From positions 1-40,425 of IMG/VR virus record IMGVR_UViG_3300006119_000022: a stretch of 40,425 nucleotides of DNA; one strand, given 5' to 3'. The notes under the pieces were generated by a model, which was not told the DNA's origin, did no database searches, and saw nothing but the letters and a program-made list of their open reading frames with translations. This document shows positions 1 to 40,425 of the stretch, one piece after another. The first letter of the stretch is position 1. The number at the start of each line of letters is the position of its first letter. This stretch comes from a virus. A program made the translations under genes and the position numbers.

Positions 1-194
1 CGCATACCATTTATTACCAATTTGGCAACGCGTTCAGCCAAAAGTTGGTTATCAATCTCTGAAACCAATTCTTTGCTGGACTGGTAAATATCAAAGGTAG
101 TGGCTTGTCGAGAAACTCTTTCGCCAGCAGCCTGAGAAACAGTGGTAATTGAACTATCGTCATTAATAGTTACTGTGTAGATTGCTTGAGCCAT
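1..194 (-). CDS. Hypothetical protein, N-terminal part (gene runs off the left edge)
   Basis: An open frame begins with ATG at 194 and is still open at base 1, giving 64 residues beginning MAQAIYTVTINDDSSITTVS. The visible part has a short beta-like start followed by an amphipathic stretch (ELVSEIDNQLLAERVAKLVI). I do not recognise the family and see no catalytic motif. The start directly abuts the stop codon of the upstream gene, which fits a translationally coupled member of the same minus-strand operon. The C-terminus is outside the window, so length and function cannot be judged. Confidence 0.7.
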   Translation of the reverse strand, partial: MAQAIYTVTINDDSSITTVSQAAGERVSRQATTFDIYQSSKELVSEIDNQLLAERVAKLVINGM

Positions 195-740
195 TTACTT
201 TCCCATCAACTTGCGTTTACGTTGGGCTACACCAACTGCTACAGGGCAAAAATCGCATAGGTAAGTTTTTGGTCCTGGTGCATCGAGGTAACTGCCCATA
301 CCTTCTGCTTTTCTTTCTTTTTGTGTTTTAGGAATTAGCAAACGATCTTTTGCGTGCCAATCCAAGCAACCTTCTTTTGGCTTATTATGTTTGCTATAGC
401 ACTCCATTGCACCTTCCATGAAGGTAGAACGGGAGTCATAAAATGAGTCATCGAACTCTGCAAGACCAGCAGATCCTCCACCCTTAATCTGGCGAATGAT
501 CTCTCTCTTGGACTCTGTAGATGCCCAAACCCTAAGAGGAAGAACAAATAACTTGCCCTTGTGCGGTTCGCCTGAGGGAAACACATGTACTTCACACGCA
601 ACTGCAAGAAGATGATCTAATTCAACTGGGCCGTCATAAGGCGGTAACTCTTCTAAAGTTCCGCAGACAAGGCAATAAAGGAGCCGAAACATTGGCTCAT
701 TTTCAGATTTGCGTTCTCCAAGTAGTGGTACGTTTGACAT
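195..740 (-). CDS. Hypothetical Cys-rich protein (181 aa)
   Basis: The ATG at 740 is preceded by a good Shine-Dalgarno (GGGAG, 4 nt spacing). The protein carries a CxxC near the N-terminus (C23, C26), an isolated Cys/His pair near C49, and C-terminal CLDWH and CDFC motifs, so it plausibly binds a metal ion. The C-terminus is basic (QRKRKLMGK). I do not recognise a named family. It is the second-last gene of the long minus-strand unit seen here; a 57-nt gap upstream separates it from the small proteins at 798-4667. The metal binding is inferred from cysteine spacing only. Confidence 0.75.
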   Translation of the reverse strand: MSNVPLLGERKSENEPMFRLLYCLVCGTLEELPPYDGPVELDHLLAVACEVHVFPSGEPHKGKLFVLPLRVWASTESKREIIRQIKGGGSAGLAEFDDSFYDSRSTFMEGAMECYSKHNKPKEGCLDWHAKDRLLIPKTQKERKAEGMGSYLDAPGPKTYLCDFCPVAVGVAQRKRKLMGK

Positions 741-797
741 GGTGCTCCCTTGTTAGGGAACCAACCTATAAAACCCTAAACGGGTTGTGGGGTTAAA

Positions 798-1022
798 CTA
801 GTTGTTTTTTGGCGCTTTAGGATTGTTGTCGTACTCAGGCATTGCCCATCCACCCATGTGAGGCATATGCTTTTTTAACTCTGAGCCGTGAGGTTGACCT
901 GAACGATAACCTTTAGGACTTAACCAACGAACATCAGCAGTATGGCTGTAATCACCGTTTTCGTGATAAAAGTTTATTTTACGCTTTGGGTTGTCTCCAC
1001 GATCAGGAACCATTGTTGGCAT
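798..1022 (-). CDS. Small hypothetical protein (74 aa), His/Gly/Pro-rich
   Basis: ATG at 1022 has an AGGTAAG ribosome binding site; a second in-frame ATG lies three codons later. The product is polar and rich in His, Asn, Gly and Pro, with no hydrophobic core stretch, suggesting a largely unstructured protein. It ends with a 4-residue NPKAPKNN-type basic tail. It belongs to a run of similarly small polar proteins on the same strand (798-4667). No family recognised. Confidence 0.65.
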   Translation of the reverse strand: MPTMVPDRGDNPKRKINFYHENGDYSHTADVRWLSPKGYRSGQPHGSELKKHMPHMGGWAMPEYDNNPKAPKNN

Positions 1023-1024
1023 GA

Positions 1025-1231
1025 TTACTTACCTGGGTTTACCTTATTAGGCATTTCAGAGGTAATAAACCCATAACCTGAGAATGGGTGAAGTGACTCG
1101 CGGTTACGCATGGTCTCTTCGTGACCTTGTCCTGGGATAACCTCTGTGTTAGGGCGAGCCTTTCGGTACTTGCCGTCAGTTGCACCCTCGTCAAGTGAAC
1201 GGTTCATTGAACGTGAAGAGTTAACTGCCAT
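1025..1231 (-). CDS. Small hypothetical protein (68 aa)
   Basis: ATG at 1231 is preceded by GGGAAAG at usable distance and follows the stop of the 59-aa gene at 1234 by two bases. The product is polar and low in hydrophobic residues. It contains SMNRSLDEG near the N-terminus, reminiscent of WSNRSLGQG in the 79-aa protein at 3968-4207, which may point to a shared short motif in this block. No known domain recognised; it is probably intrinsically disordered. Confidence 0.65.
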   Translation of the reverse strand: MAVNSSRSMNRSLDEGATDGKYRKARPNTEVIPGQGHEETMRNRESLHPFSGYGFITSEMPNKVNPGK

Positions 1232-1233
1232 GA

Positions 1234-1413
1234 TTACTTCTTTCCCTTTAAGGTTGCGTCTAAGGCTTGTGCTGTTCGGGCATAACGCTCTTTACGAGAA
1301 GTGTTTTGCCACAAGACACTGTCTTTGGTATTGGCTACATTATGGACGATTGCTCGTTCTTTAGCACTCTGAACACGGGTTCGTCTGCGATCGTTGAACC
1401 AATTTGCAATCAT
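1234..1413 (-). CDS. Small basic hypothetical protein (59 aa)
   Basis: Reading the minus strand from ATG at 1413 gives 59 codons and TAA at 1234-1236. The protein starts MIANWFNDRRRTRVQSAKER and ends in a basic LKGKK tail; the middle is predicted helical and positively charged. Its start overlaps the stop of the upstream zinc-ribbon gene in an ATGA (1410-1413), and its stop lies 2 nt before the next start. That tight coupling is the main evidence that it is translated. A nucleic-acid-binding role is possible from charge alone; no family recognised. Confidence 0.7.
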   Translation of the reverse strand: MIANWFNDRRRTRVQSAKERAIVHNVANTKDSVLWQNTSRKERYARTAQALDATLKGKK

Positions 1414-1610
1414 GCCATTTTTCCTTTAATTCGGCTTGCCTTTGCCTGACTTAGGCAGTTGAGGCATTTACCTTGGTTATACATAAATTCTACTGGGTTC
1501 ATAATGACTCCACAGGTTGGACATGGAGCAGATCCACGATAATGCATGGCATTTTGCATGACCTTTTTGGCTTGCAATTCCATTGTCTCAGCGCCGTCGC
1601 CATCAAACAT
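1410..1610 (-). CDS. Small zinc-ribbon protein (66 aa)
   Basis: Two CxxC knuckles separated by about 18 residues (CPTCG and CLNC) give a classic four-cysteine zinc ribbon in the second half of the protein, followed by a basic tail (KASRIKGKMA). The first third is acidic and helical. Stop and start overlap with neighbours on both sides. Such mini zinc ribbons often bind nucleic acid or act as adaptors, but nothing here fixes the partner. Confidence 0.75.
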   Translation of the reverse strand: MFDGDGAETMELQAKKVMQNAMHYRGSAPCPTCGVIMNPVEFMYNQGKCLNCLSQAKASRIKGKMA

Positions 1611-1972
1611 TAGTTAGTCCCCAAATCGTTACGGCTGCTACCAGTGTAGCCAGCAGGAGATCCTGAGTACCAAGAAACTCTAGGCTCATGATAATTGCGA
1701 TCTACGCTTACGACATCCTCAATTCCTGGCTGAACACTTGGGCCGTAGCCAAAACGATCAGGAAACAAACGGATCTGTGGAAGTGGTGGACGAACCATTG
1801 CCTGAATATCTGCACCTGGAATAGTTGCAACCATTAGTGCCTGAGAAGTTAACCGCTCCATGTTTGTTGACCATGGGCCGTTATATGACCACTTTTTTGC
1901 AACCTGATCAGGTTGAATAGGTGCACGCCATGGCTTAGTGTAATCGTAGTTGCCGTCAAATGATTGTGTCAT
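1610..1972 (-). CDS. Hypothetical protein, Pro/Tyr/Trp-rich (120 aa)
   Basis: ATG at 1972 overlaps the upstream stop by one base and the stop overlaps the next start. The protein is rich in Pro, Tyr, Trp, Asn and Gly, with a single more hydrophobic patch (SQALMVATIPGADIQAMV) and a Gly/Ser-rich C-terminus. The composition resembles virion-associated minor proteins more than enzymes. No domain recognised; a virion role is only a guess. Confidence 0.65.
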   Translation of the reverse strand: MTQSFDGNYDYTKPWRAPIQPDQVAKKWSYNGPWSTNMERLTSQALMVATIPGADIQAMVRPPLPQIRLFPDRFGYGPSVQPGIEDVVSVDRNYHEPRVSWYSGSPAGYTGSSRNDLGTN

Positions 1973-2196
1973 TAGAACAACTCCCCTTTGTCATGGTGCT
2001 TTTGCATGTGCTCTTTTGCAGCCCGCAGTGTTGGGTAGTACAGCCCAGTTGGGTGAGATGAGAACCACACTCTTCCTGTTGGAGTGTTAGATGCATCTAC
2101 TTGCAACCCACAACAACCTGTGTATGATCCTGCAGCGTTTTTCTTTACGCTAAATTTGTGACCACTACCATGATCAAATTCTTCAGATTTGGTCAT
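1972..2196 (-). CDS. Small hypothetical protein (74 aa) with Cys pair and C-terminal His cluster
   Basis: I place the start at ATG 2196 rather than nine codons upstream (2223). GAGGAG lies 7 nt before it and the ATGA overlap with the upstream stop (2193-2196) is typical of this genome. The product has an adjacent Cys pair (YTGCCGLQV) and a helical C-terminus containing HMQKHH. The pattern of beta strands ending in a helix (YYPTLRAAKEHMQKHH) looks like a small folded domain, perhaps metal binding. No family recognised. Confidence 0.65.
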   Translation of the reverse strand: MTKSEEFDHGSGHKFSVKKNAAGSYTGCCGLQVDASNTPTGRVWFSSHPTGLYYPTLRAAKEHMQKHHDKGELF

Positions 2197-2834
2197 CCGA
2201 TTGCTCCTCGATGTTGTACCCATGTTGTGGCTTGTACTTTGTGCGGTAGTTCAATACCTAGTTCGTTTGATGCGTGCTTATACGCCTGCTCAAAATGCTT
2301 GTAACGACCCATAGCACCTAAACCAAGATCAACGTTTGCTTTTCCTGGCATGTTCTCTGGTGTGGCTGTGCCACGGAACGGAATACCTACCGCAATATCG
2401 TGAGCATGGCGATCAATCGTTACAGGGTGTGGATTGCTAGGATCAACAATGTTCTCGTAAAAACTACGGACTTTATGTCCACCAAGAACTGAGCGTGGAT
2501 CTTCTCCTGCATGAATTCGTAATGCTTTGTTTAAGTTATCTTCTGTGTGTGATGCTGTACCGTGATGAAACAACTCGGTTGCTAAGTCAATGTTACGACC
2601 CCAACCAGTCTGGGGTGAAAGGGCTGCAATAACTCCTGCGCCTCTTTCTACATTTCCTTTTCCTAAAGTGTTTGCAATATCGTGAGCACGCTCGTACCAC
2701 TCGTGTCCGCCTTTTAACATCTCTGGAGATGCTTGGCGATACTTGTCCATGATGTTACTTACATGGGCTTGAAACTGCTGTTGAGCAAGGTTCTTATCCC
2801 AACGACCGTGTGGATCTACGCCAAATTTAGCCAT
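2193..2834 (-). CDS. Phage protein with AALSPQ / VTIDRHA pattern, possible HhH-type fold (213 aa)
   Basis: The protein has the ordered motifs GVIAALSPQTGWGRNIDLA (about residues 67-85), a KVRSFYENI segment (about 120-130) and VTIDRHAHDIA (about 138-150). I associate this order with a widespread family of uncharacterised actinophage proteins (DUF7178-like) whose helical layout and conserved Asp have been compared to helix-hairpin-helix DNA glycosylases. ATG at 2834 is 1 nt from the upstream gene's stop codon. No iron-sulfur cysteines of the Nth/MutY type are visible. The family placement is from memory of the motif pattern; a DNA-repair function is inference. Confidence 0.55.
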   Translation of the reverse strand: MAKFGVDPHGRWDKNLAQQQFQAHVSNIMDKYRQASPEMLKGGHEWYERAHDIANTLGKGNVERGAGVIAALSPQTGWGRNIDLATELFHHGTASHTEDNLNKALRIHAGEDPRSVLGGHKVRSFYENIVDPSNPHPVTIDRHAHDIAVGIPFRGTATPENMPGKANVDLGLGAMGRYKHFEQAYKHASNELGIELPHKVQATTWVQHRGAIG

Positions 2835-2835
2835 G

Positions 2836-3369
2836 TTATGCCCACGCAGGTCTCAAGTAAGCAAGCATCGCTTGACGGCGTGCATTAATCTCTACAGGTT
2901 CGTTAGCCATTGTGTTGGCTTTACCATCGTTAACAAGGTGTGGAGCAGGAGCCAACTGGGTTTGTGGTGCAGCCCTTGGAACTTTAAATACCATACCGCC
3001 ATCAACATCAACCAACTTGGCTTTCATTTGACGCTTAAGACCGCTCTCCATGTTGACAGAGTCAGGCCAAAAATACATAGACGGCTCAATGCGCTCACCT
3101 TTGTGGACGCCACGTTGGTATGACTTCTGATTGACACGATTCTTGATTGAATCCAATAGGCGATCATCGCGACGTGAACGGATTGTGCCTAAATAACCGT
3201 CAGGATATTCTGCTGATGGGATACGTCCAACACCAATACGAGACTGGTCTAAGGAATCGCGAGCAACAGGGGTACCAGCACCTGTTTGGTTGTTGTACCC
3301 ATACATGCCACCAGCGCCAAGAGACTGCCAGTTCTGTTGCGGAGAAAAGTTGTTATAACCGCCAGCCAT
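2836..3369 (-). CDS. Hypothetical protein, Gly/Asn/Tyr-rich N-terminus (177 aa)
   Basis: The first 40 residues are Gly/Asn/Gln/Tyr-rich (NNFSPQQNWQSLGAGGMYGY), like prion-like or virion-surface low-complexity sequence. The middle is charged (IRSRRDDRLLDSIKNRVNQ) and the C-terminus ends LAYLRPAWA. The start overlaps the upstream stop by one base. No enzymatic motif is visible. It sits in a run of unrecognised proteins of similar composition, so a minor structural or virion-associated role is possible but unproven. Confidence 0.65.
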   Translation of the reverse strand: MAGGYNNFSPQQNWQSLGAGGMYGYNNQTGAGTPVARDSLDQSRIGVGRIPSAEYPDGYLGTIRSRRDDRLLDSIKNRVNQKSYQRGVHKGERIEPSMYFWPDSVNMESGLKRQMKAKLVDVDGGMVFKVPRAAPQTQLAPAPHLVNDGKANTMANEPVEINARRQAMLAYLRPAWA

Positions 3370-3965
3370 TATTCACGACCGATCACTTTACGTTGCTTCA
3401 TAGCGCGGTTTGTGTTGATTGTTTGAAGCACTTCACCAAACTTATGTCCAGAATCTGACGTCTTTTCCCAGTCTTTGTTCTGGTATTCAGACTTGGTGAA
3501 ACTTCCCTTGCCACCCTTCATATCAAGAGCGCCAGGACGGTAATTAGGATCTACATCGTTCTTACCAAATTGACCCATGTGAAGAAGAACTGCACCGCCG
3601 TTTGGTCCAACAGTTGCACCCTTTTTGTTTACTGGAGTGTGTGGCAATCCGTAGGATTCCATTTCACCAACAGTTGTACCCATGGAACGAGCAGCATTTG
3701 GCGTTGGAGCCTTTACTGAAATGTCTTGAGTACGTCCCCATGCTCCGTGAATTGCTCCAGGAACATTTGCTGCTACAGCAGCATTTTTATTGTGAAATGA
3801 CCCAATGTCTTCACTCGTCAAATCGTGCTCTGAAGTATGTTCTGCTTCAGGAATTGCTGCAGTCATAAATCCACGACCAGTTACAGGCTCACGGCTAAAA
3901 TAGCCGATAGATCCGCCACCGTGCTCTTTAACGTGTGCAGCAAACTCATCGTTGCTTAGTGGCAT
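3369..3965 (-). CDS. Hypothetical protein (198 aa)
   Basis: ATG at 3965 is preceded by a strong AAGGAG. The sequence is mixed: a His-containing N-terminus (DEFAAHVKEHGGGSIGYF), an Ala/Asn/His-rich middle (NKNAAVAANVPGAIHGAW) and a basic C-terminus (RAMKQRKVIGRE). It has more predicted secondary structure than its neighbours, and the alternating strand/Gly pattern of the first half could be a small alpha/beta or beta fold. No family recognised. Confidence 0.65.
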   Translation of the reverse strand: MPLSNDEFAAHVKEHGGGSIGYFSREPVTGRGFMTAAIPEAEHTSEHDLTSEDIGSFHNKNAAVAANVPGAIHGAWGRTQDISVKAPTPNAARSMGTTVGEMESYGLPHTPVNKKGATVGPNGGAVLLHMGQFGKNDVDPNYRPGALDMKGGKGSFTKSEYQNKDWEKTSDSGHKFGEVLQTINTNRAMKQRKVIGRE

Positions 3966-3967
3966 GG

Positions 3968-4207
3968 TTACTCCTTGACGTCTGGCAATGAAGATTTATT
4001 ATCTTCAAATTTGTAAACTGTACCTGCAGTCTTTGCTGAGTATGGCATAGTACGTCCTTGACCCAAGGAACGGTTAGACCACGCTGTGGCTGCTCCGCTG
4101 CTTGTGTTCGTTGATGAACTCAAGGAAAGTGGTGCAGGTGTTTCTTCATGTTGCTGAAACATCTGTCCGCTTTTCATGTTTTCACCGAACTCGGACATTG
4201 ACAACAT
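3968..4207 (-). CDS. Small hypothetical protein, Ser/Thr-rich (79 aa)
   Basis: The open frame continues far upstream into the next gene, but that gene (4209-4667) is clearly coding, so I place the start at ATG 4207, two bases after its stop codon. A second in-frame ATG at 4198 (MSEFGENMK) is an equally possible start. The protein has a Ser/Thr/Asn-rich low-complexity centre and the segment WSNRSLGQG, similar to NRSLDEG in the 68-aa protein at 1025-1231. No family recognised. Confidence 0.6.
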   Translation of the reverse strand: MLSMSEFGENMKSGQMFQQHEETPAPLSLSSSTNTSSGAATAWSNRSLGQGRTMPYSAKTAGTVYKFEDNKSSLPDVKE

Positions 4208-4208
4208 A

Positions 4209-4667
4209 TTAGTAAGACTCACCCATTGCAGCGTTGAAATCAGGTGCTTGACGTCCCATGACTGATGGGATTGTCTTTGCATTACGCATTGTTGCAGATG
4301 CTTCGATTGAGTGCACTGCTGGGAACTTAGCGCCAATCTCGTAGCGAGCGCCCATGCGTTCTGATTGCGCTGCTGAACCAGCAAGTTTGTTCTTGCGGTT
4401 AGCCTTGCCACCAGCAGTTGGATCTGCTGCCTGTGTGTTCTTGCGTGGACGTGACATTGTGTTGCCAGGTTCCGCAGATACATTCTCAAACTTGTTTGCT
4501 TCCATGCCCATATAACGGCGTGGTGAGTTCTTGTGCTCTGCTGAAGAGATTACGTCTTCTGGAGTTGGGATGTGAGATTTCATTGAGGCACCTGTCGCTT
4601 CGAGATGAGATGAAGGAGCACCCATGCGACGGCGCATCGCGTGTCCTAGTGATGTCCAAGATGGCAT
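4209..4667 (-). CDS. Hypothetical protein, Met/Ala/Asn-rich (152 aa)
   Basis: ATG at 4667 has an AAGGAG ribosome binding site. The protein is basic at the N-terminus (HAMRRRMG) and in the middle (SRPRKNTQ, GGKANRKNKLAG), with scattered Met and Ala and almost no long hydrophobic stretch. It is therefore probably extended or disordered in isolation. It is the first gene of the block of unrecognised proteins that follows the SpoVS-like gene. No domain recognised. Confidence 0.65.
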   Translation of the reverse strand: MPSWTSLGHAMRRRMGAPSSHLEATGASMKSHIPTPEDVISSAEHKNSPRRYMGMEANKFENVSAEPGNTMSRPRKNTQAADPTAGGKANRKNKLAGSAAQSERMGARYEIGAKFPAVHSIEASATMRNAKTIPSVMGRQAPDFNAAMGESY

Positions 4668-4703
4668 ATTGACTCCTTAGTTTGAGTCTATGATACGGCG
4701 GTT

Positions 4704-4991
4704 TTAAGACGCTGTAATGTGAAATACGATGGCAGAAATTGCCCCATCACGAGAGTCGATGGTGGTAAATCCTGGCTTATCTGTTAGATCCATGCCACGA
4801 GGTGCAACATAGCCACGAGCAATCGCAATTGCTTTTACTGCCTGATTTACGGCTCCAGCACCTACTGCACGAAGTTTTACTTCACGCTTGTCGTAGCATG
4901 CATGGGCGATCGCTGAGGCAACACTCTGAGGGTTGGAACTAGCGCTTACTTTGAGAAAATCTTCTCCAGATGGTGGAGTTGGTGTAGTCAA
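4704..4991 (-). CDS. spoVS: SpoVS-like protein (95 aa)
   Basis: The body of the protein matches the SpoVS pattern well: FLKVSASSNPQSVASAIAHA, then VGAGAVNQAVKAIAIARGYV (residues about 44-63), then a short beta segment ending in IVFHITAS. Bacterial SpoVS is a roughly 86-residue Alba-like protein affecting sporulation and septation, and homologues occur in phages. The only start compatible with the full family length is TTG at 4991, with AAAGGA 7 nt upstream. A 9-bp inverted repeat (5000-5038) includes that ribosome binding site. A nucleic-acid-binding or host-modulating role is inference. Confidence 0.85.
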   Translation of the reverse strand: MTTPTPPSGEDFLKVSASSNPQSVASAIAHACYDKREVKLRAVGAGAVNQAVKAIAIARGYVAPRGMDLTDKPGFTTIDSRDGAISAIVFHITAS

Positions 4992-4999
4992 TTTGTAGT

Positions 5000-5038
5000 C
5001 CTTTGTGTCGAGTTAGTGCGCCGCTCCCTACACAAAGG
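5000..5038 (-). promoter_or_regulatory. Inverted repeat covering the spoVS-like ribosome binding site
   Basis: CCTTTGTGT (5000-5008) and ACACAAAGG (5030-5038) form a perfect 9-bp stem with a 21-nt loop. On the transcribed (minus) strand the 3' arm contains AAAGG, the Shine-Dalgarno of the TTG-started gene at 4991. Folding would therefore hide the ribosome binding site. No U-run follows, so this looks like translational control rather than a terminator. Confidence 0.5.
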
Positions 5039-5046
5039 GTACATAC

Positions 5047-5634
5047 CTACAGTCTTGGTTGGTCCCTATACTTGGAATCTTCCATTTGTGTGACTACTGC
5101 CTTTTCGACCGAATCAATTGAGATTTTTCCAACGAGCCTTGCTAAAGCGTACGAATCGGCTGCATTGTCGTCGTTGAATTCGATACCCCATCTTTTGTAG
5201 ATTTGCAGCAGCATCTCTTGCTTTTTAGCGTTTCCTTTGCCTGATGCATACTTTTTCAATGTCATAGGAGGAACTTTTAGTGGGAACTTACGAGGGTCTT
5301 CTTCATCGTAATGGTCAAAAATAGTTAGACGGACAACAGCAGACAATTCTCCAAGAACAAGGGCTGCTTGACTTGCTAATACTGTTCCTTCTAATGCCAG
5401 GTCTTCAACATCCCAATGTTCATCCGCGTAGTAAAGGTTATCCGATAACCATTGACGAATATCTGCCAGTCTTTCAATCCCAAAATACGGGGACTTGTAT
5501 ACCCATGTGATGTAATTGCTTGGAAGGGAAATGTCTAAAATCGTTAGGGCAAAACCCGTAAGGGACTGATCAATACCTATAGATACTTTTGAGCCTTTTG
5601 GTATTGGGTTACCTTCAATTAGTTTTGTTGGCAA
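5047..5634 (-). CDS. RuvC-like Holliday junction resolvase (195 aa)
   Basis: The RNase H-like layout of RuvC is visible. The first acidic residue is in SIGIDQSLTGFAL (about residues 18-30), the second in LALEG (about 80-84). A basic KKYASGKGNAKKQEML segment follows (about 127-142), then the C-terminal acidic pair in FNDDNAADSYALA. These proteins cleave branched DNA during recombination and packaging. The start appears to be TTG at 5634, overlapping the dNMP kinase gene by 20 nt; no ATG or GTG lies between it and the first catalytic motif. Confidence 0.82.
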   Translation of the reverse strand: MPTKLIEGNPIPKGSKVSIGIDQSLTGFALTILDISLPSNYITWVYKSPYFGIERLADIRQWLSDNLYYADEHWDVEDLALEGTVLASQAALVLGELSAVVRLTIFDHYDEEDPRKFPLKVPPMTLKKYASGKGNAKKQEMLLQIYKRWGIEFNDDNAADSYALARLVGKISIDSVEKAVVTQMEDSKYRDQPRL

Positions 5635-6190
5635 TTAGGTCATCCATTCGTTGTCGGACTAGTAACTCTAGATCCTGCATGGTTCCCTCGTTGCTTAAAA
5701 CTTGGTCTACATCGTAACCCTCTAAATCATGCTCAGATATGTGACCATTAATTGCTTTTACTCCTGGACGTTCTACACGCCACAGTTGTCCATTCATTTG
5801 TTTCAACATAGTTGCTTCGTTTTTAAACCGAACGTCGGTAATAACGTAATCCGTGTCTACGTCATGTAATTCCTGAAGAACAGAGATTACCCAAATATCT
5901 TCACCTAAAACTTTACGAGCACCTACTCCTAAGTCTTGAAGAATTCGACGAAGTTCTGGCTCTTTTACTTTAGCCCTGTCCCAACCTTTTTCGTCTACCC
6001 ATTCCCTTAAATACACGGGATTAAATACGTCGTCGTAGTCATAACCTTCAACAATTGGATTTAATTCGTAGGCTAACTCACGAATTTTGTCAGCAAACGC
6101 TACACGAGTAAACCCGTACTCACTGACAAGGATACTTGCGACAGTATCCTTGCCAGATTGTGCGTAGCCAGTTAAACCTATGATAGCCAT
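5615..6190 (-). CDS. Deoxynucleoside monophosphate kinase (191 aa)
   Basis: A Walker A P-loop is present at the very N-terminus (GLTGYAQSGKDT, residues 5-16), followed by the pattern of phage dNMP kinases: FADKIRELAYELNP, RRILQDLGVGARKVLGEDIW and YVITDVRFKNEA. The enzyme converts dNMPs to dNDPs for phage DNA synthesis. ATG at 6190 overlaps the subtilase stop by 13 nt and has no convincing ribosome binding site of its own, so translation is probably coupled to the upstream gene. Length fits the family. Confidence 0.88.
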   Translation of the reverse strand: MAIIGLTGYAQSGKDTVASILVSEYGFTRVAFADKIRELAYELNPIVEGYDYDDVFNPVYLREWVDEKGWDRAKVKEPELRRILQDLGVGARKVLGEDIWVISVLQELHDVDTDYVITDVRFKNEATMLKQMNGQLWRVERPGVKAINGHISEHDLEGYDVDQVLSNEGTMQDLELLVRQRMDDLIANKTN

Positions 6191-7074
6191 GGGAGAGAAA
6201 TAAATTTTCCAGTCAAATAGGAATTATTTGTAGGTATAGATTTAGAAACCATCCAGTTGTAGGTTGATTGCCATGTTCCTTGATTGTTTAACGCCCACCA
6301 TGCAGACATTGCTGCTGTGGCATTTGATGTTCCTACCATGAACTTTGTAATACCTGTTGGCTCTTTTACATACCAACGAGCATTAAGATAAAAACTTGTT
6401 TGAGCATTTCCATTGCTGTAATTAGCGATGGTTGGCTTGGCGTTAACATCGTAAGGCTTGCCTGATGATCCTGGATCTGGATTATCTGTTGCTCCTACAG
6501 AAACCACATCTGGCAAACATGCGATTGAGTTCATCATTGTTCTGTTGGAATTGTTACCTGTAGCAGCAATAACCGCCACGTTTGCAGCCTTAAGAGCCTC
6601 TACATCATCTGCTGTTCCAGTAGGAACCTGACAGCCAGCAAACAAGGCTCCTTGTGACACATTTACAACTGTAATGTTGTATTTTGCGTGGTTTGCAACC
6701 ACCCAATCAAGTGCCATTTTTACGGCATTGTTTGTGTATAGGTACGGAACGTTAGGACTAACAATTCCAATAATACGAATAGGAATGATATTAACTGATG
6801 GATTTACTTTTTGGATAATAGAGACCATCTCATCTCCATGAACCAAGTTAGCGTTAGTTGCGGTGTTACCTGTATTTGCTGCGCCAATTCCATCCATAAA
6901 CTTTTGCCCATTAGGACATGTTCCATACTCAAGAATGCATACTTCGTCCACAATATGTGTGACTTGCGAGGTATTGATTCCTGAATCAATGACTGCGATC
7001 GTTTGTGGTGCATCTGCATGTGCTGGGCTCATTAGCCCTAAAAGTAACGTTGATGCTAGTAATACTTTTTTCAT
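6178..7074 (-). CDS. Secreted subtilisin-like serine protease (S8 family, 298 aa)
   Basis: The protein begins with a textbook signal peptide (MKKVLLASTLLLGLMSPAHA, likely cleaved after residue 20). The full catalytic set of subtilases follows in order: Asp30 in AVIDSG, His79 in VHGDEM, oxyanion Asn174 in AATGNN and Ser250 in GTSNATAA. There is no room for an I9 propeptide between the signal peptide and Asp30, which is unusual for a secreted subtilisin. Six Cys (46, 53, 148, 186 among them) could form disulfides outside the cytoplasm. It lies between a recombination cluster and dNMP kinase, with coupled overlaps on both sides. Target and role in infection are unknown. Confidence 0.88.
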   Translation of the reverse strand: MKKVLLASTLLLGLMSPAHADAPQTIAVIDSGINTSQVTHIVDEVCILEYGTCPNGQKFMDGIGAANTGNTATNANLVHGDEMVSIIQKVNPSVNIIPIRIIGIVSPNVPYLYTNNAVKMALDWVVANHAKYNITVVNVSQGALFAGCQVPTGTADDVEALKAANVAVIAATGNNSNRTMMNSIACLPDVVSVGATDNPDPGSSGKPYDVNAKPTIANYSNGNAQTSFYLNARWYVKEPTGITKFMVGTSNATAAMSAWWALNNQGTWQSTYNWMVSKSIPTNNSYLTGKFISLPWLS

Positions 7075-7517
7075 ATGTCCCGCCTCATTCTCTCGGATGT
7101 TCTCCGAGTTATTTCCCTCGAAACTAGAGTGATGTCCCGCTCTTGATTGTTTAACAGCATCTCTAGCAATTTACGATAAGCATACTTCTCATCGGCCACA
7201 TCACGCAAACTGTTGATTTCTGGGTCGATGTCTATCTGCGCCTTCATAAGGGTCACTGTCATGCCTTTAGGGGCGTTTGTTACCTTGGTGACCATAGCCA
7301 TGCTTTCGGCGTACTCCACCTCTCGTATAGCCTTTTTTTCGGCAATTTGAGCCTGGGCTAACTGAGCGGCTATGTAGTCTGCCCAGCCTGTAAGCACTGT
7401 AAACATCTCAGCCAGTTGTTCTCCTGTGAGAACTGTGATATCGGGAGGCAAAACCGCCTGATTGTAGGCAGGCTTTGGAAGGTCTACGCTTGTGCTGAGA
7501 GTGGGATCGAGTTGCAT
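7071..7517 (-). CDS. Helical coiled-coil protein, candidate UvsY-type recombination mediator (148 aa)
   Basis: ATG at 7517 has AAAGG at good spacing. The protein is almost entirely helical: an acidic N-terminal part, a heptad-rich stretch (IAAQLAQAQIAEKKAIREVEYA, about residues 50-70) and a C-terminal helix with YRKLLEMLLNNQERDITLVSREITRR. T4 UvsY is about 137 residues with a similar arrangement, including a C-terminal helix containing a conserved Asn. Context supports the idea: the gene is two genes from a RecA/UvsX-like recombinase and adjacent to a Cas4-like nuclease. Sequence similarity is too low by eye to be sure. Confidence 0.45.
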   Translation of the reverse strand: MQLDPTLSTSVDLPKPAYNQAVLPPDITVLTGEQLAEMFTVLTGWADYIAAQLAQAQIAEKKAIREVEYAESMAMVTKVTNAPKGMTVTLMKAQIDIDPEINSLRDVADEKYAYRKLLEMLLNNQERDITLVSREITRRTSERMRRDI

Positions 7518-8341
7518 GACTTACAACCTTTCTTAGGATCTACGTTACATTCAGGCATAGTGCCATCTTCAATATACTTGAGAATCTTTCGTACCTTGTT
7601 AAACACTGGCTCTACAACTTCATAGTTAGCCTTGACTGTGAACTCTTTATACGATTGATCGGCTTTTAGTTCATACAAAAATACAATTTCATTAGGGGCT
7701 TCACTGCTGAACATGCGCTTGGCTAGTTCTAAATACATCTGTCCTTGAAGCATGTGACTGCGAAATGGTCGTCGAATACTCTTAAACGCCTGAGTTACAT
7801 CGTTATCAGCATCCAGTAATAACTCTGGCGCTTCAAATCGAAATGTGCCTGCACCAATAGATTTAATTTCAATGAGGCAATCGTCTCCGATGCCTTTGAT
7901 CCAGCCATCAGTGTGTCCAGCAATTCGTAGTTCTTCATCTTTAAGGGTAACTTCTCTATACTCCATTGTCTTAGAAGTACCGCACTCATCACACTCAGGA
8001 GAAGTAGCAGTTGTCACTGTATTGCAGGCTACACACTGAAACTTTCCATAAAGAACTCCCATATCCTGAAAGCGCTTTTGCCACTTAGCGTGGATGTAAT
8101 GTCCTTCATCAAAGATGTTCTGTAGTCGTAAGTTTGGCTTATCGATAGTTTTTTCTCCCCCTGTCATAAGGTGGTAAGAATATCGGTGGCAAAAATCATG
8201 CTTGATGATTTCAGACGGATGAAAAACAGTTGAAGATCGAGGCTCTGGCTCACGCTTAAGCATGTACCGCTCAACGTCACCAAGCAAACGGGTTGGAACT
8301 TTCTTAGCGTCTAAAAACTTATCAAGCATTGAAGATGTCAT
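7484..8341 (-). CDS. Cas4-like PD-(D/E)XK exonuclease with Fe-S cysteines (285 aa)
   Basis: The nuclease core is visible as GHTDG (Asp145) and CLIEIKS (Glu158, Lys160), followed by GQMYLELA. Cys51 plus three Cys near the C-terminus (CNVDPKKGCKSC) match the split iron-sulfur cluster of Cas4/AddB nucleases. Two extra CxxC pairs at 103-106 and 117-120 suggest an inserted zinc ribbon. I choose ATG 8341 with AGGAA upstream over a TTG seven codons earlier. Likely role: resection or processing of DNA ends for phage recombination, next to RecA- and UvsY-type genes. Confidence 0.82.
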   Translation of the reverse strand: MTSSMLDKFLDAKKVPTRLLGDVERYMLKREPEPRSSTVFHPSEIIKHDFCHRYSYHLMTGGEKTIDKPNLRLQNIFDEGHYIHAKWQKRFQDMGVLYGKFQCVACNTVTTATSPECDECGTSKTMEYREVTLKDEELRIAGHTDGWIKGIGDDCLIEIKSIGAGTFRFEAPELLLDADNDVTQAFKSIRRPFRSHMLQGQMYLELAKRMFSSEAPNEIVFLYELKADQSYKEFTVKANYEVVEPVFNKVRKILKYIEDGTMPECNVDPKKGCKSCNSIPLSAQA

Positions 8342-8345
8342 GAGC

Positions 8346-8690
8346 CTATCTTTCCTGAGCAAATATGTAGTCCTTTAAAGTCAACGTAGTTTTACGAGAC
8401 TTCTTATCTTTTCTGTACTTCCTGTGTAAAGCGTTTCGCTCACGATGGCTTAGGCCCCCCCAAATCCCGTGAGGTTCATCTCTGCTTAGTGCATCCCACA
8501 AACAGTCGAGTCTAACAGGGCATGGATTCTTACCTGTCTCTCCAAAGCAGTACACCTTTGCTTTTGCAGCAATTTCTTTGTACTTTTGTTTATCTCTAGG
8601 GGGATAAAAAATATCTTCTTCTCCTTGAGATTTTGGAGCGGCTCCGTAACAACGAGCATTAGCCCACCAAGGTGTCTCGTCATCATTCAT
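8346..8690 (-). CDS. whiB: WhiB-family transcriptional regulator (114 aa)
   Basis: The WhiB signature is complete: an N-terminal Cys (C14), FYPPRDK, a cysteine trio C48/C57/C63 and the G(I/V)WGG turn (GIWGGLSHRER, residues 75-85). A basic C-terminal tail (KYRKDKKSRK) would contact DNA. WhiB proteins carry a [4Fe-4S] cluster and work with the host primary sigma factor in Actinobacteria, so this gene is the best host marker in the window. The usual CxxC spacing between the second and third cysteine is expanded to C-x8-C. The gene overlaps the nuclease gene upstream by 8 nt. Confidence 0.92.
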   Translation of the reverse strand: MNDDETPWWANARCYGAAPKSQGEEDIFYPPRDKQKYKEIAAKAKVYCFGETGKNPCPVRLDCLWDALSRDEPHGIWGGLSHRERNALHRKYRKDKKSRKTTLTLKDYIFAQER

Positions 8691-9003
8691 GTGTCGTAAG
8701 TTTCTCCCGAAGTTCTAAGTAATCATCTTCGGTAAGAATGACGTAGTTTTTATCGTTCAAACTAAGACCGAAAACTGGCGTTCGACTTTCCAAGATTGCG
8801 TGAGTTACATTCTTTTCTAGGTCAATTGCTTTTAGTGTGTATGTTTTTTTACCTGTGTACTTGTGTTCGATAAGCAGATCGTCTGACCTAACATCTCCTT
8901 TTCGTGACCAAAAGGAACCTGAGCCAGCATTACGAGAACCGCCAATTGCTTTGGCTAATCTCTTTTCATGCTTTAACGATTGCTTTTGCCCTTCAGTCTT
9001 CAA
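8683..9003 (-). CDS. Putative PD-(D/E)XK endonuclease / Hjc-like resolvase (106 aa)
   Basis: The pattern AKAIGGSRNAGSGSFWSRKGDV (residues about 17-38), then DDLLIEHKYT with the E-x-K element, then a Lys/Leu-rich helix, fits small PD-(D/E)XK nucleases such as Hjc-type junction resolvases and related phage enzymes: an Arg-x-x-Gly-Ser-Gly loop, catalytic Asp, catalytic Glu-x-Lys. The start seems to be TTG at 9003, since no ATG precedes the motif in frame. It sits between WhiB and the recombinase. Whether it cuts junctions or other DNA cannot be told. Confidence 0.65.
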   Translation of the reverse strand: MKTEGQKQSLKHEKRLAKAIGGSRNAGSGSFWSRKGDVRSDDLLIEHKYTGKKTYTLKAIDLEKNVTHAILESRTPVFGLSLNDKNYVILTEDDYLELREKLTTHE

Positions 9004-9238
9004 GTTCGATCTTGCCTTCCTCGTAACCCTTTAGCAGTTTAGGTACAAGGAAAAACAATGCTTCTCTCCAAAAACATTGAGAACATCCACAAAATGGTTC
9101 TCCTGATTTTGTTTCAATAATTTCATCATCAGAACTTTCCCAAACAGCCTCAAAAAGCATGTCTGTGTATTCTTCGACGCCCTTCTCAAGTTCATGAGCC
9201 CAGTCAGAGTCATTGACAACAAATTCCTGCTTACTCAT
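8993..9238 (-). CDS. Small acidic protein with Cys trio (81 aa)
   Basis: ATG at 9238 is preceded by GGGAG and overlaps the recombinase stop by 8 nt; an upstream TTG-started extension is less likely. The product is strongly acidic with a PFCGCSQCFW segment (three Cys within six residues), suggesting a metal site, followed by a hydrophobic helix and an acidic C-terminus. I do not recognise it. Its place between RecA-like and nuclease genes suggests a helper in DNA metabolism, but that is only context. Confidence 0.65.
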   Translation of the reverse strand: MSKQEFVVNDSDWAHELEKGVEEYTDMLFEAVWESSDDEIIETKSGEPFCGCSQCFWREALFFLVPKLLKGYEEGKIELED

Positions 9239-10277
9239 CGATTGATTCTCCCATAGGTAGGTCTGATGTTTCAAATACTTTCTTTTGGATTTCTTCCTTT
9301 AGGTCTACTTCTTCACGAATACTGGCGATAGCAGACTCAATACCTTGCCACTTGCGATCTCCGTAGTAGTACCATCCACCCTTACGAGTGATGATGTCTT
9401 TTACCACTGCAAGTGAGGCTACTTCTTTTGCAAAGTCAAACTCTCCTGGAGCACATTCGCCACCTTCTGCAAAGTAAAAATCAAAGTAAGCAACACGTTG
9501 TGGAGGGGCGCTCTTATTCTTGAGTGTTCTTACCTTAATACGTTGACCAACTCTAACTTTGTTGTTTCCTGAACCAACTTCAATCCACTCATCACGCTTT
9601 ACTTCGCAACGAGTAAAGAATGCGTAGTTCTTTCCTTCCCCACCAGGGGTAGTGCGAGGGTCACCGTGCATGACTCCGATCTTCATGCGGTATTGGTTGA
9701 TGATCAGACCAAGTACTGGTCGCTCATCTTCAACAAGTGAGCGCTTCATAGCAGTTCCTACAACGCGAAAAAACTTATTAGTGAGTAAAGCGCCCCGTCC
9801 CACAGTCGCTTCAGACATGTCTTTTTCCATTTCGGGTGCGGGAGACAGAGCAGGAAGAGAATCAATGACAATCGCATCAACAGATTTAGATTCCGCAAAT
9901 TGAATAACGGCTTGATACGCCTCTTCCATGATTGAAGTTTCGACAACGATAACACGATCAGTATCTACCCCACACATCTTTGCGTATTCTGGAACCCATT
10001 GCTCTGCAGCAACCCATACTGTGGTGTGATCAGGATTTACTTGTTGATTTGCTGCAATCGTTTTAAGCGCAAGCGCTGTCTTGCCATGCGACGGCTCACC
10101 AATGAGTTCGTTCCACTGGTTACCAGGAAAACCCCCTCCAAGAACATAATCAAGGGTAGTACTACCGCTAGTAATACGGGGAATAAGATCAGAGCGAATG
10201 TCACTTGCAAGAACAACAACGTTATCTCCAAACTTTTTGTTAAGAAGTGCGATAACTTTCTTTGCATCATCATTCAT
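9231..10277 (-). CDS. RecA/UvsX-family recombinase (348 aa)
   Basis: The RecA core is clear: ITSGSTTLDYVLGGGFPGN leading into a Walker A at residues 60-67 (GEPSHGKT), Walker B in VDAIVIDSLPALSP, then GRGALLTNKFFRVVG and the INQYRMKIGVMHGDP strand-loop. It catalyses strand exchange in phage recombination and recombination-dependent replication. The C-terminus is acidic, as in many RecA proteins. It is followed by nuclease and regulator genes and preceded by a zinc-ribbon protein and the DNA polymerase, forming a replication/recombination operon. Confidence 0.92.
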   Translation of the reverse strand: MNDDAKKVIALLNKKFGDNVVVLASDIRSDLIPRITSGSTTLDYVLGGGFPGNQWNELIGEPSHGKTALALKTIAANQQVNPDHTTVWVAAEQWVPEYAKMCGVDTDRVIVVETSIMEEAYQAVIQFAESKSVDAIVIDSLPALSPAPEMEKDMSEATVGRGALLTNKFFRVVGTAMKRSLVEDERPVLGLIINQYRMKIGVMHGDPRTTPGGEGKNYAFFTRCEVKRDEWIEVGSGNNKVRVGQRIKVRTLKNKSAPPQRVAYFDFYFAEGGECAPGEFDFAKEVASLAVVKDIITRKGGWYYYGDRKWQGIESAIASIREEVDLKEEIQKKVFETSDLPMGESIDE

Positions 10278-10651
10278 TAATTCACTCTTCCAATAATGTT
10301 CTGTGGGTTGTAATTGTTTGTTGTGTCATTTCCTCGCGCTGCTTTAGCAGAGCCTTCAATATGTGCGCCTGCCAGTGATCCGTATTTACTACCTGACTGT
10401 TCTACTGGATAACCACAATCCATGCAACGTGCTTTTGCACCCTGTACAGACATGTATTTATCGGAACCACAGTCTGGACATGAGCCTGTCTGACTAGAAC
10501 TTGGAAGACGAGGACCTACAGGTGCCTGTGTTGGTTGAGGCATATGTGTCATTGGCATCTGCGATGGGGCTAAGGGCATATTTGCAGGACGTGGTTGAAC
10601 TGCAGGCTGCTGTATCTGTGCACCTAACTTCTTGGCCCAAAAATCACTCAT
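10277..10651 (-). CDS. Proline-rich zinc-ribbon protein (124 aa)
   Basis: The first 55 residues are a Pro/Gln/Met-rich linker-like region. A CPDCG...CMDCG zinc ribbon follows (about residues 58-80), then an Asn/Gly-rich tail. It is coupled to both neighbours (one-base overlap with the recombinase start, 4-nt overlap with the polymerase stop). A role as an adaptor at the replication fork is plausible from position only. Confidence 0.72.
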   Translation of the reverse strand: MSDFWAKKLGAQIQQPAVQPRPANMPLAPSQMPMTHMPQPTQAPVGPRLPSSSQTGSCPDCGSDKYMSVQGAKARCMDCGYPVEQSGSKYGSLAGAHIEGSAKAARGNDTTNNYNPQNIIGRVN

Positions 10652-12648
10652 TTGGCTTCACCCCATTTGTCTACAATTTTTACATCTGCAATAAGAGGAA
10701 CTGTAATCTGTGGAAAAGAAATTCCCTCCATCGACACGCGGATTGCCTCTGCTACCTCATCTGCAAGATGTTCTGGGGTAACAGTAACCAGTTCATCATG
10801 CACAGTCAAGAGCACGTTTACCTCTGGTTCGTCTAAGAAGCATGAGTGTGCCCTAACAATGGCTAATTTCATGATGTCTGCAGCAGATCCTTGAATTACG
10901 GTGTTAAATGCCTGTCGTTCTGCCCTCGATCTAAGGCTTTTCTCATTACTACGTAACTCTGGAAGATAACGACGTCTTCCTAGGAGAGTTTCTACGTACG
11001 GGGTTGGGCGTTTATTTTCGGCTAAACGCACAACTTTGGCCTTGTACCGAGCAATATCGTGGAATCGCCCTGTGAAATCCTCAAGAAGATCTTTGGCTTC
11101 TTTTAAACTTAAACCTAGTTGTTCAGCAATCTTATCTGGGCCTACACCATACGACATGGCAAGAACCAATACCTTACCTGCTTTACGGTTAAGTCCGACT
11201 GTGTCACCGATAGTGGTGTACACATCTCCACCTTCTAGGTAATTCTTCATCAAGATAGGATCATTAGAAAACGCTGCAATAATACGGGGCTCAATTTGAG
11301 AATAGTCAGCAACAACTAACTTGTATCCCTTGGGTGCGATGAACAAGTTACGAATAAGTTTTCCGTACTCACCTCCGCTTGGAATGTTCTGCAGATTTGG
11401 TTCAGAGGAAGAGAACCGACCTGTTTCAGCACCATGCGCTTTGAAATTTGTATGAACTTTGCCTTTAACAAGAAGTGAGTCTTTCTTGATGATCTTAGAC
11501 TTTCCTAGATTAGTTCGGGTAATGTCTCCACCAAGATATGGCATCACATATGTTGTCATCAACTTGTTTAAGTCCTGGTAATCCAAAAGAGCATCTACGA
11601 GATCGTCTGTGCCACGAAACAACTCAAGAGCATCAGAGGATACTGAGTAATGCTGGATTCCTAGCGGCTCTCCAGCGTTCTTTTGAGCGTACCCTTTAGG
11701 AGTAAGTGCGATCTTCAAACGAGTATTTGGCTTTAATCCTCGTCCACCTTCGCTCTTTGGGCTAAACAACATCTTCTGCTTTTCAGGTATGGAGTTAAGA
11801 GAGAAGGCTTCACCAGTGATCTTCCACGCACGTGCCTTTGCATCATCTAAGTCTTTATCAATACGTGTTTTTAAAGTTGTCAATTGTTCGGTGTCGATCG
11901 TTGCGCCTGCTAATTCCATGTCGCAGAGAGCAGCAACTACATCCATCTCCAACTTCCACACTGCCTGAAGACTGCCTTCAAGTCGTGGGTCTAACGCCTT
12001 GTACAACTTCCAAGTAACTTCAGCGTCAATTCCTGAATATTTTGCAACGTCTTCAAATGAGTGAACTTCTACCTGTGCTCCAACACCTTTTTCAACGATG
12101 ATACCTAGTTCCCGTTTGGAGCAGTCAGCAAGACCAAGGCCTAGACGATTGCGGTTATCAATAATGAATGAGGCCATTAAAGTGTCAAAAAAAGGTTTAG
12201 TAGGAACTACTCCTCGGTAATACTTTGCGATTGACTTAAGGTCAAACTTGACGTTGTGACCGATCTTCAACTTATCACTAAAGAACAACGGCTTAAGAGC
12301 CTTAAAGACGTCACCAGGAAGAAGTTGTTTAGGTGCTGGACCAAAGACTGGTCTCCAGTTTGCTTTGTTCTTAGAGTAATCAGCATCGGTAAGTTCTTTA
12401 CCTTTTGCAAGTTTGGCTTGACCGCCTTTAAGAAGGTCTTTATCCCAACGCAAAAACTCACCATTTGGATGTCCCATGGGAATGACATCAACGCGACCTT
12501 CTGTCGCTAACGAAATCCACAAAACGTCGTTGACTACAGGTTGGATTCTATTTTCACCAACTGTTTCGACGTCAAATGCAAATGCATCTACCTTGGAGTA
12601 ATACTCAACAAGGTCTTCTAACTGTTCTTTTGTTGTAATTATGTTCAT
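10648..12648 (-). CDS. Family A DNA polymerase with 3'-5' exonuclease domain (666 aa)
   Basis: The N-terminal third is a DEDD exonuclease (FDVETVG with D26/E28, then IGHNVKFDLKSI and a later YSGIDAEVTWKLY). The polymerase domain has motif A DYSQIEPRI (about residue 446), motif B around RAERQAFNTVIQGSAADIMK, and motif C VHDEL (about 616-620). The 5'-nuclease domain of cellular Pol I is absent, as usual for phage replicases. ATG at 12648 has GAGGG upstream. This is the replicative polymerase of the phage. Confidence 0.96.
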   Translation of the reverse strand: MNIITTKEQLEDLVEYYSKVDAFAFDVETVGENRIQPVVNDVLWISLATEGRVDVIPMGHPNGEFLRWDKDLLKGGQAKLAKGKELTDADYSKNKANWRPVFGPAPKQLLPGDVFKALKPLFFSDKLKIGHNVKFDLKSIAKYYRGVVPTKPFFDTLMASFIIDNRNRLGLGLADCSKRELGIIVEKGVGAQVEVHSFEDVAKYSGIDAEVTWKLYKALDPRLEGSLQAVWKLEMDVVAALCDMELAGATIDTEQLTTLKTRIDKDLDDAKARAWKITGEAFSLNSIPEKQKMLFSPKSEGGRGLKPNTRLKIALTPKGYAQKNAGEPLGIQHYSVSSDALELFRGTDDLVDALLDYQDLNKLMTTYVMPYLGGDITRTNLGKSKIIKKDSLLVKGKVHTNFKAHGAETGRFSSSEPNLQNIPSGGEYGKLIRNLFIAPKGYKLVVADYSQIEPRIIAAFSNDPILMKNYLEGGDVYTTIGDTVGLNRKAGKVLVLAMSYGVGPDKIAEQLGLSLKEAKDLLEDFTGRFHDIARYKAKVVRLAENKRPTPYVETLLGRRRYLPELRSNEKSLRSRAERQAFNTVIQGSAADIMKLAIVRAHSCFLDEPEVNVLLTVHDELVTVTPEHLADEVAEAIRVSMEGISFPQITVPLIADVKIVDKWGEAK

Positions 12649-12670
12649 TTATCCCTCAATAAATAGATGG

Positions 12671-12698
12671 AGAGAGCCAGTGATAGGGCTGGCTCTCT
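12671..12698 (-). terminator. Strong hairpin between ssDNA-binding and polymerase genes
   Basis: AGAGAGCCAG (12671-12680) and CTGGCTCTCT (12689-12698) form a perfect 10-bp stem with an 8-nt loop. On the minus strand it lies just after the ssDNA-binding protein gene. The sequence that follows (CCATCTATTTATT) has no uninterrupted U-tract, so it is either a weak terminator that lowers polymerase expression or an mRNA-stabilising/processing hairpin. Confidence 0.6.
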
Positions 12699-12712
12699 AC
12701 CGTGATTGGAAG

Positions 12713-13384
12713 TTACTCTGATTCGCGAGCGACTTCAAGTAGTTCTGAGCGAGGGGATTCTCGAACTACCTGTGCTGCTGTGTATGGCACAGCATTCGCT
12801 ACTAGAGCATTGACCTGATCAAGGTCTAACTTCCAGTCCTCAGCAAGATCACGAGCGCGAACAAAGTTAAAACTGTATTGAGTTGTTCGGCCCATTCCCA
12901 TGCGAGAAACTTCCCAGAACTCTCTTGTAAGAGGTCCTTTGCGCTCATCCTTGTGGGATGCAACGATTTGACGTGCTAGAACTGGAGGCGCAGTAAGTAC
13001 TTGTACTGACTGTGTATCACCGCTAAGAACCAAAACGTTCCATGCGAACTTGCCGCGTGGCTTGTCTCCTAGGATGTCGCAGAGTGGGCAACCATTTTCT
13101 GAGTTGGCACTGCAAACAAAGGACTTACGACCCTTTGGGCGTTCGATCCAGTGTTGCTCATATACTGCAAATGGCTCATCTTGCAGGAACTTGATGAGTT
13201 GAGATGACTCCGTAAACTTGAAGTCAGTTGGGTATTCGCTAGATGTTTCTGGCTTTAGCAACGCTTCAAGAGCGCTCATACCAGATTGGATTGTTGTTCC
13301 TACTTTTGGTGTAGCGTCTTCTTGATCTGGATCAAGTGCAGCGCTATACGCGTCAGCAGCAACTGTTGGTTGTGTGATAGGCAT
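12713..13384 (-). CDS. Single-stranded DNA-binding protein, gp32-like with zinc site (223 aa)
   Basis: The central part reads FKFTESSQLIKFLQDEPFAVYEQHWIE followed by a Cys cluster (SFVC..., GCPLCDILGDKPRGKFAWNVLVL; cysteines near 92, 100 and 103). This matches the phage ssDNA-binding proteins that carry a small zinc-binding insertion in an OB fold. The C-terminus is acidic (LLEVARESE), as expected for a partner-recruiting tail. ATG at 13384 is preferred over GTG 13408. It is followed by a hairpin and the polymerase gene. Confidence 0.8.
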   Translation of the reverse strand: MPITQPTVAADAYSAALDPDQEDATPKVGTTIQSGMSALEALLKPETSSEYPTDFKFTESSQLIKFLQDEPFAVYEQHWIERPKGRKSFVCSANSENGCPLCDILGDKPRGKFAWNVLVLSGDTQSVQVLTAPPVLARQIVASHKDERKGPLTREFWEVSRMGMGRTTQYSFNFVRARDLAEDWKLDLDQVNALVANAVPYTAAQVVRESPRSELLEVARESE

Positions 13385-13436
13385 GTGTTTTCTTTCTATA
13401 AGGGGCACGGCATAGGCTGTTGTACATAGACGTTGC

Positions 13437-13907
13437 CTAAGTCTGGCTCTCGGTTGTTGTGATTTCCTTCCAACGCTCTACTAGAGCCTCTGTAAGGTCA
13501 TCGTGTTCGTTCCACTCAATACGAGCGGAACCAAGTAAGCCACGCTTTGAGAATTCCTCAATAGCGGACTCGATGAGGGAGCGGGTATACACCCGATTTC
13601 CTCCAGTCTTTTGACCTTTTAAAGTCTTAGACCGTAGTCGATACGGGGCACGTGGGATATACCCTTTGCGCTCCCACATTCGGATGGTAACAATGGTTTT
13701 TTCTAATGCGTGTGCTAGTGCACCGATAGTAAAAACCTCTGTCTCTTTACCACCAAGCATTTTAATGATGGGATTTTCATCCCAGCCATTACTCTCACCG
13801 CTTTTACGGCGAGAAACCTTTGGGTCTAACTCGCGACGCTTACGCTTTGATCCAGGAAGATATTCAAGGTCGGCAAAGGCTGCCTCGATCTCTTCGTCGC
13901 TGCGCAT
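13437..13907 (-). CDS. MerR-like helix-turn-helix DNA-binding protein (156 aa)
   Basis: Residues about 58-125 match the MerR winged HTH: FTIGALAHALEKTIVTIRMWERKGYIP, then a wing with GNRVYTRSLIESAIEEF. The N-terminus is charged and probably flexible, and the C-terminus is an acidic helix. ATG at 13907 has AAGGA upstream. Such proteins in phages act as small transcription or excision/replication regulators. No effector domain is visible. Confidence 0.8.
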   Translation of the reverse strand: MRSDEEIEAAFADLEYLPGSKRKRRELDPKVSRRKSGESNGWDENPIIKMLGGKETEVFTIGALAHALEKTIVTIRMWERKGYIPRAPYRLRSKTLKGQKTGGNRVYTRSLIESAIEEFSKRGLLGSARIEWNEHDDLTEALVERWKEITTTESQT

Positions 13908-13917
13908 GTATCAGTCC

Positions 13918-14100
13918 TTAATGATTGTGTGGGTTTGGAATTAACTTACAGAAAGTCTTTCCATCAAAAGCAGTTTTCCAATCGTGATGGATTCCTTGTG
14001 GGTCAACACACACAAATCCAGAAAGATTAGGGGTTGTTGACGCGTGCGCTGGAACTACAGACGCTGCAAGAATAATTGCAGTAACAGTTAAAATCTTCAT
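13918..14100 (-). CDS. Tiny secreted protein with two cysteines (60 aa)
   Basis: An N-terminal signal peptide is evident (MKILTVTAIILAASVVPAHA, likely cleavage after AHA). It leaves a mature peptide of about 40 residues with two Cys (C31 and C51) and a His-rich end (NPHNH). The signal peptide resembles that of the subtilase at 6178-7074 (both end in PAHA). AAGGGATAAAG upstream gives a good ribosome binding site. The product should act outside the cytoplasmic membrane; function unknown. Confidence 0.75.
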   Translation of the reverse strand: MKILTVTAIILAASVVPAHASTTPNLSGFVCVDPQGIHHDWKTAFDGKTFCKLIPNPHNH

Positions 14101-14102
14101 CT

Positions 14103-14543
14103 TTATCCCTTATCCATTACTAGTGCCCATGATATTTGTTGTGGATACATCTCGTCAATTTCTTGTTCAGTAAGTTGGTCGCTGTACAAAGCAGCCATCA
14201 AAGCATCTTCGTCAATAACACGAATAGTCTTGTAGAGTTGATCGCCAAGATTCTTTGCTTCAATAATTTCTTCTGCTTTTGCTTCGTTAATTTTACGAGA
14301 AACACGGCGTTGCTTTTTAAAACCAACAACACCATCTACTTCATCAGGAAGTTCTAGGATTACATGACCATCAGTGTCTGTTTCGCCAACTTCATCAATC
14401 TTTTCAAACAACTTATCGCGTAGAGTTTTTACTTTAGACTCAAAATATTCAATCTGTTTTTTAGAAAATATGTACTCTTTTGCTTGAGTAGTCAACTCAT
14501 CTTCAGATGCGATTCGTGGTTCTGTTGGCTTTACCCTCGCCAT
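14103..14543 (-). CDS. Hypothetical protein, charged and helical (146 aa)
   Basis: ATG at 14543 follows a very strong AGGAGG. The protein has an N-terminal coiled-coil-like stretch (KEYIFSKKQIEYFESKVKTLRDKLFEKI), then a short beta region (DGHVILELPDEVDGVVGFKKQRR) and acidic C-terminal helices. The fold order (helix, beta core, helices) recurs in phage replication operons, but I cannot name the family. Position beside the SNF2 helicase suggests a DNA-metabolism accessory. Confidence 0.72.
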   Translation of the reverse strand: MARVKPTEPRIASEDELTTQAKEYIFSKKQIEYFESKVKTLRDKLFEKIDEVGETDTDGHVILELPDEVDGVVGFKKQRRVSRKINEAKAEEIIEAKNLGDQLYKTIRVIDEDALMAALYSDQLTEQEIDEMYPQQISWALVMDKG

Positions 14544-14551
14544 TGTGCCTC

Positions 14552-16102
14552 CTAGTTTCTTCCTGTAAGGAAACTTATCAAACTTCCAACTGTCATGTCA
14601 ATTCCGCCTTTAGAATTGATTCCAGCCCCATCAAGGACTGCATCTGCTACGGCGTTCTTTTGTTGGAGCATGTCATGTTGTCTTACTTCTATTGAGTTTT
14701 CCATGATCATGTCTTGAATAATCACAGTTGGCCACCTGCTAGATGCTCTTTTGATTCTTCCGTTTCGTTGTACAGATAGTCCTGCACTCCATGGAAGGTC
14801 GTAGTTAATTAGTAGGTTGGCATTTGGCAAATCTACACCATAACCACCCGCATCAGAGGAAATGAACACGCGACACGCGGGATCAGTTAAAAACTTCTCT
14901 TTACTAGCCTCTTTTTCTTTGGCATCCATAGACCCTGTGTAAAGGGTGCCACCCACTAACTCCTGAATTTTTACAAGCATTCCTACATAGGAGGTAAAAA
15001 TAACAACTTTGGCATCTGGATCAGTATCTAAGTGGTCTTGGACATACTCTTTAAGAACCATCAATTTATGGGATTTTTTAGAGTTCAACAACTCTCGTTC
15101 TTTTAGGCTATAGGCATAAGCACTGCCTTCCCCATTTTGCTCTTCAAACTTGGTGGCGCTATCTATGAGTAGTTCTGGATGATCACACAACATTCTTAGT
15201 GCAGTAATTTTGCTCATGATAGAACCCCGCATAGCATCCGCTGGTCCACTTTGTTTGTTTTCGTGGCCATAGTGCGCCATCAACGAAAAGTTTGCTCCCA
15301 ACAACTGCTGGGCCTCAATTAACTCGTTGCATAACTCTTCTGCTATGTACTTGTAAAGTTTTTTATTGTCACTATCAAACGGAACAACTATAGGATCTCT
15401 GTAAATAGTGTCAGGAAGATAAGGGGCTACATCTTCGTCTGTTTGTGTTTTTCTTACTGAAGCCTGCTGAACCTTTTGGTGAAATAAAGGTAAATTTCTA
15501 TAGCGTTGTACACCTCCAAAATGATTTCGCACGATAAACGTCTGATCAAAAAGGTCAAATCTTCCAAGTAGATTAGGATCGACAAATTGCATAATCGAGT
15601 ACAGTTCTTCTGGGCGTCCGTTCTCAATAGGTGTACCAGTCAGCGCAAACCTAACCTTTACATCTTTTGAGAGTTGTTTGACCTTCTTGGCCCTTTGGGA
15701 ACGGAAGCCTTTTATAGCGGTTGCTTCATCACATACGATTGCATCCCAGTTAATCTTGCTAACGATATCCCAGTCATTAACTATGGCTTCGTAGTTGCAT
15801 ATTAAGTAGTCAGTATTTTCAGACCATTGTTTTTCACGTTTGATTTTTGACCCGTCAACTACTGTTGAAGATGAATCAGAAAACTTTGCTATTTCTTTTT
15901 GCCACTGGTATTTAAGACTTGATAAACAAATGATTAATGTTGGTCCTGTTATATCTTTGTTGTCTCGAAGTTGTTCTATCGCAGCAATAGACATCGCTGT
16001 TTTTCCAAGACCCATTTCATAGGCAACTAACATGGTTTTGCGATCAACCATCTTGGCTACTGCCTCAACTTGATATGGTTTTAAAGATTTTTTAAAAGAC
16101 AT
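14552..16102 (-). CDS. SNF2-type superfamily 2 helicase / translocase (516 aa)
   Basis: All main SF2/SNF2 motifs are visible. Motif I is YEMGLGKT (residues 28-35), motif Ia LIICLSSLKYQWQKE and motif II DEAT (in VCDEATAIKG). Motif III is FALTGTPIEN, motif IV VVIFTSYVG, motif V SSDAGGYGVDLPNANLLINYD and motif VI QRNGRIKR. The protein translocates on duplex DNA and may help fork restart or strip bound proteins. It overlaps the start of the following zinc-ribbon gene region by 11 nt. Length fits compact phage members of the family. Confidence 0.93.
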   Translation of the reverse strand: MSFKKSLKPYQVEAVAKMVDRKTMLVAYEMGLGKTAMSIAAIEQLRDNKDITGPTLIICLSSLKYQWQKEIAKFSDSSSTVVDGSKIKREKQWSENTDYLICNYEAIVNDWDIVSKINWDAIVCDEATAIKGFRSQRAKKVKQLSKDVKVRFALTGTPIENGRPEELYSIMQFVDPNLLGRFDLFDQTFIVRNHFGGVQRYRNLPLFHQKVQQASVRKTQTDEDVAPYLPDTIYRDPIVVPFDSDNKKLYKYIAEELCNELIEAQQLLGANFSLMAHYGHENKQSGPADAMRGSIMSKITALRMLCDHPELLIDSATKFEEQNGEGSAYAYSLKERELLNSKKSHKLMVLKEYVQDHLDTDPDAKVVIFTSYVGMLVKIQELVGGTLYTGSMDAKEKEASKEKFLTDPACRVFISSDAGGYGVDLPNANLLINYDLPWSAGLSVQRNGRIKRASSRWPTVIIQDMIMENSIEVRQHDMLQQKNAVADAVLDGAGINSKGGIDMTVGSLISFLTGRN

Positions 16103-16280
16103 TATTGTCAGGATTATCTACGGGGGTAGGGGCAGTGAGTAAGGTTCCGCAGTCATCGCATTCAGCATCTGTAAACCATAATGCGATGTCATAGTTTTCA
16201 AACATTGCTTTTATCTTCAGTACTAAATGCCCACAGTTAGGACAGGCATGTGTAGGAACTCCTCGTGCGTCTAGCGTCAT
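16092..16280 (-). CDS. Small zinc-ribbon protein (62 aa)
   Basis: CPNCG and CDDCG lie 27 residues apart, giving a four-cysteine zinc ribbon that takes up most of the protein. The segment between them has a beta-strand pattern (LVLKIKAMFENYDIALWFTDAE). Starts and stops overlap both neighbours (primase upstream, SNF2 helicase downstream). Probably a nucleic-acid-binding or protein-adaptor ribbon. Confidence 0.75.
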   Translation of the reverse strand: MTLDARGVPTHACPNCGHLVLKIKAMFENYDIALWFTDAECDDCGTLLTAPTPVDNPDNNVF

Positions 16281-17206
16281 GCGTAGGCTTCCTTACCGTA
16301 GATCATGTGTTTAGCAGTTTCTAAGCCACGCTGTATTTGCTTTTCAGACATGTCTCCGACGTCTTTTACGTCAATACCTGTGTAATTAAAGTACCTAAGA
16401 TCAAATCCATATTTGCGAGAAAATACTAACATCTGTTCTGATGCCTTTTTTCCTGCTTGGTCGTTGTCAAATGCAGAAATGATACTTATCGCTCTGCGCA
16501 TTAACTTACCTTGTTCTTCACTAATGATTGCGCCATATGTGGCGATAGCGTTGTACCCCAAGCCAGTAAGACGAACAGCGTCCAAAGGAGATTCGACAAC
16601 CCATAATGGTTTAGATTCGTCAAGAATCTGTACGCCAAAGACTGTCTTAGACTTCTTTACTCCTGGTGGATAGTTTCTAAAAAACCTTCCTGTTGCGCCC
16701 TTTTCTTGCCATCCCCAAAGAGAAAAATCATCAGGCTCTCTAATCGGCAAAATCCAAGCGTTGTTTTTAGGATCCCAAAGAACTCCATGAGAATTTACTG
16801 CCTCTCGTGTGAGGAACCTCTTCTTGAGTTCTATATCTGGAACATCAGTAAACACGGCTAAACGGGCTTCTGACATGCCAATAGGCTCTTCTGGGACAAT
16901 GTACTGAGGAAGGTCTTTCAAGCGCTGTAACAGGGTGTCAAGGGGCAGTTCTGTCTTCTCTTTGAGGAAGTCCTGGATATCAAAATGATCCAGCCCTTTA
17001 AGATCTCGAACAAGGGTGTACATATTGCCCTTGTACCCACAAGAAAAGCAGAGATGAACACCTGTCTCTAAGTTAACCCACCATGAAGGGCTGTGATCAT
17101 CGCTACCTGTGCGAGCCTTATGCATTGGGCATAGCCCGTTAACTTCGTTGCCTCGTTGAGCAACCATAGTCACATCAAGGTTTAGAAGAACCTTCTCAAC
17201 GTCCAT
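16277..17206 (-). CDS. DnaG-like DNA primase (309 aa)
   Basis: An N-terminal CHC2-type zinc site is present (C26-x2-H29 and C53-x2-C56), followed by a Toprim domain with PLWVVESPLDAVRLTGLGYNAIATYGA (catalytic Glu) and SAFDNDQAGKKA (DxD). It lacks the C-terminal helicase-binding domain of bacterial DnaG, so it is a compact phage primase making RNA primers. The stop of the DnaB-like gene and this start overlap by one base, so the pair is likely co-translated and works together. Confidence 0.92.
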   Translation of the reverse strand: MDVEKVLLNLDVTMVAQRGNEVNGLCPMHKARTGSDDHSPSWWVNLETGVHLCFSCGYKGNMYTLVRDLKGLDHFDIQDFLKEKTELPLDTLLQRLKDLPQYIVPEEPIGMSEARLAVFTDVPDIELKKRFLTREAVNSHGVLWDPKNNAWILPIREPDDFSLWGWQEKGATGRFFRNYPPGVKKSKTVFGVQILDESKPLWVVESPLDAVRLTGLGYNAIATYGAIISEEQGKLMRRAISIISAFDNDQAGKKASEQMLVFSRKYGFDLRYFNYTGIDVKDVGDMSEKQIQRGLETAKHMIYGKEAYA

Positions 17207-18459
17207 TAGCGGTTCGCCATGTACTTAAGGCAGAACTGACATTTAGACATTTCGTCTTCATCGTGAAAGCACCCTGTTTCCCAGTTCCAGGTAATAGGAG
17301 TTTCTGTTGGAGGGCAGTTACGGCTAGAAACAATGCGAAGTTTTCTTACTTCTTCATCTTCTTCGACAGGCTCTAATCCCAAGATAACATCTGAGTCTTG
17401 GAAGAATGAGGATGAGTAACCAATAGAATCAGCAGTAACTTTTCCTCCACGCATTTTCCATAGCAAAGTCTGAGTAGTAATAATTACTGGCTTGTTAATC
17501 TTTTGCGCCAAGCGCTTTAGTCCTCGAGTAATGTTTGTAATTGCCTGTGGGGTGTTCATCTCTCCTGAGACTTCATCAAGCATCAAGTACACACCATCAA
17601 CAAACACAACATCAGGCTTTGTTTGCTGAATCTTTGCTGCTAACGATGAGACTGTCAGACCATTTACAGCGTCAATCAAGTGAAAAGACTGCATAGTTTC
17701 AATTCGATTAAGCGAGGTTACATAGCGAGCATCTTCTGCAGGCTGCAACTTTCCTCGACGCAAACGTGTATGGGATATGTTTGCTCTAATAGCGTCGTGA
17801 CGTTGCTGTTGTTCGTGGTTGTTCATCTCGAAGGACTGAAACATTGGAACTTTGCCACTCTCGTGAACATTGATCGCAATCTTCAAAGCAATTTGAGATT
17901 TACCAGTCTTTGGTGGGGCGATGATAGTGATGAGTTGTCCGCCTTGAAGTCCAGCAGTTGCTTCATCAATCTTTTCAAAACCTGTAGGTATACCTAGAAA
18001 TTCTTGGTTCTGAAGTGCTTGGTATTCCTTGTATCTTTCTTCTACGTTTTTAGAAAGATCAATCTCATGTGTACCAAGAACACCTTGCTCGTTTACCTTT
18101 GTAAGCGTTCCCTCCATAGCGATGAGGGCTGCTTCGTGGTTGTTTTCTTGCAAGTTCTCAATCGCAGACTCTAACCCTTGACGAGTTATTAGGTTGCGAC
18201 GAAACGTCACCATCGTGTCTAATAGGTAATCAATGGTGTCTTCTACATCTAAGACTTTGTAATTTGGGTAGTGGTCTTTTACAACAACAGCAGTAGGCAC
18301 TTCGTTGTACTCGTTGTAGTGCTGTACAACAAATTCCCACACTCTGCGGTTATCGTCATCAAGAAACCAATTAGGTTTTACATTTCGTTGGAGGGCTGGA
18401 GTTATATCTCTGTCTCGAACTACTTTACTTACTAAACGATGCTCATTATCTGCTGCCAT
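17206..18459 (-). CDS. DnaB-like replicative helicase (417 aa)
   Basis: An N-terminal helical domain precedes the RecA-like core that starts with GIPTGFEKIDEATAGLQGGQ, with Walker A at about residues 178-186 (APPKTGKSQ) and Walker B in PDVVFVDGVYLM. PVIITTQ and the arginine-containing KLRIVSSRN segment follow. The C-terminus adds CFHDEDEMSKCQFC, a likely zinc site not typical of bacterial DnaB. ATG at 18459 has AGGAGGGG. It unwinds DNA at the fork with the primase and the DnaC-like loader encoded nearby. Confidence 0.92.
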   Translation of the reverse strand: MAADNEHRLVSKVVRDRDITPALQRNVKPNWFLDDDNRRVWEFVVQHYNEYNEVPTAVVVKDHYPNYKVLDVEDTIDYLLDTMVTFRRNLITRQGLESAIENLQENNHEAALIAMEGTLTKVNEQGVLGTHEIDLSKNVEERYKEYQALQNQEFLGIPTGFEKIDEATAGLQGGQLITIIAPPKTGKSQIALKIAINVHESGKVPMFQSFEMNNHEQQQRHDAIRANISHTRLRRGKLQPAEDARYVTSLNRIETMQSFHLIDAVNGLTVSSLAAKIQQTKPDVVFVDGVYLMLDEVSGEMNTPQAITNITRGLKRLAQKINKPVIITTQTLLWKMRGGKVTADSIGYSSSFFQDSDVILGLEPVEEDEEVRKLRIVSSRNCPPTETPITWNWETGCFHDEDEMSKCQFCLKYMANR

Positions 18460-18469
18460 TACGCCCCTC

Positions 18470-18886
18470 CTACAAGTTTTCTAGTTCTACTCCCCAAGAT
18501 CCATACCGAGCGACTCTACCAGGTAAATCAATTACGCCTTTAAAGTTTGCTCTATACGGAAGATCATCAATAAAGTTATCGATGTCTGCGTACAACTCAG
18601 CGTAGTTAAACGGGTTAGCACCACGCCTATCTAGCCTCGCCATAAAGTTATCTAAGTGTTCTTGAGTCCAGTCATCGGTCTCATACGCCGCTAGTTCAAG
18701 CGATAAACCGTACTTGTTTCCCAAATCCCACAATTGCTTTAACGCCAAAGCGTTAAGCCTTGTTATTTTTCTTTCTTGTGTTGTCCTAAGAAGTTTCTTT
18801 GTTTCCACCAACTCACTGACAGCAACAACGTCAATAAGGACAATAACACGAGGAGGCGTTTCGTTCGAGATGTCACCATTTTTCAT
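18470..18886 (-). CDS. Hypothetical protein, possibly a degenerate HAD-like fold (138 aa)
   Basis: The layout VIVLIDVVAV at the N-terminus, helix LNALALKQLWDLGNKYGLSLELAAYETDDWT, and C-terminal GVIDLPGRVARYGSWGVEL resembles small HAD-like phage proteins. However, the nucleophile motif DxDx(T/V) is not intact, so catalytic activity is doubtful. ATG at 18886 has GAGG upstream. It lies between the SWIM-finger gene and the helicase. The HAD suggestion is weak. Confidence 0.55.
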   Translation of the reverse strand: MKNGDISNETPPRVIVLIDVVAVSELVETKKLLRTTQERKITRLNALALKQLWDLGNKYGLSLELAAYETDDWTQEHLDNFMARLDRRGANPFNYAELYADIDNFIDDLPYRANFKGVIDLPGRVARYGSWGVELENL

Positions 18887-19191
18887 ATAACCTCAATAGT
18901 AGAGTACTTCAAAACCAGTTCTCTAAACTTTACAGGATCTTCTATTGCATCAGCAACAGCCTCTTCACTAACCCCTTTAGGAATGCTGATGGCGTAACGT
19001 CCATTGTTGATTTTGCTTTTTACATTTACGTACTGAGTGTGCTTGCATGACCCACGCTTACCCCATACAGGACATGTGCATCGTGTGTCTTTGGTTTCAG
19101 TATCGATCTCAACCTCAAACACACCCGCACCTTGATCAGAGATGAACATTTGGATAGTACGCCAGGTAGTCTCCATGCTCATCCCTTTCAC
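18883..19191 (-). CDS. SWIM-type zinc finger protein (up to 102 aa)
   Basis: The motif TRCTCPVWGKRGSCKH fits the SWIM zinc finger consensus CxCx(n)CxH, placed in the first half of the protein after a beta hairpin (GVFEVEIDTETKDT). SWIM domains bind DNA or protein. The start is ambiguous: GTG 19191 overlaps the loader's stop (GTGA) with GAGG upstream, while ATG 19176 has AAAGGG at ideal spacing. The C-terminal half is helical with a beta end (YSTIEVI). Context implies a replication helper. Confidence 0.78.
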   Translation of the reverse strand: MKGMSMETTWRTIQMFISDQGAGVFEVEIDTETKDTRCTCPVWGKRGSCKHTQYVNVKSKINNGRYAISIPKGVSEEAVADAIEDPVKFRELVLKYSTIEVI

Positions 19192-19904
19192 TGTTGGCCT
19201 CGCAAATCTGAACCAATGATAGGAACCTGTACAAAGGCTTCTTGAGCAAAACTTGCCATAGCCTCAGAGTACTTGGCTTCCCAGTTCTCAAGTTTAACAT
19301 TTGTAGTCACGATTGTTGGTAAAGCCTTGTCGTATCTTAGGCGAAGAATCTCATCAAAAGATGCGTCATCGTACTTAGATCCGTACTCTTTACCTAGATC
19401 GTCAATCACAAGGATGCGAACATTTAACCAGTCAAACTTAGAACGACCATGAAATCCGTCTAGTTCATCAAGAACTTTTTGATCTGGATCATTGCCAAAA
19501 GTCGATTTCTTTAGTGAAAGAAACTCTGGATAAGTTAGGTAATGGATAGGGCGAAAACTCATACCAAAGTCTGAGTTCTTAATCCCTAGGATTTTGCAGA
19601 CTAGTTCATCGTCATCAGGTAAGCGCCTAATAACCTCCATAGCAGCAACAACTGCATGGGTTGTCTTACCGATTCCTGGACCTCCGTCGAACAACAGACC
19701 GACTCCGTTAGTTCCAAGGTTGCCGATGTTCTTTACGGCATGACCTTCTACAACAGAGTCGATCCAATCCTTAATCTCATCAGGAAAGTATCCAGTCTTT
19801 TGAACTATGTCAGATGGCTCTAACCCAAGAAGTCTGCGTGGAATATTCGAAGTGCGAAGTAGCCAGTGTCTCTTAAGAGAAGATAGTTTGTTGATGTCGT
19901 ACAT
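19188..19904 (-). CDS. DnaC-like AAA+ helicase loader (238 aa)
   Basis: A Walker A is visible in LLFDGGPGIGKTTHAVV (about residues 70-86) and Walker B in RILVIDDLGKEYG, followed by sensor-type TIVTTNVKLENW. This is the DnaC/IstB-like ATPase architecture used to load DnaB. The gene lies between the initiator with its origin and the DnaB-like helicase, an arrangement parallel to the O-P pair of lambda. No obvious N-terminal zinc finger. Confidence 0.88.
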   Translation of the reverse strand: MYDINKLSSLKRHWLLRTSNIPRRLLGLEPSDIVQKTGYFPDEIKDWIDSVVEGHAVKNIGNLGTNGVGLLFDGGPGIGKTTHAVVAAMEVIRRLPDDDELVCKILGIKNSDFGMSFRPIHYLTYPEFLSLKKSTFGNDPDQKVLDELDGFHGRSKFDWLNVRILVIDDLGKEYGSKYDDASFDEILRLRYDKALPTIVTTNVKLENWEAKYSEAMASFAQEAFVQVPIIGSDLRGQQ

Positions 19905-20213
19905 CTAGGCCTTGAAGTTTAGTTCGCCGTAAAATGAAACAGGCTTTCCTTTGGCATCTAGTTCTTCACCAGCAACCATCTTGACACTCTTACGAGGAGT
20001 CATCTCAATCACCTTTGCTTTGATCCAACGCTTACCTGCTGATGCGTTCTTCCATGCGGTTTCAAAGGAGGCTGCTTCTGAATCAGGAATTGAGTTAAGA
20101 TTTTGAAAACCCTGCAGTGGAGTAACGAGACTGACATTTGCCAACCATGCACCACCCTGTTCAGTGTTGAGTTTTAATGTTGCTGTAAATGTCTTTGTTA
20201 CTTTCTTAGCCAT
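19905..20213 (-). CDS. Hypothetical protein (102 aa)
   Basis: ATG at 20213 is preceded by GAGGAG. The protein is basic at its N-terminus (MAKKVTKTFTATLKL) and rich in beta-strand-like segments, ending GELNFKA. It could be a small OB- or beta-barrel nucleic-acid binder, but I see no defining motif. It starts inside the end of the 30-residue membrane peptide gene and ends one base before the loader start. Confidence 0.68.
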   Translation of the reverse strand: MAKKVTKTFTATLKLNTEQGGAWLANVSLVTPLQGFQNLNSIPDSEAASFETAWKNASAGKRWIKAKVIEMTPRKSVKMVAGEELDAKGKPVSFYGELNFKA

Positions 20214-20290
20214 GGTGCTCCTCGTGTGATTAGGTGAATCGATAATGCTGTGGTTAGTACTACCAAAATATATCCAAAGATATCTTTCAT
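20198..20290 (-). CDS. Single-pass membrane microprotein (30 aa)
   Basis: ATG at 20290 has a strong AGAGGGG ribosome binding site 7 nt upstream and overlaps the initiator's stop codon as ATGA. The 30 residues contain one hydrophobic span (IFGYILVVLTTALSIHLI) followed by a basic tail ending WLRK. The stop lies 15 bases inside the next gene. Strong ribosome binding site, coupling and a clean transmembrane helix make this likely to be translated; function unknown. Confidence 0.6.
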   Translation of the reverse strand: MKDIFGYILVVLTTALSIHLITRGAPWLRK

Positions 20291-21279
20291 GTGTTTGCCC
20301 CTCTTAAACGCTTTTCATGGCGTTCATACTGTGCACGACCTGCCATTGTGTTTTGAAATACACGACCGTCGCTTGCAGTGAGGACACTAGCAGACGGTTT
20401 CTTACTCTCGTCAAACTCGTTGCTGGAGATGCGTGGTAGACCAAGGTTCTGCCGTGCTTGGTTCATCTTAGTGCGGAACGATGCAAGGAAGCGCTTGTAT
20501 AAAAACGGCGCTTCATCTCCAACATCTCTAAAGTTCTGCTCATCCGCCATGAACAGGCGCAAGAGTTCTAACTCTAAAAGTGGGGTGGTTTGATACTGAC
20601 TTCTGAATTTGGCAAGTGCTCCTGAGAGTTGTTTGACGTTAACGGTTCCTGGTAGGAGCGGGAACTTGCGGCCAACTCTGTAAGAGAACTCAGCAGCAAC
20701 GTCCATCGCAGTCCACTCATGCTCTGGTCGCTTTCCACGGGTTCGTGGATCTGTTTTTCTGATCTTAGGCTGTGGCGTATCTCGACTTTCAACGAGGCCA
20801 AAACCTGCGAGATCTTCACCGTCGTCATAGCCTTTCATAGGAATTAAGATTTCCCTTCGAATCGTAGATTCAAAATCTTTTAATTTATTACTACTTGTAG
20901 TACTACTATCTTGTATATCTACAGTATTACTATCTGTCACCATATCAGGTGAGAATGGGTAATCTACCGTCAGTTGGGAAACTTCAGATGGGTAGTTTAC
21001 CGTCACCTTAGATGGGTAATCTGACGTTAGTTGGTAAATGTTTTTTCCCTTGTAGCCATTTGCCCGCTTGGTGTTGGTGACTGTGAAGAACCCCTTGGCT
21101 TCTAGGGCCTTAAGGGCATCTCTGACGGTTCGGTCAGATGCTTTGCCAGTCTGACTACCCAACTCGGCTACAGAGGCCTGTAAACGGCCGTCAGAGCCCG
21201 AATTTAAGCACATATAGGCAAGCAGTCTGAACTGATAATCGGTGATATCAGCAGAAAAGGCGCCCTCAGGGATGTTCAC
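20287..21279 (-). CDS. Winged-helix replication initiator, lambda O-like (330 aa)
   Basis: The N-terminal 80 residues form a winged-helix pattern: a helix (DYQFRLLAYMCLNS), then VAELGSQTGKASDRTVRDALKALEAKGFFTV. A Ser/Thr-rich linker (about residues 82-140) is encoded by the iteron and AT-rich DNA described separately. The C-terminal half is helical and basic, consistent with a loader- or helicase-interaction domain. The start appears to be GTG 21279. The gene directly precedes (in transcription) the membrane peptide and the DnaC-like loader gene cluster. Confidence 0.78.
   Translation of the reverse strand: MNIPEGAFSADITDYQFRLLAYMCLNSGSDGRLQASVAELGSQTGKASDRTVRDALKALEAKGFFTVTNTKRANGYKGKNIYQLTSDYPSKVTVNYPSEVSQLTVDYPFSPDMVTDSNTVDIQDSSTTSSNKLKDFESTIRREILIPMKGYDDGEDLAGFGLVESRDTPQPKIRKTDPRTRGKRPEHEWTAMDVAAEFSYRVGRKFPLLPGTVNVKQLSGALAKFRSQYQTTPLLELELLRLFMADEQNFRDVGDEAPFLYKRFLASFRTKMNQARQNLGLPRISSNEFDESKKPSASVLTASDGRVFQNTMAGRAQYERHEKRLRGANT
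20865..20940 (-). other. AT-rich segment, candidate DNA unwinding element
   Basis: Next to the iterons, inside the initiator gene, 20881-20940 has only 16 G/C out of 60, far below the surroundings, with repeated TACTA steps. It encodes a Ser/Thr/Asp/Asn-rich linker. The order initiator-binding repeats then AT-rich DNA, inside the initiator gene, matches the lambda origin layout. Confidence 0.5.
20955..21034 (-). repeat. Three direct repeats (candidate origin iterons) in the initiator gene
   Basis: Three imperfect 23-nt copies start at 20955, 20988 and 21012, each beginning ATGGGTA(A/G)T. Copies 1 and 3 differ at three positions; copy 2 matches best over its first 18 bases. Spacing is 33 and 24 nt, keeping the reading frame. 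The repeated DNA makes the protein repeat DYPSKV / NYPSEV / DYPFSP. Confidence 0.65.
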
Positions 21280-21288
21280 GGGCGAAAC

Positions 21289-21870
21289 CTACTCCTCAAA
21301 AGGGTCGATGTCATCGCGACCCTCCACCTCGTTAAGATGGGCGTTGACCTCCTCAGAGATCAATCGGACAACCTTGTTGGCTATGTAGCCAGCCATCAGT
21401 TCGACCAATCCCATGAAAGTATCTTCGATTGCATCGAGGATCTCATCTTCTTCAAGGTCGCCGCCATGGTCTATCTCGATTACGTCCAGACCATCCATGA
21501 TGTTCCACGTCTCTACGCCGTAGTCCTCGACCGAGTGCAGGGCTGTGTGAGCCTCAGGACTGTCGTCCCAAGCAATTGCTAGGACGTCATCGGGAATGTT
21601 GATCATCTTGATCACTTCCTTGATTGGGTTTCCTACCTTGGTAAAGTTCTTTGAACCTTTAAGGATTGAATCTGTAAAGTCGCTGGACTCTGAGAAGTAG
21701 GCGTGAAAATCTAGGCCGTGTTTCTTGATGACGTTCCAAACGCTTTCGACAAAGACACGATTGCTTGTTACAGGAAAAAGTATAAACGGATCCTCATACA
21801 TGGATACCAGTTCATCTAACCCTGTAGACACATCAATGTCCTTAAAGCACACTACAGAAATACGTTTCAT
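21289..21870 (-). CDS. Hypothetical protein, possible Rossmann/SLOG-like nucleotide-binding fold (193 aa)
   Basis: ATG 21870 is chosen because it overlaps the upstream stop (ATGA); a longer frame exists but would run through the membrane-protein gene. The protein alternates strands and helices (ISVVCFKDIDVS, FILFPVTSNRVFVESVW, VLAIAWDDSPEAHTALHSVEDYGV, ETWNIM), which resembles SLOG/DprA-type nucleotide-binding proteins. It then has a strongly acidic helical C-terminus. The fold guess is from pattern only. Confidence 0.5.
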   Translation of the reverse strand: MKRISVVCFKDIDVSTGLDELVSMYEDPFILFPVTSNRVFVESVWNVIKKHGLDFHAYFSESSDFTDSILKGSKNFTKVGNPIKEVIKMINIPDDVLAIAWDDSPEAHTALHSVEDYGVETWNIMDGLDVIEIDHGGDLEEDEILDAIEDTFMGLVELMAGYIANKVVRLISEEVNAHLNEVEGRDDIDPFEE

Positions 21871-22142
21871 AGACGAGGCAACTTTCTGCGTGCATCCACA
21901 ATGACTGGCGTATTTAGCCACTTGAGGATTACAGCAGAAACGAATGTGGCCGCTGGAACAGCGACATATGACTCTTTGTTCCAATACCCAAAAAGGTAAA
22001 GACCAAGAGTGCTTAGAGGAAGTGTTAGAAACTTATGACCAAAGTTACTGCCCCAGTAATCAAATGTTAAAAGCCCAAAGAACTCAACAGCGTAAGAGAC
22101 CGCTAGTCCTGTAATTCCGACTGCTATAAGAAGGTTAACCAT
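21867..22142 (-). CDS. Small membrane protein with three transmembrane segments (91 aa); holin candidate
   Basis: Hydrophobic spans are visible at about residues 3-24 (LLIAVGITGLAVSYAVEFFGLL), 40-53 and 58-76, followed by a short basic tail (ARRKLPRL). Size, three spans and the basic end are compatible with a holin, and the gene follows the tail module where lysis genes often lie. No endolysin gene adjoins it, so it may equally be an unrelated membrane protein. Confidence 0.6.
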   Translation of the reverse strand: MVNLLIAVGITGLAVSYAVEFFGLLTFDYWGSNFGHKFLTLPLSTLGLYLFGYWNKESYVAVPAATFVSAVILKWLNTPVIVDARRKLPRL

Positions 22143-22151
22143 GGCCGCATA

Positions 22152-24374
22152 CTACACGGTCAGGTTGTTGTACTCCACTGCTGCGTAGGTACGGACACGC
22201 CAGAAAACATTTTCTGGTAGCCAGTCACTAATGGTTTGGGCCAAAGCCAATACCTTAAGGTCTTTGTTTACGTACAAATAGGACGGGGAGTTGTGCTCTG
22301 TACCTGACCACACGCATCCAAAAGACGAAGGGATAGAGCCGTCGATGTAGTCTGTAGGGGAAAAGTTTGGAGACTGTGTTGGGTTGAATCTAAAGGTGTT
22401 CTCGAACTGAACACAATCAATATAGAAAGTTCCAGCACCTCCTGAAAACACTACTTCGTAAGTGTCTGTAAGTGCATCTGACGCGTCTGTTAGATCGGTT
22501 GCGTAAACACGAGTCCAGTTTGCAAACGTTCCTTGTGGGTATGGGTCGTTGTCAATGACATTACCACTTGAATCTCTTCCAATGAACGTCATTGTAATAT
22601 CTGAAGAGGATTTTACATAAGCAGATCCTGTGTAATACTTTCCAGGAAGTATGTTTGCTTTGTTGGATGTGAGCGTCCAATCACCAGTTGCAATTATTTT
22701 TGCACTCTTACTACCTGAGTAAACTTCTGCAGGTACATCGGATACAGTTGAGATCGATGCTGAACCAGATAAAGTCCAATTATCTGTTGCGTTATTTTCA
22801 AATGATGGGTTATAAATAAGATTAGATTTATTTGGGTTTAAAAGAACGTCAACAGCACGAGCCTCATCATACGATGCGGTTGCCCCTGCTTGTAGTGAGA
22901 TGCAGTCGATGTAATACGTTCCAGCGGCTGACCATGAGAAAGTGATTCCTGCATATGTAGCATCAGAGTTGTTAGCAGAAGGAACAGCAACACCTGACTC
23001 AGTATCGGTAGATGTTCCTGTGTAAGAGTTGGTTATTGTAAATGTGGTGGATGTAACGGATGTTATAGCGACGTTAGTTACATTAAACCCTGAAGTCGTA
23101 AAACCAGTAACTGTAACGTGTTGACCCACTGTCAATGTGTGTGCTGCGGGTGTTGTGTACACGATTGATCCAGATGATCCAACCGCACTAGATACAACTG
23201 TGCTGTAATGAGAGTATGCGGTGGCGGTGTATGTGATATGACCCCAAGTACCTGTGGCGTTTGTACCTGATGCAGGAGTTAAATCAGAACCAATCTGAAA
23301 ACCATTTCGATCATAAAACTTTAACGCAGGTTTTATTGATCCAGCACTTGATGGTGAAATGATTTGAGCAGACAAGGTGTACTGAGTTCCAGGAACAATG
23401 GGAACACCTTTTAAGATTGGGGAATCAGCACCCAAGGTCATAGAGCCAGCACCTGATGCAACGATTTTGCATGAGTAATCTAAGTCTATGTAATTGGAAG
23501 TCAGTTGAGGTACAGGAGCCTCATCAGTACTAGAACTGATAGTGGCGTTGGTAGCAATCCAGTTGCCAGTTCCGTTGTAAAACGTAGAATCTTGAACACT
23601 AAGAAGTAAGTTACTTGAGACGGTAATTGTTGGAGAGTAGTTAGTTAAAGACTCTACATAAGTAGAAAGGCCGTTTAACGTGCCTTTGTTAGCGTACATG
23701 TAAAACGCTTCACGAACTAACTGCTTCTGACTTTTGATAGACATTCCAGGCTCTGGTGTAAGACCAAAGTTCTGCGTTTCCAAAGGAAGCAAAGTTACTG
23801 GGGTGCTTAAGCGAGTATGGTCTGGCAAAAGCAGGTCTAAGAAAGTCAAAGATTCATCTAATGTAAAGCCAATACCATCAACAAACGAATACAGGTTTGA
23901 AGAAGTGTCTGGTTCCCCTAGAGGAGTTTGTTCTTTGCTTGTGAAAACTCGAGGCAGATAGTTAATTAAAGATTTAGTACTTCCATGCATAGAAGGCACA
24001 ACGTCAAATACGGCACCAGCAGGAACCCATACATTGTCTGACGTAAATAAAAACATTGCATAGTAGATAGGTTTTCCAGGAACTATTGGTATGCCTGCGG
24101 TGTCTTCGATTCCTCCACCGTCGTTAAACGTAGTTTTTGTAACTGATGAAGAAAGTTGTTGCCAAACTATTACACCATCTTCTGCAGTTTCAGGAAGACT
24201 GTTTTGATTTCGGACAAGGCGAATAGCAGAATAGGTTCCTGAAGGAGGTTGCCAGTTTACAAACACCTCTGTTGGATACACCACAGTAAGTGACATGGGT
24301 GATACGGAGTTAGGTACTTGGGTTGTTTGACCATAAATACTTTCTCCATATACTGCTACATCATAATTAGCCAC
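22152..24374 (-). CDS. gpI-like baseplate protein with carbohydrate-binding-type domains (740 aa)
   Basis: An N-terminal fibronectin-like beta domain (about 30-120) is followed by a P2 gpI-type region: YLPRVF, FVDGIGFTLDESLTFLDLL, and REAFYMYANKGTLNGLSTYV (about 140-250). The C-terminal half has two jelly-roll-like modules of the CBM type (about 255-505 and 515-670), each ending GTFYIDC or GTYYIDC. The first is interrupted by an inserted beta module at about 388-467. The start is GTG 24374 with AAGGA upstream. It likely links the baseplate to receptor-binding parts and binds surface glycans. Confidence 0.78.
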   Translation of the reverse strand: MANYDVAVYGESIYGQTTQVPNSVSPMSLTVVYPTEVFVNWQPPSGTYSAIRLVRNQNSLPETAEDGVIVWQQLSSSVTKTTFNDGGGIEDTAGIPIVPGKPIYYAMFLFTSDNVWVPAGAVFDVVPSMHGSTKSLINYLPRVFTSKEQTPLGEPDTSSNLYSFVDGIGFTLDESLTFLDLLLPDHTRLSTPVTLLPLETQNFGLTPEPGMSIKSQKQLVREAFYMYANKGTLNGLSTYVESLTNYSPTITVSSNLLLSVQDSTFYNGTGNWIATNATISSSTDEAPVPQLTSNYIDLDYSCKIVASGAGSMTLGADSPILKGVPIVPGTQYTLSAQIISPSSAGSIKPALKFYDRNGFQIGSDLTPASGTNATGTWGHITYTATAYSHYSTVVSSAVGSSGSIVYTTPAAHTLTVGQHVTVTGFTTSGFNVTNVAITSVTSTTFTITNSYTGTSTDTESGVAVPSANNSDATYAGITFSWSAAGTYYIDCISLQAGATASYDEARAVDVLLNPNKSNLIYNPSFENNATDNWTLSGSASISTVSDVPAEVYSGSKSAKIIATGDWTLTSNKANILPGKYYTGSAYVKSSSDITMTFIGRDSSGNVIDNDPYPQGTFANWTRVYATDLTDASDALTDTYEVVFSGGAGTFYIDCVQFENTFRFNPTQSPNFSPTDYIDGSIPSSFGCVWSGTEHNSPSYLYVNKDLKVLALAQTISDWLPENVFWRVRTYAAVEYNNLTV
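22975..23212 (-). repeat. Inserted beta-module, copy 1 (in gpI-like protein)
   Basis: This encodes about 80 residues with IVYTT..AHTLTVGQHVTVTGF, SGFNV and TSTTFTITNSYTGT. It is clearly homologous to the segment at 26045-26275 in baseplate J, and it splits a carbohydrate-binding-type domain. Confidence 0.65.
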
Positions 24375-24384
24375 TACTTAGTCC

Positions 24385-24831
24385 TTATGCTCCGATGAGT
24401 AGAAGTGGGTTAATGCTTGCCTCTGGAGTTGCCCAGGAAGCAGAAGTTCCATCTGTGGTTAGGTAGTTGCCAGCCTGACCCGATTGACTTGGAAGAGCAT
24501 TGATAGTTGACCATGTATAGTCATAATCTGTTCCTGAAGATTTGGTAAGAACTTGACCAGTTGTTCCACCTGTTGGAGCACCTGCAAGCAACGCTTCATT
24601 AATTCCGTACTCAATATTGGCAAGACGAGCCTTGAGAGTAGGCCAGTTAGTTGTGGTTTTATCAAAGACACCAATCCAACCAGATCCCGTTGCAATGTTG
24701 GTTCCAAGGTTAGACTCAACGGCGCTTACTTCATTTTGTAGGTCATTAACGTCTGCAGCCTGAACTGTAGTGATGAAGTTCAGTTTAGTGCTGAAATCGT
24801 TCTTAACGTTACTTGGGTAATACGCAGTCAT
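24385..24831 (-). CDS. Tail-fibre-like protein (148 aa)
   Basis: The N-terminal part is a helical trimerisation-type stretch (ADVNDLQNEVSAVESNLGTNI). It is followed by the repeat-like GATTGQVLTK / GNYLTTDGTSASW pattern common at the end of phage fibre and appendage proteins (PTGGTTGQVLTKSSGTDYDYTW, then QAGNYLTTDGTSASWATP). ATG 24831 has AAAGG upstream. Likely a short fibre or adaptor attached to the baseplate; receptor unknown. Confidence 0.68.
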   Translation of the reverse strand: MTAYYPSNVKNDFSTKLNFITTVQAADVNDLQNEVSAVESNLGTNIATGSGWIGVFDKTTTNWPTLKARLANIEYGINEALLAGAPTGGTTGQVLTKSSGTDYDYTWSTINALPSQSGQAGNYLTTDGTSASWATPEASINPLLLIGA

Positions 24832-24905
24832 GAGTCTGCCTTTCTTGCTCTAGAATTCTATTTTCTCGTTTTTGTTCTTGGTTTACTGCATGAACCGTGT
24901 TCGTA

Positions 24906-25982
24906 TTATGCGCCCATAACTAAAAATAACCCTGAAAAAAGGTCACCAATATCCACAAATGCTGTTCCAACAGATCCTTGTACACCTTGTGTTCCAATTC
25001 CTGTAGCGCCTTGTAAGCCTTGAACTCCTTGTACTCCTTGAGTTCCTTGAATTGCAGACCCTTGTACTCCCTGAGTTCCTTGGGGGCCAGTTGTTCCATC
25101 TGTTCCCTGTGTACCTGTAGAACCAGCAGTTCCCTGTACACCCTGTGTACCTGTTCCGATTACACCTTGAGTACCTTGGACACCCTGTAATCCTTGTGTT
25201 CCTTGGTAACCTTGCAATCCTGTTGCGCCTAATGTTCCTTGGGTACCTTGTGCACCTACCGAACCCGTTGCACCAACAGCACCCTGTACGCCTTGCGTAC
25301 CTGAGTAACCTTGTAATCCGTAAGGTCCTTGAGTTCCAATTGCTCCCTGCAAACCTTGTACACCTTGAACACCCTGTGTTCCAGATCCCATAGATCCCTG
25401 AGTTCCCAAAGAACCCTGTACACCTTGGGTTCCTTGAGTACCAGACCCAGTAGACCCCTGTATACCTTGGCTACCCGATGAGCCTTGCGCTCCTGAACTT
25501 CCTTGTGTTCCTTGAATGCCGTGACCAGCAATAATTCCTTGAACAGTGTTTTGTAACGAGTATAAAGTTGTTTGTAATGAGTATTCTTTTTGCGCCAAAG
25601 CAATCAAGGTTGCTGTTATGTCAACCTCTTGAGTTCCGTCATTTTTTGTTACTAAAACTATTTCGTGATTTATGTTGTTTAAACTGGTTGCATTAGATAG
25701 TGCTTTTAAATATAATTTTTTATTACTTCCTTGGTTTTGTCCAAAGGTACCTAACCAAATAGGATACTCAGGATCTCCGCCAATGTAAGCAACCCACACA
25801 CCCTGACCAATAACAGGAACATCAGGTGAGGTACTTGCAGGATCAATAGGCCAAGCCCAGTCAGTTACCTCTGACCCTGTAGTTTGTGGGATAGACAGAC
25901 GTAATCTACGTTGATGTTGTGGATCGTTGTTGTCCTGAACAACACCTCTATAGATTCCGTAATGTCTTTTAATATCATCCAC
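24906..25982 (-). CDS. Baseplate spike-type OB-fold protein with long collagen-like tail (358 aa)
   Basis: Residues 1-85 match the OB-fold domain of gp5/VgrG/gpV spike proteins (YGIYRGVVQDNNDPQHQRRL, PVIGQGVWVAYIGGDPEYPI, WLGTFG). A short coiled-coil part follows, then about 185 residues of collagen-like triplets, with Gln common in the third position (GTQGVQG repeats), and a brief hydrophobic C-terminus. The start is GTG 25982, adjoining the stop of baseplate J. A trimeric spike with a collagen-like fibre instead of a beta-helix needle is inferred. Confidence 0.75.
   Translation of the reverse strand: MDDIKRHYGIYRGVVQDNNDPQHQRRLRLSIPQTTGSEVTDWAWPIDPASTSPDVPVIGQGVWVAYIGGDPEYPIWLGTFGQNQGSNKKLYLKALSNATSLNNINHEIVLVTKNDGTQEVDITATLIALAQKEYSLQTTLYSLQNTVQGIIAGHGIQGTQGSSGAQGSSGSQGIQGSTGSGTQGTQGVQGSLGTQGSMGSGTQGVQGVQGLQGAIGTQGPYGLQGYSGTQGVQGAVGATGSVGAQGTQGTLGATGLQGYQGTQGLQGVQGTQGVIGTGTQGVQGTAGSTGTQGTDGTTGPQGTQGVQGSAIQGTQGVQGVQGLQGATGIGTQGVQGSVGTAFVDIGDLFSGLFLVMGA
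24970..25540 (-). repeat. Collagen-like Gly-X-Gln triplet repeat region
   Basis: Continuous 9-nt-period low-complexity DNA encodes Gly-X-Y triplets with frequent Gln, such as GTQGVQGTQG. The repeats vary at the nucleotide level but keep the triplet frame throughout, which shows selection on the protein. Confidence 0.85.
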
Positions 25983-27736
25983 TACATCGTTCCAATATTG
26001 ATATTACTTACTTGGAATCTAAAGATCTCATTTGGAGAACCAATAAGAGTTGAATAGGCTGTAAATGCTCCAGTACCTGTTGCAGTTCCACTGGACTGAG
26101 TACTGGCAACTGTGAAATGAGTTGAATCTGCAACTGTTGTTACTGGGACTGCTGTCACGTTATACCCACTAGGACTAAAGCCAGTAACTGTAACCGTTGA
26201 TCCAGCACTTAAACCATGTGGAGCGCTGGTTGTGTAGGTTATTGATGTCCCAGAAGCAGCAGCAGATGTAATAGGTACACCATAACGGTATAGCCCTGTT
26301 ACTCGTGCAGTCTTTACTCCAGGTAACGAATTTACTACTGCCTCAATATCTTGAGGGTAGATGGTTTGTTGAAATGACAATCCGTTATAACCGTAAACTA
26401 CAGATAGCGTTGAAAGGATTAAAGAAGTTACATCTGAGGCTTTGTACTTGGGATCAAGAGCATATGTTAAAGAAAGAACAACATCTACATACGTTGGTGG
26501 TTGAACACTAAGAGAACTGCCAATTAGTAGTTTGTCTGCCATGTATGCAGATACGTTACTTGCCAATGTAGTGTATTCAGAAGAAGTAGTTCCATCAGGA
26601 TTTAATCCTGGCTGTAGATCTGTAGTTCCAGCATTTCGTGTGGGTGCAATGTACAGAGTTACTGATGACCATACCGCAGCATTTGCGTTTGCTTTTCCTA
26701 CGTTGTTTACGCTTAAAGCAAGGTCAGCATAATCTTTTTTGGTAACAGCACGGTTAGCAGCACGCAAAGATGCTGGTGCAGAGATGCGAATTTGGTCTGT
26801 GCTTTCTGGATCTGAACCAGCAATAGCAGCAGATGTGTTGGTTACTGTGATAGTTCCCTTAAGTGCAGTGACTTGTGTGTCTGTAAGTCCAGGAACATAA
26901 CTAATATTTGTAGCAATATTTGTACCAATGTTTCCAATATCTCCCCCACCAACTGTATACGCGGCTCTGATTTGAGAGTAAGGAACAGGAATAGCGCCCG
27001 CTACACCGTCACCAAAACTTACAATGATGTTGTTGTTTTGATCAAAAGAAGTTGTGTATACAAGATCTGATGACCCGTAGTCAGTAATATGTTGTACCTC
27101 AGTCCACTGAGAGTAAATGTCTCCATCCTGTACAAACACTGTAATACTTCCATCAACAACTGGTGAGTGTAAAAGCATGTACGATTGATTTGGAGAACCA
27201 TCTGAAGTACCGATAAGTTCTCCATATGTAGGTACGGCAGATGGAGAAACTAGAGTTATTAATTGACCTTCTTTTGCAAGAACAGTATTTGAAGTTCCAC
27301 TTACTACAGTTACATCTGCAGTAGTTGTAAAGTAAAGTGTTTGTACAACATCTCCTGTTGTAACTTGACCTGATACCACTGTTCCTTGACCCAATAGTTG
27401 GTCTGTGCTTCCAGAGTTAGTAAATGTAAGGTTAACCAAAGCCTGACGATAGCCCGCTGGGTTGTACCCAAAAGTTTGAGCAATGTTAAGAACACTATTT
27501 CGTTGAGTCGCAGTGTAAATAGAGTTTTCGTTAGCGTTACGGTCAATGTAATAAGAAATAAGATCGCCCATATAAGCCATGGCTTCTACAAAAGCAACAC
27601 CAAAATCAGCAGGATCAGCAGCAGTCCAATTTGGGATACGGGCTTGAATTCGTGCAATTAACTTCTCTCTAATAGAGTAGTAATCTCTCGAGGTGTAGTC
27701 AACGGATACTGGTATGGTAGAAATTTGTGTGGTCAC
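25982..27736 (-). CDS. Baseplate J / gp6-like wedge protein (584 aa)
   Basis: The N-terminus has the typical start of baseplate J proteins (DYTSRDYYSIREKLIARIQ, PADFGVAFVEAMAYMGDLISYYIDR). A beta-rich middle and a GVAGAIP(V)PYSQIRAAYTVGGG element follow, then a C-terminal wedge domain with AALR-type KDYADLALSVNNVGKANA. An extra beta module sits near the C-terminus (about 488-563) before the final FRFQVSNI. The start is GTG 27736, overlapping the gp25-like stop (GTGA). It forms the baseplate ring. Confidence 0.88.
   Translation of the reverse strand: MTTQISTIPVSVDYTSRDYYSIREKLIARIQARIPNWTAADPADFGVAFVEAMAYMGDLISYYIDRNANENSIYTATQRNSVLNIAQTFGYNPAGYRQALVNLTFTNSGSTDQLLGQGTVVSGQVTTGDVVQTLYFTTTADVTVVSGTSNTVLAKEGQLITLVSPSAVPTYGELIGTSDGSPNQSYMLLHSPVVDGSITVFVQDGDIYSQWTEVQHITDYGSSDLVYTTSFDQNNNIIVSFGDGVAGAIPVPYSQIRAAYTVGGGDIGNIGTNIATNISYVPGLTDTQVTALKGTITVTNTSAAIAGSDPESTDQIRISAPASLRAANRAVTKKDYADLALSVNNVGKANANAAVWSSVTLYIAPTRNAGTTDLQPGLNPDGTTSSEYTTLASNVSAYMADKLLIGSSLSVQPPTYVDVVLSLTYALDPKYKASDVTSLILSTLSVVYGYNGLSFQQTIYPQDIEAVVNSLPGVKTARVTGLYRYGVPITSAAASGTSITYTTSAPHGLSAGSTVTVTGFSPSGYNVTAVPVTTVADSTHFTVASTQSSGTATGTGAFTAYSTLIGSPNEIFRFQVSNINIGTM
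26045..26275 (-). repeat. Inserted beta-module, copy 2 (in baseplate J)
   Basis: This encodes about 76 residues with ITYTTSAPHGLSAGSTVTVT, SGYNV and HFTVASTQSSGT. It is homologous to the copy at 22975-23212 and lies between the GLYRYG segment and the terminal FRFQVSN segment of baseplate J. Confidence 0.65.
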
Positions 27737-28137
27737 AATATCTCCTCGTATGGTGGGTTAGATCCTGCTAATGAGAGAACGCCAAGAGTAGTTGTTACTG
27801 GTGTGCTATTTGGTAATTGATAACTGATATTTGCTGTAACAACATTTGTGTAGGTATCTACATCTATAGTTACGTCAGTTAGTAGCAAAGTTGGCAATTG
27901 AGAATTAAAAGCCTTTTCAATCTCAATCTTAATTTCTGATGCAGCATCGTCTTCAGCATCAAACAACGCATAAGGAATTAATGTTCCAAACGTAGGGCGC
28001 ATCACTCTTTCACGAACCGCTGTCCCAACAACCGACTTAACTCTATCTGCCCACATAACTTCTTGACTTTGGGTAAAAGCAACCCGTCCAGAGTAATCAA
28101 TCGTAAAAGGAAGGGTTACGGCAACTTCATTAGCCAT
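27733..28137 (-). CDS. gp25-like baseplate wedge protein (134 aa)
   Basis: The sequence fits the gp25/lysozyme-like wedge family: an N-terminal FTIDYSGRVAFTQSQEVMW, the central AVRERVMRPTFGTLIPYALFD and an amphipathic helix, then ANISYQLPNSTP near the end. gp25 joins the tail tube to the wedges in contractile tails. It lies directly upstream of the J gene in transcription, the standard order. Confidence 0.86.
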   Translation of the reverse strand: MANEVAVTLPFTIDYSGRVAFTQSQEVMWADRVKSVVGTAVRERVMRPTFGTLIPYALFDAEDDAASEIKIEIEKAFNSQLPTLLLTDVTIDVDTYTNVVTANISYQLPNSTPVTTTLGVLSLAGSNPPYEEIL

Positions 28138-29387
28138 TATTTACCTACCCATCTTCTTGGAACAATATTAAAACCAGTATTGGTCTGGTCAATTAACGCG
28201 GTTGCGGTGCTCAGTGTATAGGAATTAGATGGGTTGGTTCCTGATGTAGGGTAATTAAGGTTTACTGCAGGAACAGTCCCTGCAGACGATGGGCGTGTAG
28301 CACTTGGCTGGTTTGTTCCCACTCCATCAGTAGCACAAGAAAATTCAACCGTGTATTTTCCATCGATAGTCATCTCATGTTTAGACGAAGTGACTATCCA
28401 AAAACCATCAGAACTTGTGCCTGTGTATCTAACCTCAATAGTTCCCCATGGAGATACCCGTGGATCCCCTTGAGCAGAACCTTTTCCAGGAATTGAAAGT
28501 CTAGATAAATGGGCTTTTCCATCTGCTAAAGCCTTAGCCATAGCATCGCTGTTAGCCACTACACCAGACTCAACTTTAGAGAACAAAGGAGCCTTTACGT
28601 TTTGGCGTATAGGCGCTCCCACCTGGTGTGGAGAGGATTTTGATGTGTATATTTTTCCTGTAACTGGGTCTACTCCAGAAACTATTTTATTACTTCTGTT
28701 ATTTGCTTTCTTTTCTACATAGTCTCCAAGTTTAGATTCAAAAGCGTCAAGGGTTTGAACGTCAAATACAGAGTTAGAGTTAGTAAATGGGTCTAGAAAT
28801 GCCAGTATCGGGATAGTAGTCATGAACTGATCAATCATCGTGTCAATAGGGTGAAAGTGAAGTTCTGTACCTAATACTTGAACTCCATATCCAATTTTAT
28901 TTGCAAGTTCTACAAGTTTTTCCCAATATGTATGGCCGCTCATTGAGATCTGGCTAAACTTAACTGTGCTTGGTGTTACTACAGGTTTTAAGTAAAACTT
29001 TTTAGCAATGTCTGTAGCAACTTGAGAAGCAGTTGTGTTTGTCCATATCTTTGTTGCCTCCTCTTTAAGAGGGTATGAACCACCTACACAAACAATCTCT
29101 ACATACCTATTTAAAACCTGTGTTGTTGGGTATTGAATGTGGGAAACATACCCTATAAAATTTTTATTTACTTTGTCGTTTCTCCAAGAAACTTGAACTG
29201 GTGTTCCTGTTTTAAAAGACTCAACAATTAGCGTACTAAAGTATTGAAACCTAAGAACCATAACATCATGGCTATTGATGTTCTGTGTTAAAGTAATTTT
29301 ACGAGGTTGAGTGTTAAAACTAGGGTAGTCAGGAAATGACACTGAATAGTTATTAGCAAATTTACCTTGACGTTGCGGATCACGCAC
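28137..29387 (-). CDS. gpD/gp27-like baseplate hub protein (416 aa)
   Basis: It begins with a beta-barrel type domain (YSVSFPDYPSF, ITLTQNINSHDVMVLRFQYFS, FIGYVSHI), then ASQVATDIAKKFYLKPVV, and HTYWEKLVELANKIGYGVQV. A second barrel and a flexible Ser/Pro/Asn-rich C-terminus follow. This order is that of gpD/gp27-type hub proteins, which sit under the tube and hold the spike. The start is GTG 29387 overlapping the LysM gene. The spike gene follows after the wedge genes, consistent with hub function. Confidence 0.68.
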   Translation of the reverse strand: MRDPQRQGKFANNYSVSFPDYPSFNTQPRKITLTQNINSHDVMVLRFQYFSTLIVESFKTGTPVQVSWRNDKVNKNFIGYVSHIQYPTTQVLNRYVEIVCVGGSYPLKEEATKIWTNTTASQVATDIAKKFYLKPVVTPSTVKFSQISMSGHTYWEKLVELANKIGYGVQVLGTELHFHPIDTMIDQFMTTIPILAFLDPFTNSNSVFDVQTLDAFESKLGDYVEKKANNRSNKIVSGVDPVTGKIYTSKSSPHQVGAPIRQNVKAPLFSKVESGVVANSDAMAKALADGKAHLSRLSIPGKGSAQGDPRVSPWGTIEVRYTGTSSDGFWIVTSSKHEMTIDGKYTVEFSCATDGVGTNQPSATRPSSAGTVPAVNLNYPTSGTNPSNSYTLSTATALIDQTNTGFNIVPRRWVGK

Positions 29388-29676
29388 TTGGCAACCTCAA
29401 CAAAGTTCCTGGAGCAATAGATGTTGGGTCAATTATTTCTGGATTTAAATCCATAATTTTCCACCACAACTGTGGATTTCCTAAGAACTTATTAGCCAGA
29501 GTATCTAAGCGATCTCCATCTACCCATTCATATGTATAAAACTTAGTAGCGTACACTGGCCAATTACGCAAGATCATTACATGGTATGCCTGTCGATGTT
29601 CATCCCATGCTTTAGGTATAGTTCCATCAGCGTTTGTTACAGGGTTGGCGTATCGGCTATCTGCGTAAATTGTCAT
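29380..29676 (-). CDS. LysM / gp53-like baseplate protein (98 aa)
   Basis: Residues about 45-97 form a LysM-like module (YEWVDGDRLDTLANKFLGNP, LWWKIMDLNPEIIDPTSI, PGTLLRLP). A basic-aromatic N-terminal part precedes it. In contractile tails this type of protein (T4 gp53 or CIS LysM proteins) stabilises the baseplate. It overlaps the CIS-tube-like gene upstream by 4 nt. Confidence 0.78.
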   Translation of the reverse strand: MTIYADSRYANPVTNADGTIPKAWDEHRQAYHVMILRNWPVYATKFYTYEWVDGDRLDTLANKFLGNPQLWWKIMDLNPEIIDPTSIAPGTLLRLPSA

Positions 29677-31058
29677 TTTCCACCTGCTGCTGCTGTAGAT
29701 GCTGCGTTATAAAGTACTGAGTTGTCGTAGTAACGAGTGCATGTAATGTTTACAGTAGTAAATATTGGAACCATTCTCTCGTTAAAGATAGCATGGTTTA
29801 TGTCCAAAGAAGATACTCGAACAAGGTAACGAAGGTTTGCTCCCAAGTGTAACTCTACTGGAATTGGCATTAACCAACCTTTGTCCGCTGTAATGATGTT
29901 GCCTACACTCGATTTGTATTGTGAGTTATATCCTCCTGTAGCCTTAAATAAATACTCAAGGTCATACATAGTTCCACGCTCATAGATCAGACCTCGTTCA
30001 GAAGCCGACACAGTTTGTGGATACGGGGAAGTATTTCCAGTCAAAAACTCACCAGTTTTGTCTTTTATGTACATCATGTCTTCGATACGGTTGAGTATTA
30101 AAGAGAATGTAACTGTGCTGGCAAGAAGTCCATTACCAATTGCTGTAGCAATATCCGCACCAGACTGCTCAAACTGAGGAGAAAAACTTTCTACAATTCC
30201 CCAAGACATTCCCACAGAGGTTGGGTTGTAAAGAAACTTAAATCCATACGGAGTTGTATCAGCAGGTAACCCAGATGCCGCAGTTCCTTTGGTAAGTACG
30301 CTGGCATCAGCAGCCAAATTTTGGCTCATTTGAATGACGCCTTTGGCTCCTTTGAACTTACCATCTTTGTCTGGTTGCCAGGCCAACTGTGCATGGTCCC
30401 AGGCTCCTGGATTAGTGATAAGCATGTCATTTTTTGCGGACAATACTTGAGGTCCAAACTTCAAGTACGAAGATGAAGTCATTGGAGCGTTGTATGTGTA
30501 AGGCTTTGGATCACCCACAACTGCTGGTGGGGGCGTTCCTCCAGGTCCACCAGCCCCAGCACTAGTTACTGCGGGTGCAGGTTTTCCTGCAGCGTTTGCA
30601 GCCGTTGCTTTAGCCAATGCATCTTGATCTATTTTTAAAGTAGTTTTTGCAGTTTGTTCGGCTTGGTTAGCACTTGTTAAATCTGAGGTGGTTTGTTGTG
30701 CTTCTTTTACTACTGCTTGCCATTTGTTGTACGCTGCTTGTACTGATGTTTGGATACTGCTACTTAAAGTAGTTATATCTACAGTTCCTTTTGGATTGTT
30801 TACAGGTTCAGAGATGTTGTACTCGTGTAACAAACCAAGGTACAAGTTGTACTCTGTTTGTGCATACGTGTTTTCATCGTCTAGTTTGCTAACTAAATCA
30901 CTTACTTTTTTAACAGCAGCATCGTACGTAGTCTTTTGCGTTATGACTGCTTGAAAATCATTATTAAGGATTTGTTGATTTGCAGCAAGTTGAGCAGAAG
31001 ATAACCCAGTATTTGCTCCTGGTCTTGTAGTGTTAGGACTTACTTTTTTAGTACCCAT
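29673..31058 (-). CDS. CIS-tube-type tail/baseplate adaptor with N-terminal coiled coil (461 aa)
   Basis: The C-terminal half has the pattern of contractile injection system tube adaptor proteins: FKFLYNPTSVGMSWGIVES, TVTFSLILNRIEDM, YERGTMYDLEYLF, RYLVRVSSLDINHAIFNERM and PIFTTVNITCTRY. The first 170 residues are a long helical coiled coil followed by a Gly/Pro/Ala linker. In several systems this domain is fused to LysM; here LysM is a separate neighbouring gene. It likely connects tail tube and baseplate. Family placement is by pattern. Confidence 0.62.
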   Translation of the reverse strand: MGTKKVSPNTTRPGANTGLSSAQLAANQQILNNDFQAVITQKTTYDAAVKKVSDLVSKLDDENTYAQTEYNLYLGLLHEYNISEPVNNPKGTVDITTLSSSIQTSVQAAYNKWQAVVKEAQQTTSDLTSANQAEQTAKTTLKIDQDALAKATAANAAGKPAPAVTSAGAGGPGGTPPPAVVGDPKPYTYNAPMTSSSYLKFGPQVLSAKNDMLITNPGAWDHAQLAWQPDKDGKFKGAKGVIQMSQNLAADASVLTKGTAASGLPADTTPYGFKFLYNPTSVGMSWGIVESFSPQFEQSGADIATAIGNGLLASTVTFSLILNRIEDMMYIKDKTGEFLTGNTSPYPQTVSASERGLIYERGTMYDLEYLFKATGGYNSQYKSSVGNIITADKGWLMPIPVELHLGANLRYLVRVSSLDINHAIFNERMVPIFTTVNITCTRYYDNSVLYNAASTAAAGGK

Positions 31059-33799
31059 TATCTACTTCCCATCATGGAGATGCTGTTATTCTCTTCAAGA
31101 ATGCTCTGCACTTTTTTAGCAAACCTAACTGCTTCGTCTTGGGAAGCCTGTGCAATGTTCACTGTTATCTGAACATTAGTTGATCCTCCCCCTCCTCCAG
31201 AAGAAGGCATTGAAGCGCCAAATCCAGAAGTTCCACCGCCATAACCAGGTATTTGTGTTCCCCATGGAGAATGGTTAACTGCACTAAGAACTCCAGCAGT
31301 GTTGTTACCTGTAGATAGAGCACTTAAAATGGACTTGTAACGTCCATTGTTAATTGTGTCAATGGTTGCCTGCATTCCCTGATTAAAACTTACGTACGAT
31401 TCAACACCAACACTGTTGATAGGTACGGCCCCTGCTTCTGGTTGTGTTGTGTTTAGAGGATTGTAATGTGCAGAGTTATTCCACTGCCCACCTTCGTACG
31501 CCATCCACGTAGTAATAGCAGCAATATTTTGTTGTGTAACTGGTTTTCCTAGGTTAGTAAGAAATTGTTTTGCCCAATCTAATTTGCTGCCAGTAGCAAG
31601 GATTGTTCCTGGAGCGTTTACGCTACTTCCAGAAACTGTTTGTGGAGTTCCGCCTGTTCCTGTTAAAAATGCTGCTGGATCAACTGGGTTGTTGTGTCCT
31701 TTACGAACTTCAAAGTGAAGGTGAGGCCCAGTGACGTTACCCGATTGTCCAGACTTACCAATTTCTTGACCAGCAACTACTGTTTGTCCAATTTTTACTG
31801 ACTTACTTTGTAGGTGACCGTACAGTGTTTGGTAGCCGTTACCGTGATCAATTTGAACATACACACCAAAATCTGCGCCAGGAGAATCATCAAAGACAAT
31901 TCCATCAGCAACAGCCTTTACAGACGTTCCTACAGGAACTGCATAGTCATCACCTGTGTGGTAGTTCTTTGCTCCATTCCACATGCCTGGATCTTTTGCT
32001 CCATACATTGTGGTAGGTGCAACTCCAGGAATTGGAGAACTTAATGTTTGTTTTGTGCTTTGACCTGAGTATGGGTGAAGAGCACCCGTGTTTGCTGCTG
32101 GAGATGAGTATTGTCCTGGTGTTGCTTGCGCTTGAGAATACGCTCCACCTTTAGCACCAAACGATGCTCCAAATCCACCATAAGAACTTCCACCAGAACC
32201 AAAAAATCCAGCAACTCCACCGATCACGGTACCGATAACAGCGCCAGGAGCAGCACCTACGCCAAAGAATCCAGCACCAATACTTGCACCAATTAAAGCA
32301 CCAGCACCAGCACTAGCGGCAATACTTCCCCCACGAACTACATCTCTACCAGTACTTGTTTTGTTTAACCCTGTTGCATTTCCAAGTTCTTTTCCGCCTT
32401 GGCCCATAAGGTATCCCGCACCAGCAGCCGTTGTTGCACCTCCCGCTACTCGCCCAAGAACGCCTGCACTAGTTGATGCTATTCTTCCAGCACTAAGAAC
32501 TGATGAACCACTGCTGCCTATTGGTATTCCTAGTTTCTCTGCAGCAGCAAGGGCAACCATACCTTCTGCAATATTTTTAATGCCCATCGTAAATCCGCCA
32601 ATAAGTGAGGTAAGGGCTGAGCCTAACCCAGTTTGACCCAATCCTTGAAGATAGGCTTTTGCTTCAATTACTGACTGGCCAAACTGCGCCATCTTTTGAT
32701 TTACATCTGTAATAGTAGTTGCAGCGGCTTGGTACCCCTTGATCATAGAGTCTTGAGAAGCCTGCATTAAGTTTGTTTGAGATGTTGTTATTTGTTGCCC
32801 TGCAGCGTTAGGGTTTCCTGCTCCAGATAGCGTTGCTAGATCTGCGTTCTTTCCTTGTGCTAATAGCAAGAACTGTGCTTTAAAAAGTTGTTGTTGGTCT
32901 GGGGATAAGTTAAGGGCGTTTAAATCTGCGCCAGCAAGACCGTATTGCAAAGACTGTTGAACGGCATTTACGTTGCCTTTTCCACGTCCTTGAAAGATGC
33001 GATTAAAAAGTTGACTTGCAATTTGAGATTCAGAAAGTGGATTTCCCTGTTGATCAAACTGGGATATTCCATACTGATAAAGGTTTGCTCCCATAGCGCC
33101 AGTCTGTAATCCACCAATAGCGGTAGCAGCGGCTGCATTGCTCATATTAAATTGGCGGTATGCTCCACCAACTTCTCTTATGCTTTGTAGGTATGGACTG
33201 CTTCCTGGAGCATACCCGTACTGCTGAGTAAGGATGGCAGCAGCGGCTGCATCATCCCCAATACCTGAAACACCTCTTCCAAATCCTCCGCTAATTGCGC
33301 TAAGGGTTGAGGTCTGTAATTGCTTATATCCAAGACCAGTGGTTGAGTATTGTGAGACGGCGTAGTAGTTAGACGCACGAGCAATTGTGGCACCTAGATC
33401 AGGTCCTAGTGAATAAGCAGCACCTGCAACTCCTCCAGCAACTTGAGCAGCGCCACCAAGGATTGAGAACTTTGCCACAGTCGGAGACATCCACGGCATA
33501 GCGGTAGCGCTTGCACGTTGCTGTTGTGCTGCAGATTGAGGTTGCGAGGCTGGAACCATGTTCTCAGCCACGCCATTACCTGCTGTTGTAAAGTTAGCAC
33601 CGTCTGTACCAAGAGTAACTTTTGTACCTTTGGTAAGATTTTTTTGACCATTTTTTGTAATGGTCTTACGCATTGTGTCAGCCGCTGTTTGGGCAGGTGC
33701 AGAGATGTGTTTGATCGTGTCATTGATCTCGCTAAGAGTTTTAAGCGTGTCCTTAAGGGCGTCATTAAGTGACTTAACGCTCGTCACCATACTAGCCAT
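31058..33799 (-). CDS. Tail tape measure protein with M23 peptidase and lysozyme-like domains (913 aa)
   Basis: The first 400 residues are helical with long Gln/Ala-rich segments and a Gly-rich hydrophobic region (about 470-545, GAGALIGASIGAGFFGVGAA), typical of tape measures. Residues about 605-710 form an intact LytM/M23 peptidase (HTGDD, YGHLQ, GPHLHFEV). A lysozyme-like domain follows at about 745-860 (TTWMAYEGGQWNN, NPLNTT) with the EGG motif. The protein sets tail length and its lytic domains probably open the cell wall during DNA injection. ATG 33799 overlaps the end of the frameshifted chaperone frame. Confidence 0.9.
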   Translation of the reverse strand: MASMVTSVKSLNDALKDTLKTLSEINDTIKHISAPAQTAADTMRKTITKNGQKNLTKGTKVTLGTDGANFTTAGNGVAENMVPASQPQSAAQQQRASATAMPWMSPTVAKFSILGGAAQVAGGVAGAAYSLGPDLGATIARASNYYAVSQYSTTGLGYKQLQTSTLSAISGGFGRGVSGIGDDAAAAAILTQQYGYAPGSSPYLQSIREVGGAYRQFNMSNAAAATAIGGLQTGAMGANLYQYGISQFDQQGNPLSESQIASQLFNRIFQGRGKGNVNAVQQSLQYGLAGADLNALNLSPDQQQLFKAQFLLLAQGKNADLATLSGAGNPNAAGQQITTSQTNLMQASQDSMIKGYQAAATTITDVNQKMAQFGQSVIEAKAYLQGLGQTGLGSALTSLIGGFTMGIKNIAEGMVALAAAEKLGIPIGSSGSSVLSAGRIASTSAGVLGRVAGGATTAAGAGYLMGQGGKELGNATGLNKTSTGRDVVRGGSIAASAGAGALIGASIGAGFFGVGAAPGAVIGTVIGGVAGFFGSGGSSYGGFGASFGAKGGAYSQAQATPGQYSSPAANTGALHPYSGQSTKQTLSSPIPGVAPTTMYGAKDPGMWNGAKNYHTGDDYAVPVGTSVKAVADGIVFDDSPGADFGVYVQIDHGNGYQTLYGHLQSKSVKIGQTVVAGQEIGKSGQSGNVTGPHLHFEVRKGHNNPVDPAAFLTGTGGTPQTVSGSSVNAPGTILATGSKLDWAKQFLTNLGKPVTQQNIAAITTWMAYEGGQWNNSAHYNPLNTTQPEAGAVPINSVGVESYVSFNQGMQATIDTINNGRYKSILSALSTGNNTAGVLSAVNHSPWGTQIPGYGGGTSGFGASMPSSGGGGGSTNVQITVNIAQASQDEAVRFAKKVQSILEENNSISMMGSR

Positions 33800-33959
33800 C
33801 TGGACTCCTTATCGCTTTTGCCTTGGCTAGTTCTAGCCAATTCTTTCTTTCTCTAGAGGACATCTCTTTTATCTCTGTGAGATTCCAACTTCCGTATATC
33901 TCTGATATAGCCGCCCATTCAGCGAATAACTGAACGTATGGAATGATATTAGAATTGAA
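33792..33959 (-). CDS. Tail assembly chaperone, frameshift extension (GT-like part)
   Basis: A frame shifted by +1 (or -2) relative to the 269-residue gene is open from just upstream of that gene's stop codon to TAG at 33792-33794. It encodes about 55 residues (NIIPYVQLFAEWAAISEIYG, then TEIKEMSSRERKNWLELAKA). There is no ATG, GTG or TTG near its beginning; the only ATG is 23 codons from the end. The stop overlaps the tape measure start by 8 nt. The EIKEM..RER..WLE pattern is typical of chaperone C-termini just upstream of tape measures. Probably made as a fusion by programmed frameshifting. Confidence 0.68.
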   Translation of the reverse strand, partial: FNSNIIPYVQLFAEWAAISEIYGSWNLTEIKEMSSRERKNWLELAKAKAIRSPDG

Positions 33960-34758
33960 ACAACGTACCCAAATTAATGGATATCGTTACCTCACTTCCG
34001 CAATCAGGGCATTCCATGGTTACATCATCAAACTGTGGACCAGGTACTCGTTTGTTAATTTCTGAAATGATCTTTTTACGATCTACAATTGGAAGATTTT
34101 GAACTTGGAGTTTGCTGTATACAGGTGAACCGTTAATCTTTAACACTGTCTTCTCAAGAAGAATCGTGTTCATTTCTGCAGGAGTTTTATCTGCATTATT
34201 GATCAATTCTTTTTGAGCAATACCAGTTGGAAGTTGTACTTCAATCTCTCCAGCCTTACCACTAACAGTAAAGACTCTGTCTCCCACAGGATCTGTAAGA
34301 ATCTTTGTCTTAATATCTTCGTTAATATCTACTGTTACATTTTTAAAGTCATTACAGCCTGAACAAAAGATAGACATATCTGTTGTTGAACCAAATGTTG
34401 CTTTCAAGATACCAAGAAGAATTGCATCTCGATCTCCTGTCAACATGTGATCAAGGATCTTATCGTCAGCCTTTAGGTCTCCAACTTTGACAGTTCCTCG
34501 TTCTAAGATAGTTAGAAGAGCCTTGCCAACATTTGCAGCCTTTGAAATAACTTCTTCATCTCGACCGTTCAACTCACGTACCTCTGCGGTCTGTAGCAAC
34601 TCCCCAGCGGTTGAAATGTAACCGCCAGGAAGTTGTACAGTCGTATCTGAAGGAGCAATTATTGTTGGGTTGATATCCTTAGGAGACTCTTTAAGAACAT
34701 CCTTAATTAAGTTGTTTGCCAAGTCTGGGTTAGAGACTGCACTAATTGTGTTCGACAT
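33949..34758 (-). CDS. Tail assembly chaperone, N-terminal product (T4 gp26-like, 269 aa)
   Basis: ATG 34758 has AAAGGA upstream. The product has a Gln/Leu/Glu-rich start, VQLPGGYI, TAEVRELNGRDEEVISKA, and two Cys pairs: CSGC in the middle and CPDCG near the C-terminus. This matches the T4 gp26-type baseplate/chaperone family. It lies between the tube and tape measure genes, the classical position of tail assembly chaperones. The final codons TTG TTT CAA TTC TAA offer a slip site: TTT to TTC would enter the extension frame. Confidence 0.75.
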   Translation of the reverse strand: MSNTISAVSNPDLANNLIKDVLKESPKDINPTIIAPSDTTVQLPGGYISTAGELLQTAEVRELNGRDEEVISKAANVGKALLTILERGTVKVGDLKADDKILDHMLTGDRDAILLGILKATFGSTTDMSIFCSGCNDFKNVTVDINEDIKTKILTDPVGDRVFTVSGKAGEIEVQLPTGIAQKELINNADKTPAEMNTILLEKTVLKINGSPVYSKLQVQNLPIVDRKKIISEINKRVPGPQFDDVTMECPDCGSEVTISINLGTLFQF

Positions 34759-34777
34759 TATGTTCCTTTGCTAGTTG

Positions 34778-35455
34778 TTAGTGTGCGCCAGTTGCTGCTG
34801 AAGAACCACCCGCTGCAGTAAATGCAGGAGCGCTTGTTGCTACATCTGATCCCCATGAGATGTCAAAGCCTTCGTGAACCAAAGACATCTGTTCTACGAG
34901 AAGGGCGTTGTCACCAGCGTTGAGGTCAGAGTATGAGACTGAGGTTGGCCATGCGTTGTACACCATAAAACGCATAGCAATTACGTCTGTGGATGAGTTA
35001 GTAGCCGCAGCAGTTCCATCCGCAGTTTGAGCACCCTGTGGAATTGGGTGTGCAAGAACCTTGATCTCAACATCGCAACGGAAGTTGTCTCCCGCAGCGC
35101 GTGAAGATCCTCCACCTTGAACTGTTGCAAAAAGGGTCTTCATCCAATCCCAGTTTGTGCTTGTTCCAAGAATCACACCGCGTTGGAAGGTGATTGGAGC
35201 AAACGTTGTTTGTCCAGGAATCTGGTGAACAGTGGTGTTGTATCCACCCTCACGGTAAGGAATGGAGTCTGTAGTGATTGACATTCCTGAGATTGAGGTA
35301 AATCCAAAAGTAACTGGAGGAGTAGCAAGGTTAGTCATAGCCGTATTAGCGTTTGCTCCACCAGCGTTTGGAAGTGGTGTGAAGGTAACGAGGTACCTAA
35401 AGTTGCGTAACGGATCAGTCGCAAGCGATGATCGGTTATTGTTGATTGTTGGCAT
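34778..35455 (-). CDS. Tail tube protein, gp19-like (225 aa)
   Basis: The sequence starts DPLRNFRYLVTF, continues through FGFTSISGMSITTDSIPYREGG and TTFAPITFQRGVILG (about residues 85-100), and ends in a beta/loop region with VEQMSLVHEGFDISW. This is the gp19/tail tube family pattern, which polymerises into the inner tube. It lies immediately after the sheath gene, as in most myoviruses. ATG 35455 has AAGGAG. Confidence 0.92.
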   Translation of the reverse strand: MPTINNNRSSLATDPLRNFRYLVTFTPLPNAGGANANTAMTNLATPPVTFGFTSISGMSITTDSIPYREGGYNTTVHQIPGQTTFAPITFQRGVILGTSTNWDWMKTLFATVQGGGSSRAAGDNFRCDVEIKVLAHPIPQGAQTADGTAAATNSSTDVIAMRFMVYNAWPTSVSYSDLNAGDNALLVEQMSLVHEGFDISWGSDVATSAPAFTAAGGSSAATGAH

Positions 35456-35472
35456 CTGTTATCTCCTTCGGA

Positions 35473-36990
35473 TTACGCCAGGGTCATTTGACTGAGGTTA
35501 AGTACTACAAACTCAGCAGGGTACTCAAGGGCAACGCCAACTTGGATGTTGACAATGCCATTTTGAATTGACGATGCTGTGTTGTTTGTTGCATCGCAGA
35601 GCACGTAAAAGGCTTGGGCTGGTGTTCCACCACGAAGTCCACCTTGGTTACGATAGTCGTTTAAGAATGAGGTAAACGCGTTTGTGATACGAGACCATAG
35701 GCGCTCATCGTTGTTCTCAAACAATGCGATTTGAGCAATACTCTTTAGGTTTTGCTCAATGTAGATAAGTGAACGGCGCATGTTTACATATCGGTTGGCT
35801 GTTCCATCTTGTAGGAGAGTACGAGCACCCATGACTACAACGCCAGCACCAGGAATTTGGCGAATAGCGTTTACTGGAGCAACTGAACCAGTTCCTGCTG
35901 ATGGAAGTCCCAAGTTAAGGTTGTCAAGTTCAGTAGAGGTAAACGCACGCTCTAGTGAAATAACGCCAGTAAGTGGGAAGTTCAAACCTGCTGGAGCCTT
36001 AGATACACTCTTTGTGGCGTCTGTAGCAAGATACAGACCAGCAACTGCTGCTGATGGACCGACCAAACGGATTGCACCACTACCACGTCCAACAGGGTCG
36101 CTGATGTAGGTGTGTGGGTAGTACACTGCGGTATGGCTGCTTGCAGTCAATCCCTGTGCGTAGGTAATTGCAGCATCTACAGTTTCTCCTGCAGGAGTTT
36201 CTGCAACAAAGAAACCATTGTTTGATGCTGCCCAAGCAATTGCGTCGTTGATTACGCTGACAACACCAGAAGCAAGGATGTCATTGATGTTAGGAATGAA
36301 CATAACAAGGGCACGGTTTAGAGACGAGAACTCATTCCAAACAGATGCGCTTGTTGATGCATAAGAGGTGTAATCCCCACCAACAACTGCTGATCCATCT
36401 GATCCACCTGTTAGTGGGTAAACTGCAAGAACAGGTGTTCCTGAAGCAAGATTACTAACTTTGATTACAGATGCAGCAGTGTTGTTGATAACTGTTCCAG
36501 CATAACTAGAAGAAGTTGAGTCACCAAATACAAGGTTCTCATAGCGCTCAAGAAGAACATCCCCTGATACACCTTCTTTATAAACCTCTACTGTGTAGGT
36601 GCTAGATACTGATCCAGCCTTAACGTTGATGCGTAGGTTGTTACCGTCAGCACCACGGTTCTTTGCGGTGAATGTAGCGACTACAACGTTTCCTGATGTC
36701 TCAACATCAACTGTTGCAGCAGCAGCATCGCTGTGAAGGATACGCTTTACGTAAAGTTCACGTCCTCCGTTATTAAAGAATTGAGCGACGCCAAACACTG
36801 CAGGGAATGTAGTGCTGTAGCCACCAAACTTTGAAGTAAATTCTGTCCAAGATTGAACGCGAGTCACAATCTCAGGACCTTGTGCAAATGGGGCAGCGAT
36901 TGCACCAGCAGCACTTGTAGCAACTCCTTGAGCGAGAGGTGCTGGAAGTAGTGTCTCTGTTAGGTAGACACCTGCACGACCGTAAGTCAT
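35473..36990 (-). CDS. Contractile tail sheath protein (505 aa)
   Basis: The N-terminus GRAGVYLTETLLPAP and the segment GPEIVTRVQSWTEFTSKFGG then FFNNGGRELYVKRI are typical of sheath proteins. The C-terminal part has the conserved NAIRQIPGAGVVVMGARTL and the terminal strand region EYPAEFVVLNLSQM that mediates subunit exchange. It forms the outer contractile layer around the tube. ATG 36990 has AGGAG. Confidence 0.95.
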   Translation of the reverse strand: MTYGRAGVYLTETLLPAPLAQGVATSAAGAIAAPFAQGPEIVTRVQSWTEFTSKFGGYSTTFPAVFGVAQFFNNGGRELYVKRILHSDAAAATVDVETSGNVVVATFTAKNRGADGNNLRINVKAGSVSSTYTVEVYKEGVSGDVLLERYENLVFGDSTSSSYAGTVINNTAASVIKVSNLASGTPVLAVYPLTGGSDGSAVVGGDYTSYASTSASVWNEFSSLNRALVMFIPNINDILASGVVSVINDAIAWAASNNGFFVAETPAGETVDAAITYAQGLTASSHTAVYYPHTYISDPVGRGSGAIRLVGPSAAVAGLYLATDATKSVSKAPAGLNFPLTGVISLERAFTSTELDNLNLGLPSAGTGSVAPVNAIRQIPGAGVVVMGARTLLQDGTANRYVNMRRSLIYIEQNLKSIAQIALFENNDERLWSRITNAFTSFLNDYRNQGGLRGGTPAQAFYVLCDATNNTASSIQNGIVNIQVGVALEYPAEFVVLNLSQMTLA

Positions 36991-37024
36991 TCTTTCTCCT
37001 GTCTTGTTGTTGGTAGGTTCCGTA

Positions 37025-37693
37025 TTATGAGGTTATTGTGATCGGATGAATAGGCGTAAAGTTAGGATTTGTTCCTCCTCGAACTTCATCCTGATAGCCT
37101 GTCATATTGACTTCAAGTGCCTTGTAGACTGCCGTATAGAGTTCTGGCACGATCTCACTGGAGATACGTACCGTGAATGCGTTTACAAATAAACGCTTTC
37201 CTGCTTCTGTGATATCTCTCTTTGAGACATCCAGAACATCAAGACGACGAACTGTGTTGTCGTTAGGTTGTAGCACACCAAACCGCAGGGGTAGTCGGGT
37301 GTACATTAGTTGCGCGATGATCTCGCGGTCATGACGAGGTTCACGTGCATAGGTTGTGACTTGGTAGTCAATGTTTACTGGGATAGGTTCGTGGATATAC
37401 CAGTCGTTTGTATCTGAGTTAAAATCTGTAGTTCCATCAGGAAGTTTTGTTGGATCCTGTAGGTATGTAGGCTTAACGAGACCACGCATAGCACGACTAA
37501 AGTCTTCTGAGATATCAACCATATCTATAGTGATGTATGGGTAGTTTTGGTCTCTAATTTCCTGGGAAGGCTGACCAAACCACACGCCAACATTTCTGGT
37601 TGAATCGCCGCTTGCGTTGGAGCGTTGGTCTGTTACCTTCATGCCCAAAAGAAGATTGCGAAGAGCCTCATCCTCTGAAAGAAGAAATGTCAT
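37025..37693 (-). CDS. Probable tail terminator / neck protein (222 aa)
   Basis: The fold order fits tail terminator proteins: an N-terminal helix (EDEALRNLLLGM), NYPYITIDMVDISEDFS, INVDYQVTTYAREPRHDREIIAQLMYTRLP-type strand and helix, and a C-terminal beta region. It lies directly upstream of the sheath gene and downstream of the HK97-gp10-like gene, the normal place for head-tail joining proteins. ATG 37693 has AGGAGG. Assignment rests on position and general pattern. Confidence 0.52.
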   Translation of the reverse strand: MTFLLSEDEALRNLLLGMKVTDQRSNASGDSTRNVGVWFGQPSQEIRDQNYPYITIDMVDISEDFSRAMRGLVKPTYLQDPTKLPDGTTDFNSDTNDWYIHEPIPVNIDYQVTTYAREPRHDREIIAQLMYTRLPLRFGVLQPNDNTVRRLDVLDVSKRDITEAGKRLFVNAFTVRISSEIVPELYTAVYKALEVNMTGYQDEVRGGTNPNFTPIHPITITS

Positions 37694-38007
37694 AGTCCGC
37701 CTCCTAGGTGTGCTAATAGGCGTCCAGTAAGAAACTCTTCGGCCTCACTCATGCGGTTTGAAAATCGGCGAATGGCGTAGGTTGGTCGAGTTCCTGGAGT
37801 ACCGAACTCTAAGTCTTGCGCCTCATCAAAATGGGCTGGATGAACGTGGGTAGTAAAGCCACCTGTAGGGCTGTAGCGGACGTGTAGTCCACGAACGATG
37901 TTATGAGGCCAGCCTGATGCTCGTGCCTCTGCACGAAGTTGTGCTGACATGTAGCGGGTTGTGTCGTGGGCTGAACGGTGAACTGCGATATGGTGTGGGC
38001 TGGTCAC
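37690..38007 (-). CDS. HK97-gp10-like head-tail joining protein (105 aa)
   Basis: The C-terminal part (LEFGTPGTRPTYAIRRFSNR) carries the E-x-GT...P...I/L-R pattern of HK97 gp10-like proteins, which sit in the neck. The N-terminal half has many His and Arg residues. The start is GTG 38007 overlapping the upstream stop (GTGA); no ATG lies upstream in frame with a ribosome binding site. Confidence 0.58.
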   Translation of the reverse strand: MTSPHHIAVHRSAHDTTRYMSAQLRAEARASGWPHNIVRGLHVRYSPTGGFTTHVHPAHFDEAQDLEFGTPGTRPTYAIRRFSNRMSEAEEFLTGRLLAHLGGGL

Positions 38008-38174
38008 TTCTTCTTGCCCTTCGCAACTTTACCGCCGATGTAGCCTGCGAGTAGTGCTGCGAAGATTGGCTGTTTTTCTTTAGGACGAAAGCCGAACACA
38101 CCACGCATGAACTCTTCACGTTCATGCTGATTGTTCATTTCAGCAACTTGTTCGTACCATGGCTTATGCGCCAT
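38004..38174 (-). CDS. Small hypothetical protein with basic tail (56 aa)
   Basis: ATG 38174 is preferred over ATG 38222 because AAAGGGG lies 5 nt before it. The protein starts MAHKPWYEQVAEMNNQHERE, contains a short hydrophobic segment (PIFAALLAGYIGG) and ends KVAKGKKK. It is the first gene of the tail unit after the terminator at 38246-38272. No family recognised. Confidence 0.65.
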   Translation of the reverse strand: MAHKPWYEQVAEMNNQHEREEFMRGVFGFRPKEKQPIFAALLAGYIGGKVAKGKKK

Positions 38175-38245
38175 CACAACCCCTTTATCGCAACCAGTGG
38201 GAACTGTAGTCAGGTTACGCATGTAAGCCTGATGCTCTAAGGATA

Positions 38246-38272
38246 AAGAAAAAGCCCCACTTTCGTGGGGCT
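38246..38272 (-). terminator. Rho-independent terminator
   Basis: On the minus strand an 8-bp GC-rich stem (AGCCCCAC / GTGGGGCT) closes a GAAA tetraloop and is followed by TTTTTCTTT. This is a textbook intrinsic terminator. It ends the transcript of the Lys-rich small-protein block and separates it from the tail operon. Confidence 0.9.
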
Positions 38273-38277
38273 AAGTC

Positions 38278-38457
38278 TTACTTCTTTTCTTTTTTGACTT
38301 TCTTGGCTAAAGCCTTGTCCATCTCTTTATCCTCTGCACGAGATGGTTTCTTCTTATCCATCTTCTTGTCAGCCTTTTTAAACGCCTTCTTTTGTTTTGG
38401 AGTCATGTCTTCCATAAGTTTGGCGTCTTGTTTTGCGTCAGACTCCTTCTTAGCCAT
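38278..38457 (-). CDS. Lys-rich small protein (59 aa)
   Basis: The frame starts at ATG 38457 and ends TAA at 38278. It begins MAKKESDAKQDAKLMEDMTP and is about one third Lys, alternating with Asp/Glu, so it is probably one long charged helix. It ends KKVKKEKK. The start shares its first base with the stop of the 52-residue gene upstream (TAATG), and the terminator follows directly. Possibly nucleic-acid-binding; no family recognised. Confidence 0.7.
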   Translation of the reverse strand: MAKKESDAKQDAKLMEDMTPKQKKAFKKADKKMDKKKPSRAEDKEMDKALAKKVKKEKK

Positions 38458-38615
38458 TACATGCCCTTCTTACGGTTTGTAATGACCTTTGGGTTTTTAG
38501 CCGATGATGCTTTCTTACCCTTACGAAGGGCAGCAAAGTCTGCAGCATCGATCTTCTTTGGATTACCGCCCATGGCAGCAATCTTCTTTTGCTTAGGAGA
38601 GAGACCGTCAGCCAT
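38457..38615 (-). CDS. Basic small protein (52 aa)
   Basis: ATG 38615 to TAA 38457 gives MADGLSPKQKKIAAMGGNPK followed by IDAADFAALRKG and a basic end (ITNRKKGM). The SPKQKKIAAMGG...I...DF..LR pattern recurs in small proteins of environmental phages. It shares one base with the metallothionein-like gene upstream (TAATG). Function unknown. Confidence 0.7.
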   Translation of the reverse strand: MADGLSPKQKKIAAMGGNPKKIDAADFAALRKGKKASSAKNPKVITNRKKGM

Positions 38616-38719
38616 TACTTGGCCTTCTTAGCACGAGCAGCCTTGCATGATGCACAGGTGCACTTACATCCTTTTGCTGGCTTTCCAGCCTTGCAACCAC
38701 AACCACACTTAACGCACAT
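38615..38719 (-). CDS. Metallothionein-like microprotein (34 aa, 8 Cys)
   Basis: ATG 38719 has GAAAGG upstream; the stop overlaps the next start by one base. Cysteines are at 2, 5, 7, 9 and 18, 20, 22, 25, an almost mirror-symmetric arrangement C-x2-C-x-C-x-C ... C-x-C-x-C-x2-C. The remaining residues are mostly Lys, Gly and Ala, ending RAKKAK. The density and CxC spacing are those of small metallothioneins, so metal (Zn, Cu or Cd) binding is likely. It could store or buffer metal or use a metal-folded structure to bind nucleic acid. Confidence 0.72.
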   Translation of the reverse strand: MCVKCGCGCKAGKPAKGCKCTCASCKAARAKKAK

Positions 38720-38721
38720 AG

Positions 38722-38883
38722 TTACTTACCTTTCGATTGTTTTGAAGCCCACATGTTATCGATCAAGTTTGGGTATGGACGACCAGCCTTTGCTGCTCGT
38801 GCCTTTGCCGCACTCTTTGCCGATGATGACAGAGGTGTAGACTTTTTCTTTGGATTTTTGGTATTCCAAACTTCTTTAGCCAT
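38722..38883 (-). CDS. Lys/Ala/Ser-rich small protein (53 aa)
   Basis: ATG 38883 to TAA 38722 gives MAKEVWNTKNPKKKSTPLSS, then SAAKARAAKAGRPYPNLIDN and a WASKQSKGK end. The AKxARxAKAGRPYPNLIDN segment followed by Trp looks like a conserved functional patch rather than random basic sequence. The start overlaps the upstream gene's stop by one base. Histone-like or peptide-binding role possible; unknown. Confidence 0.68.
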   Translation of the reverse strand: MAKEVWNTKNPKKKSTPLSSSAKSAAKARAAKAGRPYPNLIDNMWASKQSKGK

Positions 38884-39188
38884 TATTTCTTGCCTTTGTT
38901 TTTCTTGGAAATAGCGGCAGCCTTTTTCTTGGCATCAGCCTTTGAAGACGCACCCCATGCCTGAAGTGACAATAGCAATCTTGTTGGCTCACCATTTGGC
39001 TTATGCTCAGGTCCTGGCATTCCACCCATTCGTGCAAGGAATGATGCACGACGAGGGTTGTCGCCCTTCTTTACTGGAGCCTTAAGATCAGACCCAGGAT
39101 GAGACTTTTCGTAGGACTTACGGCCTGTTTCATTGAGGCCACCTTTTTTGTTTTTACCTTTTGAGGTTTGCCATGCTTCTGATGCCAT
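38883..39188 (-). CDS. DUF6321-like basic protein (101 aa)
   Basis: The pattern GGLNETGRKSYEK...GSDLKAPVKK, then RRASFLARMGGMPGP, then GEPTRLLLSLQAWG is one I associate with DUF6321-type proteins common in environmental phages. N- and C-termini are Lys-rich. ATG 39188 follows the stop of the 54-residue gene closely. Function is not established; the conserved core suggests it is folded and not merely a charged tail. Confidence 0.68.
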   Translation of the reverse strand: MASEAWQTSKGKNKKGGLNETGRKSYEKSHPGSDLKAPVKKGDNPRRASFLARMGGMPGPEHKPNGEPTRLLLSLQAWGASSKADAKKKAAAISKKNKGKK

Positions 39189-39189
39189 G

Positions 39190-39354
39190 TTATTTCTTCT
39201 TACCTGCTTGAGCCATCTTTTCCATCTTGGCTTTGCCGTACTTCTTCATACCAGCAGCCGCTGCAACTGCAGCAGGATTTTTAGCGCCAGACTTCTTTGC
39301 TTCTTCTTCAACCTTCTTGAAGCGTGCTCCTGAACCTAACTTTGCTTTAGCCAT
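39190..39354 (-). CDS. Basic small protein with GSGARF...KKYG pattern (54 aa)
   Basis: ATG 39354 to TAA 39190 gives MAKAKLGSGARFKKVEEEAK, an Ala-rich middle (NPAAVAAAAGMKKYGKAKME) and GKKK end. The GSG.RF...NP.A..A..G.KKYG.. pattern recurs in small phage proteins. It overlaps the upstream 64-residue gene by 8 nt. Role unknown. Confidence 0.68.
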   Translation of the reverse strand: MAKAKLGSGARFKKVEEEAKKSGAKNPAAVAAAAGMKKYGKAKMEKMAQAGKKK

Positions 39355-39541
39355 TTTTCTTATGCCAATCTTTAGTGGCTTTTACGCCTTGGTCGATGGT
39401 CTTGACTTTTCCTTTTGTCTTCTTGGTTAAGTCAATCTTGTCGTACTTGCCCTTGTTGCCTGCATGGTCAACAATGACATCGCCCTTTTTGTTCTTCTTA
39501 ATTGTATGGCCTTCGCCTTTAATCTTAATGGTCTTAGCCAT
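39347..39541 (-). CDS. Lys-rich small protein (64 aa)
   Basis: ATG 39541; 8-nt overlaps with both neighbours. The sequence MAKTIKIKGEGHTIKKNKKG is followed by VIVDHAGNKGKYDKIDL, a beta-strand pattern, and a basic end (ATKDWHKKNG). About a third of residues are Lys. Probably a small beta-hairpin type nucleic-acid binder; no family recognised. Confidence 0.68.
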   Translation of the reverse strand: MAKTIKIKGEGHTIKKNKKGDVIVDHAGNKGKYDKIDLTKKTKGKVKTIDQGVKATKDWHKKNG

Positions 39542-39671
39542 TCTTTTTTGCCCCTGTCATAGGTTTAGTCATCTTGGCATGCTTCTCTTTGAGTTTGGCC
39601 ATCTCAGCCTCATGCTTCTTAGCAAGGGCTTCTACCTCTAACCTGTGGGATTCTGGTTGTTTACCTGCCAT
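39534..39671 (-). CDS. Charged helical small protein (45 aa)
   Basis: I choose ATG 39671 because GGAGGTGG lies 10 nt upstream; a GTG at 39734 in the same frame would add 21 residues but lies in an inverted repeat. The protein is one amphipathic charged helix (HRLEVEALAKKHEAEMAKLK) followed by a KPMTGAKKNG tail. Likely a coiled coil; function unknown. Confidence 0.62.
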   Translation of the reverse strand: MAGKQPESHRLEVEALAKKHEAEMAKLKEKHAKMTKPMTGAKKNG

Positions 39672-39700
39672 GGCTTTTAATCCACCTCCATTAGGATAAA

Positions 39701-39737
39701 TAAGTGGCGCTGGTTCTAATTTATGCAACGCCACTTA
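39701..39737 (-). other. Inverted repeat between small-protein genes
   Basis: TAAGTGGCG (39701-39709) and CGCCACTTA (39729-39737) form a 9-bp stem with a 19-nt loop. It overlaps the stop codon of the DUF6496-like gene. No U-run follows, so processing or mRNA protection is more likely than termination. Confidence 0.4.
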
Positions 39738-39896
39738 CTTATTGACTTTTCTTGCTTCGCTAATTCCAATGGCCAAGGCTTGCTTTCGAGATGTAACTAC
39801 TGGTCCAGTCTTTGATCCAGAGTGAAGTTTGCCTTCTTTGTACTCACGCATCACGACCTCAACTTTACCTTTAGAAGGTTTCTTTGTCTTAGCCAT
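39735..39896 (-). CDS. DUF6496-like small basic protein (53 aa)
   Basis: ATG 39896 has AAGGA upstream. VMREYKEGKLHSGSKTGPVV (residues 15-34) followed by TSRKQALAIGISEARK matches the DUF6496 pattern (VM.E...G.L.SGS....V..R.QAIAI..SEA). Such proteins are widespread in phages and bacteria, with function unknown. It is the first gene of the Lys-rich block and lies 18 bp from the divergent HNH gene. Confidence 0.78.
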   Translation of the reverse strand: MAKTKKPSKGKVEVVMREYKEGKLHSGSKTGPVVTSRKQALAIGISEARKVNK

Positions 39897-39914
39897 TACG
39901 GTATCCTTATCTGT

Positions 39915-40343
39915 ATGAAAACTTGCTCACATTGCAAGACTGAAAAGCCTTTAGATGAATTTTACACCCATGCCAATAAATCAGGAGGTAAAACCTCTTG
40001 GTGTAAAAAGTGTATGGCAGAAAGAACAGCAGAAAAACGTAAAGACCCTACCCAGAAAGAACTGTGGAAAGAGTATAACCGCCGAAGCGTTTTGAAGGCT
40101 AAGTACGGCATTACTGCAGAAGAATATGACCAGATGCTTTTAAAACAAGAAAATGTTTGTGCTATTTGTGGTTTAGAGGCTGGAGGAGGAAGAGGAGCAG
40201 AATCTCGCCTAGCGGTAGACCATAACCATGAGACAGGAAAAGTTCGGGGTCTTCTTTGCAACAACTGTAACAATGGGTTAGGTCGTTTTAAAGATAACCC
40301 CGAACTTTTACGTAAGGCTATTGATTATTTAAGTGCTGAGTAG
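39915..40343 (+). CDS. HNH endonuclease, recombination endonuclease VII-like (142 aa)
   Basis: This is the only plus-strand gene. ATG 39915 (MKTCSHCKTEKPLDEFYTHA) starts with a CxxC...CKKC zinc knuckle; a longer frame from 39822 would run through the DUF6496 gene. The C-terminal domain has KYGITAEEYDQMLLKQENVC, CAICGL, LAVDHNHETGKVRGLLC and NCNNGLGRFKDNPELLRKAI, the endonuclease VII fold with HNH-type His. T4 endonuclease VII resolves branched DNA before packaging, but lone HNH genes on the opposite strand are often mobile. It ends convergently with the acidic-tailed gene. Confidence 0.88.
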   Translation: MKTCSHCKTEKPLDEFYTHANKSGGKTSWCKKCMAERTAEKRKDPTQKELWKEYNRRSVLKAKYGITAEEYDQMLLKQENVCAICGLEAGGGRGAESRLAVDHNHETGKVRGLLCNNCNNGLGRFKDNPELLRKAIDYLSAE

Positions 40344-40425
40344 TTATTCAGCGTCGTCTTCGTCGTCATCCTCGTCGTCTTCGTCATCGAAGTCGTCGAA
40401 GTCAAAATCGTCTTCATCATCTGAG
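40344..40425 (-). CDS. C-terminal part of an unidentified protein with acidic tail
   Basis: A minus-strand frame enters from the right edge and ends TAA at 40344-40346, immediately after the stop of the HNH gene. The 26 visible residues are almost all Asp and Glu with a few Phe (ending EDDAE). Long acidic tails occur on scaffold, capsid-maturation and DNA-mimic proteins, but the rest of the gene is outside the window, so no assignment is possible. Confidence 0.7.
   Translation of the reverse strand, partial: SDDEDDFDFDDFDDEDDEDDDEDDAE

Follow-up and report, generated by a model that had tools for sequence, protein, structure and literature searches.

A gp26-type tail assembly chaperone gene that very probably yields two products by a +1 slip at a conserved UUU_C site

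INTRODUCTION

The tail assembly chaperone genes G/GT of lambda and HK97 lie between the tail tube and tape measure genes and yield a short form and, through a -1 frameshift on a heptamer, a fusion with an overlapping second frame that lacks a shared start. In T4, the short and long forms are two genes (gp26 and gp51), and no frameshift is involved, a reading that, judging from the title of the article, was very probably already published by Vladimirov et al. (Virology 2022); the same article might also mention +1 cases. Excerpts of a T4 review describe gp26 as a hub assembly chaperone and add that some studies put gp26 in the hub itself (PMC3004832). A further arrangement is that of the exo-T4 phages Syn9, P-SSM2, KVP40 and HTVC008M, along with Atu_ph07 and LR756511, in which a C-terminal domain is encoded in -1 following U_UUU_UUY.

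Only a few conserved sets of +1 frameshifts exist, and their motifs are difficult to detect; according to the PRFect authors, a general motif for forward frameshifts has yet to be identified (PMC10885494). According to portions of another source, UUU_Ynn is especially prone to +1 shifts in bacteria, and +1 frameshifts occur in tail genes of the haloarchaeal myovirus HSTV-2 and of Listeria phage PSA (PMC5009743). The PSA site is CCC_UGA, in a tail shaft gene rather than a chaperone gene. In eukaryotic systems, extracts from two papers give UUU_CGU as the site of influenza A PA-X, where CGN is the favored next codon (PMC3498833), and UUU_CGN as the +1 motif of plant amalgaviruses (PMC5052127).

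RESULTS AND DISCUSSION

The locus and its zero-frame product

The window, that is, the whole 40,425-nucleotide stretch of viral DNA that was analyzed, carries a gene that is very probably a gp26-type tail assembly chaperone yielding two products via a +1 slip at UUU_C. The relevant features are as follows.

34778..35455, minus strand: tail tube protein (PF06841 gp19, E 7e-25)
33949..34758, minus strand: zero-frame tail assembly chaperone (TAC-N, 'G'), 269 aa, T4 gp26-like (ORF; PF12322; PHROG 150; fold model)
33988..33993, minus strand: GAGGTA, Shine-Dalgarno-like, 28-33 nt 5' of the slip codon (codon -11 conservation)
33957..33960, minus strand: slip site UUU_C, codon 267 plus the next base, with a predicted tRNA-Phe shift from UUU to UUC (TTTC conservation)
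33949..33951, minus strand: TAA, zero-frame stop, 9 nt from the start of the slip codon
33795..33956, minus strand: C-terminal domain in the +1 frame ('T'; 54 codons), yielding the predicted 321-aa fusion TAC-NC (ORF; pN/pS; homologues)
33792..33794, minus strand: TAG, +1-frame stop, overlapping the first tape measure codons (sequence)
31058..33799, minus strand: predicted tape measure protein with an M23 peptidase domain, 913 aa (PF01551; position, length)

As the sequence-only reading of this DNA had described, the 269-residue gene (34758..33949) sits between the tube gene (PF06841) and the predicted tape measure gene and ends in TTG TTT CAA TTC TAA. The protein matches the Pfam profile PF12322 (E 7e-10; 39.4 bits versus a curated cut-off of 24.5), as do T4 gp26 and gp51, and its PHROG match is PHROG 150 (baseplate hub). 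The tape measure gene starts at ATGGCTAG, with the ATG at 33799-33797; its 913-aa product is assigned by position and length together with partial PHROG tape-measure matches, which are confined to the peptidase region. The position between tube and tape measure, the short form and the overlapping second frame without a shared start are all as in lambda and HK97; unlike those systems, the window has a gp26-type protein with two CxxC motifs and a +1 arrangement on UUU_C.

In the proposed mechanism, most ribosomes would end at UAA and release the 269-aa short form, which, by analogy with lambda G/GT, is expected to coat the tape measure protein. On a minority of ribosomes, with CAA still unread in the A site, the tRNA-Phe on UUU in the P site would move one base downstream and re-pair with UUC. 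Translation would then continue in the +1 frame to the 321-aa long form, whose extra domain, by the same analogy, is expected to recruit tail tube subunits. The open frames, the conservation of the site, selection acting on the +1 domain, the family homology and a fold resemblance are observed here; the slip event, its direction and its efficiency are what we infer, as are the chaperone roles. The literature searched yielded neither a product nor a reporter assay or ribosome profile for the +1 fusion.

The +1-frame domain

The +1 frame of the window is open from 35 nt upstream of the first base of the zero-frame stop (about 34 nt in the sequence-only reading) to the TAG at 33794-33792, and reading the site as TTT(C) gives a fusion of 321 aa, in line with the roughly 320 residues predicted earlier. 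For comparison, 102 loci from the window, its clade and related Streptomyces phages were examined, of which 100 were usable; these are partly redundant and comprise 62 distinct sequences. Clade counts omit two loci without a gene end (L074 and L104) and one with a cut extension (L017). In all 61 distinct sequences from the window and Streptomyces clades, the +1 frame runs on without a stop for at least 48 codons past the slip codon, versus 15 (median) and 29 (maximum) codons in -1, so the openness of the +1 frame exceeds chance. Early stops in the extension frame, which would have spoken against the proposed fusion, are thus absent from these relatives. An extension in the -1 frame was also considered for the window clade and is ruled out by the same limit of 29 open codons.

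The +1 domain evolves as a protein: its median pN/pS is ∼0.27 (193 pairs, both clades), similar to the value for the terminal 300 nt of the gene read in the zero frame. Homologues of the domain are present in the Streptomyces phages and in an environmental clade. In addition, the last 48 residues of T4 gp51 align with the domain (hhalign P 2.5e-5, a single-pair value controlled by column shuffles, of which 0 of 200 equaled it).

The proposed slip site

Each of the 100 loci whose gene end is readable, the window among them, has an in-frame TTTC close to that end, and the zero-frame stop follows UUU_C by 9 or 12 nt; in the window clade, the distance from the start of the slip codon to this stop is 9 nt in 80 of 80 loci. 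The Phe codon at the site is TTT in each of 33 representatives (23 from the window clade and 10 from the Streptomyces clade), whereas the remaining Phe codons of the same genes are divided between TTT and TTC at 111:40 and 42:52, respectively. In many relatives, the +1 frame opens just 17 nt ahead of the stop, which confines the shift to about six codons, and UUU_C is the only element in this interval that is both common to all and re-pairable. The site has the features of UUU_Y sites, namely, a zero-frame UUU followed by a pyrimidine, with re-pairing possible in +1. Alignment with related phages, proposed earlier as a check, thus finds the slip region conserved in 100 of 100 loci and the +1 offset in all 61 distinct sequences, which supports the suggested UUU-to-UUC slip of tRNA-Phe. 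The +1 direction is likewise supported by the comparison, but its description as unusual is not, since +1 is lineage-wide within the family.

A stimulator of the RF2 type was not accepted. The spacing of the RF2 Shine-Dalgarno element is 3 nt. The conserved GAGGT here lies too far away, 28-33 nt upstream; at codon -11, GAG is present in all representatives of the window clade (23 of 23) and of the Streptomyces clade (10 of 10). Several points weigh against the proposed mechanism: this GAGGT does not fit it, the A-site codon is a sense codon (CAA) and not a stop, and among the same 33 representatives the 80 nt downstream gave no clear signal of a stimulatory RNA structure (mean z about -1, with two near -3.9). 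The placing of gp26 in the hub itself by some T4 studies likewise weighs against the chaperone role.

The same frame could be reached by a -2 slip, which the sequence-only reading had offered as an alternative and which, according to part of one source, the tail chaperone gene of phage Mu uses (PMC5009743). Re-pairing of this kind in the P site would be permitted by the TTT TTT T of environmental relatives (see below). However, in 99 of the 100 window and Streptomyces loci, it would place the tRNA-Phe on TGT, TAT or TCT (UGU, UAU or UCU in the message), given that TTT precedes the slip codon in just one locus, and the invariance of UUU_C is what a +1 slip requires. A -2 slip is therefore improbable.

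Slightly less probable still is that the +1 domain is made independently, as a small protein translated from a nonstandard or re-initiated start. Four of the five Streptomyces-phage GenBank records inspected annotate the domain as a separate hypothetical gene (it is unannotated in the fifth), at least one in-frame ATG, GTG or TTG precedes the motif in 36 of the 61 distinct relatives, and the window has ATC and ATT codons close to the stop. Conversely, 25 of the 61 have no ATG, GTG or TTG ahead of the W(T/S)L motif (in the 2 of 61 that lack the motif pattern, the whole frame was scanned), and the rest share no start position, so the relatives do not have the common separate start that would have spoken against the fusion. 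In the window itself, none of these codons precedes the WNL motif in the +1 frame, in agreement with the earlier view that the extension lacks a plausible start. Moreover, similarity extends as far upstream as the slip codon, and an independent gene would have no need of an invariant UUU_C. The +1 fusion was unrecognized in all five records.

Environmental relatives

Relatives of the environmental clade are encoded in at least 596 stretches of one collection. A set of 80 loci was fetched, of which 6 were cut by a contig end; in the 74 scored, the homologous domain again lies in +1, after TTT TTT T (UUU_UUU_U) in 71. The base 5' of the U-run is never U in 56 environmental representatives, as expected if -1 slippage is avoided. 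The downstream ORFs are putative tape measure genes by size and position; no tape-measure match was obtained at the four environmental loci compared with Pfam, three of which were also compared with PHROGs. At one locus (L138), the first ORF on the upstream side is something other than a tube gene.

The seven consecutive T of most environmental relatives might suggest transcriptional slippage at the U-run, but the window has the same frame relation with three T before C, too short for slippage, which makes this origin of the frame change highly improbable. Sequencing or assembly error, or gene decay, for which nothing speaks apart from the frame break itself, is very unlikely because seven other contigs (≥99.6% protein identity) carry the identical site and isolated, completely sequenced phages show the same layout down to ∼35% protein identity.

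Family context

The +1 slip at UUU_C shares its tetranucleotide with the PA-X and amalgavirus sites, where the next codon is CGN; here, it is CGN or CAR. Those sites operate on eukaryotic ribosomes in unrelated genes, and we infer convergence. As in HSTV-2 and Listeria PSA, the +1 event would fall in a tail gene. Within the gp26-type family, a close comparison is with the exo-T4 phages, Atu_ph07 and LR756511, which share the Phe-Phe place and a similar C-terminal domain with the window, their domain being in -1. A T-domain profile matches the -1 domain of LR756511 (E 9.5e-7) and, weakly, that of Atu_ph07 (E 0.13), whereas matches to six other records are circular, these being members of the profile. 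An ATG lies 2-5 nt past the zero-frame stop in the -1 domain of KVP40 and P-SSM2, which could therefore be started separately in these two phages. In RM378, the +1 frame is open after TTT TTT TGG, yet it gave no T-domain profile match.

On balance, we slightly favor the view that the gp26-type family forms a series in which the same two products arise via +1, via -1 or from two genes, that the direction depends on the base immediately 5' of the Phe codons (+1 where UUU_UUU_U follows a base other than U, -1 where UUU_UUY follows U), and that +1 on UUU_Y is widespread in environmental myophages. If true, few conserved sets of programmed +1 frameshifts would be larger than this UUU_Y version. With many relatives, and homologues that use -1 or two genes, the rules of direction and efficiency become directly testable. 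The lineage-wide +1 version appears to be new; no description of +1 on UUU_Y in gp26-type chaperones was found in the literature searched. It corrects the annotation of a hidden tail protein and supports the view that gp26 is to T4-type phages what the chaperone G is to lambda, and a tail-chaperone role with a G/GT-type fusion, as the sequence-only reading had it, is supported by the comparison.

The fold may point the same way. An AF2 model of the short form (pLDDT 86.6) has as its best PDB match 2ob9, the HK97 tail assembly chaperone (Foldseek prob 0.98, yet E 0.07). VIA gives Z 6.8 against 2ob9 over 90 of 104 residues, with the next entry at 3.3; this score is below Z 8, and the resemblance is therefore suggestive. 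Sequence searches of the PDB with the family profile and with T4 gp51 gave no matching chain up to E 1. Single-protein scans with SP-15 and Atu_ph07 each recovered only the query itself, and the PF12322 profile was not detected in immuto and Mel-JY01, which were placed in the family via tblastn. The number of PF12322 genes per record is one in the window (in two matched pieces; the window may be a fragment), one in the complete record of BRock and two apiece in the eight T4-type records examined.

The +1 frame at the end of the predicted tail chaperone gene

On the minus strand of this linear virus record (40,425 bases), the tail genes follow one another in the order sheath, tube, 269-aa gene and tape measure.

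35473-36990, minus strand: sheath
34778-35455, minus strand: tube (PF06841)
33949-34758, minus strand: 269-aa gene, the predicted tail assembly chaperone (TAC), ending TTG TTT CAA TTC TAA
31058-33799, minus strand: tape measure, with an M23 peptidase domain (residues 613-708)

From 35 nt ahead of the first base of the stop codon, the +1 frame stays open until it meets a TAG (33794-33792) overlapping the start of the tape measure; taking TTTC as a single step yields a 321-aa protein. The sequence-only reading had proposed a programmed +1 (or -2) frameshift here; its coordinates and its statements on the gene end, the +1 frame and the TAG overlap proved correct when re-read. The observation is confirmed, and sequence comparison supports the interpretation. 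A baseplate spike-like protein (Phage_base_V; 24906-25982, minus strand) also matches collagen triple-helix repeats (E 4.6e-22).

Conservation of the extension

The 54-codon extension, or +1 domain, behaves as a protein. In the window clade, the median pN/pS of this domain is 0.27 over 193 pairs, 99% of which fall below 1, and the Streptomyces clade (16 pairs) has the same median, 0.27; the zero-frame gene gives 0.20 and 0.27, respectively, over its last 300 nt. Two features that had been named as arguing against a frameshift, stops in the extension frame of relatives and a separate start codon there, do not emerge from the comparison: in each of the 61 distinct sequences the +1 frame runs for 48 codons or more before a stop (the -1 frame, for at most 29), no ATG, GTG or TTG lies ahead of the W(T/S)L motif in the +1 frame of 25 of the 61, and no start-codon position is common to the other 36. 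Streptomyces phages BRock, LuckySocke, GiJojo and Alone3 have the domain entered as a hypothetical gene of its own, and in pSt2308 it lacks annotation. The start assigned to the BRock extension (4842-5024) falls inside the conserved domain.

The probable slip site and direction of the shift

The window-clade scan identified 107 stretches encoding relatives, the best 80 of which were kept; a scan with the BRock protein contributed 16 more loci, BRock among them, and isolated Streptomyces phages contributed five. Of the 102 loci examined, including the window, 2 lacked the gene end, and the remaining 100 comprise 62 distinct sequences. The slip region and frame offset are retained in these relatives: in-frame TTTC is present in 100 of 100 loci (the window clade being represented by the best 80 of 107), with its first base 9 nt from the stop in 80 and 12 nt in 20, and the codon after the slip codon is CGN or CAR throughout. 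The slip-site Phe codon is TTT in 33 of 33 representatives (<85% identity), the TTT:TTC ratios elsewhere in their genes being 111:40 (window clade) and 42:52 (Streptomyces clade); because the loci are kin, neither these nor the TTTC counts are independent trials.

The +1 frame of many relatives becomes open just 17 nt ahead of the stop, which leaves about six codons in which the shift can fall; UUU_C is the only site in that stretch that is common to all and allows re-pairing. tRNA-Phe pairs with UUU by wobble and with UUC fully, and the likely mechanism would be simple P-site slippage of this tRNA on UUU_C. A -2 slip would instead place tRNA-Phe on UGU, UAU or UCU in 99 of the 100 loci, so that the pairing compared across loci favors the +1 direction suggested initially. 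Bacterial ribosomes are reported to shift +1 on UUU_Ynn with particular ease, with no requirement for a stop codon (PMC5009743), and similar sites are reported elsewhere: UUU_CGU in influenza PA-X, a preference for CGN after UUU at putative sites in several other viruses (PMC3498833), and UUU_CGN in amalgaviruses (PMC5052127).

Downstream RNA structure gave no clear signal in 33 representatives (mean z about -1; two near -3.9). A conserved Shine-Dalgarno-like GAGGT precedes the slip codon by 28-33 nt (33988-33993 in the window), and its GAG codon is present in 33 of 33 representatives. In several environmental relatives, GGAGG stands about as far ahead of the slip site. We infer from lambda G/GT what the efficiency, stoichiometry and function of the frameshift products may be.

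Identity of the zero-frame protein

The zero-frame product matches PF12322, the T4 gp26 family (39.4 bits; cut-off, 24.5), and PHROG 150, baseplate hub. Its AlphaFold2 model (40 aligned sequences; mean pLDDT, 86.6) matches viral models named T4-like hub assembly proteins, and its best PDB match is 2ob9, the tail assembly chaperone of HK97 (E 0.07; Foldseek probability, 0.98). For 2ob9, VIA gave Z 6.8 (rmsd 3.5, 90/104 residues; next entry, Z 3.3), and since a Z below 8 may reflect a common arrangement, the predicted resemblance can be no more than supporting evidence. In line with it are the gene position and the listing of T4 gp26 as a hub assembly chaperone in a review that also notes studies placing gp26 within the hub (PMC3004832).

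Relationship to T4 gp26 and gp51

Both T4 gp26 and gp51 match PF12322 across the whole model, but gp51 has a 48-residue tail left over. In profile comparisons, gp51 aligned with the fusion through the C-terminus (P 2.5e-9), and its tail alone aligned with the +1 domain (P 2.5e-5; equaled by 0 of 200 column shuffles), whereas gp26 did not align with the +1 domain (P 0.46). PF12322 was matched in 24 of 26 records searched, immuto and Mel-JY01 having no detectable match, and in 0 of 14 control genomes. Each of 8 T4-type records has two such genes; one is present in Syn9, P-SSM2, HTVC008M and KVP40 and in eleven others outside the window. In all four of these named single-copy T4-like phages, a similar domain follows T_TTT_TTY in the -1 rather than the +1 frame. 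It aligns with the gp51 tail at P 3.5e-11 and with the +1 domain at P 1.8e-11, and none of 100 shuffles equaled either score. An ATG immediately past the stop in KVP40 and P-SSM2 makes a separate start possible there. The two PF12322 genes of RB43 and RCIP0002 are in tandem on the same strand; T4 26 and 51 form a divergent pair.

Frameshifting in tail chaperone genes is classical, and the T4-type family is probably known already. Assignment of gp26 and gp51 as TAC genes very probably is too: PMC12846349 cites Vladimirov, Gautam and Davidson (Virology 2022) for T4-like TAC genes and poly-T -1 sites. A 2016 review had called T4 the exception to the tail-chaperone frameshift (PMC5009743). The literature listings, abstracts and passages surveyed contain no lineage-wide +1 version on UUU_Y, and the passages no description of +1 shifting in the gp26-type chaperone family; within this survey, the lineage-wide +1 version is the new element.

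Environmental relatives and distant phages

A scan with more distant homologues identified at least 596 stretches encoding relatives, and 74 of the best 80 have complete ends. The homologous domain is in +1 in these 74 loci, 71 of which (among the best 80 of at least 596) carry TTT TTT T(GG/AC/AT) CCT; TTT CTT TGG CCT occurs in two and TTC TTT TAC CCT in one. No further in-frame TTTTTTT was found within the genes of 56 environmental representatives. Ahead of the U-run, these sequences have C (27), G (25) or A (4) and never U; being related, they do not amount to a count of independent events. Third positions in their genes are 38.6% U and 21.6% G plus C. A preceding U would create U_UUU_UUU, a -1 heptamer, and its absence fits selection for +1.

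Among nine distant phage records, the extension is in +1 in seven (SP-15, LIS04, GXN1, Mel-JY01, immuto, LR756508 and RM378) and in -1, after T_TTT_TTC, in two (Atu_ph07 and LR756511). The RM378 extension did not match the domain profile; that of Atu_ph07 matches it weakly.
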